Shown here in pieces: positions 1 through 64,000 of a stretch of 64,000 nt of DNA (position 1 is the stretch's first letter; each line of letters starts with the position of its first letter). The notes beneath the pieces were generated by a model. It had not been told where the DNA came from. It worked only from the letters and a program-made list of their open reading frames with translations, and made no database searches. Position numbers and translations under genes: made by a program. Source of the DNA: an uncultured Phascolarctobacterium sp. (GTDB lineage Bacteria > Bacillota > Negativicutes > Acidaminococcales > Acidaminococcaceae); assembly GCA_947630795.1 (NCBI GenBank), contig CANRJC010000004.1, positions 62,001-126,000 on the forward strand, in the 5' to 3' direction.

Positions 1-2
1 TT

Positions 3-356
3 TTCACCCAGCCCCAACACCCCACCACCAAAGAATTCACCAAAAGCGTCATCAACGCCGAGCTGCCCGAGATCATCAAAAAGATGGCTCTCTCCGATAC
101 TTATGAAGAAGGCAGCAAACTCATCGTCCGCCTCACCTTCTTGGGCGATTCCGCCGGCGAGCCCATCGTGTCCGGTATGGTGAAGCGTTTCGATGTGGAA
201 GTCAGCATCATTTACGGCAACATCGACCAGTTGAAGGATACTCCCTTCGGCATCCTCATCGTAGAAGTTGCCGGTGAGAAAAACAACATCGCCGCTGCGT
301 TGGATTATCTCCACGCCCGCGAGTTGAAAACGGAGGTGATCGGTTATGAGCTCTGA
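3..356 (+). CDS. metN: Methionine ABC transporter ATP-binding protein, C-terminal part
   Basis: The reading frame is open from the window edge, so only the last 117 residues are seen and the ATPase core lies outside. The visible part starts with the linker motif FTQPQHPTTKEF typical of MetN and continues into the C-terminal NIL (ACT-like) domain, which binds methionine and gives feedback inhibition of uptake. MetN energises import of D- and L-methionine through MetI and MetQ, which follow directly. The stop overlaps the metI start by 11 bases, indicating translational coupling. An ATG at 84 is internal, not a true start. Confidence 0.9.
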   Translation, partial: FTQPQHPTTKEFTKSVINAELPEIIKKMALSDTYEEGSKLIVRLTFLGDSAGEPIVSGMVKRFDVEVSIIYGNIDQLKDTPFGILIVEVAGEKNNIAAALDYLHARELKTEVIGYEL

Positions 357-1005
357 GATGATAGACCTATTGCTGAAATCATTCTGGGAGACCTGCTATA
401 TGGTGGGCGCCTCCACTCTGCTGGCTACTCTCATCGGGCTGCCTTTGGGCGTGATCCTTACGGTGACCCGCCGGGATCATATTCTTCCTAACCAGCCTCT
501 GAACACGGTGTTGGGCGCTGTGGTCAACGCCACTCGCTCCACTCCCTTCATTATTTTGATGGTAGCCATCATCCCTCTCACCCGCTTCATCGTGGGTTCG
601 TCCATCGGCACCACCGCGGCCATCGTGCCTCTCACCATTTCAGCCGCTCCTTTCATCGCCCGCATCATCGAATCCAGTTTGTTGGAGATCAGCCCCGGCG
701 TGATCGAAGCAGCGGAGGCCATGGGAGCCAGCCCCATGCAGATCATCACCAAGGTGCTGATCCCCGAGGCTCGGCACTCCATCGTCTTAGGCGTGACTCT
801 GGCCATCATCAGCCTCATCGGTTATTCTGCCATGGCCGGCACTTTGGGCGGCGGCGGCTTGGGCGACTTGGCCATCCGTTACGGCTATCAGCGTTTTCAA
901 ATGGATGTTATGGTGGCCACCGTGGTCGTGCTCATCTTCATGGTGCAGGCCATGCAGTCTTTGGGCGATTGGCTGAGCAAAAAACTGAACAAAAACAAAT
1001 TGTGA
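346..1005 (+). CDS. metI: Methionine ABC transporter permease
   Basis: 219 residues, the usual MetI length. The protein has about five hydrophobic membrane segments and a clear ABC-permease EAA loop (EAAEAMGASPMQII, about residues 125-138) that contacts the MetN ATPase. MetI forms the membrane channel for methionine uptake. The start at 346 lies 7 bases after a GGAGGTG ribosome site inside the end of metN, and the genes overlap. It sits between metN and metQ in the canonical metNIQ order. Confidence 0.95.
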   Translation: MSSEMIDLLLKSFWETCYMVGASTLLATLIGLPLGVILTVTRRDHILPNQPLNTVLGAVVNATRSTPFIILMVAIIPLTRFIVGSSIGTTAAIVPLTISAAPFIARIIESSLLEISPGVIEAAEAMGASPMQIITKVLIPEARHSIVLGVTLAIISLIGYSAMAGTLGGGGLGDLAIRYGYQRFQMDVMVATVVVLIFMVQAMQSLGDWLSKKLNKNKL

Positions 1006-1093
1006 TCGATCACTGCGCAGAGCTGAGCGCGATCCGTTCTGATTCGTTTTCAAAGAGAACCTATTTTCATATCATTTATCGGAGGTAAGAAAA

Positions 1094-1921
1094 ATGAAAA
1101 AATTAGCGAAACTTTTGACCATAACCGCCCTCGGTGCCTGCCTGCTTTTGGCAGCCGGCTGCGGCGGCGATAAAAAAGACGAGAAAAAGGCCGACACCAA
1201 AGCACCGGTGAAGATCGGCGTCACTGCCGGCCCTCATGCCGAGATCATGGACAATGTGAAAAAGCTGGCCGCCAAGGAAGGCCTGCAAGTGGAAGTGGTG
1301 GAGTTCCCCGACTTCGTCACTCCCAACGTTGCTCTCGCTCAGGGCGATCTCTTCGCCAACAGCATGCAGCACGCTCCCTATCTGGCCGCCACTTTGAAGA
1401 AAGAGCCCAAGTTCCAATTGGTGGAAGTTTTCAAGACCGTCTCTTTCCCCATGGCCGTCTACTCCGCTAAATTCAAAAAAGGCGACTCCATCCCCGACGG
1501 CGCCCTCATCGGCATACCCAACGATCCTTCCAACGGCGCCCGGGCACTGATGGTCCTCCACGACAAAGGCTTTTTGAAGATCAAAGACCCGAAAGACGTT
1601 ACCTCCAGCGTAGCCAGCATCGTGGATAATCCTCACAAGTATCGCATCCAGGAGATCGATGCCGCCAGCCTGCCCAAAGCTCTGCCGGATGTGGATCTTG
1701 GCGTCATCAACGTCAACTACGCTCTCGTGGCCAAAATGGATCCTGCCAGAGATGCTCTCTATATCGAAGACCCCAACAATCCCTTCGTCTGCATCTTCGT
1801 CACCACCAAGGCCAACGAAAAAGATCCCCGCATCGCCACTTTGCAGAAAGTTTATCAGTCTGCCGAAAATAAAAAGTTCATCGCCGATCACTTCAAAGGC
1901 ACCATCACCTGCGGCTTCTGA
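1094..1921 (+). CDS. metQ: Methionine-binding lipoprotein of the ABC importer
   Basis: 275 residues. The N-terminus is a lipoprotein signal peptide with lipobox LLLAAGC and the lipidated Cys at residue 23, followed by a charged Lys/Asp/Glu-rich linker. The rest matches the NlpA/MetQ substrate-binding family (VKIGVTAGPHAEIM near the mature start; GIPNDPSNGARAL in the ligand-binding region). It captures methionine outside the membrane and delivers it to MetI-MetN. The ATG has the ribosome site GGAGG 8-12 bases upstream. An 88-base gap separates it from metI, and a strong terminator follows. Confidence 0.95.
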   Translation: MKKLAKLLTITALGACLLLAAGCGGDKKDEKKADTKAPVKIGVTAGPHAEIMDNVKKLAAKEGLQVEVVEFPDFVTPNVALAQGDLFANSMQHAPYLAATLKKEPKFQLVEVFKTVSFPMAVYSAKFKKGDSIPDGALIGIPNDPSNGARALMVLHDKGFLKIKDPKDVTSSVASIVDNPHKYRIQEIDAASLPKALPDVDLGVINVNYALVAKMDPARDALYIEDPNNPFVCIFVTTKANEKDPRIATLQKVYQSAENKKFIADHFKGTITCGF

Positions 1922-1953
1922 GCTTCTTTCGGCGTTTGCGTCGGCTCTGCATG

Positions 1954-1990
1954 AAAAAAGGACTGTCCGAGATCGGGCAGTCCTTTTCTT
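1954..1990. terminator. Bidirectional terminator between metQ and the flavodoxin gene
   Basis: Arms AAAAGGACTG (1956-1965) and CAGTCCTTTT (1978-1987) pair perfectly over a 12-base loop. T runs follow on both strands, so it can end metQ (+) and the converging flavodoxin gene (-). Confidence 0.85.
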
Positions 1991-2015
1991 TATGCCTGCT
2001 TTTTTGATTTGAAAC

Positions 2016-2495
2016 TCAGAGTTTGAGCGCGGCCAGCCACTTCTTCACTTCATTCTTCCCCGCACCGTTCAAAACTTTTCCTTCCGCGAGGATGGCCCCG
2101 GGACAGCTGCCCCGCAGAGCGGCGTTGGTGTTCCCCATGCCGCTGCCTCCCGACGTTGCGAAGGGCACGATGGTCTTTCCTTTCAGATCGTAGGCTTCGA
2201 GGAAAGTGTTGATCAAAGTAGGCGCTTTATACCACCAAATGGGAAAGCCCAGCAGGATCACTTCGTAGCTTTCCATGCCTTCGACCCTTCCCTTTAGCGC
2301 CGGGCGGGAAGTCGGGTCCGCCATTTCCAAAGAACTGCGGCTCTTTTTGTTCATCCAGTTCAGATCTTCTTTACTGTAAGGCCGCTCCGGTGTGATGGCA
2401 TAGAGGTCTGCTCCCGCAGCCTCCGCCACTTCTTTCGCTGCTCTCGCCGTCGTGCCCGTCGCCGAAAAATAAGCCGTCAAAATTTTTTTGCTCAT
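2016..2495 (-). CDS. Flavodoxin
   Basis: 159 residues. The N-terminal FMN phosphate-binding loop is visible as YFSATGTTAR (residues 9-18), followed by an alternating alpha/beta flavodoxin fold with ILLGFPIWWYKAPTL contacting the flavin ring. It matches the Flavodoxin_4 group. Flavodoxins carry one or two electrons between redox enzymes in place of ferredoxin. A second flavodoxin domain is fused into the lipoprotein at 56076-57515 and has the same GYPNWW/GFPIWW signature. An AGGAGG site lies just upstream of the ATG. The physiological partner cannot be told from context. Confidence 0.88.
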   Translation of the reverse strand: MSKKILTAYFSATGTTARAAKEVAEAAGADLYAITPERPYSKEDLNWMNKKSRSSLEMADPTSRPALKGRVEGMESYEVILLGFPIWWYKAPTLINTFLEAYDLKGKTIVPFATSGGSGMGNTNAALRGSCPGAILAEGKVLNGAGKNEVKKWLAALKL

Positions 2496-2559
2496 CGCAA
2501 AGCCTCCTGTTCACGCTGTTTTGTGCAGAATCGAAAAACTTTACTTCATTTTAAAACTT

Positions 2560-2587
2560 GGACCGCCCTCGAAGTCAAGAGCGGTCC
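2560..2587 (-). terminator. Possible terminator after the pyridoxamine kinase gene
   Basis: GGACCGC (2560-2566) pairs with GCGGTCC (2581-2587), with a weak T run beyond it on the minus strand. It lies between the kinase gene and the flavodoxin gene. Confidence 0.4.
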
Positions 2588-2658
2588 GAAATAATTTTTC
2601 TTTTGAATTTAGGAGTCGGACCGCCGCACTTTTTTGAAAAAAGCGGCCGCCAAAATTT

Positions 2659-3489
2659 TCAGGCCAATTGCTCAAGATAGAAGGGCAGGAGCGGCTCGAA
2701 TTTCACGCCGTACCAGTGAGAAGCATCGTCGATGGTGTTCTCGATGGTCTTCACCGTATAATCGGCGGCGATGCGGGCAGCATCGTAGGCGCTCTTTCCT
2801 CTCATGTAGGCGCCCACGAAGGCGGAAGCGTAAACGTCGCCGGTGCCGTGGCTGTTCTTGGGGATCCTCTTGTGTTTGTAATAAGAGAGGCCGCTCTTCT
2901 CGGATACTACCACGCCGTTGGTGTCGGGGGTATAGCCCACGCCGGTCAGGATGACCGTTTTAGCTCCCCTTTCATGCAAAGCGGCCACCAATTTTTTGAT
3001 ATAGGCTTCGTCGTATCGTTCTTGATATTCTATGCCCGTCAAGAAAGAAGCTTCGGTGATATTCGGCAAAATAAAATCGGCAGCGAAGGCCAAAGTCTGC
3101 ATCCCCTTCACATACCCATCGTCAAAGGCGGGATAAAGTTTCCCGTTGTCGGCCATGGCCGGGTCCACGAAACTTACGCAGCCCGGGGCCCCCATCTTTT
3201 GCAAAATATCTTTCACATATTCGATCTGCTTGGTGCTGCCCAGATAACCGGTATAAATGGCGTCGAAAGAGATGCCTTCTTTTTGCCAATGAGCTTCGAT
3301 GGGCGGGATATCGTCTGTGAGATCGCGGAAGGTGTAGCCCGTAAAACCGGCGGTGTGAGTGGAAAGCACCGCAGAGGGCAAGATAGCGGTCTCGTGGCCG
3401 GCGGCGGAGATGATGGGCAAAGCCACGGTGAGGGAGCACTGGCCCACGCAGGAGATGTCTTGGATGGTCAGGACTTTTTTATAGGTCAT
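2659..3489 (-). CDS. Pyridoxamine/pyridoxal kinase
   Basis: 276 residues of the ribokinase-like PfkB fold, closest in pattern to PdxY-type vitamin B6 kinases: N-terminal QDISCVGQCSLT, FVDPAMADNGKLY in the middle, and the C-terminal anion hole/catalytic motif GTGD (NSHGTGDVYASAF), where Asp acts as base. It phosphorylates pyridoxal, pyridoxamine or pyridoxine to feed the PLP cofactor pool by salvage. The start follows AAGGAGG by 9 bases. It stands alone between hairpins, so it is probably a single-gene unit. A hydroxymethylpyrimidine kinase is a less likely alternative. Confidence 0.85.
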   Translation of the reverse strand: MTYKKVLTIQDISCVGQCSLTVALPIISAAGHETAILPSAVLSTHTAGFTGYTFRDLTDDIPPIEAHWQKEGISFDAIYTGYLGSTKQIEYVKDILQKMGAPGCVSFVDPAMADNGKLYPAFDDGYVKGMQTLAFAADFILPNITEASFLTGIEYQERYDEAYIKKLVAALHERGAKTVILTGVGYTPDTNGVVVSEKSGLSYYKHKRIPKNSHGTGDVYASAFVGAYMRGKSAYDAARIAADYTVKTIENTIDDASHWYGVKFEPLLPFYLEQLA

Positions 3490-3529
3490 CGATAAGTTCC
3501 TCCTTATGATTTTTCAAATGATCCTTATG

Positions 3530-3558
3530 TCAAAACAAGCGCCCCCGGGGGCGCTTGT
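3530..3558 (-). terminator. Terminator after the DUF3298 gene
   Basis: A perfect 24-base palindrome (3535-3558, ACAAGCGCCCCC and its complement) is followed on the minus strand by TTTTG. It ends the gene at 3586-4197. Confidence 0.75.
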
Positions 3559-3585
3559 CCTTCGGCGGTCAAAAAAGTTTGCAGC

Positions 3586-4197
3586 TCACTTGCTGCGAGG
3601 CAGCACCACATAGGTAGTGCCCATAGCATAAGGCGCCAACTCGTAGGGCGAATAGACCAGCTTCACGCTATCCCCATCGATGATGAAATCTTTGCTGATC
3701 TTTTCTACGGTCATGAAGTCGGGCAGGGCGATGGCCTCGCCACTGCCGTTGAGCAAAGGCACAGAGCCCCGACGCAGCTCGGTCTCCAACTCTTTCGCTT
3801 TGGGGAGACGGCAGAATCTTTCTGCTTGCAGCCGCTTGCCGTCGCTTTTGTCGTAGACCAAGCCCCGGGCCACATGGCTGGGATGAGCGGCCCCTTTGAA
3901 ATAATAACTGCAATCCAGTTCTATCGCCAAATATTTTTCGTCTTCATAAGCCACGTGCCCGTCCACGCAACCTTCTACGTCCTCTGTGCCCAAATACGGC
4001 TTCATGAAGCGATCGATCTCTTTGGCGAGATCTTTATCGATCTTGACGGCTGCTTCGCCGTGAGTCGCTGTGGCCGCAGGATAAGACAAGCGAAAATTTT
4101 GCACCGTCTTTTGCCGCAGAGCCTCCTCTTCGGCGCCCCAAGCCGTTGAGAAAAGACCGAGGGCCACAAGAAAAGCGACGCATAATTTTTTCAGCAC
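3586..4197 (-). CDS. Exported DUF3298 (RsiV-like) domain protein
   Basis: 203 residues from a GTG start at 4197, chosen because GGGAGGT lies 7 bases upstream (4205-4211). A longer frame to 4269 adds an N-terminus with no ribosome site. The N-terminus is a Sec signal peptide (VLKKLCVAFLVALGLFSTAWG). The mature part contains the DUF3298 pattern: AIELDCSYYFKGAAHPS near the middle and a C-terminal VKLVYSPYELAPYAMG. This domain occurs in the extracytoplasmic part of RsiV and PdaC, where it binds lysozyme or peptidoglycan-related ligands. The role here is unknown. It follows rubredoxin by 90 bases on the same strand. Confidence 0.75.
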   Translation of the reverse strand: MLKKLCVAFLVALGLFSTAWGAEEEALRQKTVQNFRLSYPAATATHGEAAVKIDKDLAKEIDRFMKPYLGTEDVEGCVDGHVAYEDEKYLAIELDCSYYFKGAAHPSHVARGLVYDKSDGKRLQAERFCRLPKAKELETELRRGSVPLLNGSGEAIALPDFMTVEKISKDFIIDGDSVKLVYSPYELAPYAMGTTYVVLPRSK

Positions 4198-4287
4198 GGT
4201 CCGCACCTCCCTTATAAGGAAAACTGCCCGACACAAGTCAAGACCCGTCTCGAGCAGTTGCCAAAACAAAATTCAGACGGCAGCGTT

Positions 4288-4449
4288 TCAATCCACCGGG
4301 GAAAAATCGTCTTTACCGACGCCGCAAAGAGGGCACACCCAATCTTCGGGAACATCTTCCCAAGCAGTGCCCGGGCCGACACCGGAGGCCTCGTCGCCCA
4401 CTTCCGGATCGTAAACATAGCCGCAAACATTGCAAACATATTTGATCAT
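4288..4449 (-). CDS. Rubredoxin
   Basis: A short gene of 53 residues read directly from the sequence. It has the two iron-binding pairs CNVCG (Cys6, Cys9) and CPLCG (Cys39, Cys42), the YVYDPEVGD segment and the W-E-D-V-P-x-D-W-V-C stretch typical of rubredoxins. One iron is held by four Cys, and the protein passes single electrons, usually in oxygen or peroxide detoxification in anaerobes. The start at 4449 follows AAGGAGAG by about 7 bases. It lies 51 bases after uvrC and may be transcribed with the repair genes. No partner reductase gene is adjacent. Confidence 0.93.
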
Positions 4450-4500
4450 AGCATTCTCTCCTTAACATTTTTCCGACAGCCGCGCTGTCTTTTCTTTATT

Positions 4501-6369
4501 CTATTTCAAGGCCTGCCTTTTGTCAACAAGGTCGAGCCGGAAAAAATCGGCCAGCGAGCGAGCGGCGGCCCTGTTCATCGAAGGCACCGAAGCCAATTCT
4601 TCTTCGGTAGCGGCCTTCATGTTCTCCAAAGTTTTGAAATGCTTCCACAATTCCTGCCGCCGCTTGGGCCCTATCCCTTCCACATGATCGAGGATGGAAG
4701 CTAAGTTGCGCTTGCCCCGCAGTTTGCGATGAAAAGTGATGGCGAAGCGGTGAGCCTCGTCTCGCAAACGTTGGATCAAATGCAGAGCCGCCCCGTCTCT
4801 GTCCAACATGATGCTCTCCGAGCGATGAGGAAGAAAGATCTCTTCTTCTCTTTTGGCCAAGCCCACTATAGGCACATCGTCCAAGCCGAGGCCAGTCATC
4901 ACGGTCAGGGCCGAACTGAGCTGTCCCTTGCCGCCGTCGATCACCACCAAGTCGGGAAGATCCTCGTAATCTTTGTAGCGGCGATAAACTACCTCCTGCA
5001 TGCTTTTGAAATCGTCGGGCTTGCCCTCGGCGCTTTTTATTTTGTATTTGCGGTAATCTTTTTTGCTGCTGCGGCCGTTGCGGAACACCACCATGGAAGC
5101 CACCGTCTCTCGGCCCTGGGTGTGAGAGATATCGAAGCAGTCCATGCGGCCGAGAGGTCTGCTCAGACCCAGAGCCTTTTGCAATTCATCTGCGGCCGTC
5201 TCGCCGTTCTCTTCTGCCAAAGGGCCGGTGCGAAGCCGCTCGTCCAGCACTTTGGCGGCGTTGGCTTGGGCCAGCTGCAACAGATCTTTTTTCGTTCCTC
5301 TTTTAGGCAGCAACAATTCCACTTTGCCGCCCCGTTTTTGACTGAGCCACTCTTCGATGAGCCGCTGTTCTTTCGGCGACGGGAGGATGGGCACGGCTAT
5401 TTGTTTGGGGATGGAGGCGGCGCTGTCGTAATATTGTTTTAAGAAGGCAGCCATCACTTCCTCCTCGCCCTCTTCGGCTGCGGCCGGCGGCAAAAAGAAT
5501 TTTTCCCGTCCCAAAAGGCGGCCGTCTCTCACGAGGAAAAGTTGTAGACAAAGGCCGGTGCTGTTGCCGGCCAGCCCCACCACATCCAGATCTTTTTGTT
5601 CGCTGGCTGCCGCTTGCTGTTGTTGACGAAGCCTCCCCAAAGAAACCAATTGATCGCGAAGTCGAGCGGCCTCTTCAAAATCCAAAGCGGCCGCCGCTTC
5701 CTGCATCGAAGAACGCAGCTCTCTTTCGACTTCGGCTGTCTGCCCGTCCAACACCAGCGCCACCTGCCGGCAAAGTTTTCGATAATCTTCTTGCGTGATG
5801 TGCCCGGCGCAAGGAGCCAAACAGCGTTTGATGTGATAATTGAGACAGGGCCGCCCCTGTCTCAAAACACGGCAGGTACGCAAGGGAAAGAGTTGGCGAA
5901 GGAGACGCAGGGTACCGTGCATGGCCCCCACATCGGCGTAAGGTCCGAAATATTTCGCCCCGTCTCGCGTCTGCCGTCTGCTTATCAATAAACGAGGATA
6001 ATCTTCTTGGAGGGTGAGCTTCAAATAAGGATAGGTCTTGTCGTCCTTCAGCATGATGTTGTAGCGGGGACGATAGCGTTTGATCAGATTGCATTCGAGG
6101 ATGAGAGCTTCTACTTCGTTGGCGGTGACGATGGTCTCGATGCTCGCCACCTTGGCCACCATGGCCCGCACTTTGGGACCGTGAGCCGCCAAATTGCGAA
6201 AATAACTTCGCACTCTGTTCTTCAGCACAACGGCCTTGCCCACATAGATCACTTTGCCTGCTTCATCGTGCATCAAATAAACACCGCTGGCTTCGGGCAG
6301 CACCGACAGAGCCTGACGCACCGCCTCGGGCCACTGAGTTCTTTCTTCTAAAGGACGGTCATCTGTCAT
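4501..6369 (-). CDS. uvrC: Excinuclease ABC subunit C
   Basis: 622 residues. Domains in order: GIY-YIG nuclease ([18 protein letters not shown], about 30-50) for the 3' incision; a four-Cys region ([19 protein letters not shown] then C) matching the UvrC iron-sulfur site; the UvrB-interacting UVR motif ([12 protein letters not shown], about 205); an RNase H-like domain for the 5' incision ([11 protein letters not shown] and [10 protein letters not shown]); and C-terminal HhH pairs ([10 protein letters not shown]). It cuts both sides of a lesion in nucleotide excision repair. The ATG at 6369 shares bases with the uvrA stop (ATGA) and follows GAGGGGTGG. A GTG at 6378 lies inside that ribosome site, so it is unlikely. 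Confidence 0.97.
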
Positions 6370-9215
6370 CGATACCACCCCTCTGCCTTAGCCTTGGCCA
6401 AAGTTTTGGCGATGTAGTGCCCCGTGTAAGAATTTTTTACCTTGGCCACTTCCTCCGGTGTGCCGCAGGCCAGCACCGTGCCGCCTCGATCTCCGCCCTC
6501 CGGTCCCAAGTCGATGATGTAGTCGGCCACTTTGATCACGTCTAAATTGTGTTCGATGACGATCACGCTGTCGCCGGCATCCGTCAAACGTTGAAGAACT
6601 TCCAATAATTTGTGAACGTCGGCGGTGTGAAGACCTGTGGTGGGCTCATCTAAAATGTAAACGGTGCGGCCGGTGCTTCTTCGGGCAAGTTCTGTCGCCA
6701 ATTTCACCCGTTGAGCTTCGCCGCCGCTCAAAGTGGTGGCGGCCTGGCCCAAGTGGATATAGCCCAGGCCCACGTCGGCCAACATGGCCAACTTGCGGCT
6801 CAATTTGGGGAGATTGGCGAAAAAATCCACCGCTTCACTGACCGTCATCTCCAATACTTCGGCGATATTTTTTCCTTTGTAGCGCACCTCTAAGGTGTCG
6901 CGATTATAACGGCTGCCGTGACACACTTCGCAGGGCACGTAAACATCAGGCAAAAAATTCATTTCTATTTTGTTCAGCCCGTCTCCCTTGCAAGCCTCGC
7001 AGCGGCCGCCCTTGACATTGAAACTGAAACGGCCGCGTTTATAACCCCGGGCCTTGGCCTCGGTAGTGAGAGCGAAAAGCTCTCTGATATCGTCGAAGAC
7101 ACCGGTGTAAGTGGCGGGGTTGGAGCGGGGAGTGCGTCCTATGGGACTTTGATCGATGTTGATGACCTTATCGATGTTCTCCAAGCCCTCGATGGCGTCG
7201 TGCTCTCCCGGCCGCAAACGCGACCCGTACAATTTCACCGCCAGAGAATTGTAGAGGATGTCGTTGATGAGGGTAGACTTGCCGCTGCCGCTGACGCCGG
7301 TGACCACGGTGAAGAGGCCGAGAGGTATGGCGACGTCGATGTTTTTCAGATTGTTGGCCCGGGCTCCTTTGACGGTGAGAAAACGTCCGTTGCCCGGCCG
7401 TCTTTTTTTCGGCACGGGGATGAAAGAACGCCCGCTCAAATAACGGCCGGTGACAGACTGAGGTGTCTTTTTGATAGCTTCCACGTCGCCTTGAGCGACT
7501 AAATTTCCTCCCTGCTGCCCGGCCCCGGGGCCGATGTCGATGATCTCGTCGGCGGCATACATGGTCTCTTCATCGTGCTCCACCACCAATAAAGTGTTGC
7601 CTAAGTCCCGCAGATGTTTTAAAGTTTCCAAAAGTTTGCCGTTGTCCCGCTGGTGCAGGCCTATGCTGGGCTCGTCCAAAATGTAGAGGACGCCGGTGAG
7701 GCCGCTGCCTATCTGGGTGGCCAGACGGATGCGCTGGGCTTCACCGCCGCTGAGACTGCCGGCCGCTCTGTCCAGAGTGAGATAGTCAAGGCCCACGTCG
7801 TTGAGAAATTGCAGCCGTGCCAGTATCTCCTTCAAAATTTGGCGGGCGATGAAGGCTCGACGGCTGTCTAAATCCAGCTCTTTAAAAAATTTCATCGCTT
7901 CGGCTACCGTATAGGCAGTCACCTGACGAATATTTTTTTCGCCCACCAAGATGGACAGCACCTCCGGCTTCAAACGGGCGCCGTGACAGGTCTCACAGGG
8001 CACTGCCGTCATATATTCTTCCAGATCCTGCCGTTGGCTGTCGCTGAAAGCTTCCCGATAGCGCTGCTTCATAACGGCCAAAATGCCTTCGAAAGGCCGC
8101 CGATGCTCCCGCACTTCCCCGGCTAAATTTTCGTACCAAAAGGCGAAGGTCTTCTCTCCCGCTCCCTGCCACAGGATATTTTGCAGAGAAGAGGGCAGCT
8201 GCTGCCAACTGTTCTGCAGCGAATAACCGTAGCTCTTCAGCACCGAGTCCAACTGCCGCATCCTATAGGAATCGAGATTGCGGCTGAAAGCTGCGATGCA
8301 GCCGTCGGCAAAAGTTTTGCTCGGGTCGGGGACGATCAGCGCTTTATCGAATTCTCTGTGCATGCCCAAGCCGGTGCAGGCAGGGCAGGCCCCGTAGGGA
8401 TTGTTGAAAGAAAAAAGCCGCGGCTCTATCACCGGCAGACTGATGCCGCAGTCCTTGCAGGCAAAATGCTCGCTGAAGAGCTGCACCCGCTGCTCCTCTC
8501 CCAACACTGCCGCCTCCATGAAGCCGCCGCCCAATTTCAGCGCCGTCTCCACCGAATCGGTCAAACGCTGCCGGACATCTTCCCGCACGGCCAAGCGGTC
8601 TATGACCACGGAAAGGCTGTGCTTTTTATTTTTGTCGAGAACTATATCTTCATCTAAAGAGCGAAGGCTGCCGTCGATATACATCCTAAGATAACCTGCC
8701 TGACGCATGGTCTCCAGCACTCGCTGCTGCTCGCCTTTGCGGCCCCTCACCAAGGGGGCCATCACCATGAAACGGGTGCCGGCCGGCAGGGCCAGCAAAT
8801 TATCTACTATCTGCTGAGGCGACTGCTGCTCTATCAATTTGCCGCACTGAGGACAGTGAGGCTCGCCCACTCGAGCGAAGAGCAGCCGCAGATAATCGTA
8901 GACCTCGGTGACTGTGCCCACGGTAGAGCGAGGGTTGCGGCTGGTGGTCTTCTGATCGATGGAGATGGCGGGGCTCAGCCCTTCGATGTAATCCACCTCC
9001 GGCTTGTCCATCTGTCCCAAAAATTGCCGGGCGTAGGCCGAAAGAGATTCCACATAACGGCGCTGCCCTTCGGCGTAGATGGTGTCGAAAGCCAAAGAAG
9101 ATTTGCCGCTGCCGCTGAGGCCGGTGATCACCACCAATTTGTCGCGGGGGATGACTAAGTCGATATTTTTCAAATTGTGCTGGCGGGCGCCTTTGATGAT
9201 GAGTTTGTCCTGCAT
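6366..9215 (-). CDS. uvrA: Excinuclease ABC subunit A
   Basis: 949 residues, the full family length. Two ABC ATPase halves are visible: Walker [10 protein letters not shown] near residue 34 and GVSGSGKST near 640; two signatures LSGGEAQR; and zinc-binding Cys clusters (CPQCGK, CKDCG/CPACTG, CEACKG/CEVCHG). UvrA dimers find distorted DNA and load UvrB. It lies 60 bases after uvrB and overlaps uvrC by 4 bases, so the three subunits are probably made from one transcript. Confidence 0.98.
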
Positions 9216-9275
9216 TTATTTTTTTACCTTCTTCTCTAAAGGCTTTTAAAGCCGTGAGGCTCTCTCGAAAATTTT

Positions 9276-11279
9276 TTATTTTTTCTTTTTCACTGTCAGC
9301 TTTTCTCCCAGCCTTCCTTTTACGAGGATCAGCTGATCGCGAAGCTGAGCTGCGCTCTCGAAGTCCAATTCTTTGGCGGCCTCTCTCATAGCCTTCTCCA
9401 ATTCCCGGGCCAAACGAGCGAGATCTTTGCCTGATTTGTTTTTAAGAGGCGAGGCCCCGTAAGCTGTGCCCGTTTCTTCTGCCACCTTGGTGAGTTTGAT
9501 CAGCTGCCTCTGTTCTTTATAAATGGTCTTGGGCACGATAGCGTGAGCCTTATTGTATGCGGCTTGGATGCTGCGGCGGCGGTCGGTCTCTTCGATGGCT
9601 CTGGCCATAGAGTCGGTGACCTTGTCCGCATACATGATCACTCGGCCCTCTGCGTTGCGGGCAGCGCGGCCGATAGTTTGGATCATGGCCGTGTCGCTGC
9701 GCAAAAAGCCCTCTTTATCTGCATCCAAAATGGCGATGAGAGCCACTTCGGGCAGATCGAGGCCCTCCCGCAGCAGGTTGATGCCCACCAACACGTCGAA
9801 CTCTCCCCTTCGCAAAGCGTCGATGATGGCGGCTCTTTCGATGGTGGCGATCTCGGAGTGGAGGTAGCGCACCCTCACCCCCGCTTTTTCCAAATAATCC
9901 GTCAGATCTTCGGCCATCCTTTTGGTGAGGGTAGTGACCAAAACTCTCTGCCCTGCGGCGGCGGCCTTGTTGATCTCGCCCAAAAGATCGTCGATCTGGC
10001 CGGTGATGGGACGCACCTCCACCTGCGGGTCCAAAAGTCCGGTGGGACGGATGATCTGCTCCACCACCTGCTCGGTCCGCTCCATTTCGTAAGGCCCGGG
10101 AGTGGCGGAAACATAAACGGCCTGCCCTATCTGCGCCTGAAATTCGTCGAAGGTCAAGGGCCTGTTGTCGTAAGCGCTGGGCAGACGAAAGCCGTGCTCG
10201 ATCAGCATCTCCTTGCGGCTGTGATCTCCGGCGTACATGCCCCGCAGCTGAGGCAGAGTGACGTGAGATTCATCCACCACCAAAAGAAAATCTTTGGGGA
10301 AATAATTGACCAAAGTGAAGGGCGGCTCCCCCGGTCTGCGGCCGTCCATGTGTCGGGAATAATTTTCGATGCCGGAGCAATAGCCCATCTCGTTCATCAT
10401 TTCCAGATCGTAATTGGTCCGCTGCTCCAGCCGCTGAGCTTCCAATAATTTTCCCTGAGCATTGAGCTCGGCCAGCCTCTCTGCCAATTCTTTGCGGATA
10501 TCGGCCATGGCCCGCTCCAAATTTTCTCTGCTGGTGACGTAGTGGCTGGCGGGAAAGATCGCGATGTGATTGCGGCGGGAGAGCACCTGCCCGGTAAGAA
10601 CGTCGAATTCGCTGAGGCCCTCCACTTCAGTGTCGAACAATTCGATACGCAGAGCTTTTTCTCCGTAAGCGGCGGGCACCACTTCGATCACATCTCCTCG
10701 AACTCTGAACGTTCCCCTCTTCAATTCGTAATCGTTTCTATCGTATTGTATCTCCACCAACTTGCGTAAAATTTGCTGACGATCCACCGTCTGCCCCAAA
10801 CGCAGACTGAGGACCATATCATAATATTCCTGAGGAGCGCCCAGGCCGTAGATGCAGGACACGCTGGCCACGATGATCACGTCTCTTCTTTCGAAAAGAG
10901 AAGAGGTGGCGCTGTGGCGCAGTTTATCGATCTCGTCGTTGATGGAAGCGTCTTTTTCTATATAAGTATCGGTCTGAGGGATGTAGGCTTCGGGCTGATA
11001 ATAATCGTAATAAGAAACGAAATATTCTACGGCGTTGTCGGGGAAAAAGGCTTTCAGCTCGCTGGCCAACTGGGCGGCCAATGTTTTATTGTGGGCGATG
11101 ACCAAGGTGGGCCGCTGCACTCTGTTGATGACCTGAGCTATGGTGTAGGTCTTCCCCGTGCCGGTGGCCCCTAAAAGCACCTGGGTCTTAAGGCCCCGCT
11201 CCACCCCCGCCGCCAGCTGCTCGATGGCTTGGGGCTGATCCCCCGCCGGTGCGAAGGGAGCCTTTATCTTAAAGTCCAT
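9276..11279 (-). CDS. uvrB: Excinuclease ABC subunit B
   Basis: 667 residues. Helicase domain 1 carries Walker [11 protein letters not shown] (about 37-46). The [14 protein letters not shown] segment with the beta-hairpin that clamps DNA is intact (about 90-105). Helicase motifs III-VI follow (QTIGRAARN near 540), and the C-terminus has the UVR motif ([12 protein letters not shown]) that binds UvrA and UvrC. UvrB verifies damage and positions the incisions. The ATG at 11279 follows AGGTGAGG. It is 25 bases after exoA. Confidence 0.98.
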
Positions 11280-11304
11280 CTTCCCTCACCTCGAAAATTT
11301 TTCT

Positions 11305-12054
11305 TTAAGCCAGCAGCACTCCCACCGGACAGTGATCGCTGCCCGTGATCTCGTCGTAGATCAAAGCGTCTTGCAAACGGGGCCGCAGCCTTTGCGAAAG
11401 CAAAAAGTAATCGATCCTCCACCCTATGCCTTTTTCTCTGGCTCTGAAACGATAGCTCCACCAGCTGTACTTGACGGTGTCGGGGTAAAGGCAGCGGAAG
11501 CTGTCTAAAAAGCCGGCGGCCAAAAGTTCGTCCATCTTGCCCCGCTCTTCTGCCGTGAAGCCCGGGTTGCGCACATTGCTCTTGGGATTTTTAAGATCGA
11601 TCTCTTCGTGGGCCACGTTCAGATCGCCGCAGATGATCACCGGCTTTGTTTCGTCCAATTTTCCCACGTATTTCCTGAAAACATCTTCCCACTCCATACG
11701 ATAATCCAAGCGCAGCAGGCCGTCTTTGGAATTGGGAGTGTAAACGCACACCAGATAAAAGCCGGGGTATTCGCAGGTGATGACCCGGCCTTCTCGGTCG
11801 TGCTCGTCGATGCCCAAGCCGCAGCTCACCGACAACGGCTCGGTCTTGCTGAAAACGGCGGTGCCGGAGTAGCCTTTCTTCACGGCGCTGTTCCAATATT
11901 CAAAGTAACCGGGAAAGACGAAGTTCGCCTGTTCTCTTTGCATCTTCGTTTCCTGCACGCACACGATGTCCGCATCCGCCGCCTGCAAAAAATTCTGAAA
12001 GCCTTTGTTCATACAGGCTCTTAATCCGTTAACGTTCCACGAAACCAGCTTCAT
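11305..12054 (-). CDS. exoA: Exodeoxyribonuclease III / AP endonuclease
   Basis: 249 residues of the EEP nuclease fold. Motifs: SWNVNGLRA at the N-terminus (metal-binding Asn), QETKMQ (catalytic Glu, about 37), GDLNVAHEEID (Asp/Asn pair, about 145), WWSYRFRAREKGIGWRIDYF and C-terminal GSDHCPV (catalytic His). The enzyme cuts at abasic sites and removes 3' blocks in base excision repair. It is first in the repair operon with uvrB-uvrA-uvrC; a good promoter lies about 65 bases upstream of the start. The xth name is equally applicable. Confidence 0.95.
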   Translation of the reverse strand: MKLVSWNVNGLRACMNKGFQNFLQAADADIVCVQETKMQREQANFVFPGYFEYWNSAVKKGYSGTAVFSKTEPLSVSCGLGIDEHDREGRVITCEYPGFYLVCVYTPNSKDGLLRLDYRMEWEDVFRKYVGKLDETKPVIICGDLNVAHEEIDLKNPKSNVRNPGFTAEERGKMDELLAAGFLDSFRCLYPDTVKYSWWSYRFRAREKGIGWRIDYFLLSQRLRPRLQDALIYDEITGSDHCPVGVLLA

Positions 12055-12118
12055 GTCGCCGCTACCTCTCTTTCCCGGCGCCGCTATTGCTCGAAGGGGC
12101 CGCGCCTTTCATTATTTT

Positions 12119-12147
12119 AGTATAGCAAAAGGCCCGACGCTTGGCAA
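12119..12147 (-). promoter_or_regulatory. Promoter of the exoA-uvrBAC cluster
   Basis: On the minus strand TTGCCA (12142-12147), 17 bases, then TATACT (12119-12124), with TGC before the -10 box as an extended -10 element. No CGAAC-N4-GTTCG LexA box was seen around it. Confidence 0.6.
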
Positions 12148-12275
12148 TGATGCCCGACGCCGCGCCTCTCATGATTTGAGTTCGACTTGACTTTTTTATG
12201 CTACGCTCGCACAGCGCTCATCATTTCTAAATTCTTACGCTTCTCAAACGAAAGCGTTTAAATTTAGAGCTCAGA

Positions 12276-12480
12276 TTTTTTCGAAAAGCCGGCCCTGCCT
12301 GCAGATGAGCGTTTTTTCTCGAACTTTTTTCAAAAAGTCGACGCTGCCCGCACATGACCGTCGAACGCCTTCGCTTTTTTCATTTCATCGAAGGTGCGAG
12401 CAGTCTTCCCTTTTGCAAATGAGCGCCGTCGATGAGAGCCGGATCGAAAAAATCTCGAACTTTTTCAAAAAACGGGCGGG
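12276..12480. repeat. Degenerate repeats in the gap between exoA and kor genes
   Basis: The 506-base gap (12055-12560) has no credible gene. Within it, TTTTTCGAAAAGCCGGCCC.. (12276-12311) and TTTTTTCAAAAAGTCGACG.. (12325-12360) align through the following CTGCCxGCAxATGAxCG, a repeat offset of about 50 bases. Two further decayed copies follow. TCGAACTTTTT(T)CAAAAA occurs at 12319-12336 and 12455-12472, and in reverse orientation at 15450-15467. Origin unknown. Confidence 0.5.
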
Positions 12481-12498
12481 CCCTCGTCTTCTCATCGG

Positions 12499-12527
12499 CA
12501 AAAAAGGAGCGGCCCTGCGGCCGCCCC
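12499..12527 (-). terminator. Terminator of the kor operon
   Basis: GGAGCGGCC (12506-12514) pairs with GGCCGCCCC (12519-12527), one G-T pair, with six T on the minus strand after the hairpin. Confidence 0.8.
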
Positions 12528-12560
12528 TCATTGAGCGTAAAACTTTTCTTTGAAAACTTC

Positions 12561-13088
12561 TCAGTCCACCATAGCTATGCCGGCGGCCAAAGCTTTCTTG
12601 TTCTTTTCTTCCGTTCCCTTGGGGACCCGGTTCAGCACGGCCTTCTCCAGCGCTTCGTAAGAAACTACCTTCGTGAGTTTGTAGAGAGCGCCCAAGGCAA
12701 CGATGTTGGAGAAGAGGGCCCGCCCCAACTCGCTCTTGGCGGTGTGGGTGATGGGCAGTTCGTAAACTTTCCCCTCGTGGGCCGGTATCTTGCTGACGAA
12801 AAGGCTGTCGGTAACGATGACGCTGTCCGGTCCCAGATCGCCGCTGTATTTGTTCATGGCCTCTTGACTCATGGCCAGCAGGATGTCGGGCTTGGTCACT
12901 TTGGAAAAGTGGATGGCCTGATCGCTGATGATGACCTCGGCCTTAGAGGAACCGCCTCTGGCCTCGGGCCCATAAGATTGAGACTGTACGGCCAGCTTGC
13001 CGTCCAGCAGAGCAGCCTCCGCCAAGATGATTCCTGCGGTGATGAGGCCCTGGCCGCCGGTGCCGGATAAACGTAATTCTATCCTCAT
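12561..13088 (-). CDS. korC: 2-oxoacid:ferredoxin oxidoreductase, gamma subunit
   Basis: 175 residues of the pyruvate/ketoisovalerate oxidoreductase gamma family: N-terminal GTGGQGLITAG and SYGPEARGGSSKAEVIIS are the defining motifs. The gamma subunit helps bind coenzyme A and completes the four-part enzyme that oxidatively decarboxylates a 2-oxoacid to acyl-CoA, reducing ferredoxin. Its start overlaps the korB stop by one base. Order delta-alpha-beta-gamma favours 2-oxoglutarate oxidoreductase, but a branched-chain 2-oxoacid substrate cannot be excluded from sequence. Confidence 0.85.
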   Translation of the reverse strand: MRIELRLSGTGGQGLITAGIILAEAALLDGKLAVQSQSYGPEARGGSSKAEVIISDQAIHFSKVTKPDILLAMSQEAMNKYSGDLGPDSVIVTDSLFVSKIPAHEGKVYELPITHTAKSELGRALFSNIVALGALYKLTKVVSYEALEKAVLNRVPKGTEEKNKKALAAGIAMVD

Positions 13089-13918
13089 TATTTCTTACCT
13101 CCCTGCGCACGTGCGATCAGTTCTTCGTAAGCGCCGGTGTATTCCTTGCGGCTCGTGTCTTCGTAGAGCACGCCGATGGGGAATTTCCCTTCCCGTTTGG
13201 CAGCGTCCATTTTGTCCCAAGCGGCTTTCATAACGGCGTGATCTCTCTGCCACTCCATCAAAGTTGCGGGGTTGGGCATTTTGTTGTGGCGGCCGAAAGA
13301 AGTGGGGCAGGCTGCCACGGCCTCGATCAAAGCGAAACCTTTGTGTTGGATCCCCTTGGTGATCACATCGGCCAGCACTTGAGCGTGGAAGGTGGTGGCT
13401 CTGGCCACGAAGGTGGCGCCTGCTGCTTTCACCAATTCCGTCACATCGAAATCTTGCTCGATGGTGGCGTAAGGAGCAGTGGTGGCCTTGCTGCCCAAGG
13501 GAGTCATGGGAGAATATTGGCCGCCGGTCATGCCGTAGATGCTGTTGTTGTAAAGAACGACGGTCATGTCGATGTTGCGACGGGCAGCGTGGATCAAATG
13601 GTTGCCGCCGATAGCGGTGCAGTCGCCGTCGCCGGTCACGACGATAACTTTCAAACGAGGCTCGGCCAATTTCACGCCGGTGGCCACAGGCAGAGCCCGA
13701 CCGTGAGCGCTGTGCACGGTGTTGAAGTCCAAATAACCGGACGCACGGCTGGAGCAGCCGATGCCGGATACCACTACCACCTCGTTTTGATCCAGGCCCA
13801 ATTTATCCACGGCTTTGCAGATGCAGCCGGTTACTACGCCGTTGCCGCAGCCGGGGCACCAGATGTGAGGGAGACGGCCGGGACGGAAATATTTATCTAC
13901 GATCTGTTCCATACTCAT
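13088..13918 (-). CDS. korB: 2-oxoacid:ferredoxin oxidoreductase, beta (TPP-binding) subunit
   Basis: 276 residues. WCPGCGNG near residue 20 and the thiamine diphosphate motif GDGDCTAIGGNHLIHAARRN (about residues 95-115), ending in NNSIYGMTGGQ, mark the TPP-binding beta subunit. The N-terminal YFRPGRLPHIWCPGCG is typical of 2-oxoglutarate:ferredoxin oxidoreductases. It carries out the decarboxylation chemistry with KorA. It is 13 bases after korA and overlaps korC. Confidence 0.9.
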   Translation of the reverse strand: MSMEQIVDKYFRPGRLPHIWCPGCGNGVVTGCICKAVDKLGLDQNEVVVVSGIGCSSRASGYLDFNTVHSAHGRALPVATGVKLAEPRLKVIVVTGDGDCTAIGGNHLIHAARRNIDMTVVLYNNSIYGMTGGQYSPMTPLGSKATTAPYATIEQDFDVTELVKAAGATFVARATTFHAQVLADVITKGIQHKGFALIEAVAACPTSFGRHNKMPNPATLMEWQRDHAVMKAAWDKMDAAKREGKFPIGVLYEDTSRKEYTGAYEELIARAQGGKK

Positions 13919-13931
13919 CTTTCAGTCCTCC

Positions 13932-15074
13932 TTACAGTGCCAGACTTTTTTCCAGTGCTGCCAGCAACTGGGCGGGAGTGGCCGGCTCGTTGTCGTATTT
14001 GGCGTAACTGCAGACGGGGCACTTGCCGGCTACGGCACGTTCAACTTCCAGCACATACTGGCCGCAGTTGAGCTCGTGCACCAAAATGCCTTTCACTTTA
14101 TCGGCCAGCGCGGCCATCTGTGCTCCTGCGAAAGGCCAGATGGTGATGGGCCTTACCAAGCCCACTTTGATGCCTTTTGCTCTGGCCATGTCCACGGTCT
14201 CATAAGCGGTGCGGGCGCCGCCGCCGAAAGCGACGATAGCATACTCCGCATCTTCCATGCGATACTCGTCCACTTGCACGATGTCGTCTAAATTATCATA
14301 AATTTTGTGATACTGACGATCGGCCGCAGCTACGGTAGCGCCGGGGGTGCCTTTGGGGAAGCCGGTCTCATCGTGAACAAGGCCGGTCACGTGCCAACGA
14401 TAACCGCTGCCGAAGTCGGCCATGGGAGGAACACCGTCGCCGTCTACGTCGGCATAAGCTTTATAGTCTGCAGGCGCACAAGCGGGACGTTTCCTCTCGG
14501 CCTTGGGGATCTCGTCGTAGTTATCGGGCAGTTCGATCTTTTCTCTCATGTGCCCGATCACTTCGTCCATCAACAAAATGACGGGCGTACGATATTTTTC
14601 GCTGAGGGCGTATGCTCTCAAGGTGAGTTCGAAACACTCGGGCACAGAAGCGGGAGTGAGGGCGATGAGCCAATGATCGCCGTGAGTGCCCCAACGGGCC
14701 TGCATGATATCTCCTTGCGAAGGAGAAGTCGGCTGACCGGTGGAGGGGCCCACCCTCTGCACGTTGACGATGACCATGGGCACTTCTGCGGCGCAGGCAT
14801 AACCGATCAGTTCCTGCTTCAAAGAGAAACCGGGGCCGCTGGTGGCGGTCATAACTTTTTTACCGGTGAGAGAAGCGCCGATGATGGCGCCCATGGAAGC
14901 TATCTCATCTTCCATTTGGATGAACTTGCCGCCTACCAGCGGCAATTTTTCCGCCAGGCTCTCGGCCACCTCGGTAGAGGGGGTGATGGGATAGCCGCCG
15001 AAAAATTTGACCCCGGCGGCAATGGCGCCTTCCACTACGGCCTGGTTGCCTTGGAGCAACAAAATTCTGGACAT
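13932..15074 (-). CDS. korA: 2-oxoacid:ferredoxin oxidoreductase, alpha subunit
   Basis: 380 residues. GGYPITPSTEVAE (about 27-39), MEDEIASMGAIIGAS with the TPP-activating Glu, and SGPGFSLKQE are characteristic of KorA/VorB alpha subunits; the C-terminal half has the transketolase-C-like fold (VGLVRPITIWPF). It pairs with KorB to form the active site. In anaerobes this enzyme links 2-oxoglutarate, hence glutamate metabolism, to succinyl-CoA and reduced ferredoxin, or runs in reverse for CO2 fixation. It is 13 bases after korD. Confidence 0.92.
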   Translation of the reverse strand: MSRILLLQGNQAVVEGAIAAGVKFFGGYPITPSTEVAESLAEKLPLVGGKFIQMEDEIASMGAIIGASLTGKKVMTATSGPGFSLKQELIGYACAAEVPMVIVNVQRVGPSTGQPTSPSQGDIMQARWGTHGDHWLIALTPASVPECFELTLRAYALSEKYRTPVILLMDEVIGHMREKIELPDNYDEIPKAERKRPACAPADYKAYADVDGDGVPPMADFGSGYRWHVTGLVHDETGFPKGTPGATVAAADRQYHKIYDNLDDIVQVDEYRMEDAEYAIVAFGGGARTAYETVDMARAKGIKVGLVRPITIWPFAGAQMAALADKVKGILVHELNCGQYVLEVERAVAGKCPVCSYAKYDNEPATPAQLLAALEKSLAL

Positions 15075-15087
15075 TTACTTCACTCCT

Positions 15088-15270
15088 TTATTTTTCCACG
15101 AAGATGGCGTAATCGGGGCAACGCAGCTCGCACTGTCCGCAGCCGATGCAAAGCTCCGGGTGCACAGCCTCGCACTTTTCGACCTCGCTGATGGCCAGAA
15201 CTTTTTTAGGGCAGAAGTTTACGCAAACGCCGCAGCCCTTGCACCGCGCTGTGATGAGCTTCAATTTCAT
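15088..15270 (-). CDS. korD: 2-oxoacid oxidoreductase delta subunit, 2x[4Fe-4S] ferredoxin
   Basis: 60 residues from ATG at 15270, which has GGAGGAAG just upstream; the longer frame to 15360 has no ribosome site and crosses the likely promoter. Two cluster motifs are complete: CKGCGVCVNFCP and CIGCGQCELRCP. It carries electrons from the KorAB active site to free ferredoxin. It is the first gene of korDABC. Confidence 0.92.
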   Translation of the reverse strand: MKLKLITARCKGCGVCVNFCPKKVLAISEVEKCEAVHPELCIGCGQCELRCPDYAIFVEK

Positions 15271-15327
15271 AGATCTTCCTCCTTCCGGACGGGCTCGGCC
15301 GCAACTGCCGCCGACGCTCCTTAGGCT

Positions 15328-15333
15328 ATTATA
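15328..15333 (-). promoter_or_regulatory. Putative -10 box of korDABC
   Basis: TATAAT on the minus strand about 58 bases before the korD start; the -35 region (TTTCTA at 17 bases) is weak. Confidence 0.45.
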
Positions 15334-15635
15334 TAAAAAAATACGCATAATAGAAAGCATTTTCTTTTTTCGGCGGGGAAAATTTTTTTGCCGTCAAAGG
15401 GAGCGGCCTCCGCTTTTCGGAAAAAGCAACGGCGACGTGAACTGTCATGTTTTTCGAAAAAGTTCGAAGGGAAAAGCTTCGCATTTTTTCAGACGACTGC
15501 CTCTTTTAAAGTGCGTGCTCTTTCGAAATCTCACCGCCGCTCTGTCTTCGGCTTTTTTGCGAAGACCTTTTCTTTTTTTCTTTATACTGTGCGAGACAGC
15601 TGCCTTTCTTTTTCGCCGCACATCTTCGCAAAGAA

Positions 15636-15676
15636 AAACGCCCGTTCGAGGTGAGACTCACCCGTAACGGACGTTT
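15636..15676 (-). terminator. Terminator after mscS
   Basis: AAACG-C-CCGTT (from 15636) pairs with AACGG-A-CGTTT (ending 15676), enclosing GGTGAG-ACT-CACC. TTTCTTT follows on the minus strand. Confidence 0.6.
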
Positions 15677-15753
15677 GCTTTTAAAAATTTGCGAGAGACA
15701 GACGAGCCGCAAAAGCGGCGGAGACTTTTTCGTAAAGCGAAGGATCGGTGGGC

Positions 15754-16908
15754 TTAGGCTTCGGGCTTCGTTTCCAGCGGCGTGGCGAAATAAACGCTGG
15801 TGGAAGGGAAGGCGCAGCCGACGCCGTGCTCCTGCATTATCTTCATCAGGTCCAAATTGGTCTGCTGCCGCACGTTCAAAAACTCCTTCGTGGCCGTCGC
15901 CAAGGTGAAGACCGTGATGTCGATGTTCAAACTGCTGTCGGCAAAGGTGGTGAAGTGCACCCTGATATCGTCGGGGTCGAACACCGTCGGCCGCGCCGTG
16001 AAATAGGCCCTCATGGCTTCTACGGTTTTTTCCAATTGCTCCCGGCTGCTGTCATAGGTGAGGCCTATGGTGAAAGAAAGCCTTCTTTTTTTACGCAGAG
16101 TGAAATTGGTGATGGGCACATTGGTCATCAAAGAATTGGGGATGTGCACCACTTCCTGAGGGAAGGTGCGCAGGATGGTGCTGCGCATGGTGATCTTCTC
16201 CACGGTGCCTTCCACTCCGTTCACTTCGATCCAATCGCCCACTAAAAAGGGACGGCCCAAAATGATGACAAGGCTGCCGAAAACATTGGCCAGTGCATCT
16301 TTGGCGGCGAAAGCCACCGCCGCGCTGCCTATGCTCAATGAAGCGATGAAGCCGCTGATATCGTAGCCCCACTCCCTGACGATGATCATCAGACCTATGA
16401 GGACGATGAGGGCCCGCAACGCTGCCGACATGATGGCTCCTATGGCCTCCCCGGTCTTTTGCTCTTCGATATTATGTTTTTGATCCTCCTCGGGTCTTAG
16501 GCCCATGTGTTTTAAAATATCGAGCATCAGACCGTTGGTGCTGTCGCTCAAATTGAAGAGGCACCAGAAAATGCTGTAGACGAAAACGCTGCGTTGGATG
16601 TGATCGGTAAAGACCGACAGTCTGTCCATGAATTTTTCGGTGACGAAGGGCAAAAATTCCGCCACTTCCGCCTGAGGCAGCCAAGCCAGGGGGATGAGCA
16701 CAGTCAAAACGTTCAGCAAAAATTTAAAGGGCCGCTCGGCCGCAAGCAAAATATTTGCGGCTACACCGCAAGTTTTGCCCTCCTCTTTTTGTGTCCTATT
16801 CAAAAAAGCTTGCCGCCATTTCAGATAGACACAACGAAAAAGGACGAGAAAGAGCAAAGAAAAGACGGAAGGATAAAAGGGCCGAAGAGCGACCGAAAGA
16901 TTCATCAT
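15754..16908 (-). CDS. Small-conductance mechanosensitive channel family protein
   Basis: 384 residues from ATG 16908, which follows AAGGAG; an upstream ATG at 16929 has no ribosome site. Several hydrophobic segments fill the first half. The pore helix and beta domain of MscS are plain: GSAAVAFAAKDALANVFGSLVIILGRPFLVGDWIEV (TM3 and start of the cytoplasmic beta domain, around residue 200), then VEGTVEKITMRST and PNSLMTN. The channel opens when membrane tension rises and releases solutes during hypo-osmotic shock. It is longer at the N-terminus than E. coli MscS (286 residues), suggesting extra membrane helices, as in the YnaI/YbdG-like subfamilies. It is monocistronic. Confidence 0.88.
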   Translation of the reverse strand: MMNLSVALRPFYPSVFSLLFLVLFRCVYLKWRQAFLNRTQKEEGKTCGVAANILLAAERPFKFLLNVLTVLIPLAWLPQAEVAEFLPFVTEKFMDRLSVFTDHIQRSVFVYSIFWCLFNLSDSTNGLMLDILKHMGLRPEEDQKHNIEEQKTGEAIGAIMSAALRALIVLIGLMIIVREWGYDISGFIASLSIGSAAVAFAAKDALANVFGSLVIILGRPFLVGDWIEVNGVEGTVEKITMRSTILRTFPQEVVHIPNSLMTNVPITNFTLRKKRRLSFTIGLTYDSSREQLEKTVEAMRAYFTARPTVFDPDDIRVHFTTFADSSLNIDITVFTLATATKEFLNVRQQTNLDLMKIMQEHGVGCAFPSTSVYFATPLETKPEA

Positions 16909-17176
16909 GAGCAGTGTTGCTCCTTTCATTGGGATAAAAAGAAAAGCTCTTCTGCTTTTTTTCTGTTATTTTATCATTTTATCCGCCTCTCTTCAACGAA
17001 TTATGCTCTTCTGCCCTGCTTGGGAAAATTATCGCAGGCGGCGTCGCAAAAATCATATACAAGAAACTTGCCGTGCTGTATAATGAAATTATTCTTCATT
17101 GATATATCGATCTGTCCGCTGCGGCCGCTCTGATATAAAATGGCCGAGCGCTTCTTTCTGCGACGGAGGTGTGAGG

Positions 17177-18151
17177 ATGGAGCAAAAATTTTTTAAAGTG
17201 GTGGCCAACGGTAAGCCCCGACAGGCCGCCGTCGAAAAATTCAAAGAATATCCCGAAATAGACTTCGTTTATTGGCAGGGACCGGGCAGGATGCCGCCCG
17301 CTTATTTCGAAGAACAGCTGGCCGAAGCAGACGCTGTTTATTCGGTGGGCGCTCTGCGCGATCCTTTGGGGGCCGACTTCATCGAAAAAGCTCCTCATCT
17401 CAAGGTGCTGGCCCAGGCCAGCGTCGGCTACGACAACATCGACGTGGCCGCCTTTCGTGCGGCCGGCATCCCCGTGGGCAACACCCCCGGCGTTTTGGTG
17501 GATGCCGTGGCCGATCTTACCTATGCTCTCATCCTCGACTGTCAGCGCCATTTGGTAGCGGCCGCCGCCCATGTGAAAAACGGCACCTGGGGACAGCGCA
17601 AAGCCCTGGGCTTGGGCAGCGACCTCGCTCAAAAAACTTTGGGCATCGTAGGCATGGGCGATATCGGCAGCGCCGTCGCCAAAAGAGCTCAGGCCAGCCA
17701 CATGAAAGTCATCTATCACAATCGTCATCAACGGACGGATGATGAAGCCCTCGGCGTCCGTTACGTCGGCTTCGAAGAATTATTGAGCACTGCCGACGTG
17801 ATCGTAGTGGCTGTCACTTTGAATCCGTCCACCCTCGGCCTCTTCGGCCACAAAGAATTTGCCCGCATGAAAAAGGGAGCGGCCTTCGTCAACATCAGCA
17901 GGGGCAAAGTGGTGGACAGCGCTGCCCTCTACGATGCTCTCAAAAGCGGTCACCTCAGCCACGCCGGCTTGGATGTCACCGACCCGGAGCCTCTGCCCGG
18001 CGATCATCCGCTGCTGACATTGGACAACATCACCGTCACTCCTCACATCGCCAGCGCCACGACGGAGACCAGAGACGCCATGGCTCTCTTGACGGTGGCC
18101 AACATCATGGCCGGCCTCAAAGGGCAGCCGCTTCCCGCTCAGATAAAATAA
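17177..18151 (+). CDS. D-2-hydroxyacid dehydrogenase (glyoxylate/hydroxypyruvate reductase type)
   Basis: 324 residues from ATG 17177, 6 bases after GGAGGT. A GTG at 17171 abuts the ribosome site and is unlikely. The NAD(P)-binding motif GIVGMGDIGSAVAKRA sits near residues 155-170. Catalytic triad context is intact: Arg in NISRGKVVD, Glu in DPEPLP, and His in TPHIAS. VLAQASVGYDNIDV precedes the nucleotide domain. Such enzymes interconvert 2-oxoacids and D-2-hydroxyacids, e.g. hydroxypyruvate and D-glycerate. Substrate specificity is not readable. TATAAT at about 17081 may be its -10 box. Confidence 0.88.
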   Translation: MEQKFFKVVANGKPRQAAVEKFKEYPEIDFVYWQGPGRMPPAYFEEQLAEADAVYSVGALRDPLGADFIEKAPHLKVLAQASVGYDNIDVAAFRAAGIPVGNTPGVLVDAVADLTYALILDCQRHLVAAAAHVKNGTWGQRKALGLGSDLAQKTLGIVGMGDIGSAVAKRAQASHMKVIYHNRHQRTDDEALGVRYVGFEELLSTADVIVVAVTLNPSTLGLFGHKEFARMKKGAAFVNISRGKVVDSAALYDALKSGHLSHAGLDVTDPEPLPGDHPLLTLDNITVTPHIASATTETRDAMALLTVANIMAGLKGQPLPAQIK

Positions 18152-18171
18152 ATTTTTTGTTGAATTTTTTC

Positions 18172-18200
18172 TTCAACTATATATACATAAGTGCTATAAT
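18172..18200 (+). promoter_or_regulatory. Promoter upstream of the unknown gene at 18244
   Basis: TTCAAC (18172-18177), 17 bases, TATAAT (18195-18200), with TGC before the -10 box. The -35 overlaps a hairpin GTTGAA/TTCAAC (18159-18177) that may also end the preceding gene. Confidence 0.5.
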
Positions 18201-18243
18201 TGTGTAAATATACATTAATTTTTTACCTTCACGGAGGACTGTT

Positions 18244-18660
18244 GTGACAGACAGTGAAGCAATCCAACGATTCGGGTCACTTCTAGGCGATCACGGCTTC
18301 TCTCCCTGGCAGGAAGGAGACATGAGCGGTTGGCACCGCCATATCGACTTCGTCAAAGACTGCCTGGCCGGGGAGATCTGCCGTTATAGCGTAGATGACT
18401 ATATAGTTCTGCAGCACCGAGGAAAAGCCAGCGAAAGATGGCTGAAAGACCACTGCAAGCCCAAGGAGGATGTGATGAAGCAGCGTTTTCTCCTTTTGGA
18501 CTGTCCCGAGCAGCGGTTGGAAGTGAAATCTTTCTGGCTCGGCCTGAGGGGCTGGTTGGAAATTTTACACTATAAGAAAGGAGCAAAAGAAAAACGTTTT
18601 GAGGATCTCATCTACTTTGCCGAAAAATTTGCTCGCTTGAAAAATTCGGCCGAAGTTTGA
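18244..18660 (+). CDS. Protein of unknown function
   Basis: 138 residues, GTG start with GGAGG about 6 bases upstream. I do not recognise a family. The protein is soluble, rich in Trp and charged residues, with no signal peptide or membrane segment. The C-terminal third (KKGAKEKRFEDLIYFAEKFARL) is predicted helical and basic. It has its own promoter and sits 52 bases before cstA on the same strand, so co-transcription with cstA is likely. A regulatory or accessory role for CstA is only a guess from position. Confidence 0.6.
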   Translation: MTDSEAIQRFGSLLGDHGFSPWQEGDMSGWHRHIDFVKDCLAGEICRYSVDDYIVLQHRGKASERWLKDHCKPKEDVMKQRFLLLDCPEQRLEVKSFWLGLRGWLEILHYKKGAKEKRFEDLIYFAEKFARLKNSAEV

Positions 18661-18712
18661 TCGATCCCGACCACGCGGACAACGAGGTCCGCATATTCGA
18701 AGGAGGAGCATA

Positions 18713-20302
18713 ATGTTACTCGCACTTTTTGTAATCACCATCGTCCTCTTCGCCGTGGCTTTCAAATACTACGGCGGCTTTCAGAGCCGGCTCTACGGCC
18801 TGGACAAGGACGCAGAGACCCCTGCTAAAAAATATTCCGACGGCATCGACTTCGTGCCGGCCCATCCCGCAGTCTTGATGGGTCATCACTTCGCTTCCAT
18901 TGCCGGCGCCGGCCCTGTTGTAGGCCCCATCGCTGCTGCGGCTATGTTAGGCTGGCTGCCCACCTTCCTCTGGATCATCGTGGGCTGTATCTTCTTCGGC
19001 GGTGTTCATGACATGGGCGCTTTGGTCGCCTCTATCCGCCACAAAGGTCTCTCCATCGGCGAAGTGGTCCGTCAATGGATCGGCCTGCGGGGCCAAAAAC
19101 TGTTTTTGGCTTTCACTTGGTTGAGCTTGACCTTGGTCATCGCCGTGTTCTTGGAACTGGCTGCCCAGACCTTTGCCGGTGACCCGGCTGTAGCCTTCAC
19201 CGCCTCTCTCTACATCCTCATGGCCATGATCTTCGGCGTAGCCATCTATCGCATGGGCATTTCCCTGAAAGTCTCCACCATCATCATGCTGCCCATCTTG
19301 GCCGCCTCTTTGGTCTTCGGCGTCAACAGCGACTGGGTCCATGCCACTTTCGCGCAGAGCGTAGACTTCTGGCGCATCGTTCTCATCGTTTACATCTTCG
19401 CCGCTTCCGTTCTGCCTGTTTGGCTGCTTTTGCAACCTCGTGATTATTTGGCTTCTTACATGCTTTATTTCTCCGTATTCCTGGGCGGCATAGGCATGAT
19501 CTTCGGCGGTTCTTCCTTCGAAGTAAAACTGCCGGCCTTCAAAGGCTTCGTTACTGCCGGCGGCGATTATCTGTGGCCCATCCTCTTTATTACCGTAGCC
19601 TGCGGCGCCATCAGCGGCTTCCACTCCATGGTAGCCTCCGGCACCACCTCCAAACAGATCGCTCGTGAGACCGACGCTCAGTTGGTCGGCTACGGCGCCA
19701 TGTTGTTGGAAGGTGTGGTAGGCGTTATCGCTCTCGGCACCATCATGATGAGCGGCACCATGTTGAAGGGCGGCCCCAACGCCGTATACGGCGCAGGTCT
19801 CGGTCAATTCGCCACCATCATCGGCATCTCCCCCGAATTGGGCAGAGCCATCGGCCTCTTGGCTTTGAACTCTTTCATCCTCACTTCTCTTGACACTGCC
19901 ACCCGTTTGGCTCGTTATCAATTGCAAGAATTCACCGGCACTGCCTTGAACAAATACCTGGCCACCGCTATCTCCGTGGCCGTGGCTTTGGTTTTGGTGT
20001 TCTACAAGAGCGGCAACGTGCCTGCTTGGTCCATCATCTGGCCGGTCTTCGGCGCTTCCAACCAATTGGTAGCCGCCATCGGTCTTTTGGCCTTGGGCGT
20101 ATGGGTGATCAAAGCGTTGAAGAAAGACGCCAAGTTCATCATGTGGCCCTGCGCCTTCATGCTGGTCACCACCATCGTGGCTCTTATCCAAATGGTTTTG
20201 AATCCCAAGACCAACATCGTCGTGACCATCCTCTCCGTGGTGCTTTTGATCTTGGCCATCCTCTTGGTAAGAGAAGCACGCAACGCTTTGAAAGAAAATT
20301 GA
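18713..20302 (+). CDS. cstA: Carbon starvation protein CstA family peptide/pyruvate transporter
   Basis: 529 residues with about 14-16 hydrophobic segments. The CstA N-terminal signature is visible: DFVPAHPAVLMGHHFASIAGAGPVVGP split over residues 47-75, then GGVHDMGALVASIRHKGLSIGEV. This is the shorter form; E. coli CstA has about 700 residues. Family members import peptides or pyruvate at carbon limitation. AAGGAGGAG lies 5 bases before the ATG. A terminator shared with the convergent flavoenzyme gene follows. Confidence 0.9.
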   Translation: MLLALFVITIVLFAVAFKYYGGFQSRLYGLDKDAETPAKKYSDGIDFVPAHPAVLMGHHFASIAGAGPVVGPIAAAAMLGWLPTFLWIIVGCIFFGGVHDMGALVASIRHKGLSIGEVVRQWIGLRGQKLFLAFTWLSLTLVIAVFLELAAQTFAGDPAVAFTASLYILMAMIFGVAIYRMGISLKVSTIIMLPILAASLVFGVNSDWVHATFAQSVDFWRIVLIVYIFAASVLPVWLLLQPRDYLASYMLYFSVFLGGIGMIFGGSSFEVKLPAFKGFVTAGGDYLWPILFITVACGAISGFHSMVASGTTSKQIARETDAQLVGYGAMLLEGVVGVIALGTIMMSGTMLKGGPNAVYGAGLGQFATIIGISPELGRAIGLLALNSFILTSLDTATRLARYQLQEFTGTALNKYLATAISVAVALVLVFYKSGNVPAWSIIWPVFGASNQLVAAIGLLALGVWVIKALKKDAKFIMWPCAFMLVTTIVALIQMVLNPKTNIVVTILSVVLLILAILLVREARNALKEN

Positions 20303-20378
20303 TCTTCGTCTTCGGTGCTTGAAGCAAAACGACAGCGAAAAAATTCTTCGTTTCTTTCTGAGCTTGCAAAAAAAATTT

Positions 20379-20413
20379 CAGCCTCCGTCCGATAAAGACG
20401 GAGGCTTTGCTTT
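20379..20413. terminator. Bidirectional terminator between cstA and the CoA-disulfide reductase gene
   Basis: GCCTCCGTC (20381-20389) pairs with GACGGAGGC (20397-20405). T-rich DNA follows on the plus strand, and an A run on the other side gives a T run for the minus strand. Confidence 0.75.
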
Positions 20414-20455
20414 CTGCTTTTCACTTTTTGCTTTATGCTTTTCAGATTTTACTTT

Positions 20456-22141
20456 TTACTTTTGTCTTTGTTCCGTTTCGTAGGGCCAGCCGACCAGACC
20501 GCCTTCCAAACTGCTCACGTCTTCGTAGCCCTGACTGCGCAGGATGGTCTCAGCTTCGTACCCTCTCAAATTGATCTGACAGCAGGTGAGGAGCTTGGCC
20601 TTTTTGTCTGCCAACGTCTCGCCTTTTTCTCGCAGTTCACCTAAAGGCAGCTCGAGCTTTTTAGTCACGGCGGCGATGCTCTTGGCCTTCGTCTCGAAAG
20701 GCAGGCGCACGTCTACCAGCGTGTAGTCTTCTTTGTGCCGATGATAATCTTTGGGGTTGACGCCCCGCATGCGGCCGGCGATCTTGTTGGCCACCACATT
20801 GGCGGCAGTCGCCAAATTATCTATGGGACCGTTGAAAGGAGGAGCATAGGCAATATCGAAGTTGCTCAGATCGTCCAACGTGGCTCCCATGGAAAGGGCA
20901 GCCACCATAGTGTCGATGCGTTTGGCTGCTCCCTGTCCCACAGCCTGCAACCCCAGCACTCGGCCGCTACTCGGCTCGGCCAACAATTTCAGCACCAACC
21001 GCCCTGCCCCGGGCATATAATTGAGCCGATCGAAACCGGGCACCACGGCGCTGACAAAATCGATCCCCGCTTTGCGGCAAGCGGCTTCGTTCAGACCGGT
21101 GGCTCCCGCTTCCGTTTGCAAGAGGCGGCAGAGCCCGGTCTGCAAAACGCCCGGAAAAACAGCCTCATCGCCTGCGATGTGATCGGCGATGACGCGGCCG
21201 TGTTTATTGGCAGTGGAGCCCATGGGTGCGAAAACTTTGGCGCCGCTGATACGGTTGGTGTTTTCGGCACAGTCTCCTCCGGCATAAATATAGGGGTCGC
21301 TGGTCTGAAGATGCTCATTGACGGCGATACAGCCGCTGGGCCCGATGGTCAACCCCGCCGCTGCGGCCAATTCCACATTGGGCCGCACACCTATGGCCAC
21401 GATGACCAGCTGTGCCTCTACCGTTCCTTTGTCGGTCACGACGGCGCTGACCCTGCCCTGCTCGCCTAAAAATTTTTCACATTTTGCTCCGAGATAAAGC
21501 TCGATGCCCGAAGCTTTCACCGGTGCGGCCGCCAATTCTGCCATTTCTTCGTCCAATAAATTGGGCAAGATCCACTCTTTGGCTTCGATGATCGCGGTCT
21601 TCACTCCCCTGTGCTGTAAACATTCAGCCACTTCCATGCCGATGAAGCCGGCCCCGATGACAGCTGCCTCTTTGACTTGGCCGCTTTTTATTTCTTCTTC
21701 CACCGCCAAAACGTCCCAAGGGAACCAAAAACTGTGGATGCCTTTCAAGTCGGCCCCCGGTAAATTTAATTTTACGGGAGTGGCCCCAGTGCCCAACACC
21801 AAATAGTCGTAGGGCAATGTTTTTGGCAGACCGTTTTCTTCGTAAGCGACGGTCTTATTTTTTCTGTCTATGGCCGTGACGTTGCAGCCAGTGCGGGCAT
21901 CGATGCCCTTGGTGTTTTTGAAAAAGGCTGCATCTCGAGGCAAGCCCTGAGGTATGTGATCGAAAACTTTGAAAGACTTCACTTCGCCGCTGATGTAATA
22001 AGGAAAGCCGCAGGCACCGTAGCTTAGGCCGGTCCCTCTCTCCAAAACGATGATGCTCGCCTCAGGGTCCCGCCGCCTGAGCCGGGCCGCCGTTTTCATC
22101 CCTGCGGCCAAGCCGCCGACGATCACTGCTCTTTTTACCAC
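20456..22141 (-). CDS. CoA-disulfide reductase-like flavoenzyme with C-terminal rhodanese domain
   Basis: 561 residues, GTG start 7 bases after AGGTG. Domains: FAD-binding Rossmann fold (AVIVGGLAAGMKTAARLRR); single active Cys in SYGACGFPYYIS (about 40-51), as in CoADR/NADH oxidase; an NAD(P)-binding GAGFIGMEVAE near 165; FAD motif YIYAGGDCAE; dimerisation domain; and a rhodanese domain from about residue 465 with Cys in LTCCQINLRGY. CoADR-rhodanese fusions reduce CoA disulfides, persulfides or polysulfide using NAD(P)H, serving redox balance or sulfur metabolism. It is monocistronic, downstream of the rsmA terminator. Confidence 0.88.
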   Translation of the reverse strand: MVKRAVIVGGLAAGMKTAARLRRRDPEASIIVLERGTGLSYGACGFPYYISGEVKSFKVFDHIPQGLPRDAAFFKNTKGIDARTGCNVTAIDRKNKTVAYEENGLPKTLPYDYLVLGTGATPVKLNLPGADLKGIHSFWFPWDVLAVEEEIKSGQVKEAAVIGAGFIGMEVAECLQHRGVKTAIIEAKEWILPNLLDEEMAELAAAPVKASGIELYLGAKCEKFLGEQGRVSAVVTDKGTVEAQLVIVAIGVRPNVELAAAAGLTIGPSGCIAVNEHLQTSDPYIYAGGDCAENTNRISGAKVFAPMGSTANKHGRVIADHIAGDEAVFPGVLQTGLCRLLQTEAGATGLNEAACRKAGIDFVSAVVPGFDRLNYMPGAGRLVLKLLAEPSSGRVLGLQAVGQGAAKRIDTMVAALSMGATLDDLSNFDIAYAPPFNGPIDNLATAANVVANKIAGRMRGVNPKDYHRHKEDYTLVDVRLPFETKAKSIAAVTKKLELPLGELREKGETLADKKAKLLTCCQINLRGYEAETILRSQGYEDVSSLEGGLVGWPYETEQRQK

Positions 22142-22186
22142 GATCTTTCACCTCTCCTTAAATTTTTTCGCTCTTATGAGAAAACG

Positions 22187-22210
22187 AACGGGGTTTAGAA
22201 CGGCCCCGTT
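22187..22210 (-). terminator. Terminator after rsmA
   Basis: AACGGGG (22187-22193) pairs with CCCCGTT (22204-22210); CGTTTTC follows on the minus strand. Confidence 0.6.
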
Positions 22211-22248
22211 TATTTTTTTGAAAAATTATTTTCGGCGTCGGAATTTTT

Positions 22249-23136
22249 TTAAGGTGCTCCCGCTGAAGCGTCGCCCTTTTTTCCTTCAAGGTAGGCTGCG
22301 AAACTGTCGGCCACGGCGGCAAACTCTTTTAGTTTCAGGGTCTCGCCTCTTCTTTTGGCGTCTATCCCCGCCGCCGCTAAAATTTCGGCGCAGGCAGGCC
22401 CGGACAGCCCCAAATTGCGGAGACTGTTGCCCAACATTTTTCTTCTGGTGGCGAAAGCGGCCTTCACCACCTGAAAGAAACGGGCTTCATCTCTGACCTT
22501 CACGGCGGGCAACGCCCGCTTGCGGCAGACGACGACGGCGCTCTCTACCTGAGGCGCCGGCATGAAACTGCCTGGGGGCACGGTGAAGGCCAGTTCGGTT
22601 TCGGTGTAATATTGACAGGCCACGCTCAAAGCTCCGTAAGTTTTGCCGCCGGGGGCCGCCGCCATGCGCTGAGCCACTTCTTTCTGCACCATCAGCACCA
22701 GCCGCTCTGCCGGCAAATTTTTTTGCAAAAGAGCGAAGATGATGGGAGTGGTGATGTAATAAGGCAGGTTGGCACAAAGTTTGAAGGGCCGGCCCTCGGT
22801 GAGTTCTTTCAGATCCAACTCCAGCACGTCCCCTTGGATGACCTTCACGTTATCATAAGCAGTCAGCGTGTACTGCAGCACCGGCAGCAATTTAGGGTCG
22901 AGCTCCACTGCCAGCACCTGCGCCCCGCTCTCGGCCAGGCCTTGCGTGAGAGAGCCCAGCCCCGGGCCCACTTCCAGCACTAGGTCCTGAGGCGTCAGTT
23001 GAGCCGCCGCCGCTATTTTTTCCACTATGTCATAATCGACGAGAAAATTTTGTCCCAATCTCTTGGCGGCTCGCAATTTGAAACGGCGCAGAATGTGAGC
23101 TGTATTAGATCTATCGGCGATGATAGCGGCTCTCAT
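22249..23136 (-). CDS. rsmA: 16S rRNA dimethyladenosine transferase
   Basis: 295 residues. SAM-binding motif I LEVGPGLGSLTQGLAE (about 55-70), KRLGQNFLVD at the N-terminus, and the catalytic NLPYYITTPI (N-x-P-Y) are all present. It dimethylates two adjacent adenines in helix 45 of 16S rRNA late in 30S assembly (KsgA activity). The ATG overlaps the rnmV stop by 4 bases. The 3D protein-rnmV-rsmA order matches yabE-rnmV-ksgA in Bacillus. Confidence 0.96.
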   Translation of the reverse strand: MRAAIIADRSNTAHILRRFKLRAAKRLGQNFLVDYDIVEKIAAAAQLTPQDLVLEVGPGLGSLTQGLAESGAQVLAVELDPKLLPVLQYTLTAYDNVKVIQGDVLELDLKELTEGRPFKLCANLPYYITTPIIFALLQKNLPAERLVLMVQKEVAQRMAAAPGGKTYGALSVACQYYTETELAFTVPPGSFMPAPQVESAVVVCRKRALPAVKVRDEARFFQVVKAAFATRRKMLGNSLRNLGLSGPACAEILAAAGIDAKRRGETLKLKEFAAVADSFAAYLEGKKGDASAGAP

Positions 23137-23666
23137 GACAGTTTTGCCAAAGCCTCCTCTACCTCTGCCCTGCTCACGCCGAAAGCGTTGAGCCGAGCCA
23201 AAAACTGTTTGGCGCTGCCGTAGCCGATGCCGAGAGCGGCCCCCAGGGCCGCCCGCTTTTTCGCCGCATCTTCGCTCCCGTTAAGTCCCCACGAGAAGAG
23301 ATCGGCGGCCGAAAATTTTTCCTTGACCTCTTGCAAATGATAATGAACTTTCGCAAGAGCTTCTTTGATGGCGTCGGCTGAAGCCTGCTCCACCCCCACA
23401 TCGTCGTCTTTCGTCGCTGCTTTCTTGGGGATGTGAGCCTGCCCCGCCTTAGGAAAAAGAGCTGTTAGACGGGCTCTGATCCTTTCTCCCGGTCCGTCGG
23501 GATCGGTGAGGATGATGATGCCGCATCTCTCGTAAGCTCCTTTGATGGCGGCCAAGGTGTCGGTCGACAACTGCCAGCCGTCGGTGATGAGCACCTGCGC
23601 CTCTACGGCCCGGCGCACGGCCTGCGCATCCCGCTTGCCTTCCACTACGATAACTTCCCGCAGCAA
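23133..23666 (-). CDS. rnmV: Ribonuclease M5 (5S rRNA maturation)
   Basis: 177 residues from a TTG start, 7 bases after GGAGG. The Toprim domain shows VVEGKRDAQAV (catalytic Glu) and ILTDPDGPGERIR (acidic metal-binding pair), followed by the M5-type HIPKKAA and GVEQAS. RNase M5 cuts both ends of the 5S rRNA precursor. It starts one base after the preceding stop and overlaps rsmA, consistent with tight coupling. The family is largely restricted to Gram-positive lineages. Confidence 0.93.
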   Translation of the reverse strand: MLREVIVVEGKRDAQAVRRAVEAQVLITDGWQLSTDTLAAIKGAYERCGIIILTDPDGPGERIRARLTALFPKAGQAHIPKKAATKDDDVGVEQASADAIKEALAKVHYHLQEVKEKFSAADLFSWGLNGSEDAAKKRAALGAALGIGYGSAKQFLARLNAFGVSRAEVEEALAKLS

Positions 23667-23667
23667 A

Positions 23668-24597
23668 CTAATCCTCCAAAATATATACTTCCACGTCGCG
23701 GCGGCCGAATCTTATAGCTTCTTCGTAACTGTCCATGAAGAGATCGATGCGATGATGGATGATATCGCCGCCGGTGTCGCCGGCGATGGCCAAGCCGTAG
23801 CCGGGGATGTACATCTTCGTATAATAAGGGATATAATCGGGATCTACCGCCACGATGCCCACATAGGGCCACAGGCCCACACTGGTGCGATTGCCCGTGG
23901 CTATATAGGCCGTGGCTTCGCAGATCATTTTTTTGCTGTAGCGTTTATAACCTTCCGGTGTCTTCACGCTCTTCGCCGTTCCCTGACGGATGACGGTCTT
24001 TTCTCCCGGCTCCAATTGATGACGGGTCAGCTCCCGCCGCTTGTCTGTGTTTGTTTTATGGGCGGCGCTGATCACCTTGGCTCGGCCGGGGCTTCCTTTT
24101 TTCACCACCCGCTCGAGGCCGGCGGCCAAATTTTTATCTTCGATATATTCTTTTTCCGGTTCCGTGTCCGTCTCGTGCTCCACCAAATATTCCTGCTGCC
24201 CTAAAAGGTGGATGACCAAACCTTCTGACAAAGGAGCTCCCGGGCGGGGATACATCCTGCCGCGGCGATAGAAGATGCCTTTTTCTTTGAGCGCCGCTCC
24301 CACTGTCTCTTTGCTGCTGCGATAAATTTTGGTCTCGCCGTCTTTGCTGACGCCGAAAGACACGGCCCTCCTCACCTTGAGCACGGGCAGCCCGTCGGTC
24401 TTTTCTCGACGAAAACTGTCGTCGGCGTTCAAAGCGATGCCCAACTTTGCGAGCACTTCTTCATCGGTGAGAGCGCCGGCTTCGATCACTTGGCTGCGGC
24501 CGTCCCACTCCACTTTTAATTCGGCGGTGTCCGCCGGGCTCATCCCAAAAAATAAAAAAGCCAGCGTTGCGAAAAATATACGTGTAAATTTTCTCAT
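23668..24597 (-). CDS. Exported G5/3D domain protein (YabE-like wall hydrolase)
   Basis: 309 residues. N-terminal signal peptide (FFATLAFLFFGMSPADTA), DUF348-type segments (GDETKIY-like repeat, residues 25-130), a G5-like part (PGEKTVIRQGTAKSVKTPEG, about 190-210), and a C-terminal 3D domain (ICEATAY.. VGIVAVDPDYIPYYTKMYIPGYG.. IAGDTGG .. RIDLFM) with the three Asp that name the domain. 3D/MltA-type domains cleave glycan strands, and such proteins resemble resuscitation-promoting factors. It heads the operon with rnmV and rsmA, as yabE does in Bacillus. Confidence 0.88.
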   Translation of the reverse strand: MRKFTRIFFATLAFLFFGMSPADTAELKVEWDGRSQVIEAGALTDEEVLAKLGIALNADDSFRREKTDGLPVLKVRRAVSFGVSKDGETKIYRSSKETVGAALKEKGIFYRRGRMYPRPGAPLSEGLVIHLLGQQEYLVEHETDTEPEKEYIEDKNLAAGLERVVKKGSPGRAKVISAAHKTNTDKRRELTRHQLEPGEKTVIRQGTAKSVKTPEGYKRYSKKMICEATAYIATGNRTSVGLWPYVGIVAVDPDYIPYYTKMYIPGYGLAIAGDTGGDIIHHRIDLFMDSYEEAIRFGRRDVEVYILED

Positions 24598-24706
24598 AAC
24601 TTTCCTCCTGCTGTTGTTTTGATTGTAACATAGGCCTCAAATCTCTGTCAAATTGCCGCGATCGCTGCTGCTTGCACCTTCGCTGTGAAAATTTTGCAAA
24701 TTTTTC

Positions 24707-24735
24707 TTGACAAACGCTTTTGAAAAGACTACCAT
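24707..24735 (+). promoter_or_regulatory. Promoter of the glutamine synthetase leader
   Basis: Consensus TTGACA (24707-24712), 17-base spacer, TACCAT (24730-24735). Transcription should begin near 24742, just before the hairpin region. Confidence 0.7.
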
Positions 24736-24741
24736 AGTGTC

Positions 24742-24800
24742 CAGAAGCAACAGAGTGGTTGTGGGGCTCGTGCCCCGGCACTTGTTGCTTTTTTGTTTTT
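24742..24800 (+). promoter_or_regulatory. Conditional terminator/antiterminator leader of glnN
   Basis: Fold A is a terminator: AGCAACA (24746-24752) with TGTTGCT (24783-24789), AGTG with CACT, GGGGC with GCCCC, then a long T run (24789 on). Fold B competes for the same bases: hairpin GCAAC/GTTGT (24747-24762) closed by the hexaloop AGAGTG, followed by GGGG/CCCC around CTCGTG. A hexaloop with A at position 1 and G at 4 is the recognition pattern of ANTAR antiterminators; the second loop fits only at G4. The folds are seen in the sequence; protein control is inferred. Confidence 0.55.
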
Positions 24801-24866
24801 CCTTTTTTGGGGAGGGGGTTACTTCACTAACCCTGAGAAAATAAAAATGTTAGGGAGGTAATGATC

Positions 24867-26951
24867 ATGAATGTTCCGAAAACTTTCGGCAGTTTGGTAT
24901 TCAACGAGACAGTGATGAAGGACCGACTGCCCACCGCCACCTACAAAGCCTTCAAAGCGGCAGTGCTGGAAGGCAGGCCTTTGGATCTGCCCATCGCCAA
25001 CATCATCGCCAATGCTATGAAAGATTGGGCGCTGGAGCACGGCTGCACTCATTTCACTCATTGGTTCCAGCCCATGACCGGCATCACCGCGGAAAAACAC
25101 GAGAGTTTCATCACTCCCACCGTGGAGGGCCGGGTGATCATGGATTTCTCCGGCAAAGAACTTATCCAGGGCGAGCCCGATGCTTCCAGCTTCCCTTCCG
25201 GCGGCTTGCGTGCCACCTTCGAGGCCAGAGGCTACACGGCTTGGGACCCCACCAGCTACGCCTTCATCAAGGACGGCTGCCTCTGCATCCCCACCGCCTT
25301 CTGCTCTTACACCGGCGACGTGCTGGATAAAAAGACCCCGTTGCTCCGCTCCATGGCCGCCGTCAACAAAGCCGCTCTCAGAACGCTGAAACTTTTCGGC
25401 ATCGAGAGTGCTCAGGTGACCAGCACCGTGGGCTCCGAGCAGGAATATTTTTTGGTCGACAAAAAAATGTGGGCCAAACGTAAAGACCTCGTCTATTGCG
25501 GCCGCACTCTTTTCGGTGCCCGCTCCCCTCGCGGCCAGGAACTGGAAGATCATTACTTCGGCATGATCAAGCCCCGGGTGATGGCCTTCATGAAAGAATT
25601 GGACGAAGAATTGTGGAAACTGGGCGTGCTGGCCAAGACCGAGCATAACGAAGTGGCCCCCGCTCAGCACGAGCTGGCTCCCATCTTCACGTCCACCAAC
25701 GTGGCCAGCGATCACAATCAGCTGATGATGGAATTCATGAAGCGCATCGCTCAGCATCACGGCCTGATGTGCCTCTTGCACGAAAAACCCTTCGAAGGTG
25801 TGAACGGCAGCGGCAAACACAACAACTGGTCTTTGGCCACCGCCGAAGGCATGAACCTGCTGGACCCCGGCAAAGAGCCCTACAAAAATCTGCGCTTCTT
25901 GGTCTTCTTGGCCGCCGTTTTGCAAGCCGTCGATCTTCATCAAGATCTGCTGCGCATCTCTGTGGCCAGTGCCGGCAACGATCACCGCTTGGGCGCCAAC
26001 GAAGCACCTCCGGCCATCGTCTCCGTTTTCTTGGGCAGCGACCTCACCAACGTGTTGGAAGCCATCGCCGCCGACAAAGTTTACGAATCGGGAGCAGCCG
26101 AGAAGATGAAGTTGAGCGAGGATACCCTCCCCGCCCTGACCAAAGACAACACCGACCGCAACCGTACCTCTCCCTTCGCCTTCACCGGCAATAAATTCGA
26201 GTTCCGTATGCCGGGCTCCAGCTTCTCCATCGCCGGCCCCAACATCGTTCTCAACACCATCGTGGCCGAAGCGCTGGACGAGATCGCCGGCAAACTGGAA
26301 GGCGCAGCCGATCTGGAGAAAGCTATCTACGGTCTGGTGAAAGAAATTTATTCGGCTCACAAACGCATCGTCTTCAACGGCAACGGTTACACCGACGAGT
26401 GGGTAGAGGAAGCCGAAAAGCGGGGCTTGTTGAACCTGAAGTCCACCCCCGAAGCGCTGCCCTATCTCTCCAGCGCCAAAAACGAAGCTCTCTTTGCCAA
26501 ATACAACATCTTCTCCAACTTGGAGCTGGAGTCCAGAGAAGAGATCCTGCTGGAGAACTACAGCACCATCCTGAGCATCGAAGCCCGCACCATGCTGGAG
26601 ATGCTCCACAAGGATATCCTGCCGGCCTTGGTGGCTTACGGCTTAGATCTGAGCAAAGCCGCCAACGACAAAAAGAAAGCCGGCATGAAACCCGGTCTTG
26701 AAGTCGCTTTGGGCGACAGGCTCTCCGTTATGAGCGCCGCCATTTACGCCAAGAGCGAAGCCTTGGTTGCGGCCATTAAAGAAACGGAACTTTTAGAAGA
26801 CAGCTTGGCCAAAGCAAAGGCCTATCACGACAAAGTGCTGGCCGCCATGGAAGAACTTCGGGCCGAAGTCGATCCGGCAGAAGAACTGCTGGGCGAAAAA
26901 TATCTGCCCTATCCCACCTACGGCGAACTGCTCTTCGGCGTCAACGACTGA
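24867..26951 (+). CDS. glnN: Type III glutamine synthetase
   Basis: 694 residues from ATG 24867, 7 bases after GGGAGGT; an ATG at 24861 is too close to that site. GSIII features are clear: large size (types I/II have 350-470), FGSLVFNETVMKDRLP at the N-terminus, the catalytic-site stretches GSEQEYFLVD, KTEHNEVAPAQHELAP, and NGSGKHNNWSL, and the Arg-containing FRMPGSSFS. The enzyme makes glutamine from glutamate, ammonia and ATP, probably as dodecamers. Its leader has a terminator with an alternative hairpin, and the ammonium transporter follows, so the pair forms a nitrogen-scavenging unit. Confidence 0.95.
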   Translation: MNVPKTFGSLVFNETVMKDRLPTATYKAFKAAVLEGRPLDLPIANIIANAMKDWALEHGCTHFTHWFQPMTGITAEKHESFITPTVEGRVIMDFSGKELIQGEPDASSFPSGGLRATFEARGYTAWDPTSYAFIKDGCLCIPTAFCSYTGDVLDKKTPLLRSMAAVNKAALRTLKLFGIESAQVTSTVGSEQEYFLVDKKMWAKRKDLVYCGRTLFGARSPRGQELEDHYFGMIKPRVMAFMKELDEELWKLGVLAKTEHNEVAPAQHELAPIFTSTNVASDHNQLMMEFMKRIAQHHGLMCLLHEKPFEGVNGSGKHNNWSLATAEGMNLLDPGKEPYKNLRFLVFLAAVLQAVDLHQDLLRISVASAGNDHRLGANEAPPAIVSVFLGSDLTNVLEAIAADKVYESGAAEKMKLSEDTLPALTKDNTDRNRTSPFAFTGNKFEFRMPGSSFSIAGPNIVLNTIVAEALDEIAGKLEGAADLEKAIYGLVKEIYSAHKRIVFNGNGYTDEWVEEAEKRGLLNLKSTPEALPYLSSAKNEALFAKYNIFSNLELESREEILLENYSTILSIEARTMLEMLHKDILPALVAYGLDLSKAANDKKKAGMKPGLEVALGDRLSVMSAAIYAKSEALVAAIKETELLEDSLAKAKAYHDKVLAAMEELRAEVDPAEELLGEKYLPYPTYGELLFGVND

Positions 26952-26974
26952 GCGATACAGCTTTAAAAGCAGCA

Positions 26975-27021
26975 GGTACACAAAGAGGTGTATCCCTTCT
27001 TGAGGGGTACGCCTCTTTTTT
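26975..27021 (+). promoter_or_regulatory. Terminator with competing hexaloop hairpin between glnN and amt
   Basis: A 13-bp terminator stem (26984-26996 with 27004-27016, two G-T pairs) with loop TTCTTGA ends in a T run. Its 5' arm is shared with hairpin GGTACAC/GTGTATC (26975-26994), whose loop is AAAGAG (A1, G4). Only one of the two can form, so readthrough from glnN into the transporter may be controlled, in the same style as the glnN leader. A second hexaloop hairpin was not found, so ANTAR control is less certain here. Confidence 0.55.
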
Positions 27022-27105
27022 AAAGAAAAAATCACCTGCGCTCAAAAATTTTTTCTTCATCTTTTTTCTTTTGACTTCATCAAAAAACAGTGAGGGGTTT
27101 TGAAA

Positions 27106-28776
27106 ATGGACAAATTCGTTTCCGTCGACACTATTTGGGTCCTCATCGGCGCCTTTTTGGTCTTCTCCATGCAGCCCGGCTTCGCCATGGTGGAGACCGG
27201 CTTCACCAGAGCGAAGAACGCCGGCAACATCGTGATGAAAAATGTCATGGACATTTGCTTGGGGTCCATCGTCTTTTGGATCTTGGGCTTCGGCCTCATG
27301 TTCGGCGAAGACATCTGCGGTCTCATCGGCCGGCCGGACTTTTTCATCAGCGGTGATTACAGCGGCAGTTATCCTTCTTCCGCTTACATCATCTTCCAGA
27401 CCATGTTCTGCGCCACCAGCGCCACCATCGTCAGCGGCGCCATGGCCGAGCGTACCAACTTTTTGGTCTATTGCATTTATTCTATAGTGATCTCCGCTTT
27501 GATCTACCCCATCTCGGGCCATTGGATCTGGGGCGGCGGCTGGCTGGCCGAAATGGGCTTCCACGATTTTGCCGGCTCCACCGCCGTGCACATGGTGGGC
27601 GGCGTAGCCTCCCTCATAGGCGCTTGGATGATAGGCCCTCGTATCGGCAAGTACAATGAAGACGGCAGCGTCAACGCCATCCCCGGCCACAGCATCCCTC
27701 TGGGCGCTCTCGGCGTCTTCCTCCTCTGGTTCGGTTGGTTCGGCTTCAACGGCGCATCTACCGTTTGCGCTTCCGGCGATGCCGTGCTCACCAGCATGGG
27801 CGATATCTTCATCACCACTAACTTAGCAGCCTGTGCCGGTGCCACCGCCACCATGATCTACACCTGGGTACGCTACGGCAAGCCCGATGTGTCCATGACG
27901 CTGAACGGCGTCCTCGCCGGTCTGGTCGGCATCACCGCCGGCTGCGACCTGGTATCCCCCGCCTCTGCCGTCCTCATCGGTCTCATCTCCGGTGTGATGG
28001 TAGTGGTCGCCGTCGAATTCTTCGATCAAAAATTGAAGATAGACGATCCTGTGGGCGCCATTTCGGTACACGGCGTGTGCGGCGCCCTCGGCACTTTGCT
28101 CACCGGCCTTTTGGCCAAAGAGAACGGCCTCTTGACCACCGGTCAGAGCGAGCTCTTCTTAACTCAATGCGTGGGCGTGCTCACGGTGGCCGTTTATGTA
28201 GCCGTTGTGATGTTCGTCATCTTCAAAATTTTGGACAAGCTCTTCGGCCTCAGAGTGAACGAAACTGAAGAGGTGCGGGGCTTGGATATGGAAGAGCACG
28301 GCCTGGCCAGCTCCTACGCCGACTTCATCTCCACCGACAACCCTGCGGTCACTTCTTCTTATGTGGCTCCTGTGCCGACTGCGGCCGCTGCTCCTCTTCC
28401 TCCCGACGGCCACAAACTCACCAAAGTGGTCATCATCACTTCGCAAAATCGTTTCGAGCTTTTGAAAGAAGCCATGGACAGACTGGGCATCACCGGCATG
28501 ACCGTCACCAAAGTGCTGGGCTACGGCATCCAAAAGGGAGCCACCGAAATGTACCGCGGTGCCGAAGTTGCCGCTCGCTTGCTGCCCAAGGTGAAAGTTG
28601 AACTGGTAGTCTCCGCCATTCCCGTAGAGACCATCGTCAACGTGGCCAAGCAGGTGCTCTACACCGGCCGCTACGGCGACGGCAAGATCTTCATCTACAA
28701 CGTGGAAGACGTAGTGAAGATCCGCACCGGTGAAAACGGCTTCGATGCGCTGCAGGACAAACCCATCGACGGCTGA
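27106..28776 (+). CDS. Ammonium transporter fused to a PII signalling domain
   Basis: 556 residues from ATG 27106 (GAGGGG 8 bases upstream; a TTG at 27100 is too close). Residues 1-395 are an Amt/Rh channel with about 11 membrane helices: FSMQPGFAMVETGF, FVSGAMAERTNF-like phenylalanine-gate region, GGVASLIGAWMIGPR, and SVHGVCGALGTLLTG with a pore His. After a Pro/Ala linker, residues about 436-549 form a PII (GlnB/GlnK) domain: T-loop GYGIQKGATEMYRGAE (about 473-488), VELVVSA, and the ATP-binding GDGKIFIYNVED.. IRTGENG. The free PII normally plugs the channel; here it is tethered. The position of the uridylylated Tyr51 of E. coli PII is Val. It lies downstream of glnN behind a conditional terminator. 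Confidence 0.93.
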   Translation: MDKFVSVDTIWVLIGAFLVFSMQPGFAMVETGFTRAKNAGNIVMKNVMDICLGSIVFWILGFGLMFGEDICGLIGRPDFFISGDYSGSYPSSAYIIFQTMFCATSATIVSGAMAERTNFLVYCIYSIVISALIYPISGHWIWGGGWLAEMGFHDFAGSTAVHMVGGVASLIGAWMIGPRIGKYNEDGSVNAIPGHSIPLGALGVFLLWFGWFGFNGASTVCASGDAVLTSMGDIFITTNLAACAGATATMIYTWVRYGKPDVSMTLNGVLAGLVGITAGCDLVSPASAVLIGLISGVMVVVAVEFFDQKLKIDDPVGAISVHGVCGALGTLLTGLLAKENGLLTTGQSELFLTQCVGVLTVAVYVAVVMFVIFKILDKLFGLRVNETEEVRGLDMEEHGLASSYADFISTDNPAVTSSYVAPVPTAAAAPLPPDGHKLTKVVIITSQNRFELLKEAMDRLGITGMTVTKVLGYGIQKGATEMYRGAEVAARLLPKVKVELVVSAIPVETIVNVAKQVLYTGRYGDGKIFIYNVEDVVKIRTGENGFDALQDKPIDG

Positions 28777-28816
28777 CATTTTCACAGTTTGCTTCTCCCT
28801 ATTTACTCCCTATAAA

Positions 28817-28864
28817 GCAAAGCCTCTGTGCCAGCGTTTCGCTGCCGGAGGCTTTGCCGTTTTT
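28817..28864 (+). terminator. Terminator after amt-PII
   Basis: GCAAAGCCTC (28817-28826) pairs with GAGGCTTTGC (28848-28857), inner arms CCAGC/GCTG, followed by GTTTT. Confidence 0.85.
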
Positions 28865-28920
28865 AGAAGAGTTTTTCTTTTTCATCATATAAGTCAGAGC
28901 GGATACTCTTCACTTTTTTG

Positions 28921-29164
28921 CTTTGAGCGACAAGCTAGCTGTTTTTCTTTTTTCGTTATAGGCGACTTACTCGTAGCTTTTTCCTTTTTACTTTAAGCAG
29001 TGAGCTCGTAGCTTTTTCTTTTTCACTTTAAGCTATGGACTCATAGCTTTTCTTTTTTCATTGTAGGCGATGAGTTCGGAGTTTTTTCTTTATCGTTATA
29101 GGCTACGGACTCGTAGTTTTTTATTTTTCGCTATTAGCGACGGGCTCGTGGCTTTTCACTTTTA
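28921..29164 (+). repeat. Tandem array of seven degenerate ~35-bp hairpin/T-tract units
   Basis: Units start near 28921, 28955, 28991, 29026, 29061, 29095 and 29130. The shared pattern is a short inverted repeat around a 4-base loop followed by TTTTTCTTTTTTC. Unit 4 is a perfect hairpin AAGCTATG-GACT-CATAGCTT; unit 6 has CTACG-GACT-CGTAG; unit 7 AGCgACG-GGCT-CGTgGCT; the others are more worn. The array ends at the -35 box of the next gene. No coding frame fits. The 460-base gap 28777-29236 is otherwise only the amt terminator and this promoter. Confidence 0.7.
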
Positions 29165-29193
29165 TTGTAAGAAGCGGAGGCGAATGTTATAAT
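29165..29193 (+). promoter_or_regulatory. Promoter of the beta-hydroxyacid dehydrogenase gene
   Basis: TTGTAA (29165-29170), 17 bases, TATAAT (29188-29193), with TGT before the -10 box. Confidence 0.6.
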
Positions 29194-29236
29194 GAAAACA
29201 GTCGCAAGAAATTTTTTCAGCGAAGGAGGAAAGACC

Positions 29237-30100
29237 ATGCATAAGATCGCTTTTATCGGCCTCGGCATCATGGGCAAGGCCATGGCCCGCAATCTCATGA
29301 GAGCCGGTTTCGAATTACACATTTGGGCCCGCCATAAAGAAAAAGTCGAAGACATCATCGCCGAAGGAGCCTGCTTCCATCCCGACATAGCTCGAGCCGT
29401 GGCCTCGTGCGAGGCCGTCATCACCATCGTCGGCTTCCCCGCCGATGTGGAAGAAGTATATCTCGCTCCCGGCAACATCATGGACAGCGCAGCCCCCGGC
29501 GCTTATTTGATCGATATGACCACCTCCAGCCCCGCGTTGGCCGTTAAATTACATCAGCTGGGCAGCGCCAAAGGCTATAAAGTGCTGGATGCTCCCGTCA
29601 CCGGCGGCGATACCGGCGCCAGAGCCGGCACGCTTTCCATTTTGGTGGGAGGCGACAAGGCCGACTGCGAAGCCTGTCGGCCTCTTTTTGCGGCGATGGG
29701 CAGCAAAATAACTCATCAAGGCGGCCCCGGGGCAGGGCAGCACGCCAAGCTGGCCAATCAGATAGTCATCGCCGGCACTCTCTCCGGCGTCTGCGAAGGC
29801 CTCGCTTATGCAAAAGCTCAAGGGTTGGACACCGAAGCGTGGTTGGACAGCGTCGCCGACGGCGCCGCCGGCAGCGCGCAAATGAAAAACTTCGGCCCGA
29901 AAATTTTGGCCGGCGATCTGCGCCCCGGCTTTTTCATGAAACACTTCATCAAAGACATGGACCTTGCTCGGCAAGAGGCACAGGCCGCGGGGCTGAAGCT
30001 GGATGTGTTGGAAAAAGTTCTGGCCGCTTACAAAGAACTGGCAGCTCAAGGTCTCGGCGAAGCGGGGACCCAAGCTTTGATCAAACATTACGAAAAATAA
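29237..30100 (+). CDS. 2-hydroxy-3-oxopropionate reductase-like beta-hydroxyacid dehydrogenase
   Basis: 287 residues from ATG 29237, 6 bases after AAGGAGGA; an in-frame upstream start at 29192 lies in the -10 box. N-terminal NAD(P) motif IAFIGLGIMGKAMARNL; DAPVTGGDTGARAGTLSILVGG (substrate-binding, about 119-140); and GPGAGQHAKLANQ with the catalytic Lys (about 165-177). The family includes tartronate semialdehyde reductase (GarR) and 3-hydroxyisobutyrate dehydrogenase. The exact substrate is not determined. It is a single-gene unit with promoter and terminator. Confidence 0.88.
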   Translation: MHKIAFIGLGIMGKAMARNLMRAGFELHIWARHKEKVEDIIAEGACFHPDIARAVASCEAVITIVGFPADVEEVYLAPGNIMDSAAPGAYLIDMTTSSPALAVKLHQLGSAKGYKVLDAPVTGGDTGARAGTLSILVGGDKADCEACRPLFAAMGSKITHQGGPGAGQHAKLANQIVIAGTLSGVCEGLAYAKAQGLDTEAWLDSVADGAAGSAQMKNFGPKILAGDLRPGFFMKHFIKDMDLARQEAQAAGLKLDVLEKVLAAYKELAAQGLGEAGTQALIKHYEK

Positions 30101-30124
30101 AAATTTTTCGCCGCCCATGCACAG

Positions 30125-30154
30125 GGCCGCAGTCCCTCGACTGCGGCCTTTTTT
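30125..30154 (+). terminator. Terminator after the beta-hydroxyacid dehydrogenase gene
   Basis: GGCCGCAGT (30125-30133) pairs with ACTGCGGCC (30140-30148) over CCCTCG, followed by six T. Confidence 0.88.
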
Positions 30155-30248
30155 GTTTTTCTTTCGCTTTCGTGCGCGTTGCTTTGTAGATTTTTGCCTT
30201 TTATCGAACGATATTCGCTTTATTGCGAACAAATTTTATAATTTTTTG

Positions 30249-30277
30249 TTGACAAAGAAAAATATGCGTAGTATTAT
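30249..30277 (+). promoter_or_regulatory. Promoter of the LysM protein gene
   Basis: TTGACA (30249-30254), 17 bases, TATTAT (30272-30277). It is flanked by CGAA-N5-TTCG at 30205-30217 and CGAA-N7-TTCG at 30295-30309, which resemble but do not match the CGAAC-N4-GTTCG LexA box spacing. Confidence 0.65.
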
Positions 30278-30325
30278 TAGTTTACGGCAAAAAGCGAAAA
30301 GTTTGTTCGAAAAGCGGTGAAAGTG

Positions 30326-30610
30326 ATGCGGAAATCAATTATTGCCATATTCTCTGCTCTGTTTTTATATAATGTTTACACTCTCTTCCTCGCTCCCGGC
30401 CCGGTCTATCAAGATCATCAGGTCATCGTGGCCACCGGCGACAGCCTCTGGGGCATAGCCGCTCGTTACGCCGCGCCGGGTGAAGATGTGCGGGAAGTGG
30501 TCTTTCGCATCGCCAAGGCCAGCAAGCTGCGCGACAAAACTCTGCGCCCCGGTCAAGTGCTGCAGGTGCCTCTGCCGGTAACTGCCGATCTGCAGCTCGC
30601 CGCCAAATAA
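30326..30610 (+). CDS. Small membrane-anchored LysM protein (YneA-like layout)
   Basis: 94 residues (97 if the GTG at 30317 is used). One N-terminal membrane segment (IIAIFSALFLYNVYTLFLAP) is followed by a LysM domain: VATGDSLWGIAARYA and RPGQVLQVPLP. This layout, an N-terminal anchor plus one LysM, is that of YneA, the SOS-induced division inhibitor of Bacillus. LysM binds peptidoglycan. It has a near-consensus promoter with CGAA/TTCG half-sites and a strong terminator, so it is transcribed alone. The YneA role is inferred from layout only. Confidence 0.75.
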   Translation: MRKSIIAIFSALFLYNVYTLFLAPGPVYQDHQVIVATGDSLWGIAARYAAPGEDVREVVFRIAKASKLRDKTLRPGQVLQVPLPVTADLQLAAK

Positions 30611-30647
30611 ATCTTGCGTGTGCGGCAACTCTTCGGCAAGATTTTTT
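30610..30647 (+). terminator. Terminator after the LysM protein gene
   Basis: AATCTTGC (30610-30617) pairs with GCAAGATT (30636-30643), followed by a T run; the arm begins at the stop codon. Confidence 0.82.
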
Positions 30648-30700
30648 CTCTCGCCGTCGAATCCATCCTGTGATGATCCGACAGAGAGGAGTAGTTCGAC

Positions 30701-31132
30701 ATGCAGGGTAAAAAATACATCGTTGCGGCTTTGATGGCCGGCTTTATTTTGGGGAACGGTCTGGCTCCCGTGCAGGCAGCCGGTCTCTTAGGCAAGATCA
30801 TTACCGGCGGCGCCGTGGGGGCCATCGTCAAATATTCCGCTCCCACCATCAACTCCGCCATCAACACCGTGTTGGTCCAAAATAAAATGGCCAGCACTTA
30901 TGCGACCAAAGTGGTGCCCATCATCAGCATCGGCGACGGCAGCAGAGCCGGCGCCGCACAGGTCTCAGGCCCTCAGGAGCAGATCGATAAATGCCAGGCG
31001 GCGCTGCAGATCCAGCAGACTGTTTTAGGCGTGCGCATGACTGCTCTGCTCCCCATCGATAAGATCGCCGTAAAAGATATCGAACGAGTGCAGGGAGTGG
31101 GCGTTTCCGCCCAGATCGACATAAATCTTTGA
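30701..31132 (+). CDS. Exported protein of unknown function
   Basis: 143 residues; GAGAGGAG lies upstream of the ATG. The N-terminus is a signal peptide with a likely cut after APVQA (about residue 26). The mature part starts with a Gly-rich hydrophobic stretch (GLLGKIITGGAVGAIVKY), then a mixed alpha/beta segment with VVPIISIGDGSRAGAAQVSGP and a C-terminal VGVSAQIDINL. Two Cys are absent; only one Cys (KCQAA) is seen. I recognise no family. The Gly-rich beginning could be membrane-associated. It stands alone between terminators. Confidence 0.6.
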   Translation: MQGKKYIVAALMAGFILGNGLAPVQAAGLLGKIITGGAVGAIVKYSAPTINSAINTVLVQNKMASTYATKVVPIISIGDGSRAGAAQVSGPQEQIDKCQAALQIQQTVLGVRMTALLPIDKIAVKDIERVQGVGVSAQIDINL

Positions 31133-31186
31133 GTTTAGCCTTTTTGGCTTCGACTTTCGAAAAAATTTTAATGTAGCCATCCACCT

Positions 31187-31246
31187 CCCCGCTGCCTGCG
31201 GCAGGCTCGATGCTCTTATCGACTGCCAGGGCGGCGGGGCTTTTTA
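31187..31246 (+). terminator. Terminator after the unknown exported protein gene
   Basis: CCCCGCTGCC (31187-31196) pairs with GGCGGCGGGG (31230-31239, one G-T pair), with an inner stem TCGAT/ATCGA, followed by a T run. Confidence 0.8.
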
Positions 31247-31339
31247 TTTTTTCGCAAGAATCTTTTCTCTCGTTGCGGCAAAAATAAAAGCCGCGAAAAA
31301 CTCTTCGAAACTTTTTCTCTGCGGTCCTTCGGGCCGTGT

Positions 31340-31345
31340 TATAAT
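31340..31345 (+). promoter_or_regulatory. Extended -10 box of tmcAL
   Basis: TGTTATAAT with TATAAT at 31340-31345, about 30 bases before the start codon; no clear -35 box. Confidence 0.45.
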
Positions 31346-31376
31346 GAAAACGATCACGACTTTCGAGGAAATGTTT

Positions 31377-32564
31377 ATGCTCTCAGCCTGCGGCATCATC
31401 GCCGAATACAATCCCTTCCACAACGGCCATCTCTGGCAACTGCAGCAAGTAAAAAAGCTCACCGGCCTGCCCGTGATGATAGCAATGAGCGGCCACTTCA
31501 CCCAGCGGGGCGAGGCCGCTTGTTTGGACAAATGGACCAGAGCAAAGGCGGCTGTAGCCGCCGGGGCCGACTTGGTGTTGGAACTGCCCCTGCCCTGTGT
31601 TTTGAGCAGCGGAGAATTTTTTGCCGCCGCCGGTGTAGAGCTTTTGGCGAGCAGCGGCTGTCTCACGGCCTTGGCCTGCGGTGTCGAAGGAGCTTCTTTC
31701 GACTTTCCGACCTTGGCTCGCCTCAGCCTCACTCCCGCCTATGCTGCCTCCCTTAGACAAGGGCTCGCTGAAGGTCTGGGCTACGCCGCTGCCTGCAGTC
31801 GTGCTTTTGCCTCACATTTGCCGAAAAATATTCCTCCTTTAAAAAAAGCCAACGATATTTTGGCCTTAGAATATACAAAGGCCCTCTTGCCTTTAGGGAT
31901 CACGCCTATTTATCTGCCCCGTCAAGAGGCTGCGCATGAAGCAAACGAGATCGCTCCCGGCGCCTATTTCGCCTCCGGTCGAGCTCTGCGAGCTGCGTGG
32001 GGGAAAAATGAGTGGCAGAAAGTAGCGAGCTGCGTTCCTCGCTCGATCTTAAAAATAATGCAGGAGAGGACGCTCCCCCGTGCCGATCTTTTCTGGCATT
32101 TGGCGGCTTATCGTTTGCGAACTTTGTCGGCAAGAGAGATAGCAGCAGTTTCTGCCTGCAGCGAAGGCTTAGAAGAGAGGCTGAAAGCAGCGGCCGCTTC
32201 CGGCGATCTTGACAGTGCTCTCAAATTTCTCTCTTCTAAACGCTACAGCACCTCTCGTCTGCGCCGCCTGCTCTGTCAAATCATCTTAGCTCAAAGAGCA
32301 GAGCTCTATAAAAAACCTCGGCCCGCTTATCTTCGTGTGCTGGCCTTCAACGATGTGGGACGAAGCTTGTTGAAAGTTATGAAAAAGAGGGCAGCTCTTC
32401 CCATCATCAGCAAGACGAGCCCCTCTGTCTTAAAAAGGCTGGGCCCGACGGTAGAAGAAAGATTTTTTGCCGAGGCAGCTGCGACCGATCTTTACGGCCT
32501 TCTCTTCTCTCCCTCTTTGCCTACGGGTCTGGAACATACTACCTCTCCCTGTTATCTGCCTTGA
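31377..32564 (+). CDS. tmcAL: tRNA(Met) cytidine acetate ligase (YlbM family)
   Basis: 395 residues from ATG 31377, 7 bases after GAGGA; an ATG at 31371 is also in frame. The nucleotidyltransferase signature IIAEYNPFHNGHLWQL (HxGH at about residues 16-19) is intact, with MSGHFTQRGEAACLDKWTRA following. In Bacillus this enzyme activates acetate with ATP and acetylates the wobble C34 of elongator tRNA-Met to ac4C. It is monocistronic, and the IS relic lies just downstream. Confidence 0.9.
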   Translation: MLSACGIIAEYNPFHNGHLWQLQQVKKLTGLPVMIAMSGHFTQRGEAACLDKWTRAKAAVAAGADLVLELPLPCVLSSGEFFAAAGVELLASSGCLTALACGVEGASFDFPTLARLSLTPAYAASLRQGLAEGLGYAAACSRAFASHLPKNIPPLKKANDILALEYTKALLPLGITPIYLPRQEAAHEANEIAPGAYFASGRALRAAWGKNEWQKVASCVPRSILKIMQERTLPRADLFWHLAAYRLRTLSAREIAAVSACSEGLEERLKAAAASGDLDSALKFLSSKRYSTSRLRRLLCQIILAQRAELYKKPRPAYLRVLAFNDVGRSLLKVMKKRAALPIISKTSPSVLKRLGPTVEERFFAEAAATDLYGLLFSPSLPTGLEHTTSPCYLP

Positions 32565-32689
32565 GCTTTTGTTCTTAGCCTTAACGATGGAGCGAGAAGA
32601 GCTTCGTTCGATCTTAAATTTTTTTCTCAAGAGATCTTGAAGAAGATCTTTCGCGAAGACAAAAAATATCCTCCAGCGTATGAACTGTA

Positions 32690-33475
32690 TCCCATTTAAT
32701 AGATACAAAAATAAACCACCAATCGGAGAATACCGCTATATTATGCGGCCTTACTCCAGACAACATATGAGGTGAGACCATTTTTAATTTGATTCTCTCG
32801 TAGTTAAAGAAATGGATATACCTCGCAGTCAGTTGTTCAAGCATGATCAGTTCAACTATCTTTACTCGGTTCAGACACTCGCATTTGAATATTTCAAAGA
32901 AATTTTCTTTCGTAGCGTTTGTCGAATGGACAGTCAGGGTTGGACATAGATGTACAAAAATTGTATATTCTGCTTTGGTCATGATACTCCTGGGATGTAT
33001 ACTGACCACCTTGATCGCTGTGGAGTGCGAGTATCTCATCGACTTTTTCTTTGTTCATATCGACTTTGACTGTGTCCATAACAAATAAGATATCATATTA
33101 TTGCCTATACGATAAGCCAGAACCGCTTTCCCGCACAGATTTATCACAACACACATATATAGCCATATATAACACACCCTTAGCAGTAGGGACATAGGTG
33201 ATATCTGTTACACAGAATTTATTAGTTACAAACTGGTCAAATGCCCTCTTCAGAAGGTTCGGATATTTGTGTACGGCATTTTCGGAGTGCGTATATGACC
33301 TTCCGCACTCCGGCCAAAAGATCGCATTTGCGCATTATACGCAACACTGCCTTCAGATTAACATTCTTTCAGTTTTTTCTCATGAGCACTCTGCGGCATC
33401 TATAGGTCTGTTTAGTTTTCTTCTGGCACTGTTTGTAGTGTTATTTTCTTGTTTGGTCACATCGACTACCTCCTA
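32690..33475 (-). pseudogene. Decayed IS3-family transposase (OrfB, IS150-like)
   Basis: Minus-strand fragments in shifting frames carry the IS3 OrfB (DDE integrase) pattern: NLKAVLRIMRKCDLLAGVRK; then TDITYVPTAKGVLYMAIYV-like text with frame breaks near 33120-33230; then LHSDQGGQYTSQEYHDQ with the second catalytic Asp; SMSNPDCPFD; then after another frame break ECLNRVKIVE and YIHFFNYERIKLK. AGGAGG with GTG starts the frame near 33465. Stops and frameshifts show it is inactive. The region is much richer in AT than its surroundings, consistent with foreign origin. Terminal inverted repeats could not be identified. Confidence 0.8.
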
Positions 33476-33556
33476 ATATGCTTTATTGTAGTATACTGGC
33501 AGACTTGCAAACAGTTTATCACGTTAGGATTATTTTTCACCGCTTAAACTCTTTGT

Positions 33557-33579
33557 AACCACGCCACTATGGCGTGGTT
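33557..33579. terminator. Hairpin terminator downstream of ssrA (distal)
   Basis: AACCACGCCA and TGGCGTGGTT pair over a 3-base loop, with TTTTCTT on the plus strand. Confidence 0.55.
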
Positions 33580-33592
33580 TTCTTATACAGCA

Positions 33593-33620
33593 AAAAAGAC
33601 CGGCAGACGCCGGTCTTTTT
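33593..33620. terminator. Bidirectional terminator downstream of ssrA
   Basis: AAAAAGACCGG (33593-33603) pairs with CCGGTCTTTTT (33610-33620); T runs on both strands. Confidence 0.75.
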
Positions 33621-33653
33621 GTTTTAGACGCTCGCCGGAACGGACAGCATAGC

Positions 33654-33681
33654 AAAGGGTCGGCCTTGCGGCCGACCCTTT
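33654..33681. terminator. Hairpin nearest the ssrA 3' end
   Basis: AAAGGGTCGGCC (33654-33665) pairs with GGCCGACCCTTT (33670-33681) over TTGC. The T run is better on the plus strand; on the minus strand it may still help end ssrA. Confidence 0.6.
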
Positions 33682-33710
33682 TTTCTAAACTCTCTGCGAG
33701 CTTTTATTTT

Positions 33711-34059
33711 TGGTGGAGATGAGGGGAGTCGAACCCCTGTCCGAAAACATTGCCATACAACTTTCTCCGAGCGCAGACGTCATATTTTGTTTCGCCACCC
33801 TCCTGCCTGACGACGGGCCGAAGGATCGGCTATCTCGATAGATTTCCCTTCAGCCTCCGAGAATCGGCTGAAGGTGAGCCTGTGTAGTGACTGCCTCGCC
33901 CTACCCGCAGGCAAAGCGGAGCGGACAGTTAGCAGTTAAGCTGCTAAAGCGTAGTCTTCTTTTGCGTTTATATTTAAACGTTCCGCCTTTTAACGTGGCT
34001 GCGGGTCCACGGCTCGCTTATCGTACGACACCTATCCCCGTCGAAACCAGTACATCCCC
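33711..34059 (-). ncRNA. ssrA: Transfer-messenger RNA
   Basis: 349 bases. The 5' GGGGATG pairs with the 3' CATCTCC before encoded ACCA (7-bp acceptor stem, one G-T). The 3' end holds the T arm GGGGTTCGACTCCCC. The tag frame reads Ala-Lys-Glu-Asp-Tyr-Ala-Leu-Ala-Ala-stop (around 33930-33959), ending in the ALAA degron. Several pseudoknot-like inverted repeats follow. tmRNA rescues stalled ribosomes and tags the nascent chain for proteolysis, together with SmpB, encoded 84 bases upstream; RNase R of the same cluster degrades the non-stop mRNA. Confidence 0.95.
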
Positions 34060-34087
34060 GGACATAAGTGTCATCGACACCACCGTC

Positions 34088-34116
34088 ATTGTAGCACAGT
34101 CAAAGAAAAAGGGCAA
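34088..34116 (-). promoter_or_regulatory. Promoter of ssrA
   Basis: On the minus strand TTGCCC (34111-34116), 17 bases, TACAAT (34088-34093), with TGC before the -10 box. Start of transcription about 20 bases before the mature tmRNA 5' end. Confidence 0.6.
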
Positions 34117-34142
34117 GGATATCTTCACCCCTCGCTCTTTTC

Positions 34143-34610
34143 TCAAAAGTTTTTCTCTTTCATGGCCCGCTCCATCTCCCGCCTGGCATCTCTCTTGGCC
34201 AAGTCCTGCCGTTTATCGTAAAGTTTTTTGCCAGTGGCCAAGGCCAGCTCCACCTTCACCAAGCCCCCCTTGAAATACAGTTTCAAAGGGACCAGAGCGA
34301 AGCCTTTCTCTTTCACCTTTCCCAACAGGCGGCGGATCTCTCCCTTGTGCAGCAGCAAACGACGGGTGCGCAAAGGGTCATGATTGAAAATATTGCCGTG
34401 CTCGTAAGGGCTGATGTGGAGCTGATAAAGCAGCACTTCCTCGCCCTTGCTCACCTGAGCGTAGCTGTCTTTTAAATTGGCTCTGCCAGCGCGCAGGCTC
34501 TTCACCTCCGTGCCGGTCAAAGCTATACCGGCCTCATAGGTCTCATGGATGCTGTAATCGTGCCGGGCTTTGCGGTTTTCTGCGATGATCTTTATCCTCT
34601 GTTCTGCCAT
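34143..34610 (-). CDS. smpB: SsrA-binding protein
   Basis: 155 residues. [32 protein letters not shown] and NLKDSYAQV at the N-terminal half form the OB-fold core that binds the tRNA-like part of tmRNA; the C-terminal basic tail ([23 protein letters not shown]) occupies the empty mRNA channel. SmpB is needed for all tmRNA functions. Its ATG overlaps the rnr stop (ATGA), and ssrA follows, so the ribosome-rescue parts are made together. Confidence 0.97.
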
Positions 34611-36940
34611 CAGCGTCTGCTCTTTCTCCTCTGTTTGCTTCCCTGTCCTGCGGTCCTCTTGCTCTGTCGGCGCCCGCTGTTCGGCCCCAAAGCCGCTCGG
34701 GAACTGCCTCTTCTGCCCCTGCCCCGACTTTTGCCTGCCGCTTGGTCCAAGCCCTCTCTTTTGCGTTGGAAACGCTCGCTCTTGGCCGCCAGCTGCCTCC
34801 GTATCAGCTCTTTCGCCGCTTCATCGCTGCCGGCCAAAATAAAGTCGATCTGCTGCAGCCTCACGTCGACGGAGAGCACTTCGATTTCTGCGGCATCGCC
34901 CAGCCGGTAAGTTTTGTGCCCGTGACTGCCTACGAAAGCGTAGCGTTCTTCCCAAAATTCGTAGTAATCGTCCATCAAACTCGAAATGTGGACGAAGCCC
35001 TCCACGCCGTTGGTCAATTCCACATAGAAGCCGTTGGCCGTCACGCCGGAGATGAAACCGTCGAACTTTTCGCCTATATGGTCGGCCATATATTCGCATT
35101 TCTTCAGCTCTACCGTAGCTCTTTCCGCTTCCGCCGCCAGCCGCTCCCGCACGGAGCTCTGTTCTGCGAAGGCCGACAGTTTTACGGTCAGGCCCTCTGC
35201 CTCTTCTCGGGGCAATCGAGGCCGCTGCAGCCATTGCCGCAATAAACGGTGCACCAAAAGATCGGGATAGCGGCGGATAGGAGAAGTGAAATGAGTGTAG
35301 CAAGGAGCCGCGAGCCCGAAGTGACCTATGTTGGCAGTCTGATATACCGCCTGCTTCATGCTGCGCAGGGCCACGGTGCTGACCAGCCTTTCCTCGGGAC
35401 GGCCCACCACGGCCTCCAACACTTTTTGCACTTCAATAGGCCGCAAATTTTCCCCGGGCGTGAATTTTATATTGAAGGCAGCCAGCAATTTGGCCAGCTC
35501 CTGCATCTTACCGTGATCGGGAACGCCGTGTACCCTGTACACGCAGGGCCATTGAGCCTTGGTGAGATGCAGGGCCACCGTTTCGTTGGCCGCCAGCATG
35601 AATTCTTCTATAATAGCCTCCGCCCGTCCGTGGAGCCTGTTCACCACTTCGATGGGGTGTAAATTTTCATCCAAGATCACTTTTTGTTCCGGCAGGTCGA
35701 AATATATGGCTCCTCGGCGGGCCCGTTTGGCCTCTAATATCCCCCTCAATTCGTCCATCATAGCCGTCGGCTCTGCCATGTCGGGATATTTGGCCTTCAT
35801 CTCGGCTTCGTCGTTGAGGAGAGAGCGGATGATATTGTAACTGAGGCGATGCCGCACCTTGATAACGGCGGGGAAGATCTCGTAAGCTGTCACCTGCCCC
35901 GCCCCGTTGATGTGCATCTCGCAGGCCATGGCCAGCCTGTCCTCCCCGGCGTTGAGGCTGCAGATACCGTTGCTGAGCCGCGGCGGCAACATGGGCAGCA
36001 CCCGGTCCACCAAATAAACGCTGGTGCCCCGGGCTAAGGCCTCTTTGTCCAAAAGGCTGCCCTCGCAAACATAATAGCTGACATCGGCGATGTAAACTCC
36101 CAAAAGATAGTCGTCGGGGCTCAGCTTTTCCACATAGACCGCATCGTCCAGATCTTTGGCATCTTCGCCGTCGATGGTGACGATGAGCCGCTGCCGCAGA
36201 TCCCGGCGTCCTTTTGTCTCTTCATGGCTCACCTTGTCCGGCACCTTGCGGGCGGCGGCCAGCACTTCCTTGGGAAACTCCAAAGGCAGATCGTTTTGCT
36301 TGATAACAGCTAAGATCTCCAGCCCCACGTCTCCCTCTTTGCCCAAGATCTCCGTCACTTTTCCTTCCGCTTTGGCGGTGCCCTGGGGCCACTTGGTGAT
36401 CTCGGCCACTACTTTTTGTCCGTTGCGGGCCCCGTTGAGAGCTTTCTTGGAGATGTAGATATCCTGACCCAAGCGCCAGTCATCCGGCACCACGAAAGCA
36501 CTATCTTTATTGGCCCGAAGAGTGCCCACCACTTTGCTGTTGGCCCGCCGGATGATGCGGATAACTTCCCCTTCCGGCCGCCGGCCCCGAGGGTTTCTCT
36601 CTAAACGCACCAAGACCCGGTCGTTATTCATGGCGCCCCCGTTGGCTCGCTGGGGGATGAACACATCTTCCTGAGCTTTGTCATCGGCGATCAAAAAGCT
36701 GTAGCCTTTGGCCGTCATCTGCAGGCGGCCGGTCGCCAAGCCCATCCGTTGGGGAAGGCCGTAAGTGCCGTAGCGGGTGCGCACCACCTGGCCGTTTTCT
36801 TCCAGCGCCCACAGTTCTTGCCAAAGTTTATCGGCCTCGGCCTCTCCCTTTAATGCGGCAAGGATGGCTTCCGCCGTCAAGGGCGCATAACTGCCCTGCC
36901 CCATCATGTCCAGTATCTTTTTTTGTATCTCGTCGATCAT
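34610..36940 (-). CDS. rnr: Ribonuclease R
   Basis: 776 residues from ATG 36940, just after a GAGGGA site; an upstream in-frame ATG at 37003 has no such site. Cold-shock OB domains lie around residues 60-220 ([17 protein letters not shown]). The RNB catalytic domain has [19 protein letters not shown] with the Asp cluster, [11 protein letters not shown], and [18 protein letters not shown]. An S1 domain follows ([24 protein letters not shown]), then a basic Lys/Arg/Gly-rich tail. It degrades structured RNA 3' to 5', including non-stop mRNAs in trans-translation. Confidence 0.96.
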
Positions 36941-37045
36941 TTTTGTCCCTCGGTTTTTTGTGAACAAGCTTTCTGCCACGAGGTGTCCGACTTGTTCTTG
37001 CAATTTGCTGAAACCTTTTTGTTTAAGATATTTCTCTTCGCTTTT

Positions 37046-37054
37046 ATTATAGCA
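37046..37054 (-). promoter_or_regulatory. Extended -10 promoter of rnr-smpB
   Basis: CTGTGCTATAAT on the minus strand (TATAAT 37046-37051, TGC before it); no clear -35 box. The same 12 bases precede the esterase gene. Confidence 0.5.
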
Positions 37055-37078
37055 CAGCTCTCTTTGGGCTGCCTAGTT

Positions 37079-37834
37079 TCACGATGCAGTCGTCCCCTGC
37101 AGAAAGTTTGCGACGGCGGCGAAAACTTTTTCTCTTTCTTTGTCCAGTGTGACGATGTGGCCGCTTTGCTCTAAACTGAGCAAAATTTTGTCTTCCTTGC
37201 GGCTGCCCAGATTTTCGTAAATATAGCGGCCGCTGACAGGCAGCACGGTGTGGTCGTGACTGGCCTGAATGATCAAAGCCCTGCTTTTGATCGCCCTTAT
37301 ATAATTTTCTTTGCATTCTTTGAGCAAACGAAAGAGCCCGGGCAGCGGCGCCACCGGCATTCGGTCGTTGCACAAATTATAAACATCCATCTCACCGTAG
37401 CTTCGCCGTCTCTTGGGCAAATATTTGATGAAATATTTCAGCAGCCAAAGAAACGGGAGCCTTCTGTCGGGCACGAAGATGGGCGTGGACATATAGATGC
37501 CGCCTTTTAATGGCAACTTGGCCGCCGCTTTCAGCGCCAAGAGGCCGCCCAAAGAGAGCCCCGCCACATAGATGCTCGCATGATTTTTCGCCAAACGCTC
37601 ATAGGCCGCCTCCACGGAAGCGTACCACTCTTCGGCTCTGCTGGCAGCCAGATCGGCGAGGCTGCCGCCGTGGCCGGCCAAACGCGGTCCCAGCACCGTG
37701 TAACCGCAAGCGTTGAGCCGTTCGCCCAAAGGACGCAGTTCCGCAGGCGTGCCCGTGTAGCCGTGGATCAAAAGCAAAGCCTCGGGCCTCTCTCCTTGCA
37801 GAAAGAAAGTTTCTGCCCCTTGCTTTATCTCCAT
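37079..37834 (-). CDS. Carboxylesterase / monoacylglycerol lipase-like alpha/beta hydrolase
   Basis: 251 residues from ATG 37834; the frame is open further upstream, but only through terminator DNA. The alpha/beta hydrolase elements are visible: LLIHGYTGTP (oxyanion loop, about 30), nucleophile elbow GLSLGG (Ser near residue 95), HDHTVLP with the acidic residue, and C-terminal SGHIVTLD with the catalytic His. It resembles the Est30/YvaK family that sits between secG and rnr in Bacillus. Such enzymes hydrolyse short-chain esters; the natural substrate is unknown. Confidence 0.87.
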   Translation of the reverse strand: MEIKQGAETFFLQGERPEALLLIHGYTGTPAELRPLGERLNACGYTVLGPRLAGHGGSLADLAASRAEEWYASVEAAYERLAKNHASIYVAGLSLGGLLALKAAAKLPLKGGIYMSTPIFVPDRRLPFLWLLKYFIKYLPKRRRSYGEMDVYNLCNDRMPVAPLPGLFRLLKECKENYIRAIKSRALIIQASHDHTVLPVSGRYIYENLGSRKEDKILLSLEQSGHIVTLDKEREKVFAAVANFLQGTTAS

Positions 37835-37865
37835 CACCGTCACCGCCTCAGTTTTTTTATTTTCA

Positions 37866-37874
37866 TTATAGCAC
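37866..37874 (-). promoter_or_regulatory. Extended -10 promoter of the esterase gene
   Basis: CTGTGCTATAAT on the minus strand (TATAAT 37866-37871), about 32 bases before the start; identical to the box before rnr. Confidence 0.5.
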
Positions 37875-37904
37875 AGGTCGAAAAGAAAATATAAAACAGA
37901 AAAG

Positions 37905-37930
37905 GCGCCCGCCTTCACAGGCGGGCGCCG
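37905..37930 (-). terminator. Terminator after hppA
   Basis: GGCGCCCGCCT (37905-37915) pairs with AGGCGGGCGCC (37920-37930); TTTTCTGTTTT follows on the minus strand. Confidence 0.85.
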
Positions 37931-37946
37931 CAATACGAGCATAAAC

Positions 37947-39956
37947 TTATTTGAACAGATTCAGAAGCAGGCCGCCGTTAGCTGCCAGCACCGGAGCGAA
38001 TACCAAAGCCACGATGGTCATCAGTTTGATGAGGATGTTCATAGCCGGTCCGGACGTATCTTTAAAGGGATCGCCTACGGTATCGCCCACTACGGTAGCG
38101 TCATGCAGAGGCGTGTGCTTCTTGCCGCTGGCCTCCACGAATTTCTTGGCATTATCCCAAGCGCCGCCGGCGTTGGCCATCAGAATAGCCACCAGCACGC
38201 CGCTGGCCAGGGCGCCGCCGATCAGGCCGCCCAGAGCCTCGGTGCCCAGCAAGAAACCGATCAGCAAAGGAGCAACGATGGCGATAACGCCGGGCATGAT
38301 CATCTCATGCAAAGCTGCGGCGGTGGAGATGTCTACGCACTTCTGATAATCGGCCTTGGCTTTGCCTTCCAGCAAACCGGGGATCTCATGGAACTGCCGC
38401 CGCACTTCTTCGATCATCTGGTAAGCAGCCTTGCCCACAGACTCCATGGTCATGGCACCGAAAACGAAGGGCAGCACTGCGCCTATGAAGAGGCCGATCA
38501 AAGTTACCGGGTTCAGCAGATCGATAGCTTTCAGATTGACTACGTGAGCATAAGCGGAGAAGAGAGCCAAAGCGGTGAGAGCAGCACTGCCGATGGCAAA
38601 ACCTTTGCCGATAGCGGCGGTAGTGTTGCCTACGGAGTCCAAAGTATCGGTGATCTCACGCACTTCGGGGGGAAGCTCGGACATTTCTGCGATGCCGCCT
38701 GCGTTATCGGCAATGGGCCCGTAGGCGTCAACGGCAACGGTCAGGCCGGTGGTGGACAGCATGCCCACTGCCGCCAAGGCGATGCCGAAAAGGCCCATGT
38801 TGGCATCCGTGTTGCCGCCCATGCTGAAGAAGGAGAGGATGACGCCGATGCAGATGAAGATCATGGGCAGGAAGGTGGAGTACATACCTACAGCCAAACC
38901 GGAGATAATGGTAGTGGCCGGGCCGGTCTCCGACTGCCGGGCGATCTTTTTAACGGAACTGTAATCTGCAGAGGTGTAAACTTCGGTGATCTTGCCGATC
39001 AACAGGCCTACGATGAGACCGCTGGCGATAGCCACGAAGGCGCTGGTGTTGCCGAAGATGCTGGTGGACAGATAGTAGGCAGCGGCGATAACTATGACAC
39101 CGCCCACATAAGTGCCGTGGTTCAATGCAGCCTGAGGATTACTGGACTTGCTGCTGCGGGCATAGGCTACGCCCAACAAAGAGGCGATGATGCCGGCAAA
39201 AGCCAACTCGAAAACGAACATCACGCCCTCACCGCCGGGATAGGCTACAGCACCCAAAGTGATGGCCGAGATGATAGCGCCCACATAAGACTCGAAAAGG
39301 TCGGCACCCATGCCGGCCACGTCGCCTACATTATCGCCTACGTTATCGGCGATGGTCGCAGGGTTGCGCGGATCGTCTTCAGGCAGTCCCTCTTCCACTT
39401 TGCCGACCAGATCGGCGCCTACATCCGCAGCTTTGGTGTAGATGCCGCCGCCGACACGGGCAAAGAGAGCGATGGAGCTGGCGCCCAGACCGAAGCCGGT
39501 CACGATGTTGATATCTTGGAAGATCATATAGGCAGCAGCCACACCTACTATGCCCAAGCCTACCACGCCAAGACCCATGACAGCGCCGCCGGAGAAGGCG
39601 ATCTTCAATGCCTCGGGCATGCCGTGACGAGCAGCTTCGGCAGTACGAACATTAGCTTTAGTAGCTACGGTCATGCCGATATAACCGGCGCTGACGGAGA
39701 AGATGGCGCCGCAGACAAAACAAACGGCGGTGAGCGGCGACAAGAAGGCGGCAATGACAGCGGCCACTACCACCACAAAAACGGAGAGCGCCTTGTACTC
39801 TCTGTAGAGGAAGGCCATAGCCCCCTCATGGATGTACCCGGAAATTTCCCGCATCCGCTCGTTGCCGGCCGATGCTTTGCCGATGGCACTGCTCAACAGA
39901 CCGGCCACTCCCAAAGCTATAAGGCCTACGATAATGGAGATTGCTAAATAACTCAA
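37947..39956 (-). CDS. hppA: Membrane-bound ion-pumping pyrophosphatase, K+-dependent type
   Basis: 669 residues from a TTG at 39956 (Ser-Tyr-Leu-Ala follow), about 10 bases after AAAGGGG; the frame extends upstream through secG, which cannot be coding. About 16 membrane helices. The active site is intact: [38 protein letters not shown] split around residues 190-230, and a second Asp-rich set near the C-terminus ([19 protein letters not shown]). In [16 protein letters not shown] the Ala after Thr-Thr-Ala marks the K+-dependent class. It couples PPi hydrolysis to H+ or Na+ export. Which ion is pumped is not determined. It lies between secG and the esterase. Confidence 0.93.
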
Positions 39957-40075
39957 GACCTTTAAACCCCTTTCTGAACATTGTTGTAAAAATAAAATTG
40001 CAAGAGGGCAAGCCCTCACTGTAACAAAACGAATCGAGGCGATTTGACCGCAACGCTCCGGCGGCGATCGACTTC

Positions 40076-40303
40076 CTAAAGACTGAGCTTGGCCAGAGCC
40101 AAAGTTACGACGGCAAAAGCGCAACCCAAAAGGATGGTAGCCTTGGCCAAAACAGAGTCTAAATCGTTGCCCTTGCCGAAGTACCCTCCCTCGCCGCCGC
40201 CGAAAGTACTGCCTACGCCGCCCTTGCCCGATTGCAAAAGCACTGCGGCTATCAGGGCCACACAGACGACAACTTCCAAGACTGTTAGTATAGCATACAG
40301 CAC
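40076..40303 (-). CDS. secG: Preprotein translocase subunit SecG
   Basis: 75 residues from GTG 40303, 8 bases after AAGGAGG. Two membrane helices flank a Gly-rich loop: ILTVLEVVVCVALIAAVLLQSGKGGVG (helix then LLQ-x-GKGGG motif), GGGEGGYFGKGND, and a second helix ILLGCAFAVVTLALA. SecG assists SecYE/SecA in protein export. It is first in the cluster secG-hppA-esterase-rnr-smpB-ssrA, as secG is in Bacillus, except for the inserted hppA. Confidence 0.93.
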   Translation of the reverse strand: MLYAILTVLEVVVCVALIAAVLLQSGKGGVGSTFGGGEGGYFGKGNDLDSVLAKATILLGCAFAVVTLALAKLSL

Positions 40304-40336
40304 GGCTCATGCCTCCTTATCGCCGAACACCGGTGT

Positions 40337-40366
40337 ATTTTATCACAACACGCTGAAAACAGACAA
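40337..40366 (-). promoter_or_regulatory. Promoter of secG
   Basis: On the minus strand TTGTCT (40361-40366), 18 bases, TAAAAT (40337-40342). Confidence 0.6.
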
Positions 40367-40397
40367 CCGGTTTTTCGGTCTCTCCTGCGGTCGCTTT

Positions 40398-40419
40398 GCC
40401 CCTCCTTTTACGGAGGGGC
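40398..40419 (-). terminator. Possible terminator after rpoC
   Basis: GCCCCTCC (40398-40405) pairs with GGAGGGGC (40412-40419), 12 bases past the rpoC stop, but no T run follows on the minus strand. Confidence 0.4.
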
Positions 40420-40431
40420 TATTTCCTTTGG

Positions 40432-43400
40432 TTAAACTTCCCCATTGGCTTGCGCCATCGATGACTCATCCTCTGTCGATCCATCTGCAGGCTCGTAAAC
40501 TGTCGTCTCCGCAGTTTTTGAGATATCGTCTTCAGCCTCCGGTCTCTCTTCCTCTGCCGTTCCTTCATCCTTCATGTCAGGCCGATTGTACTTTAACTGT
40601 ACATCTCTGTAGCGCCCCATGCCAGTGCCGGCGGGAATGAGCTTACCTATGATCACATTCTCTTTCAGGCCCAGCAACGGATCAACCTTGCCCTTGATAG
40701 CGGCATCGGTAAGGACTCGAGTAGTCTCCTGAAAAGATGCGGCGGACAGGAAACTATCGGTGGCCAAAGATGCTTTGGTGATACCCAACAGCATGGGTCT
40801 GCCTTTGGCCGGCTCTTTACCCTCTTCGATGATGCGAGCATTCTCAGCCTCAAAATCGGCGATATCTACATACTCTTCAGGCAGCAGATCGGTATCGCCC
40901 ACTTCTTCTACCCGGATCTTACGCATCATCTGCCGCACCATAACTTCGATGTGCTTGGAATTGATGCCTACGCCCTGCTCCTTGTATGCGCTTACTACCT
41001 GAGAGACCAGATATTCCTGCACGGCGCTGACGCCGCAGATACGCAACACGTCATGAGGATTGAGCGAACCCTCGGTGATCCTGTCGCCTCTGGCGATCAT
41101 TTGCTCATCCCTTAAGGAAAGTTTAGCTCCGTAAGGAATGTCGTAACGCCGTGCCGTTCCTTCTTCATCGGTAACGTAAACAGTACGTTTGTTGCCTTCC
41201 TCCAACACCTGGACCTTGCCGCTGGTTTCAGAAAGCAGGCCGGGGTGCTTAGGCTTGCGGGCTTCGAACAATTCCTCCACTCTGGGCAGACCGCGGGTAA
41301 TATCGTCGCCGCCGGCCACGCCGCCGGTGTGGAAGGTGCGCATGGTGAGCTGGGTACCGGGCTCGCCTATGGATTGGGCGGCAATAGTACCTACTGCCTC
41401 CCCCACATCCACTTTCTTGCCGGTAGCCAGATTGCGCCCGTAACACTTACGGCAAACGCCGAACTTAGCCTTACAGGTGAGGACGCTGCGGATGCGCACC
41501 TTCTCTCTCATACCGCAAATAGTTTGAGCTATGGGTTCGGTGATGTAGTCGTTGCGCTTATAGAGAACATTGCCGTCTTCATCCAAAATATCTTCGGCCA
41601 AATGTCGGCCGATGATCCTGTCGTGGAGAGATTCGATGACGGTAACTTTATCGGTATTGGAGGCTTCGGTGATGGCTGCAACCTCTATGCCGGCGATCTC
41701 GTTATTGCGGATACGCAAGCTCTTCACGCTGCCATCCGCCAGAATGCGCTCCAACAACTCGCGGTCGAGGATGCTGCCGGCCTGAGCCAGCACTTCTTCT
41801 TCCCCGTTGACCGCATCTTCGGCAAGTTCCTTGCCGTTGTAACTGCGCAGGATGTTTTCTTCTAACACCGCATTGATGCGGTCATCGGCGATATTGATAC
41901 GCACAGTCTCTTTATCATCGGCAACGCTTTGCTCGGCTTTTGGGTAAAGGCTGATCTCCTCCACCTTAGATTCCAAGAATTTATCGAAAAGATCTGCGGT
42001 AAGCAAAGTATCGGCTTCAGCCAAAAGCTCACCTTCGGCATCAACGACGCTGCCGGCCAAAGTGCGGCCGCAAATAAGCTCTTTCAATTTACCGGAGCTG
42101 CAGCCTATTTCATTCTTGTATATCCTATTCCTCTCCCGTGTCAGGTTCAGACTTATCACATCGCAGTCTTCCTCCCGCACGATAACATCCTGGGCTACAT
42201 CGACCAAACGACGGGTCAGATAACCGGAGTCGGCGGTACGCAGAGCGGTATCGGCCAGACCTTTGCGGGCGCCGTGAGTGGAGATGAAGTATTCCAGTAT
42301 GGTAAGGCCTTCACGGAAGTTGGACTTGATAGGCCGGTCGATGATGCGGCCGGAGGGATCGGCCATCAAGCCGCGCATACCGGCCAGCTGCCTGATCTGC
42401 TGCTCATTACCGCGGGCACCGGAGTCGGCCATCATGAACACAGGGTTGAAACGATCCATGGTGTGCCCCATGAGCCGCTCTTTGATCTCTTGAGTAGTCT
42501 TGGTCCACAGATCGATGACTTTGCGATAGCGCTCTTCGGAACTGAGCAGGCCGCGGCGGTAAAGGCGCTCGGTACGGTCTACCTCTTTTTCTGTGGCTTC
42601 CAAGATCTGAGCCTTCTCGGCAGGGATCTGGATATCGCTGGTGGCAATGGATATGCCCGACTTGCAGGCACTGTCGTAGCCCATTTTCTTGACGATATCC
42701 AGCACCTCGGCCGTTCCTAAGTTGCCGTAGAGTCGATGAGCCTTAGCGACCAGTTTGCCCAATTCGTCTTTGTTGATCAATTTGCCCAGATGCCACTCTT
42801 CCACGCCCTGCTCGTTCTTTTCCTTATGATAATAGCGCAGTTCTTTAGGCAACTCTCCGTTAAAGATGGTGTTGCCCACGGTGGTGGTCACCAAGCTTTG
42901 TCCCTCGTTGGAGGGTTCGTCCACGATGTGGCTGTTGGGGATATAAACTTTGATCTCGGCCTGCAGGTCCACAAAACCGTGGAAGTGAGCCAGCTGAGCC
43001 TCCTCCACGCTGGAGAAACGCTTGCCTTCGCCTTTGGCCCCCTTCTTGACTATGGTAAGGTAATAGCTGCCCAGCACCATGTCTTGAGTAGGCACGGCTA
43101 CGGGACTCCCGTCCTTCGGCGCCAAAATATTGTTCACAGACATCATCAGCACTCGCGCTTCAGCCTGAGCTTCGGCAGAAAGGGGCAGATGGACGGCCAT
43201 CTGGTCGCCGTCGAAGTCGGCATTGTAGGCAGTGCACACCAAAGGATGGAGTTTTATGGCCCGGCCTTCGCTCAAAATAGGTTCGAATGCCTGAATGCCC
43301 AAGCGATGCAGAGTAGGAGCTCTGTTGAGGAGCACGGGATGCTCTTTGATAACTTCTTCCAGCACGTCCCATACTTCATCGTTGGCCCTTTCCACCATGC

Positions 43401-44562
43401 GCTTGGCGCTTTTGATATTGTTGGCTTGGCCGGCGTTGATCAACCGTTTCATAACAAAAGGTTTGAAAAGCTCCAGCGCCATCTCCTTAGGCAGGCCGCA
43501 CTGATGCATCTTCAATTCCGGGCCTACCACGATAACACTGCGGCCGGAATAATCGACCCTCTTGCCCAAAAGATTTTGACGGAAACGGCCCTGCTTGCCC
43601 TTCAGCATGTCCGAAAGAGATTTCAACGGTCTGTTGCCCGGGCCTGTCACCGGCCGCCCGCGACGGCCGTTGTCTATCAGAGCATCTACGGCCTCCTGCA
43701 GCATTCTCTTTTCGTTGCGGACGATGATATCGGGGGCGTGCAGTTCCAAAAGTCTTTTCAAACGATTGTTGCGATTGATGACCCGGCGATAAAGATCGTT
43801 AAGATCGGAGGTGGCAAAACGGCCGCCGTCCAGTTGTACCATCGGCCGTAATTCCGGCGGGATGACCGGAACCACATCGAGGATCATCCATTCGGGCCTA
43901 TTGCCGGATTTAAGGAAAGCTTCGCACACTTCCAGGCGGCGCACCGCTCTTACCTTCTTCTGGCCGGTAGACTCACGCATCTCCTTGCGCAACTGGGCGG
44001 TGAGCTCTTCCAGATCGATCTCCTGCAACAACTCTTTGATGGCTTGAGCGCCCATCCCCACTTTGAAGTCGGAGCCGTATTTGTCTCTTGCTTCTTTATA
44101 CTCGTTCTCTGACAGCAACTGCTTCTTTTGCAGGTCCGTATCAGCCGGGTCAAGAACGATGTATTGGGCAAAATAGAGCACCCTCTCCAAGTTGCGAGGA
44201 GAAATATCCAAGATGAGCCCCATCCTGCTGGGTATGCCTTTAAAATACCAGATATGAGACACAGGAGCGGCCAACTCGATGTGACCCATCCTATCCCGCC
44301 GCACCTTGCTTCTGGTGACCTCTACGCCGCACTTGTCGCAAATTATGCCCTTGTAGCGGATGCGCTTATATTTGCCGCAATGGCACTCCCAGTCCTTGGT
44401 GGGTCCGAAGATCCTCTCGCAAAAGAGCCCGTCCCGTTCGGGTTTCAAAGTTCTGTAGTTGATGGTCTCCGGCTTCTTGACCTCTCCATAGGACCAATTT
44501 CTGATTTGTTCGGGAGAAGCCAGGCTGATACGCATAGATACGAAATTGTTGACATCTAACAA
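40432..44562 (-). CDS. rpoC: DNA-directed RNA polymerase subunit beta'
   Basis: 1376 residues from TTG 44562; the start MLDVNNF matches other Firmicutes. Zinc site 1 ([20 protein letters not shown]) is near residue 60; the catalytic Mg site [14 protein letters not shown] is near 455; trigger-loop region [23 protein letters not shown] is near 775; zinc site 2 (C.. [10 protein letters not shown]) lies at about 1060-1090. It has a short acidic C-terminal tail. It is the larger catalytic part of RNA polymerase. It follows rpoB by 18 bases. Confidence 0.98.
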
Positions 44563-44580
44563 GAATAATCCGCCCCCTTC

Positions 44581-47500
44581 TTACTCCCCGTCGCTATCCT
44601 GCTCATCAGAGACGGTAGCAACGTCTTCTTCATAGGTCTCTTCTTCGTCGTAAGCTGTCTCCTCTTCGGGAGCATAGTCTGCGACCTCGTCATAAGCATC
44701 TTCATCGGCGTAAGCGGTATCGGTCTCTACGGCGAAGTTGCCTATATCGGCGATAAGGTCTCCCACATCATCGGGGCTCCCTTCCGTTTCTTCGCCTTCT
44801 TCGGTAAATTCGTTATATGTTCCGTAGTTCTCTTCGCTTTGACCGCCGATATCTAAGTCTATGCTGCGCGCGGTAGCTTCGATATCCTCATCGGTGTCTT
44901 TGAGGGAAATCTCTTCGTCGTCCTCATCCAAAACTTTGATGTCCAGTCCGATGGACTGCAGTTCTTTCACCAACACCTTAAAGGACTCGGGTATACCCGG
45001 ATCGGGGACGTTCTCGCCCTTCACGATGGCTTCGTAGGTCTTCACTCTGCCCACCACGTCGTCCGACTTGACGGTGAGGATCTCCTGTAAGGTGTGGGCA
45101 GCGCCGTAGGCTTCCAAAGCCCACACTTCCATCTCGCCGAAACGCTGTCCGCCGAATTGAGCTTTGCCGCCCAGAGGCTGCTGCGTCACCAGCGAGTAGG
45201 GGCCGGTGCTGCGGGCGTGGATCTTGTCATCCACCAAGTGATGGAGCTTCAGCATGTAGGTGAGCCCGACGGTAACTTTATTGTCAAAAGGCTCGCCGGT
45301 GCGCCCGTCATAGATGGTAGTCTTGGCGACCTTATCTATGCCGGCCAATTCGAGAGCGGAGGCTATATCCTGTTCCTTGGCCCCGTCGAAAACGGGCACG
45401 GAGATCTGCACCGCTCTGATGCTCTCATCGCCGAACTTATCGATCTCTACGGTCTCGGGCATACCGTACTTTTCGTAATAGTAACCGTGTTGGATCAATT
45501 TATCGACCAGACCTTCGGCGTTATTTTCTATCATCATGCCCAAGGACCGTGCCGCCCAACCCAGATGATTCTCCAAGATCTGACCGATATTCATACGGCT
45601 GGGTACGCCCAAAGGATTCAACACGATGTGAACCGGTTCGCCGGAAGGCAAAAAAGGCATGTCTTCTCTGGCCATGATGCGGCTGACAACGCCCTTGTTG
45701 CCGTGGCGGCCGGCCATCTTATCGCCTTCCGAGATCTTCCGTTTCTGAGCGATGTGCACTCGCACTTGCTCGTTGATGCCGGGAGGGAGCTCATCGTTGT
45801 TCTCTCTGCTGAAAACTTTGATGCTGACGATCTTGCCGGCTTCGCCGTGAGGCACCCGCAGAGAACTGTCTCTTACCTCTCTGGCCTTTTCGCCGAAAAT
45901 GGCTCTCAGCAAACGTTCCTCTGCCGTAAGTTCCGTCTCGCCTTTGGGAGTGACCTTGCCTACCAAGATATCTCCGGGCCGCACTTCGGCGCCTACCCGA
46001 ATGATGCCCCTCTCGTCCAGATCTTTCAGAGCTTCCTCGGAGACGTTGGGTATCTCTCTGGTGATCTCTTCTCTGCCCAGTTTGGTATCGCGGGCATCGC
46101 AGTTATATTCTTCGATATGGATGGAAGTGAAGACGTCGGCCTTCACCAGATCCTCGTTCAAAAGCACCGCATCTTCGTAGTTATAACCCTCCCAAGGCAT
46201 ATAAGCTACGATGACATTGTGCCCCAGCGCCAGCTCGCCGTGATCGGTAGCGGGACCGTCCGCCAAGACCTGTCCGGCGGTGACCCGATCGTTTTTGAAA
46301 ACGATGGGGCGCTGATTGATGCAAGTGCCCTGATTGGAGCGTTTGAATTTCAAAAGTTGATATTTATCTACAGAGCCCTCGTCGGTGCGCACCTCGATCA
46401 CATCGCCGGTGACTTTGCTGACAACGCCGGAGTGTTTGGCCAAAACGCAGACGCCGCTGTCCACCGCCACTTTGTATTCCATGCCGGTACCGATGATGGG
46501 GGCTTGCGTGCAAAGCAGAGGCACGGCCTGCCGCTGCATGTTGGCGCCCATCAATGCACGGTTGGCATCGTCGTTTTCCAAGAAGGGGATGAGGGCTGTA
46601 GCTATGGACACGACCTGTTTAGGCGATACGTCCATATAATCCACCCGATCGGGGGGCAGGCTCAACACGTCATCCTTACGCCTGGCCGTAACTCTTTCGC
46701 CCAAAAAGTAACCGTTTTCATCCAAAGGTTCGTTGGCCTGAGCTATGATGTAGCGGTCTTCCTGATCGGCGGTCATATAGTGGGTGATATCGGTGACCCG
46801 TTTGTTTTTCTTGTCGACGACGCGATAAGGTGTCTCGATAAAACCGTATTCGTTGATGCGGGCATAGGTCGACAAGGAACCGATGAGGCCGATGTTGGGA
46901 CCTTCGGGGGTCTCGATGGGGCACATACGGCCATAGTGGGAGTTGTGCACATCGCGCACTTCATAGCCGGCTCTCTCGCGGGAAAGGCCGCCGGGCCCCA
47001 AAGCGCTGAGACGGCGCTTGTGGGTCAGCTCAGCCAAAGGATTGTTTTGATCCATGAACTGAGACAACTGGCTGCTGCCGAAAAATTCTTTGATGGCGGC
47101 CACCACGGGGCGGATATTGATCAAAGCCTGAGGGGTGATGACCTCGGAGTCCTGAATGGTCATCCTTTCTTTGACCACTCTCTCCATCCTGGCCAAACCG
47201 ATGCGGAACTGATTCTGCAGCAATTCGCCGACGCAGCGTACGCGGCGGTTGCCCAGATGGTCGATGTCGTCCCCTTTGCCGTGGCCTTCCATCAAATTCA
47301 GCAGATAACCGAAAGAGGCATAAATATCTTCTACGGTCAGTGTCCTCTGATCGGCAGGGATGCCGCCGATGAAGAGCAGGCGCATGGGGCCGTTGTGTTC
47401 TTTGATATCGATGTGATAAAGGCCGGGAGCGGCGTAGATGCCGCTTTCTTCTACCTTATCCAGCATCTCGGGGGTCATTTTGGTATCGGCGGGAAGGATG

Positions 47501-48399
47501 ATCTCTCCCGTCTGCTCGTCCACCATGTGCTCGGCCAGCACCGTGCCTTCCAAACGGTTGCGCCAACCCAATTTCTGATTGATCTTATAGCGGCCTACCA
47601 CAGCCAGATCGTAGCGCTTTCTGTCAAAGAAACTTGCTTCGATCAGAGCAGTAGCATTCTCCAAAATGGCAGGCTCACCGGGCCGCAATTTTTTGTAAAC
47701 TTCCAGTTTGGCCTCGTCCTGATTTTTGGTGGTGTCCCGCTCCAAAGTGTTGCGCAGATATTTGCTGTCGCCGAAACGCTCCAGCATATCCTGATTTGTA
47801 GACAGTCCCAAGGCGCGAAGCAAAACCGTGGCCGGCAATTTACGGGTCCGGTCCATGCGGGCATAGATCACATCGTTGAGGTCGGTCTCGTATTCCATCC
47901 ACGCCCCTCTGTTGGGGATGATGGTGGTGCCGTAAATTTTTTTGCCGCTGGCATCCATGTCCACGCTGTAATAAACGCCGGGAGAACGCACCAGCTGGCT
48001 GACTATCACTCTTTCCGCCCCGTTGATGATAAAGGTGCCGGTGTCCGTCATCTTGGGGAAGTCGCCCATGAAGACATCGGTCTCTTTGACAGTGCCGCCC
48101 ACTTTATCGGACAGACGCACAGTGACCTTGAGGGGTGCTGAGTAAGTCTCGTCTCTTTCTTTACACTCCTCCATATCGTGCTTGGGCTCTTCAAAATAGA
48201 ATTTCTCGAAGCTCAATTCCGTATTGCCGGTGAAGTCTTTGATGGGAGAAATATCACGGAAGATCTCCATGAGCCCCTTCTCCAGAAACCACTCGTAGGA
48301 TTTCTTTTGAATGTCGATCAGGTGGGGCATGGCCAAGACTTCGTTGATTCTTGCGTAGCTGTAACGCTTCCGTTCACCTACGGGAACCAGTTTAAACAT
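44581..48399 (-). CDS. rpoB: DNA-directed RNA polymerase subunit beta
   Basis: 1272 residues. The rifampicin region is present ([32 protein letters not shown], in two parts around residues 445-475), and [15 protein letters not shown] and the C-terminal clamp [24 protein letters not shown] are intact. The last 115 residues (from 1158) are an unusual low-complexity tail with 48 Asp/Glu and 2 basic residues. Catalytic core subunit of RNA polymerase. The upstream neighbour is not rplL, as it usually is, but a VanZ gene in a separate unit. It has its own promoter about 200 bases upstream. Confidence 0.98.
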
Positions 48400-48590
48400 G
48401 CACTCTACATCCTTTCCGGTACAAGTTTACCTAAAACGATTTTCTCCGACCGAGCAAAACGTCGAGACAAAAGCTCCGTCGCTTTGCCCGTCGATATCCA
48501 AAAAACGGGAGAAAGGGGCCGATCTTTGTCTGCCGCCTTGCTCCCGTTCAACCACTGACCCAGTGCAAAAGCAAAATATATCCGAAATAG
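48400..48590 (-). promoter_or_regulatory. Long 5' leader of rpoBC
   Basis: About 190 untranslated bases between the inferred transcription start and rpoB. It contains a hairpin AACGGGAG/CTCCCGTT (around 48505-48550). No ribosomal-protein gene or recognised riboswitch is present. Confidence 0.4.
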
Positions 48591-48596
48591 GTTTTT

Positions 48597-48626
48597 ATTT
48601 TAACATTCGATCAAAAAATTTGTCAA
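48597..48626 (-). promoter_or_regulatory. Promoter of rpoBC
   Basis: On the minus strand consensus TTGACA (48621-48626), 18 bases, TAAAAT (48597-48602), in AT-rich DNA. Confidence 0.65.
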
Positions 48627-48668
48627 GAAAAAATTTTCAGTCTCACACCAACGACGACACTTTATTTT

Positions 48669-49103
48669 TTAACCGCGCAGCCACTGCTGCAATCTGTGCA
48701 GGAAAAAGAAAGTGCACGCGCCGCCGAAGTCTAAGAAAATATCTGCAACGCTGGAGGTGCGGCCCGGCGAACTCAACTGAATGTATTCGTCCGTCACTGC
48801 CGTGAAGAGAGCCAAAAGCAACACATAGCCGTTGGCCGCAGTTTTTTTGAAAAAACAGTCCAACGTTTTACACAGGAAAAAACCTAAAACTCCGAACTCG
48901 CAAAAGTGGGCCGCTTTGCGGATCAAGTGCTCAAGATCGCCTGCGTATCGCAGGCCCGTCAAGTCCAGCACCCATTCTGCGACTGCCGTCACCATGGCGC
49001 TCAATCTTCCCGACTCCTGCATGGGCAAAGAAGAGTTATAAAAAATGAAAGCTATCAATAAAAATGTGGGGAGGGCCCAGAGGAGGCCTCGTCTCGTTCT
49101 CAT
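48669..49103 (-). CDS. VanZ family membrane protein
   Basis: 144 residues with about four hydrophobic segments. Family marks: FYNSSLPMQESG after the first helix, a conserved RKAAHFCEFGVLGFFL (His-Glu-Phe), and TDEYIQLSSPGRTSSVADIFLDFGG. VanZ-like proteins occur in many Firmicutes; the founder gives low teicoplanin resistance by an unknown mechanism, and most homologues are uncharacterised. It starts 6 bases after folD, so it is probably the last gene of fhs-folD-vanZ. Confidence 0.8.
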   Translation of the reverse strand: MRTRRGLLWALPTFLLIAFIFYNSSLPMQESGRLSAMVTAVAEWVLDLTGLRYAGDLEHLIRKAAHFCEFGVLGFFLCKTLDCFFKKTAANGYVLLLALFTAVTDEYIQLSSPGRTSSVADIFLDFGGACTFFFLHRLQQWLRG

Positions 49104-49109
49104 GATCTT

Positions 49110-49961
49110 TTAGGAAAGATGACGGCAAAGGGCCTCGGCCACCATCATGTTGCTGACTATACCGACACCGCCGGGCACGGGTGTGTAAGCGGAGGCCTTA
49201 GCCAAAGCGGCCGGCGCTATATCACCGACTAGCGAAGAACCGTTGCCCGAGGGATCGGGCACCACGTTGATGCCCACGTCCACCAGCACGGCCCCCTCTT
49301 TGACCATATCGGCCGTGACAAACCCGGCCCTGCCCACCGCGGAGAAAAGAATGTCGGCCTCTCGGCAAAGCTCGGCCAAATTTACCGTTTTGGTGTGGCA
49401 GACGGTCACCGTGGCGTCCCGCTGCAGGCACAAAAGAGCCAAAGGCTTGCCCACTACGTTGCTGCGCCCCAAGATTACTGCTCTCTTTCCCGACAGAGAG
49501 ATGCGATAATAGTCTAAGATGGCCAAGCAGGCCCTCGGAGTGCAGGGAGCCCAACGATTGCGTCCGGCGTAAAATTCTCCCATGTTGCCGCTGTTGAAAC
49601 AATCTACGTCTTTATTGGCGGCGATGACGGCTGCCGCTTCCGCTCCTTTGATAGGCGCGGGCATGGGCAGAAGGGGAAGGATGCCGGTAACGTAACGGTT
49701 GCGGTTCAACTTTTTGATCAAAGCCACCACTTCTTCCTGAGTGGCAGAGGCAGGACGCAAAATCTCCTTGGTTTCTCCGCCCAAAGAAGCCATCATTTTC
49801 GCCAATCTGTTTTTGTAAACATGACTGGCCTCGTCATCTCCTACCACGATCACATTCAAAGAAGTGATCAGGCCTCTGTCTTTGGCAGCGGCGATCTTAG
49901 CGGCGATCGCCCGCCGATAATGATCTGCTACCGGCTTGCCGGCCATTATCAACTGTTCCAT
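49110..49961 (-). CDS. folD: FolD-like methylenetetrahydrofolate dehydrogenase, divergent active site
   Basis: 283 residues from ATG 49961 after GAGGAG. The NADP-binding half is normal: VILGRSNVVGKPLALL, VDVGINVV, and TPVPGGVG near the C-terminus. The catalytic half aligns without gaps to E. coli FolD, but the position of Lys56 is Leu53 (Tyr49-Lys-Asn-Arg-Leu), that of Gln98 is Leu97 (GILPLLPMP for GILVQLPLP), and DGFHP reads DCFNS; Asp120 is kept. Lys56 and Gln98 support the cyclohydrolase step, so that activity is doubtful. It follows fhs by 17 bases, which fits C1-folate metabolism. Confidence 0.85.
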   Translation of the reverse strand: MEQLIMAGKPVADHYRRAIAAKIAAAKDRGLITSLNVIVVGDDEASHVYKNRLAKMMASLGGETKEILRPASATQEEVVALIKKLNRNRYVTGILPLLPMPAPIKGAEAAAVIAANKDVDCFNSGNMGEFYAGRNRWAPCTPRACLAILDYYRISLSGKRAVILGRSNVVGKPLALLCLQRDATVTVCHTKTVNLAELCREADILFSAVGRAGFVTADMVKEGAVLVDVGINVVPDPSGNGSSLVGDIAPAALAKASAYTPVPGGVGIVSNMMVAEALCRHLS

Positions 49962-49978
49962 AAGTAGCTCCTCGTTAT

Positions 49979-51649
49979 TTAAAACAGCCCGCTGATCAAG
50001 CCGGCATCGTTGACGTCGATCTTTTCCGCCGCCGGAACTTTGGGCAGGCCCGGCATGGTCATGATGTCGCCGCAAAGAGCAACGACGAAACCGGCGCCGG
50101 CGGAGAGGCGGCAATTTTTGATGTTGATCTTAAAGCCTTCGGGCCGTCCCAAGAGGCCGGCATCGTCCGAGAAAGAGTACTGGGTCTTGGCCATGCACAC
50201 CGGCAGTCGACCGTAGCCCATGGCAGTGAAATCCTGCAGAGCTTTGTCCGCCTCTTTGCTGTAAACTACTCCGTCCGCTCCGTAGATCTCTTTGGCTATG
50301 GTCTCGATCTTTTCTTTGAGCGAGGCTTCATCGAGGTAGATGGGCGCAAAATCGGCCTTGCCGCTGTCGGCCAGCTCCACTACCGCTTCGGCCAGCTCTG
50401 TGCCGCCCCGGCCGCCTTGGCAGAAAACATCGGAAAGGGCCACCGGCACGCCCAGTTCTACGCAGTGAGAACGCACCGCCTCGATCTCTTCCGGCGTGTC
50501 TTGAGCGAAAATGTTGATGGCCACTACCAGCGGCACCCGGAACTTGCCGATATTTTCGATGTGCTTGTCCAAATTGCACAGGCCCGCCTTCACAGCGGCT
50601 ACGTTGGGCTGTTTCAAGTCGGCCTTGGCCACACCGCCGTGCATCTTCAGGGCCCGGACCGTAGCCACCAATACCGCAGCATCCGGCTTCAGACCGGCGA
50701 AGCGGCACTTGATGTCGAAGAATTTTTCTGCGCCCAGGTCGGCGCCGAAACCGGCCTCCGTAATGGTATAGTCGGCCAATCTCAAAGCCGTTTGCGTGGC
50801 CATGACGCTGTTGCAGCCGTGAGCGATGTTGGCGAAGGGGCCGCCGTGGATGATGGCCGGCACATTTTCTATGGTCTGCACCAAATTGGGTTTCAGCGCA
50901 TCTTTCAAAAGGGCGGCCATAGCGCCCTGAGCTTTTAACTGACCGGCGGTGACCGGTTTGCCTGCGTAATCGTAGGCCACGATGATCCGGGCCAATCTCT
51001 CTTTAAGATCGGGCAGATCTTTGGCCAAACAGAGGATGGCCATCACTTCGGAGGCCACCGTGATATCGAAACCGTCTTGACGGGGCACGCCGTGGGCCTT
51101 GCCCCCGAGACCTATGACGATATTTCTCAGAGCCCGATCGTTCATGTCCACCACGCGCTTCCATACGACCCGGCGAGGATCGATGCCCAGTGCGTTGCCC
51201 TGCTGCATGTGGTTGTCCAACATGGCAGACAGCAGCATGTGAGCGGAAGTGATGGCGTGAAAATCACCGGTGAAGTGAAGATTGATGTCTTCCATCGGCA
51301 CTACTTGAGAATAGCCGCCGCCGGCAGCTCCGCCTTTGATGCCCATGCAGGGACCGAGGGAAGGCTCTCTGAGAGCCACGATGACTTTTTTGCCGCACAG
51401 GGCCAAGCCCTGTGCCAAGCCTACGGTCGTGGTGGACTTGCCTTCTCCGGCCGGGGTGGGAGTGATGGCCGTCACCAGCACCAGCTTGCCCGGTTTTTTC
51501 GCCGCCAAACGACGGATGAGCCCCATGGACAATTTGGCCTTATAGTGACCGTAGTGCTCGATGTCGTCTTCGGCTATGCCGAGACTTGCAGCCACCTGAC
51601 TTATCTTCAACATTTTGGCCTGCTGAGCTATCTCGATATCGCTTAACAT
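49979..51649 (-). CDS. fhs: Formate-tetrahydrofolate ligase
   Basis: 556 residues from ATG 51649, just after GGGAGGT. ATP-binding [21 protein letters not shown] (about 60-80) is the family P-loop; [22 protein letters not shown] and [13 protein letters not shown] follow, with the C-terminal [11 protein letters not shown]. It makes 10-formyl-THF from formate, THF and ATP, feeding purines or the acetogenic methyl branch. It is first in fhs-folD-vanZ. Confidence 0.97.
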
Positions 51650-51872
51650 TTTTACCTCCCGCTTTCCCGGCGCTGCCGAAAATTTTTTCATATCGTTTTT
51701 GAAAATCATAAAATATTTTTTCTCCCGAGCTTTTCGTCGGCTGCGAAAAAATTTCGTTGCCCTTCTTATTCTTCCCGCTCTTTTTCTTTTCCTGCCTGCC
51801 CAAAGACCGGCAACACCGCTGCTTTTAGCTTTCACAAAAGCTTCACAGTTATTTTGAAAGGCACCGATAGAA

Positions 51873-53882
51873 CTAACGGAACCAGATCTCCACCGTACTG
51901 CCTGCCTGAACTATGCTGCCGGCAGCAGGCTGCTGTTTATAAGCCCGGCCGTGCCCATAGGGTTTGAGACGCAGCTGCCCCTGCTGCAAAAGTTCGGCCG
52001 CATAACGCAGATCTATCCCGGTGCAATCGGGGAGCTGCACTCTGCCGTCCGGCAACAACTGCAAACGGGGGAGCGGTCGGGCCTCTTCTTTGCGCGGGCC
52101 GCTCTTATTTTTGCCGCTCAGCTCGGCCAGCGACGGCAGCGCGCTGCCGTCTTGGGGCTGTATCCCTTTGGCCACGAGGATCTGCTGCAGCGTATCTCTG
52201 AAGATGGGGGCAGAAACTTGGCTGCCGTAAAAAGCACCTTTTGGCGTATCCAATATAACTATCATGGCATAAACAGGCTTATCGGCCGGGACGAAGCCTA
52301 CGAAAGATGCTATGTATTTTCCGGCGGCATAGCCGCCCTCCTCTGCCAATTTTTCCGCTGTGCCCGTCTTGCCGGCTATCCTGTAGCCCTTAATGGCCGC
52401 CGTCTTGCCGCCTCCTTCGCTGACGACTTTTTCCATCATGTCCCGCATTTGGGCCGCCACCTGAGGAGTGATGACGCTGCGCACCACTTTCTTTTTTCCT
52501 TCTTTGATGACCTCACCGTTAGGAGCCGTCACTTTTTTGATTATATAGGGCTGCAAAAGTTCTCCGCCGTTGGCGATGGCACTGATGGCTCTGAGGGCCT
52601 GCAGCGGCGTGATGGCTATGCCCTGTCCTATGGCCATGGTGGCTACGTCGGGATCGTACATTTCATCGGGGTCGTAAAGAATGCCGCTTTCTTCTCCCGG
52701 CAGATCGATGCCGGTAGGCCGGCCGAAGCCGAAACGTTTGCTGTAATCGATGAGGCGCTTGGCCTTCAGCTGCATCCCCAACTGCACCATGCCCGTGTTG
52801 ATGGAAAATTTTATCACTTCGGAAAAAGGCACCGGCCCTTTGCCTTCGTTATCCCAATTGTGGATGACTCGGTCGGCGATCCTGATGCTGCCGTCATCTT
52901 GAAAAACAGTGTCAGGTGTGACGATGCCTTCGCTGAGACCGGCGCAGCCTACGATGGGTTTGAAAACGGAGCCAGGCTCGTAGACCATGGAGATGGTCTT
53001 GTTCAGCCAACTGTTTTGAGGATAGCGCCAATATTCGTTGGGATCGAAGGTTGGCCTGCTGACCATCCCCAATATCTCCCCGGTATAGGGGTCCATGATG
53101 ATGGCCGCCGCTCCCACTGCATGAGTGCGTACCAAAGCATCGTCCATGGCATCTTCCAAAATATATTGCATCTTGCTGTCCAAAGTTAAATGGACGGTAG
53201 CGAGAGGTATCTCTTCTTTGCCCTGTACCTGCCCCGGCACGATGGGCCTTCCCTCCGCATCGACCCGCTGACTACCGAAAGTGCGGGCCCCTCGCAGTAT
53301 AGAATCCAACTCCAACTCTATGCCGTAACGGCCGATGTCGTCGTCGCCGACGAAGCCCAGCACTTGGGCCGCTACATTTTTCTTGACGTAATAACGTTTG
53401 CTCTCTTCGATAAAATTGAAACCGGCGAATTTATTTTCGGCGATGATCTTGGCAGCTGCCTGGTATTCTTTAGGCTCCAGCGACCGCTTCACATAGCGAA
53501 AATACATCTCTTTATCGGTCAGGATGTCGTAGAGCTTCTCCGGTCTCATCCCCAGCACCGGGGCCAGCAGCCCCGCCGCCTTTACCACGTCCATGCCCTT
53601 GCCGGCCGCCTCGTGTATGCGGTAAGGATTTGCTGTCAGAGTTTTTGCCATGATGCTGGAGGCCAACTCAGCTCCGTTTCTGTCCACGATGCGGCCGCGA
53701 GGCGTGTTGCCCCGCTGCCGAAGTTCTACCTGCCGCTCGGCCATTTTGCCCAGTTCTTCTCCTCTCAGCAACTGCAAGTAGGCCAAACGCAGACAAACGG
53801 AAAGAAAGACGAAACCTACGAGGACGCAGACGACCGAGAAGCGTAGCTTCCCGTCATATAAAGTGAAGCTCCCCTTTTTCAT
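51873..53882 (-). CDS. Class B penicillin-binding protein with one PASTA domain (FtsI/PBP2B type)
   Basis: 669 residues from ATG 53882, overlapping the ftsW stop (ATGA). One N-terminal membrane anchor ([21 protein letters not shown]), PBP dimerisation region ([13 protein letters not shown]), and the transpeptidase triad: SVFKP (Ser-x-x-Lys, about 310), SIN (about 365) and KTGTAEK (about 510). A C-terminal PASTA domain ([18 protein letters not shown].. [18 protein letters not shown]) follows. It crosslinks septal peptidoglycan together with FtsW upstream. SpoVD/PbpB are the nearest functional analogues. Confidence 0.92.
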
Positions 53883-55075
53883 CGCCGCCACCTGTCAGAC
53901 ACTAAACGCAGATCTCGCCGCCGCTGATGGGGGCTGAGCTGACTTTCTTCCCGCTGCCGTTCTTCTTCGAGCTCTTGCTTCACGCCTTCGTCATAAACAG
54001 AAAGGGCCAGCCCCAGAGCCAACATGGAAACGACGAGAGAGCTGCCGCCGTAACTTATGAAGCTGAGAGGCACGCCGATGACCGGCAGCAGCCCGCAGAC
54101 CATGGCCATATTGGCGGCTGCCTGTCCCACCAGAAGGAGATCGACGCCGGCCACGAGCAAAAAGCCTTCGTAGTCTTTACAGCGCATGGCGATGCGAGCC
54201 AAAGCCACGCCCAAGACGACGAAGACCAAGATCAATAACAGCGCGCCCAAAAAACCGTTCTCCTGACAAAAAACGGCAAAAGCAAAATCGGTGTGGGCCT
54301 CCGGCAGATAAGCCAGTTTGCTGGTGCCCTGCCCCCAAGGCAGGCCGGTCAGGCCGCCGCTGCCTATGGCCAGCAGCGACTGCACCATCTGATAACCGGT
54401 ATCCTGGGCGTCCCACCAGGGGTCGAGCCACACTTTCAACCGTTCGCGGCGGTATTCCGTAGCCAAACTGCCCACGGCGATGGCCAAAAAGCTGAGGCCG
54501 AAAAGGGTGAAGACCTGTCCCTTGCTCAAATTGGAAAGAAGAAAGATACCGAGACACAGGCCCACTACGATGGCAGCCGTGCCCAGATCGGGTTCTTTAT
54601 AGATGAAGCCGCCCAATATCAAACTGAGGAGGATCACCTTGCAGCCGGTGCCGTCCACCAAGCTCACTCTTTTGCCCTGCTTCACCATGCCGCCCAGCAC
54701 GCGGGCAGTGAGCATGATCACGAAAAGTTTGGCAAATTCGCTGGGCTGTATGCTTATGCCTCCCGGCAGATAGATCCAGCGTTGAGCACCGTTATTGGGC
54801 GCCCAAAAAAAGACTGCGCCCAAAAGCGCCATCAACAATATGAAGCCGACTCCCAAGGTGCCGAAAGCGGAGAGCTTTTTATAACCCAGCCGCCGCACGA
54901 TATGCCCTGCTGCTGCGCCTGCCAGGCTGAAGATAACATAGCGAAGCAGATAACCTGTGCTGCCCTTCATGAAACTGGCGCTGAAAATATTGGCGCAGCC
55001 CAACGCCAATAAGATGAGGACGGAGAAGAACACCGCCTGTTTGGGATTTTGAAAAAAGAAAAAGCGCTGTCGCAT
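53879..55075 (-). CDS. ftsW: SEDS-family peptidoglycan glycosyltransferase FtsW
   Basis: 398 residues from ATG 55075, 16 bases after trmB; the longer frame overlaps trmB. About ten membrane helices. SEDS marks: GSGGLTGLPWGQGTSKLAYLPEAHTDFAFAVFCQENGFLG in two adjoining parts (about 260-300) and the C-terminal GLLPVIGVPLSFISYGGSS. It polymerises lipid II and works with the class B PBP encoded next. RodA or SpoVE are alternatives, but the coupling to a FtsI-type PBP favours FtsW. Confidence 0.9.
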   Translation of the reverse strand: MRQRFFFFQNPKQAVFFSVLILLALGCANIFSASFMKGSTGYLLRYVIFSLAGAAAGHIVRRLGYKKLSAFGTLGVGFILLMALLGAVFFWAPNNGAQRWIYLPGGISIQPSEFAKLFVIMLTARVLGGMVKQGKRVSLVDGTGCKVILLSLILGGFIYKEPDLGTAAIVVGLCLGIFLLSNLSKGQVFTLFGLSFLAIAVGSLATEYRRERLKVWLDPWWDAQDTGYQMVQSLLAIGSGGLTGLPWGQGTSKLAYLPEAHTDFAFAVFCQENGFLGALLLILVFVVLGVALARIAMRCKDYEGFLLVAGVDLLLVGQAAANMAMVCGLLPVIGVPLSFISYGGSSLVVSMLALGLALSVYDEGVKQELEEERQREESQLSPHQRRRDLRLVSDRWRR

Positions 55076-55091
55076 AGCTCGGTGTCGGTCC

Positions 55092-55730
55092 TCAAAAATC
55101 AACTTCGCAATAATTGATGGGGTGGCCCAAGGCGGTGAATTTTTCTTCGTACTCGCTCTGCACCGGGTTGGGGTAAGGGGAGCGGGCAAGGTCGTAAGTG
55201 CAGGCACTCACTTTGAGGCCGAGAGCAGCGAATTCTTCCAAAGAAAAATCGAACAGCCCTCGGTTGTCGGTCTTGAAAAACAATTTGCCTCCGGGTCCCA
55301 ACAAGGCCGCGTATTTTTGCAAAAAAGAACGATGGGTGAGCCGGCGTTTGGCGTGACGAGCCTTAGGCCAGGGATCGCTGAAATTCAGATAAAGAGTTTT
55401 GATCTCTTCCGGAGCGAAATAATCTTCCAAATGAGCTGCATCCGCCCACAGCACCCGCAGATTGTCCAAGCCCAAAACTTTTGCCGCCCGAGCCGGATAG
55501 AAGGCTACCTCCCGCTGGCTCTCCATAGCCAAAAACACCCGTTGAGGAAAAAGTCGAGCCATGCCCACGGTGAAGCGCCCTTTGCCGCAGCCTATCTCCA
55601 AAGACAGGTCCTTGTCGGGAAAAAGCTGCCGCCACTTGCCCTTATAAGCTTCCAGTCCGTCCCGCAGCAAATAAGTGCCCAACACTTCGGGCAAGGCTCT
55701 GTCCATCCACGGTTTTCTTCTTAAACGCAT
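55092..55730 (-). CDS. trmB: tRNA (guanine-N7-)-methyltransferase
   Basis: 212 residues from ATG 55730, after GGGAGGA; an in-frame start at 55748 lacks a site. SAM-binding LEIGCGKGRFTVGMA (about 50-64), FLAMESQREVAF, LYLNFSDPWPKARHAKRRLTH (the diagnostic PWPK..H.KRRL stretch) and SEYEEKF at the C-terminus. It methylates G46 of tRNA variable loops. It is first in trmB-ftsW-pbp. Confidence 0.95.
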   Translation of the reverse strand: MRLRRKPWMDRALPEVLGTYLLRDGLEAYKGKWRQLFPDKDLSLEIGCGKGRFTVGMARLFPQRVFLAMESQREVAFYPARAAKVLGLDNLRVLWADAAHLEDYFAPEEIKTLYLNFSDPWPKARHAKRRLTHRSFLQKYAALLGPGGKLFFKTDNRGLFDFSLEEFAALGLKVSACTYDLARSPYPNPVQSEYEEKFTALGHPINYCEVDF

Positions 55731-55774
55731 AAGTCCTCCCGGCAACAAGGCCCGCTCGAATTTCGTTCACTGCT

Positions 55775-55802
55775 ATTATAGCGCAAAGGCCGCCCTTTGC
55801 AA
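55775..55802 (-). promoter_or_regulatory. Promoter of trmB-ftsW-pbp
   Basis: On the minus strand TTGCAA (55797-55802), 16 bases, TATAAT (55775-55780). The rest of the 345-base gap to 56075 holds two terminators and no gene. Confidence 0.55.
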
Positions 55803-55805
55803 AGG

Positions 55806-55828
55806 AAAAAGACCGCCCTGGGGCGGTC
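55806..55828 (-). terminator. Second terminator after the SUMF1-flavodoxin gene
   Basis: GACCGCCC (55811-55818) pairs with GGGCGGTC (55821-55828); five T follow on the minus strand. Confidence 0.7.
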
Positions 55829-55971
55829 TCGTGCGTCGAGCTTTCTTTTTTCAAAACAGTCGGCGGCTTCGGCCTCATCGTTTCGAAAAATCGTTTTCAT
55901 TTTTTTATCGACGCGAATTTATTTTTGTCCGAGCTTTTTCGAGAACGAAAAATTTTTTTTGCAGAGGCATG

Positions 55972-56012
55972 AAAAACCCCTGCCCGTCGGAAAAAGTTCC
56001 GCGAAGCAGGGG
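55972..56012 (-). terminator. Terminator after the SUMF1-flavodoxin gene
   Basis: CCCCTGC (55977-55983) pairs with GCAGGGG (56006-56012), with further inner pairing; five T follow on the minus strand. Confidence 0.75.
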
Positions 56013-56075
56013 CCTTGACGTTGCTTTTGCCATCGGTGCAACGGCCGGCGCTCGCAACAGCCGTTTCGCATCTCG

Positions 56076-57515
56076 TTAAGGCAGCTGATTTTTCTTCAGC
56101 CAAGCGGCCACATCGCCCGACAGTCTGCCTCTGCCGGAATAGTGGACGGACAAAGGTTCGCCTATGACGGCACGGGGAGCCAGTTTGGTGATGGCGGTGA
56201 GGCTCTGCCCGAAGCGGCCGCCGCCGTGAGAGCAGAAGGGGATGATCCTCTTGCCCGTAAAATCGTATTCCTCTAAAAAAGAGGCGATGGGCATGGGGAT
56301 GGACGCCCACCAATTGGGATAACCCAAAAGGATGGTGTCGTACTGCCGGAAATTTTCCACATGATTGCTTATCTTCGGTCTTGCCTGAATGTTTTGGTCG
56401 CGCTGTGCCTGATCGAGCACGGTGTTGTAATCCTCTGAGTAGGGTTGGGCAAGTTCTATCTCAAAAAGATCGGCGCCGGTCTGGGAGCGTATCTCTTGAG
56501 CGATCCCTCTGGTGTTGCCGCCCCAAGAAAAGAAAGCTATCAAAATTTTCCCGTTTTGTTTGGCTTCGTTTTTCACTCCCGAGGCGATGACGCTGCCCGA
56601 AAGGGCCGCCGCATTTTTCACCAGCCTGAAGCCTAAATTGAAACTTCCTTGCTCCATGGGCAGGGTCCCTCGATAAGCAGAGCGTAAATTTTTGGCAAAA
56701 TCGTTCCAGCCGCCCCCTCGATAAACGCGGCGGGTCCCCGTGGGCGGCCCGGTGGGATCGGCGGCAGCGGCCGTGTCGTATTCGCCGTAATAATCCCACA
56801 CCCATTCGCTCACGTTGCCGTGCATGTTATAAAGGCCCCACGCATTGGGAGAAAAGCTGTTCACGGCTACCGTAGTCTGCCGATATCGACCCGGTTTGGT
56901 AGCAAGCTTTCCTTGCGAAAAATAATTGCCTTCAATCTCATAGGGGTAGTGACCGTAGTAATTGGCTTCCTCGGGACTGATAGATGTTTGGGTATTGAAG
57001 GGCGTCGTCGTCCCGGCTCGACATGCATATTCCCACTCCGCTTCGGTGGGCAGGCGATAACCGCCGGCACTTCTGTCCCAAGTGACGGTCGCACCGTCCA
57101 CAGTATAGACGGGTTTCAAGCCGTCCCGGCGACTGAGTGCGTTGCAGTAGGCCACCGCATCCAGCCAGCTCACACTTTCTGCGGGAAGATCTTCGCCTTT
57201 AAAGTTGGATGGGTTGTTCCCCATCACCGCTGCGTAATCTTTTTGCGTGACTTCATAGGGACTGATGTAAAAATCGCCGACTGTCACCTCATGCTGCACT
57301 TCATCCTTCGAGCGCCAAGGTTCATCTTGAGGGCTGCCCATCTTAAAAGTGCCGCCCTTGACGAGGATGAAGCCGTCTTGAGAAGCAGGTGCGGCGGCAG
57401 CTGCTTTACTTATTTTAGTTTGTTGGTCCGCCGTTTTGTCTTTACCTTTACAGGCGACGAGAGAAAAAGCCATGATGAATATCCCCAAAGCGGCAAGAAT
57501 TTTTTTTGCTATCAC
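56076..57515 (-). CDS. Lipoprotein fusing a SUMF1-like domain to flavodoxin
   Basis: 479 residues from GTG 57515 after GAGGAGG. Lipobox FSLVAC with Cys22; Lys/Ala-rich linker; SUMF1/FGE-like domain at about 48-300 (VKGGTFKMGSPQDEP, SPYEVTQKDYAAVMG, PAESVSWLDAVAYCNALS, RLPTEAEWEYACRAG, GLYNMHGNVSEWVWD, YRGGGWND, GFRLV); then a Flavodoxin_4 domain at about 322-478 (ILIAFFSWGGNTRGIA, LLGYPNWWASIPMP). The C-terminal Cys pair of true formylglycine-generating enzymes is absent, so a binding or structural role is more likely. FMN-loaded flavodoxin outside the membrane would be unusual. It is 17 bases after the aldo/keto reductase gene. Confidence 0.85.
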   Translation of the reverse strand: MIAKKILAALGIFIMAFSLVACKGKDKTADQQTKISKAAAAAPASQDGFILVKGGTFKMGSPQDEPWRSKDEVQHEVTVGDFYISPYEVTQKDYAAVMGNNPSNFKGEDLPAESVSWLDAVAYCNALSRRDGLKPVYTVDGATVTWDRSAGGYRLPTEAEWEYACRAGTTTPFNTQTSISPEEANYYGHYPYEIEGNYFSQGKLATKPGRYRQTTVAVNSFSPNAWGLYNMHGNVSEWVWDYYGEYDTAAAADPTGPPTGTRRVYRGGGWNDFAKNLRSAYRGTLPMEQGSFNLGFRLVKNAAALSGSVIASGVKNEAKQNGKILIAFFSWGGNTRGIAQEIRSQTGADLFEIELAQPYSEDYNTVLDQAQRDQNIQARPKISNHVENFRQYDTILLGYPNWWASIPMPIASFLEEYDFTGKRIIPFCSHGGGRFGQSLTAITKLAPRAVIGEPLSVHYSGRGRLSGDVAAWLKKNQLP

Positions 57516-57532
57516 TGCCGTCCTCCTCTTTT

Positions 57533-58543
57533 TTACACCACATTGCCGGCTTTTTGTTTGCCGTTTTGGGCCATCACGCCCGCCAAAGCGTGGGGCACAT
57601 ACAATTCTTCCAAATAGAAGATCTCGTCTTGAGTTAATTTCAGCTCTGCCGCTTTCGCCAGGCCTTCCACTTGAGAAAGTTTCGTGGCCCCCACCACAGG
57701 GGAAGTGACTTTCGTCAGCAGCCAGGCCAGAGCTATCTCGGTCATGGAAACGCCGCGCCTTGCGGCCAAGTCGGCGACGCGGGCGATTATTTTGCCGTCC
57801 GCCTCGGCCGTGGCATCATATTTGAATTTGGCATAAGTATCTTCCTCCAAGCGCTTGGAAGTTTCACCGGGGCGTTTGGAGAGGCGGCCGCCTGCCAGAG
57901 CGCTGTAGGGTGTGAGCGCGATATTTTGATCTTTGCAGAAGGGGATCATCTCTCTTTCTTCTTCCCGGGCGATCAGATTATAATGCCCCTGGACCGACAC
58001 GAATTCGGTAAGGCCGTGTTCTCTGGCGTAAAAATCGGCTTTGGCCAGTTGCCATGCGAAACAGTTGGAGATGCCGATGCAGCGGGCCTTGCCTGCTTTC
58101 ACCGCCTCATCTAAGCCCTCCATTATCTCCTCCATAGGCGTGTGATAGTCCCACATGTGGCAGATATAGAGATCCACATAGTCCATGCCGAGATTTTTCA
58201 GGCTTTGATCCAAATAATTTTTCACATGCTGCTGCCCGCTGATGCCGTTGTCTATTTCTTCTTGGGTGCGGGGAGTAAATTTCGTGGCGATCGCAAAATC
58301 GTCGCGTTTGGCGAGATCGCGCAGCGCCCGCCCTACATATTGTTCGCTGGTGCCGCCTTGATAGACGATGGCCGTATCGAAAAAATCGATCCCCACTTCC
58401 AAAGCTCGCTTGATGATCTCTCGGGTCTTTTTCTCATCCACCGTCCAACTGTGATGGCCGAGAGCCGGGTCGCCGAAGCCCATGCAGCCTAGACAGATGC
58501 GAGAGACTGTGAGTTCCGATCGTCCGAGTTTCGCGTATTCCAT
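57533..58543 (-). CDS. Aldo/keto reductase
   Basis: 336 residues, AAAGGAGGA before the ATG. The AKR tetrad fits: Asp and Tyr in FDTAIVYQGG (about 55-63), Lys in AIATKFTPR (about 87), His in DLYICHMWDYHTP (about 130). GISNCFAWQL and the NADP-binding C-terminal VVGATKLSQVEGLAKA are present. It reduces aldehydes or ketones with NADPH; substrate unknown. It is co-transcribed with the SUMF1-flavodoxin lipoprotein gene. Confidence 0.9.
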   Translation of the reverse strand: MEYAKLGRSELTVSRICLGCMGFGDPALGHHSWTVDEKKTREIIKRALEVGIDFFDTAIVYQGGTSEQYVGRALRDLAKRDDFAIATKFTPRTQEEIDNGISGQQHVKNYLDQSLKNLGMDYVDLYICHMWDYHTPMEEIMEGLDEAVKAGKARCIGISNCFAWQLAKADFYAREHGLTEFVSVQGHYNLIAREEEREMIPFCKDQNIALTPYSALAGGRLSKRPGETSKRLEEDTYAKFKYDATAEADGKIIARVADLAARRGVSMTEIALAWLLTKVTSPVVGATKLSQVEGLAKAAELKLTQDEIFYLEELYVPHALAGVMAQNGKQKAGNVV

Positions 58544-58687
58544 GATCTTCCTCCTTTATCTGCATATATATAGGAAGCTTTGCTCTTCCTTTTATTAAGA
58601 GATCTTTTTCTTCCTCGGCTCCGGTCTCGGCGTTCTCGGTCTTTCTCTCTCCCTTTAATGTAGCCGAAGCTCAAAACTTTTCGGTTT

Positions 58688-59500
58688 TTATTTTTTGCTT
58701 TTTCCTAACTCGGGCAGCCCGTAAGAGATAGCTTTGACGGGACAAACTTTGCGGCAGGCACCGCAGGCTATGCATTCTCTGTCGCCCACTTCTTTACAAT
58801 CCAAAAGGCAGCGGCGCGTGCAGGCCCCGCATTGCACACAGCGTTTTCGATCCACTCTGATGCCCAAAAGTGCGAATTTGCCGATGAGACCGTAAAGAGC
58901 TCCCAGAGGACAGAAGAAGCGGCAGAAGGCGCGATAGCAGCAGGCGGCGAAAATAAAAACGCCTGCGGCCAACAGCCCTTTGCTCCAACCCAAAAAGGCG
59001 TAGGCAAACCCTTCGCCGGTGAAAAGCATCACCAAGCCGCTCACAAAACCGTTGGGACAAAGATATTCGCAAAAAATGGGCAATGCAGTCTCGCCGCTGT
59101 GATAAAGATAAAAAGGAACGAGCGTGATGACCGCCAGCAAAAAATATTTCAGATAAGAAAGGCGGCGGCTCCACGCTCCTTTGGCGAGCTTCGGAAGAGG
59201 CAGCTTATATAAGAGCTCTTGCAAAAGACCGAAGGGGCAGAGCCAACCGCAGATGAGGCGGCCCAATAAAAGAGCAGCCAAAATAAAAGAGGCAGCGAGA
59301 TAAAAGGGCAGTCGTCCCAGACCTGCGCTCCACAATTCCTGCCAAGCACCCAAAGGACAGCCGGCTGCGGCCGCCGGGCAGTAGGAACAGTTCAGCCCGG
59401 GCACGCAAACATCTTGAGGCAAATAGGCGCGGCCGCCGAGGGGCGCGCTGTTATAGAGAAAAGCAGCGCAAATCTGGCTGAATTTTCTTCTCAGGTCCAT
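58688..59500 (-). CDS. Membrane polyferredoxin (NapH/YccM-like 4Fe-4S protein)
   Basis: 270 residues. Four to five membrane helices; Cys-Pro motifs at the membrane faces (RLICGWLCPFGLLQELLY near 85, FCEYLCPNGF near 140, AFCRFFCPLGALYG near 195); and C-terminal two-cluster ferredoxin motifs CVQCGACTRRC and CIACGACRKVCP. It resembles NapH/CcoG-type proteins that pass electrons across or along the membrane. An N-terminal CVPGLNCSYCPAAAAGCPLGA adds a further Cys cluster. Its own promoter is present; the aldo/keto reductase gene lies downstream on the same strand after 144 bases. Confidence 0.82.
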   Translation of the reverse strand: MDLRRKFSQICAAFLYNSAPLGGRAYLPQDVCVPGLNCSYCPAAAAGCPLGAWQELWSAGLGRLPFYLAASFILAALLLGRLICGWLCPFGLLQELLYKLPLPKLAKGAWSRRLSYLKYFLLAVITLVPFYLYHSGETALPIFCEYLCPNGFVSGLVMLFTGEGFAYAFLGWSKGLLAAGVFIFAACCYRAFCRFFCPLGALYGLIGKFALLGIRVDRKRCVQCGACTRRCLLDCKEVGDRECIACGACRKVCPVKAISYGLPELGKSKK

Positions 59501-59547
59501 ATCGATCTTTTCCTCGCTGCGCAGATGAATTTTTTCTTATCACTTAC

Positions 59548-59576
59548 ATGATACAAGTTTAAAAGTTTTATAGCAA
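59548..59576 (-). promoter_or_regulatory. Promoter of the polyferredoxin gene
   Basis: On the minus strand TTGCTA (59571-59576), 17 bases, TATCAT (59548-59553). Confidence 0.55.
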
Positions 59577-59663
59577 ATACTTTATCGCTATCAAATGTTC
59601 ATGCTCGAGAAGCATTAAATTTTGCGGGTCTATCGCGACACCCGCGCTTTTTTTCGCGGCAAA

Positions 59664-59705
59664 AAAATAAAAACGGCCAAGAAGTTTTTTCTTCCTGCCC
59701 GTTTT
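59664..59705 (-). terminator. Terminator after the DUF554 gene
   Basis: A 15-base stem with two imperfect positions (59670-59684 with 59691-59705, loop of six T); TATTTTTTT follows on the minus strand. Confidence 0.7.
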
Positions 59706-59746
59706 AACAGAACTTTTAAAAAGCTGCGGCCGAACACTTCAAGGAC

Positions 59747-59838
59747 CGACGTCCATAAGTTCAACATTCAAAGAGCCGAGGCTTATAAGGCTGACGTTCA
59801 TTGATTCGATCTTCCGACGTTCAAAATTCAAAAGAGGC
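59747..59838. repeat. Short imperfect direct repeats at the end of the DUF554 gene
   Basis: CCGACGT..TTCAACATTCAAAGAG..GGCT (59747-59783), CTGACGTTCATTGATTCGATC (59791-59811) and CCGACGTTCAAAATTCAAAAGAGGCT (59814-59838) are related. The last copy includes the stop codon of the gene, suggesting local duplication in its 3' end. The remaining gap 59501-59827 holds the promoter and terminator listed. Confidence 0.45.
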
Positions 59839-60517
59839 TCATCACGGCATACCAAAGGGGCGGCAGCAAGAGGGCCGGCAGCATGTTCAACGTTTTGCAA
59901 TCTCTTATCTGCAAAATGTTGAGGCCGGAGCTGATGAGGAAGACCCCTCCCAGCACGGACACTTCTCCCAAAAGAGCCGGGCTCATATAAGGGGCGATGA
60001 GACCGGCGAAGGCGTAGATGCTGCCCTGCCAGCAAAAAAGCACGCCGGCAGCCAAAGCGATGCCTCGGCCGTAAGCTGCGCTCAAAATGATGCTGGAGAC
60101 AAAATCCAAAGTCGCATTGGTGAAAAGATAGGTGTGATTGCCGTTGAGCCTGCTCTCGATGGGTCCCAGTATGCTCAAGGTGCCGATGCAAAATAGCATG
60201 ATGGCGGTGGACAGGCCTTCGGCCAGACCGCCTCGCCCCTGAGAAGGCCGCAATTTTCCCAGCACCCGCTGAAAACGGCCGTCCAGATCCAAAGCGGTGC
60301 CTATGACGCTGCCCAAGGCGATGGCGGCGATGAAGAGCACAGGATATTCGCACTTGGCCGCATTGCCGATGAAAGCGTTGGCCCCTAAAGCCACGGTGGC
60401 CAGCCCCAAGCCGTCGAAGAGGGCGGTCTTGTAACGGGGCGGCACTCCTTTGTTCAAACTGCCGCCGATGAGAGAGCCGCACACTATGGTGCCTACGTTG
60501 ACCAAGGTCCCTAACAT
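59828..60517 (-). CDS. DUF554 family membrane protein (YqgA/YdfK-like)
   Basis: 229 residues, about seven hydrophobic segments. Typical DUF554 text: LGTLVNVGTIVCGSLIGG at the N-terminus, GLATVALGANAF, ALGSVIGTALDLDGR (Gly/Asp-rich) and SAAYGRGIALAAGVLF. Function is unknown in all homologues; a transport role is often assumed. The start lies 7 bases inside the end of the exonuclease gene. Confidence 0.88.
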   Translation of the reverse strand: MLGTLVNVGTIVCGSLIGGSLNKGVPPRYKTALFDGLGLATVALGANAFIGNAAKCEYPVLFIAAIALGSVIGTALDLDGRFQRVLGKLRPSQGRGGLAEGLSTAIMLFCIGTLSILGPIESRLNGNHTYLFTNATLDFVSSIILSAAYGRGIALAAGVLFCWQGSIYAFAGLIAPYMSPALLGEVSVLGGVFLISSGLNILQIRDCKTLNMLPALLLPPLWYAVMSLF

Positions 60518-61221
60518 GACGAGCCTCCCGTCTCTGCCGTCCGCTCCTCTTTGAGGGCTGCCAATTTAGCCAGAGCGTCGCTGTTGAGAGCAAAGGTAGC
60601 GGGAGCCTGCAGCGCTTCTTCTTTGGCCTCGGCTACGCTGGCCAAAAGTTTTTTGAATTGCTCCTCGTCTCTGGTCAATCTGTAAAGATCCGCCGTGTTG
60701 CGGGCGTCCCAAAGAGCATCGTGGGCCTGGCCCGCAAAGGCTATCCCCACGCTGTCCAGCGCCTTCTCCAAAGCCAGCTGTCTGTTCAAATTCAGCAAAC
60801 GGCAAAACTGCCGCTGAAAATCCTGCCAATGAGAAAAAAGATAAGCGAGAGCCGCAGACTCCGGCACTTTTTTGAAAGCCGCTTCTTCCCGCAGTTGGCT
60901 CAGATCGTTATCGCTCCAGGAAAAAATTTGATAATCGTCGCCGCACCACACCAAAAAGGCAGCCAATGCGTCCGAAAAATGCACGGCGTTAACCAACATG
61001 TCGGTGGTGATGCCTGTGAGCAAAGCATAACGCTGATAGACCTGCTGGCTGAATTGAGGCCGCACCAGCAATTTGAAGCTGTCGATCTCCTGCAGGTCCT
61101 CCGACCCTGCGTCCAACGCCACCGCCCCTATCTCTATCACTTCATTGCGGCAGGTCTTGCGGGCTTCTCTTTCCTTGCGGGATACCGGATTCATTTCCAG
61201 ATCCACAAAAATATACTTCAC
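60511..61221 (-). CDS. DEDD-family 3'-5' exonuclease
   Basis: 236 residues. Exo I YIFVDLEMNP (Asp and Glu, residues 5-9), Exo II FSWSDNDLSQL (Asp), Exo III HDALWDARNTADLY (His and Asp) give the DnaQ/RNase T-type DEDDh catalytic set. The C-terminal 50 residues are Ala/Glu-rich. It removes nucleotides from 3' ends of RNA or DNA; KapD-like proteins are the nearest in layout. No polymerase gene is adjacent. It overlaps the DUF554 gene by 7 bases. Confidence 0.85.
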   Translation of the reverse strand: MKYIFVDLEMNPVSRKEREARKTCRNEVIEIGAVALDAGSEDLQEIDSFKLLVRPQFSQQVYQRYALLTGITTDMLVNAVHFSDALAAFLVWCGDDYQIFSWSDNDLSQLREEAAFKKVPESAALAYLFSHWQDFQRQFCRLLNLNRQLALEKALDSVGIAFAGQAHDALWDARNTADLYRLTRDEEQFKKLLASVAEAKEEALQAPATFALNSDALAKLAALKEERTAETGGSSC

Positions 61222-61424
61222 GGTCCCAACTCCCCGGTCACCGATTGTTCACCGCATTGTCACCAAATCGTTGCAAAAATATTTTGTCCCTTCGGCTATA
61301 ATGTAGGCGGCAGCTATATTCTATCAAAAAACCCCGCAACTGGAAAGAATTTATTTGCTTGCCCGCGAGCGGCCCCAAAAGAGCTGCCTGCGGCTGAGCC
61401 GAGCCGAGCGAAGGATGTGTTAAT

Positions 61425-61727
61425 ATGATCCAGATCGACGATAGAACTTTCGACAAAAAAGTGTTGGAAGCGCCCGAGCCGGTGCTGGTGGATTTTTCCG
61501 CTTCCTGGTGCGTCCCCTGTCAAAGACAGACGCCCATTTTGGCGAAGTTGGCGGCGCTGCGCCCCGATGTCACGGTGGTCACTGTGGATATAGATGCCTG
61601 CCCGCTTTTGTCGGAGCGTTTCAACATCACCAGCATCCCCACCCTTCTCCTTTTTCACAAAGGCAAGATGATAAAATCCACCGTCGGTCTTCACAGCCTG
61701 AGCGAATTGGAAGAGATGCTGAAATAA
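61425..61727 (+). CDS. Thioredoxin-like protein with CVPC active site
   Basis: 100 residues, the size of thioredoxin. PVLVDFSASWCVPCQRQTPIL places the redox pair Cys-Val-Pro-Cys at about residues 29-32 in place of the usual CGPC. The cis-Pro loop FNITSIPTLLLFHKGK is intact. It should reduce or exchange disulfides in the cytoplasm; no signal peptide is present. TATAAT near 61300 may belong to its promoter. No thioredoxin reductase gene is nearby. Confidence 0.9.
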   Translation: MIQIDDRTFDKKVLEAPEPVLVDFSASWCVPCQRQTPILAKLAALRPDVTVVTVDIDACPLLSERFNITSIPTLLLFHKGKMIKSTVGLHSLSELEEMLK

Positions 61728-61814
61728 ACGAAGCGATATTTTTTCCCTCGACCTGCCCGCGCTTTTATAAAATTTTTTCGGCGGGAAGATCGACGAACTC
61801 TCTCAAAAATTTTC

Positions 61815-61850
61815 GACGAGACGGCCCTTTTGTGGCGTCTCGTCTCTTTT
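61815..61850 (+). terminator. Terminator after the thioredoxin-like gene
   Basis: GACGAGACG (61815-61823) pairs with CGTCTCGTC (61836-61844), followed by TCTTTTT. Confidence 0.85.
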
Positions 61851-62003
61851 TATGTTAAAATGATTTTGTTATCCTGCGGCCCCGTCTGCAAGAGCGATCG
61901 CTTTTCGCAAAAGATCGGCGGCAAAAAGTTCTATGCTTTTTCTTCGCTCGGCGCATTTGCGGGAAAACTTTTTTTGAAAACGGGGCAGAAGAAAGAAGGC
62001 GGC

Positions 62004-62873
62004 ATGATGGCAACCGGTTTGGTCTTGGAAGGAGGCGGCGTGCGGGCCGTCTTTCAGGCGGCGGTCCTCGATGTTTTCATCGACGAGGGCCTCACTTTCG
62101 ACGGCGTCATCGGCGTCTCCGCCGGCGCCACTCAGGGCGCTTCTTATATAAGCAAGCAAAAAGGCCGCAGTCTGAAACTCTATCTGAACTATGCTCACGA
62201 CCCCCGCTTCATGAGCCTGAGCAACTGGCTGAAACACGGCGACTTCGTGGATGCAGACTTCGCTTATCACCGCATCCCGGAAGAATTGCTGCCTTATGAT
62301 TTTGCGACGGCCGCCGCATCATCCATGGCCTTTTACGTCGTCTGTACGAATCTGGCCACTGCCACGCCCGAATATTTTCGCATCAACGACATGCTGGCCG
62401 ATATCGATCTGGTGAGGGCCAGCGCCTCTCTCCCCTATCTCTCCAAAACGATCAAATACGAAGGCAAAGAACTGCTGGACGGAGGCGTGGTGGAGAGCAT
62501 CCCCATCTACGGCGCTTTGGCTCAGGGCTTCGATAAAAACGTAGTCGTCCTCACCCGCCACAAAGAATTTCGCAAGTCTCCCGAAAATTATTATCTTCCT
62601 TATCTTTTCTATCCTCGCCGTAAAGCTTTCATCAAGGCTTTGCACGAGCGTCACAATATGTATAATTCCACCGTGGCCTTTTTGGAAAAAGAGGCCGAGG
62701 CCGGCAGAGTCTTTTTGATCAGGCCCTCTGTTCCCCTCAACATCAGCCGTTTGGAATCCGACCCGAAAAAGATCCAAGAGATCTACGACTTGGGCCTGAG
62801 AGAAGGCCGGGCCTGTCTGCCTGCTCTCAGGCAGTGGCTGGCCGAAGGAAAAAGCGAAGGAGAAAATAAATGA
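62004..62873 (+). CDS. Patatin-like phospholipase family protein
   Basis: 289 residues from ATG 62004, preceded by AGAAGGCGG; an in-frame extension to 61830 runs into the preceding terminator. LVLEGGGVRAVFQAAVL (oxyanion Gly cluster, residues 6-22), nucleophile GVSAGA (Ser near 43) and the Asp of the dyad in DGGVVESIP (near 162) give the catalytic Ser-Asp pair. It resembles YjjU-type acyl hydrolases. The stop overlaps ychF by 4 bases. Confidence 0.88.
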   Translation: MMATGLVLEGGGVRAVFQAAVLDVFIDEGLTFDGVIGVSAGATQGASYISKQKGRSLKLYLNYAHDPRFMSLSNWLKHGDFVDADFAYHRIPEELLPYDFATAAASSMAFYVVCTNLATATPEYFRINDMLADIDLVRASASLPYLSKTIKYEGKELLDGGVVESIPIYGALAQGFDKNVVVLTRHKEFRKSPENYYLPYLFYPRRKAFIKALHERHNMYNSTVAFLEKEAEAGRVFLIRPSVPLNISRLESDPKKIQEIYDLGLREGRACLPALRQWLAEGKSEGENK

Positions 62874-63976
62874 GCACAAATTTGGAATTAGGCATCGTCG
62901 GCCTGCCCAACGTAGGCAAGAGCACCCTCTTCAACGCCATCACCAAAGCCGGGGCCGAAGCGGCCAACTATCCCTTCTGCACCATCGAGCCCAACGTGGG
63001 AGTGGTGGACGTGCCCGATGAACGCTTGAGCGTTCTCGCCTCCATGTTCAAGTCGCGCCGTATAGTGCCCGCCGCCATGCGCTTCGTAGACATCGCCGGG
63101 CTGGTGAAGGGAGCTTCCCAAGGAGAAGGCCTCGGCAATAAATTTTTGGCTCACATTCGGGAAGTGGATGCCATCGCCAACGTGGTGCGCTGCTTCGAAG
63201 ACGGCAACATCACTCACGTAGAGGGCAGCATCTCGCCCCTCAGAGATATCGAGATCATCAACACCGAGCTCTGTCTGGCCGATCTGGAAACAGTGGAGAA
63301 GAGGCAAGAGCGCTTGATCAAATTGGCCAAGGCCGGCGACAAAAAGGTGAAAAAAGAGCAGCTCCTTTTGGAAAAAGTGCAGGCTGCTTTGAGCGAAGCT
63401 CGGCCCGCCCGCCAGCTTTCTCTCACCGAGGAGGAAGAAGCTTTTCTGGCCGACCTTCATCTTTTGACGAAAAAACCGGTGCTCTATATCGCCAATGTGA
63501 GCGAAGAAGACGCCGCTGCTCCCGAAAAAAATCCTTTTGTCAAAGAAGTAGAACGTTATGCCGAAGAGGAAGGCTCTGAGGTAGTAGCGGTCAGCGCCAA
63601 ATTGGAGAGCGAGATCGCCGAGCTGGACGGTCAAGAAGCCGAAGAATTTTTAGCCATGGCCGGGCTGAAAGAGCCGGGGCTGCAGCGGCTGATCAAAGCC
63701 GGCTTCAAACTTTTGGGCTTGATGACCTTCCTCACGGCGGGAGAAATAGAAGCGCGGGCTTGGACCATCAACATCGGCACCAAAGCACCTCAGGCCGCAG
63801 GCAAGATCCACAGCGATTTCGAACGGGGCTTCATCCGCGCCGAGATAGTTTCTTATAAAGATCTGGTGGCCTGCGGCAGCAAGGCCGCCGCCCGAGACAA
63901 AGGGCTGGTCCGCCTCGAAGGCAAAGATTATGTGATGCAAGACGGCGACGTGGTGGAATTTCGCTTCAATGTTTAA
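62870..63976 (+). CDS. ychF: Redox-regulated ATPase YchF (Obg family)
   Basis: 368 residues. P-loop [16 protein letters not shown] (about 8-23), switch [24 protein letters not shown], and NVSEED in place of NKxD, the change that gives ATP preference (OLA1/YchF). A helical insertion (residues 130-195) and C-terminal TGS domain (from about 280: [22 protein letters not shown]) complete it. It binds ribosomes and is linked to oxidative-stress responses. Confidence 0.96.
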
Positions 63977-63990
63977 CTTTCGGAGGAGCT

Positions 63991-64000
63991 ATGGAGAGCG
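63991..64000 (+). CDS. Start of a further gene, cut by the window edge
   Basis: ATGGAGAGCG follows CGGAGGAGCT, a clear ribosome site, 14 bases after the ychF stop. Only three codons are visible (Met-Glu-Ser), so nothing can be said about the product. Confidence 0.5.

Follow-up and report, generated by a model that had tools for sequence, protein, structure and literature searches.

A leader with one hexaloop upstream of glnN is a probable ANTAR-controlled transcription attenuator in Acidaminococcaceae

Type III glutamine synthetase is encoded by glnN, and in the 64-kb stretch of DNA analyzed here (the window; G000:C4:62001-126000 of a 1.91-Mb genome) this gene is preceded by a promoter and a leader that can apparently adopt two structures. 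The question raised by this locus is whether the leader is a switch and, if so, which factor operates it. The preliminary description of the locus proposed an ANTAR-type antitermination leader with two hexaloop hairpins; glnN is a nitrogen-related gene, as expected for a target of such a leader. The closest named relative of the gene product is a glutamine synthetase of an Acidaminococcaceae bacterium (71% identity; L002), and the leader of L002 is identical to leaders of genomes in the family of the window, which we therefore take to be Acidaminococcaceae (Bacillota, Negativicutes).

Two mutually exclusive folds upstream of glnN

The promoter named in the preliminary description, TTGACA/TACCAT, was confirmed (Table 1), and the transcript is expected to start near 24742. 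Translation of glnN probably starts at ATG 24867 rather than at ATG 24861 because the ribosome site lies 8 nt from the former and 2 nt from the latter. Between the terminator and the ribosome site, the sequence contains another hairpin, and several relatives show, by eye, a similar GGGG-TTAC..GTAA-CC hairpin. The gene on the 3' side of glnN (window positions 27106-28776) encodes an ammonium transporter (PF00909, 7e-127) with a fused C-terminal P-II signaling domain (PF00543, 4.3e-23).

Table 1. Coordinates of the leader, the adjacent glnN elements and the associated small-RNA loci (window positions, unless a contig or locus is named)
Feature	Position	Strand	Basis or remark
glnN promoter, TTGACA (24707-24712), 17-nt spacer, TACCAT (24730-24735)	24707..24735	+	10/12 consensus positions; kept at the same place in relatives
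Intrinsic terminator, 5' arm AGAAGCAACA.AGTG (24743-24757) x CACTTGTTGCTTTT (24779-24792)	24743..24792	+	fold, covariation
Antiterminator hairpin GCAAC-AGAGUG-GUUGU, predicted ANTAR binding site	24747..24762	+	fold, conservation
Hexaloop AGAGTG, A1 and G4	24752..24757	+	G4 in 31/31, A1 in 23/31 (G in 8) distinct family leaders
GC stem-loop GGGGC-UCGU-GCCCC, terminator apex, no hexaloop	24763..24776	+	fold
U-rich termination tract	24789..24799	+	sequence
Hairpin GGGTTA-CTTCAC-TAACCC	24816..24833	+	sequence
glnN ribosome site TTAGGGAGG with ATG 24861 and ATG 24867	24850-24869	+	sequence
glnN, type III glutamine synthetase	24861..26951	+	GSIII_N, E 2.4e-77
Second ANTAR-type leader (L173)	G000:C10:88225-88274	-	leader model; beside a convergent mnmA-like gene
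Short C-rich RNA gene, seed CCCCTCATTTGGC	G000:C15:17598-17614 (L221 around 397)	+	own promoter and terminator
Palindromes	L191, L205, L210, L216, L220 around 1500; L162, L168, L178 upstream of leader		

The strong terminator reported before glnN was borne out: positions 24737-24799 are predicted to fold into it with an energy of -26.7 kcal/mol (z -3.46), and none of 200 shuffled sequences was equally stable. When the 3' arm of the terminator is left out, the predicted fold consists of the GCAAC-AGAGUG-GUUGU hairpin and the GC hairpin, in agreement with the earlier claim that the same bases alternatively form a GCAAC/GTTGT hairpin, with A1 and G4 in its loop, next to a GC hairpin. The 5' arm of the terminator is built from the hexaloop hairpin's 5' strand plus its loop; these two folds are therefore mutually exclusive, whereas the GC stem-loop is compatible with either. 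It is with the first hairpin, rather than with a second, that the terminator overlaps. If the full leader is made to form the hexaloop hairpin, its energy is -19.0 kcal/mol, a penalty of ~7.7 kcal/mol, which makes the terminator the default state; on this folding model, a bound protein would need to cover this cost or else act on the nascent chain. The hexaloop hairpin lies at the extreme 5' end of the transcript, with position 24747 located ~12 nt past the end of the -10 box (24735).

The leader and its regulator across the family

An Rfam scan of the window detected only tmRNA and no ANTAR family, and we therefore built our own leader models; the tmRNA gene occupies window positions 33711-34059 on the minus strand (203.7 bits). 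With a leave-genus-out model (26 sequences), the glnN leader of the window was the top match in its own genome (E 2.6e-6). Among the 59 genomes of the family, 41 contain glnN, and nearly all leaders examined share the same design, whether glnN itself or a glmS-glnN operon follows directly. Two model matches were rejected: R1 in G044 (C111), with a broken hairpin, and R3 in G012 (C22), which sits after a tRNA and lacks the hexaloop hairpin.

Alignment of 31 distinct family leaders, collected with a search expression that contains the stem CAAC/GTTG and G4, supports both folds. In the terminator, 85% of the cells are paired compared with 34-70% when the arms are slid, and two-sided changes occur at 8 of the 13 pairs (45 such cells vs 16 in shuffles). 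The stem CAAC/GTTG and G4, both part of the collecting expression, are invariant in all 31 leaders; position 1 of the loop is a purine, and positions 3, 5, and 6 are variable, with an entropy of 1.4-1.9 bits. Because the collecting expression had fixed the stem and G4, we also ran an expression with loop length and sequence left open, and every six-base loop that it returned carries G at position 4. Because the terminator leaves the GTTG strand unpaired, the conservation of this strand speaks for the hairpin. The preliminary description expected the hexaloop hairpin to covary among relatives; this did not hold within the family, where the stem is invariant, but did hold among Clostridia, where the stem covaries. 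Neither this check on relatives nor the one on the ANTAR protein, both named beforehand as possible grounds for refutation, went against the ANTAR reading.

In the 79 more distant glnN loci examined, the loop motif CAANGGNG was found upstream of the gene in 53, with 72 matches against 6.6 expected. The bases flanking the motif, which lie outside the search pattern, are paired in 74% of the cells compared with 54% in shuffles (0 of 2000 as high); in the Clostridia, unrelated stems carry the loop A-A-N-G-G-N. A scan selected for stems detected an A1/G4 hexaloop overlapping a terminator arm in 38 Clostridia loci; two of these contain a second A1/G4 loop, which looks like chance. The terminator of the Clostridia uses the 3' half of the loop along with the 3' strand of the hairpin, whereas that of the Acidaminococcaceae uses the 5' strand. 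The Clostridia loci, too, are of the single-hexaloop form; therefore, glnN leaders as a rule carry a single hexaloop, and they do so in two forms that mirror each other.

Four genomes of genus g8 (L117, L118, L119, L120) have the Clostridia form of the leader, with the loop AATGGC, and a second, more distant ANTAR gene adjoins glnN there; the pair could have been acquired together by transfer. In genus g14 (L084, L085, L087, L088), an extra, structured-looking stretch of ~150 nt (GTGCAACGAAGCACCGGG...GCGGTGCTTTC) without an Rfam match separates the terminator from glnN.

A search of the genome for the regulator invoked in the preliminary description identified exactly one ANTAR gene (73 bits; G000:C8, about 83.6-84.2 kb). 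The encoded protein combines a receiver (REC) domain, with D56 as the phosphate acceptor, and an ANTAR domain, and matches over its full length the putative antiterminator 1S8N (5.8e-54) and EutV (6WSH; 1.1e-45). The adjoining gene encodes a PdtaS-like kinase with GAF_PdtaS, HisKA_2, and HATPase domains. According to excerpts of PMC8934654, the EutV residues that touch or position the RNA are R142, K143, K147, K149, Y164, and M172; these align with R143, K144, K148, K150, Y165, and M173 of the regulator, and all residues checked are kept. EutV action on eutP depends on two closing pairs, AC/GU (excerpts of PMC3369931), and the hexaloop of the glnN leader is closed by the same two pairs.

The regulator and the leader tend to occur together. 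The ANTAR gene is present in 46 of the 59 family genomes; both this gene and glnN are missing from nine genomes of g2 and three of g15. At a cut-off of E below about 1e-4, leader matches were found in 38 of the 46 genomes with the ANTAR gene and in 1 of the 13 without it (Fisher p 1.2e-6, a value inflated by shared ancestry, the related genomes not being independent). The exceptions are G019, which has a leader without an ANTAR match, and eight ANTAR-encoding genomes without a match to the type-A leader, four of them with the Clostridia type. In genus g17, glnN and the ANTAR gene often share a contig and are then no more than about 8 kb apart. The leader in this genus (L174, L175, L176, L181) also precedes glmS and a diaminopimelate-type aminotransferase gene (both named by eye), so that the regulon is larger there.

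As originally described, the leader would be a canonical dual-hexaloop ANTAR target with the GC hairpin as the second site. Indeed, the first stem-loop is followed by a second that shares bases with the terminator, and the loop of this second one, when written as the six bases CTCGTG, has G4 and lacks A1, as had been noted. However, C1 and G6 of this loop pair, which leaves a UCGU tetraloop, and the second stem-loop of the relatives has unrelated loops, mostly, of 4-5 nt. The linker between the first hairpin and the GC stem-loop is 0 nt compared with 5-12 nt in the eut leaders, where shortening to 3 nt abolished most of the induction and where EutV of Enterococcus faecalis requires both hairpins (excerpts of PMC3369931). 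A partner on the other side is no better accommodated: the hexaloop hairpin begins so close to the -10 box that the predicted transcript starts leave no space for an upstream hairpin. With essentially one hexaloop in the 31 family leaders and the 38 Clostridia loci, the dual arrangement fails, and its realization in this leader is highly improbable. Because the defining tests of the two hexaloops and the linker fail, we file the leader as a single-hexaloop variant; what stands of the original proposal is ANTAR antitermination, with the regulator, the conserved hairpin, A1 and G4, and the nitrogen target all in place.

A different explanation is that the attenuator is constitutive and protein-independent, or responds to some other factor, such as a small RNA or another RNA-binding protein, and resembles an ANTAR site by chance. 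The terminator alone accounts for much of the sequence conservation in the 5' arm, but not for the invariant GTTG, which it leaves unpaired, nor for a G4 that stays constant while its neighbors vary. The leader also tracks the ANTAR gene, and the Clostridia keep the A-A-N-G-G-N loop on unrelated stems, and we regard this explanation as unlikely. The strong fold would also fit a simple promoter-proximal terminator without a regulatory role; however, in the relatives examined, this terminator sits between its own conserved promoter and glnN or the glnN operon, and a purely passive role is scarcely credible.

The explanation that we favor, with a probability of about 0.85, is attenuation of glnN transcription under ANTAR control, through a leader with one hexaloop; as an RNA site, the leader is very probably an ANTAR target of the single-hexaloop kind. 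By default, the nascent RNA would fold into the terminator and glnN would be off. The PdtaS-like GAF/HisKA_2 kinase would phosphorylate the REC-ANTAR regulator, the signal probably being nitrogen supply, and a dimer of the regulator would bind the AGAGUG hairpin as the RNA emerges from the polymerase and hold it. A single held hairpin should suffice against termination because its 5' strand and loop make up the 5' arm of the terminator, and glnN would then be transcribed, activation being the presumed direction of control.

A second switch and a putative small-RNA partner

The leader model also found leaders without a gene behind them, in 12 genomes from four genera (g1, g9, g14, g18), including the genome of the window. 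In order, these loci comprise a promoter, a hexaloop with A1 and G4 (12/12), and a terminator, followed by a structured RNA that measures about 150-190 nt and has its own terminator. In the genome of the window, the second leader is a weak match (E 0.16 with the leave-genus-out model), and its counterpart at the homologous place in a sister species scores 2.8e-5. The structured RNA of the window's genome has a fold z-score of -7.4, to which the terminator contributes part. The fold shared by nine members consists of a closing stem plus a small and a core hairpin; 89% of its cells are paired compared with 48% or less when slid, and three pairs are changed on both sides. A model of this RNA gave clear matches only in g9, g14, and g18, in every case directly after the switch; the g1 members, which have diverged, came to light through the leader. 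Weak matches (R2) in the neighboring family f4 do not hold the core and were discarded. The structured RNA has no Rfam match, and it is not 6S RNA: it does not match RF00013, and 6S RNA maps elsewhere in the genome (G000:C1:85073-85259). To judge from Rfam, the structured RNA behind the second switch is previously undescribed.

The core of the structured RNA, GGCCAAAUGAGGGG, is the exact complement of a short C-rich RNA gene of the form CAUCAAAACAGCCCCUCAUUUGGCCCUU..AAGGGCUUUUUUU, which in several genomes lies downstream of a LytR/CpsA/Psr-like gene (named by eye). A search with the core pattern matched 51 of the 59 family genomes, and a seed search in a 300-genome sample of the class matched 50 genomes, nearly all from the Acidaminococcaceae; altogether, the C-rich RNA, which has no Rfam entry, is present in about 50 of the 59 family genomes. 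In G034, the terminator stem of this RNA is changed and the seed is not. The core and the C-rich RNA of the window's genome match over 13 bases (0 of 1000 shuffles as long), and in most genomes the duplex of the two small RNAs has a conspicuous energy (z -2.6 to -5.6). Both small RNAs have palindromes, TTGTATACAA or ATGTATACAT, within their promoters or close by; these may reflect a shared DNA-binding regulator.

These observations suggest, tentatively and at somewhat less than even odds, a two-output ANTAR circuit in which the switch releases both the glutamine synthetase mRNA and a structured sponge RNA that would soak up the C-rich RNA (seed CCCCUCAUUUGG). We treat the sponge as a hypothesis for several reasons: the perfect run between core and seed is only 7-8 bases in three members; in the window's genome, the core is paired within the predicted fold of the structured RNA; and in G026 (g9), the syntenic place carries a changed seed, CCTCTAATTTGG, that has lost pairing with the structured RNA of that genome. 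In g9, where both RNAs diverge, a search for compensatory change returned no matching partner within one mismatch, and, this being so and the G026 seed no longer pairing, there is no covariation proof of the RNA-RNA pairing. A seed match to glnN mRNA, considered as a target of the C-rich RNA, was supported only in genus g14 (z -2.0 to -5.2; z +0.5 in the window's genome). Furthermore, genomes that lack ANTAR contain the C-rich RNA as well, which thus has other work. If the two-output circuit is real, antitermination places a small-RNA sponge under the control of a two-component system.

Comparison with known ANTAR systems

The best match among known systems, as described in excerpts of PMC3369931 and PMC8934654, is EutV/EutW of E. 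faecalis. The eut leaders and the glnN leader share an A1/G4 hexaloop, AC/GU closing pairs, a competing intrinsic terminator, a REC-ANTAR regulator with the same RNA-contact residues, and a nitrogen-related target. The glnN leader differs in that it has one hexaloop instead of two and no linker, its kinase is PdtaS-like, and its hairpin itself overlaps the terminator, via the 5' strand and loop. A further close case is NitR of Clostridium saccharobutylicum, an ANTAR regulator that induces GS/GOGAT genes on nitrogen limitation (cited in excerpts of PMC6316151). Common to both cases is that ammonium assimilation in Bacillota, glutamine synthetase included, is under ANTAR-family control, which is probable in the present case; the species and the gene cluster are different, and the comparison covers the regulator and the targets. 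The present reading would extend ANTAR control of glutamine synthetase to many gut and rumen bacteria.

The EutV-RNA structure shows an ANTAR dimer bound to a single hexaloop at a time. The excerpted account (PMC8934654) takes one hexaloop as the newly defined minimal ANTAR site, does not settle why two should be required, and raises the extent of single-hexaloop use as a question. We found no description of a single-hexaloop attenuator in the ANTAR literature examined, which was available in part. Compared with that proposal, the glnN leaders represent a conserved class of single-hexaloop attenuators, a compact one in which a single hairpin at the 5' end overlaps the terminator in either of two mirror-image forms. 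Search models that require two hexaloops would miss such leaders, and a leader of only ~55 nt makes the question of one versus two hexaloops testable.

The second switch has its closest parallels in Rli55/EutX and the PPE1-5' RNAs, in which an ANTAR motif is likewise attached to a small RNA (excerpts of PMC8934654 and PMC8131098). Those RNAs titrate the ANTAR protein, whereas here the motif forms a switch ahead of a structured RNA that is separate from it and has a core complementary to a further small RNA. Should the linked RNA prove to be a sponge, it would represent a new kind of ANTAR output.
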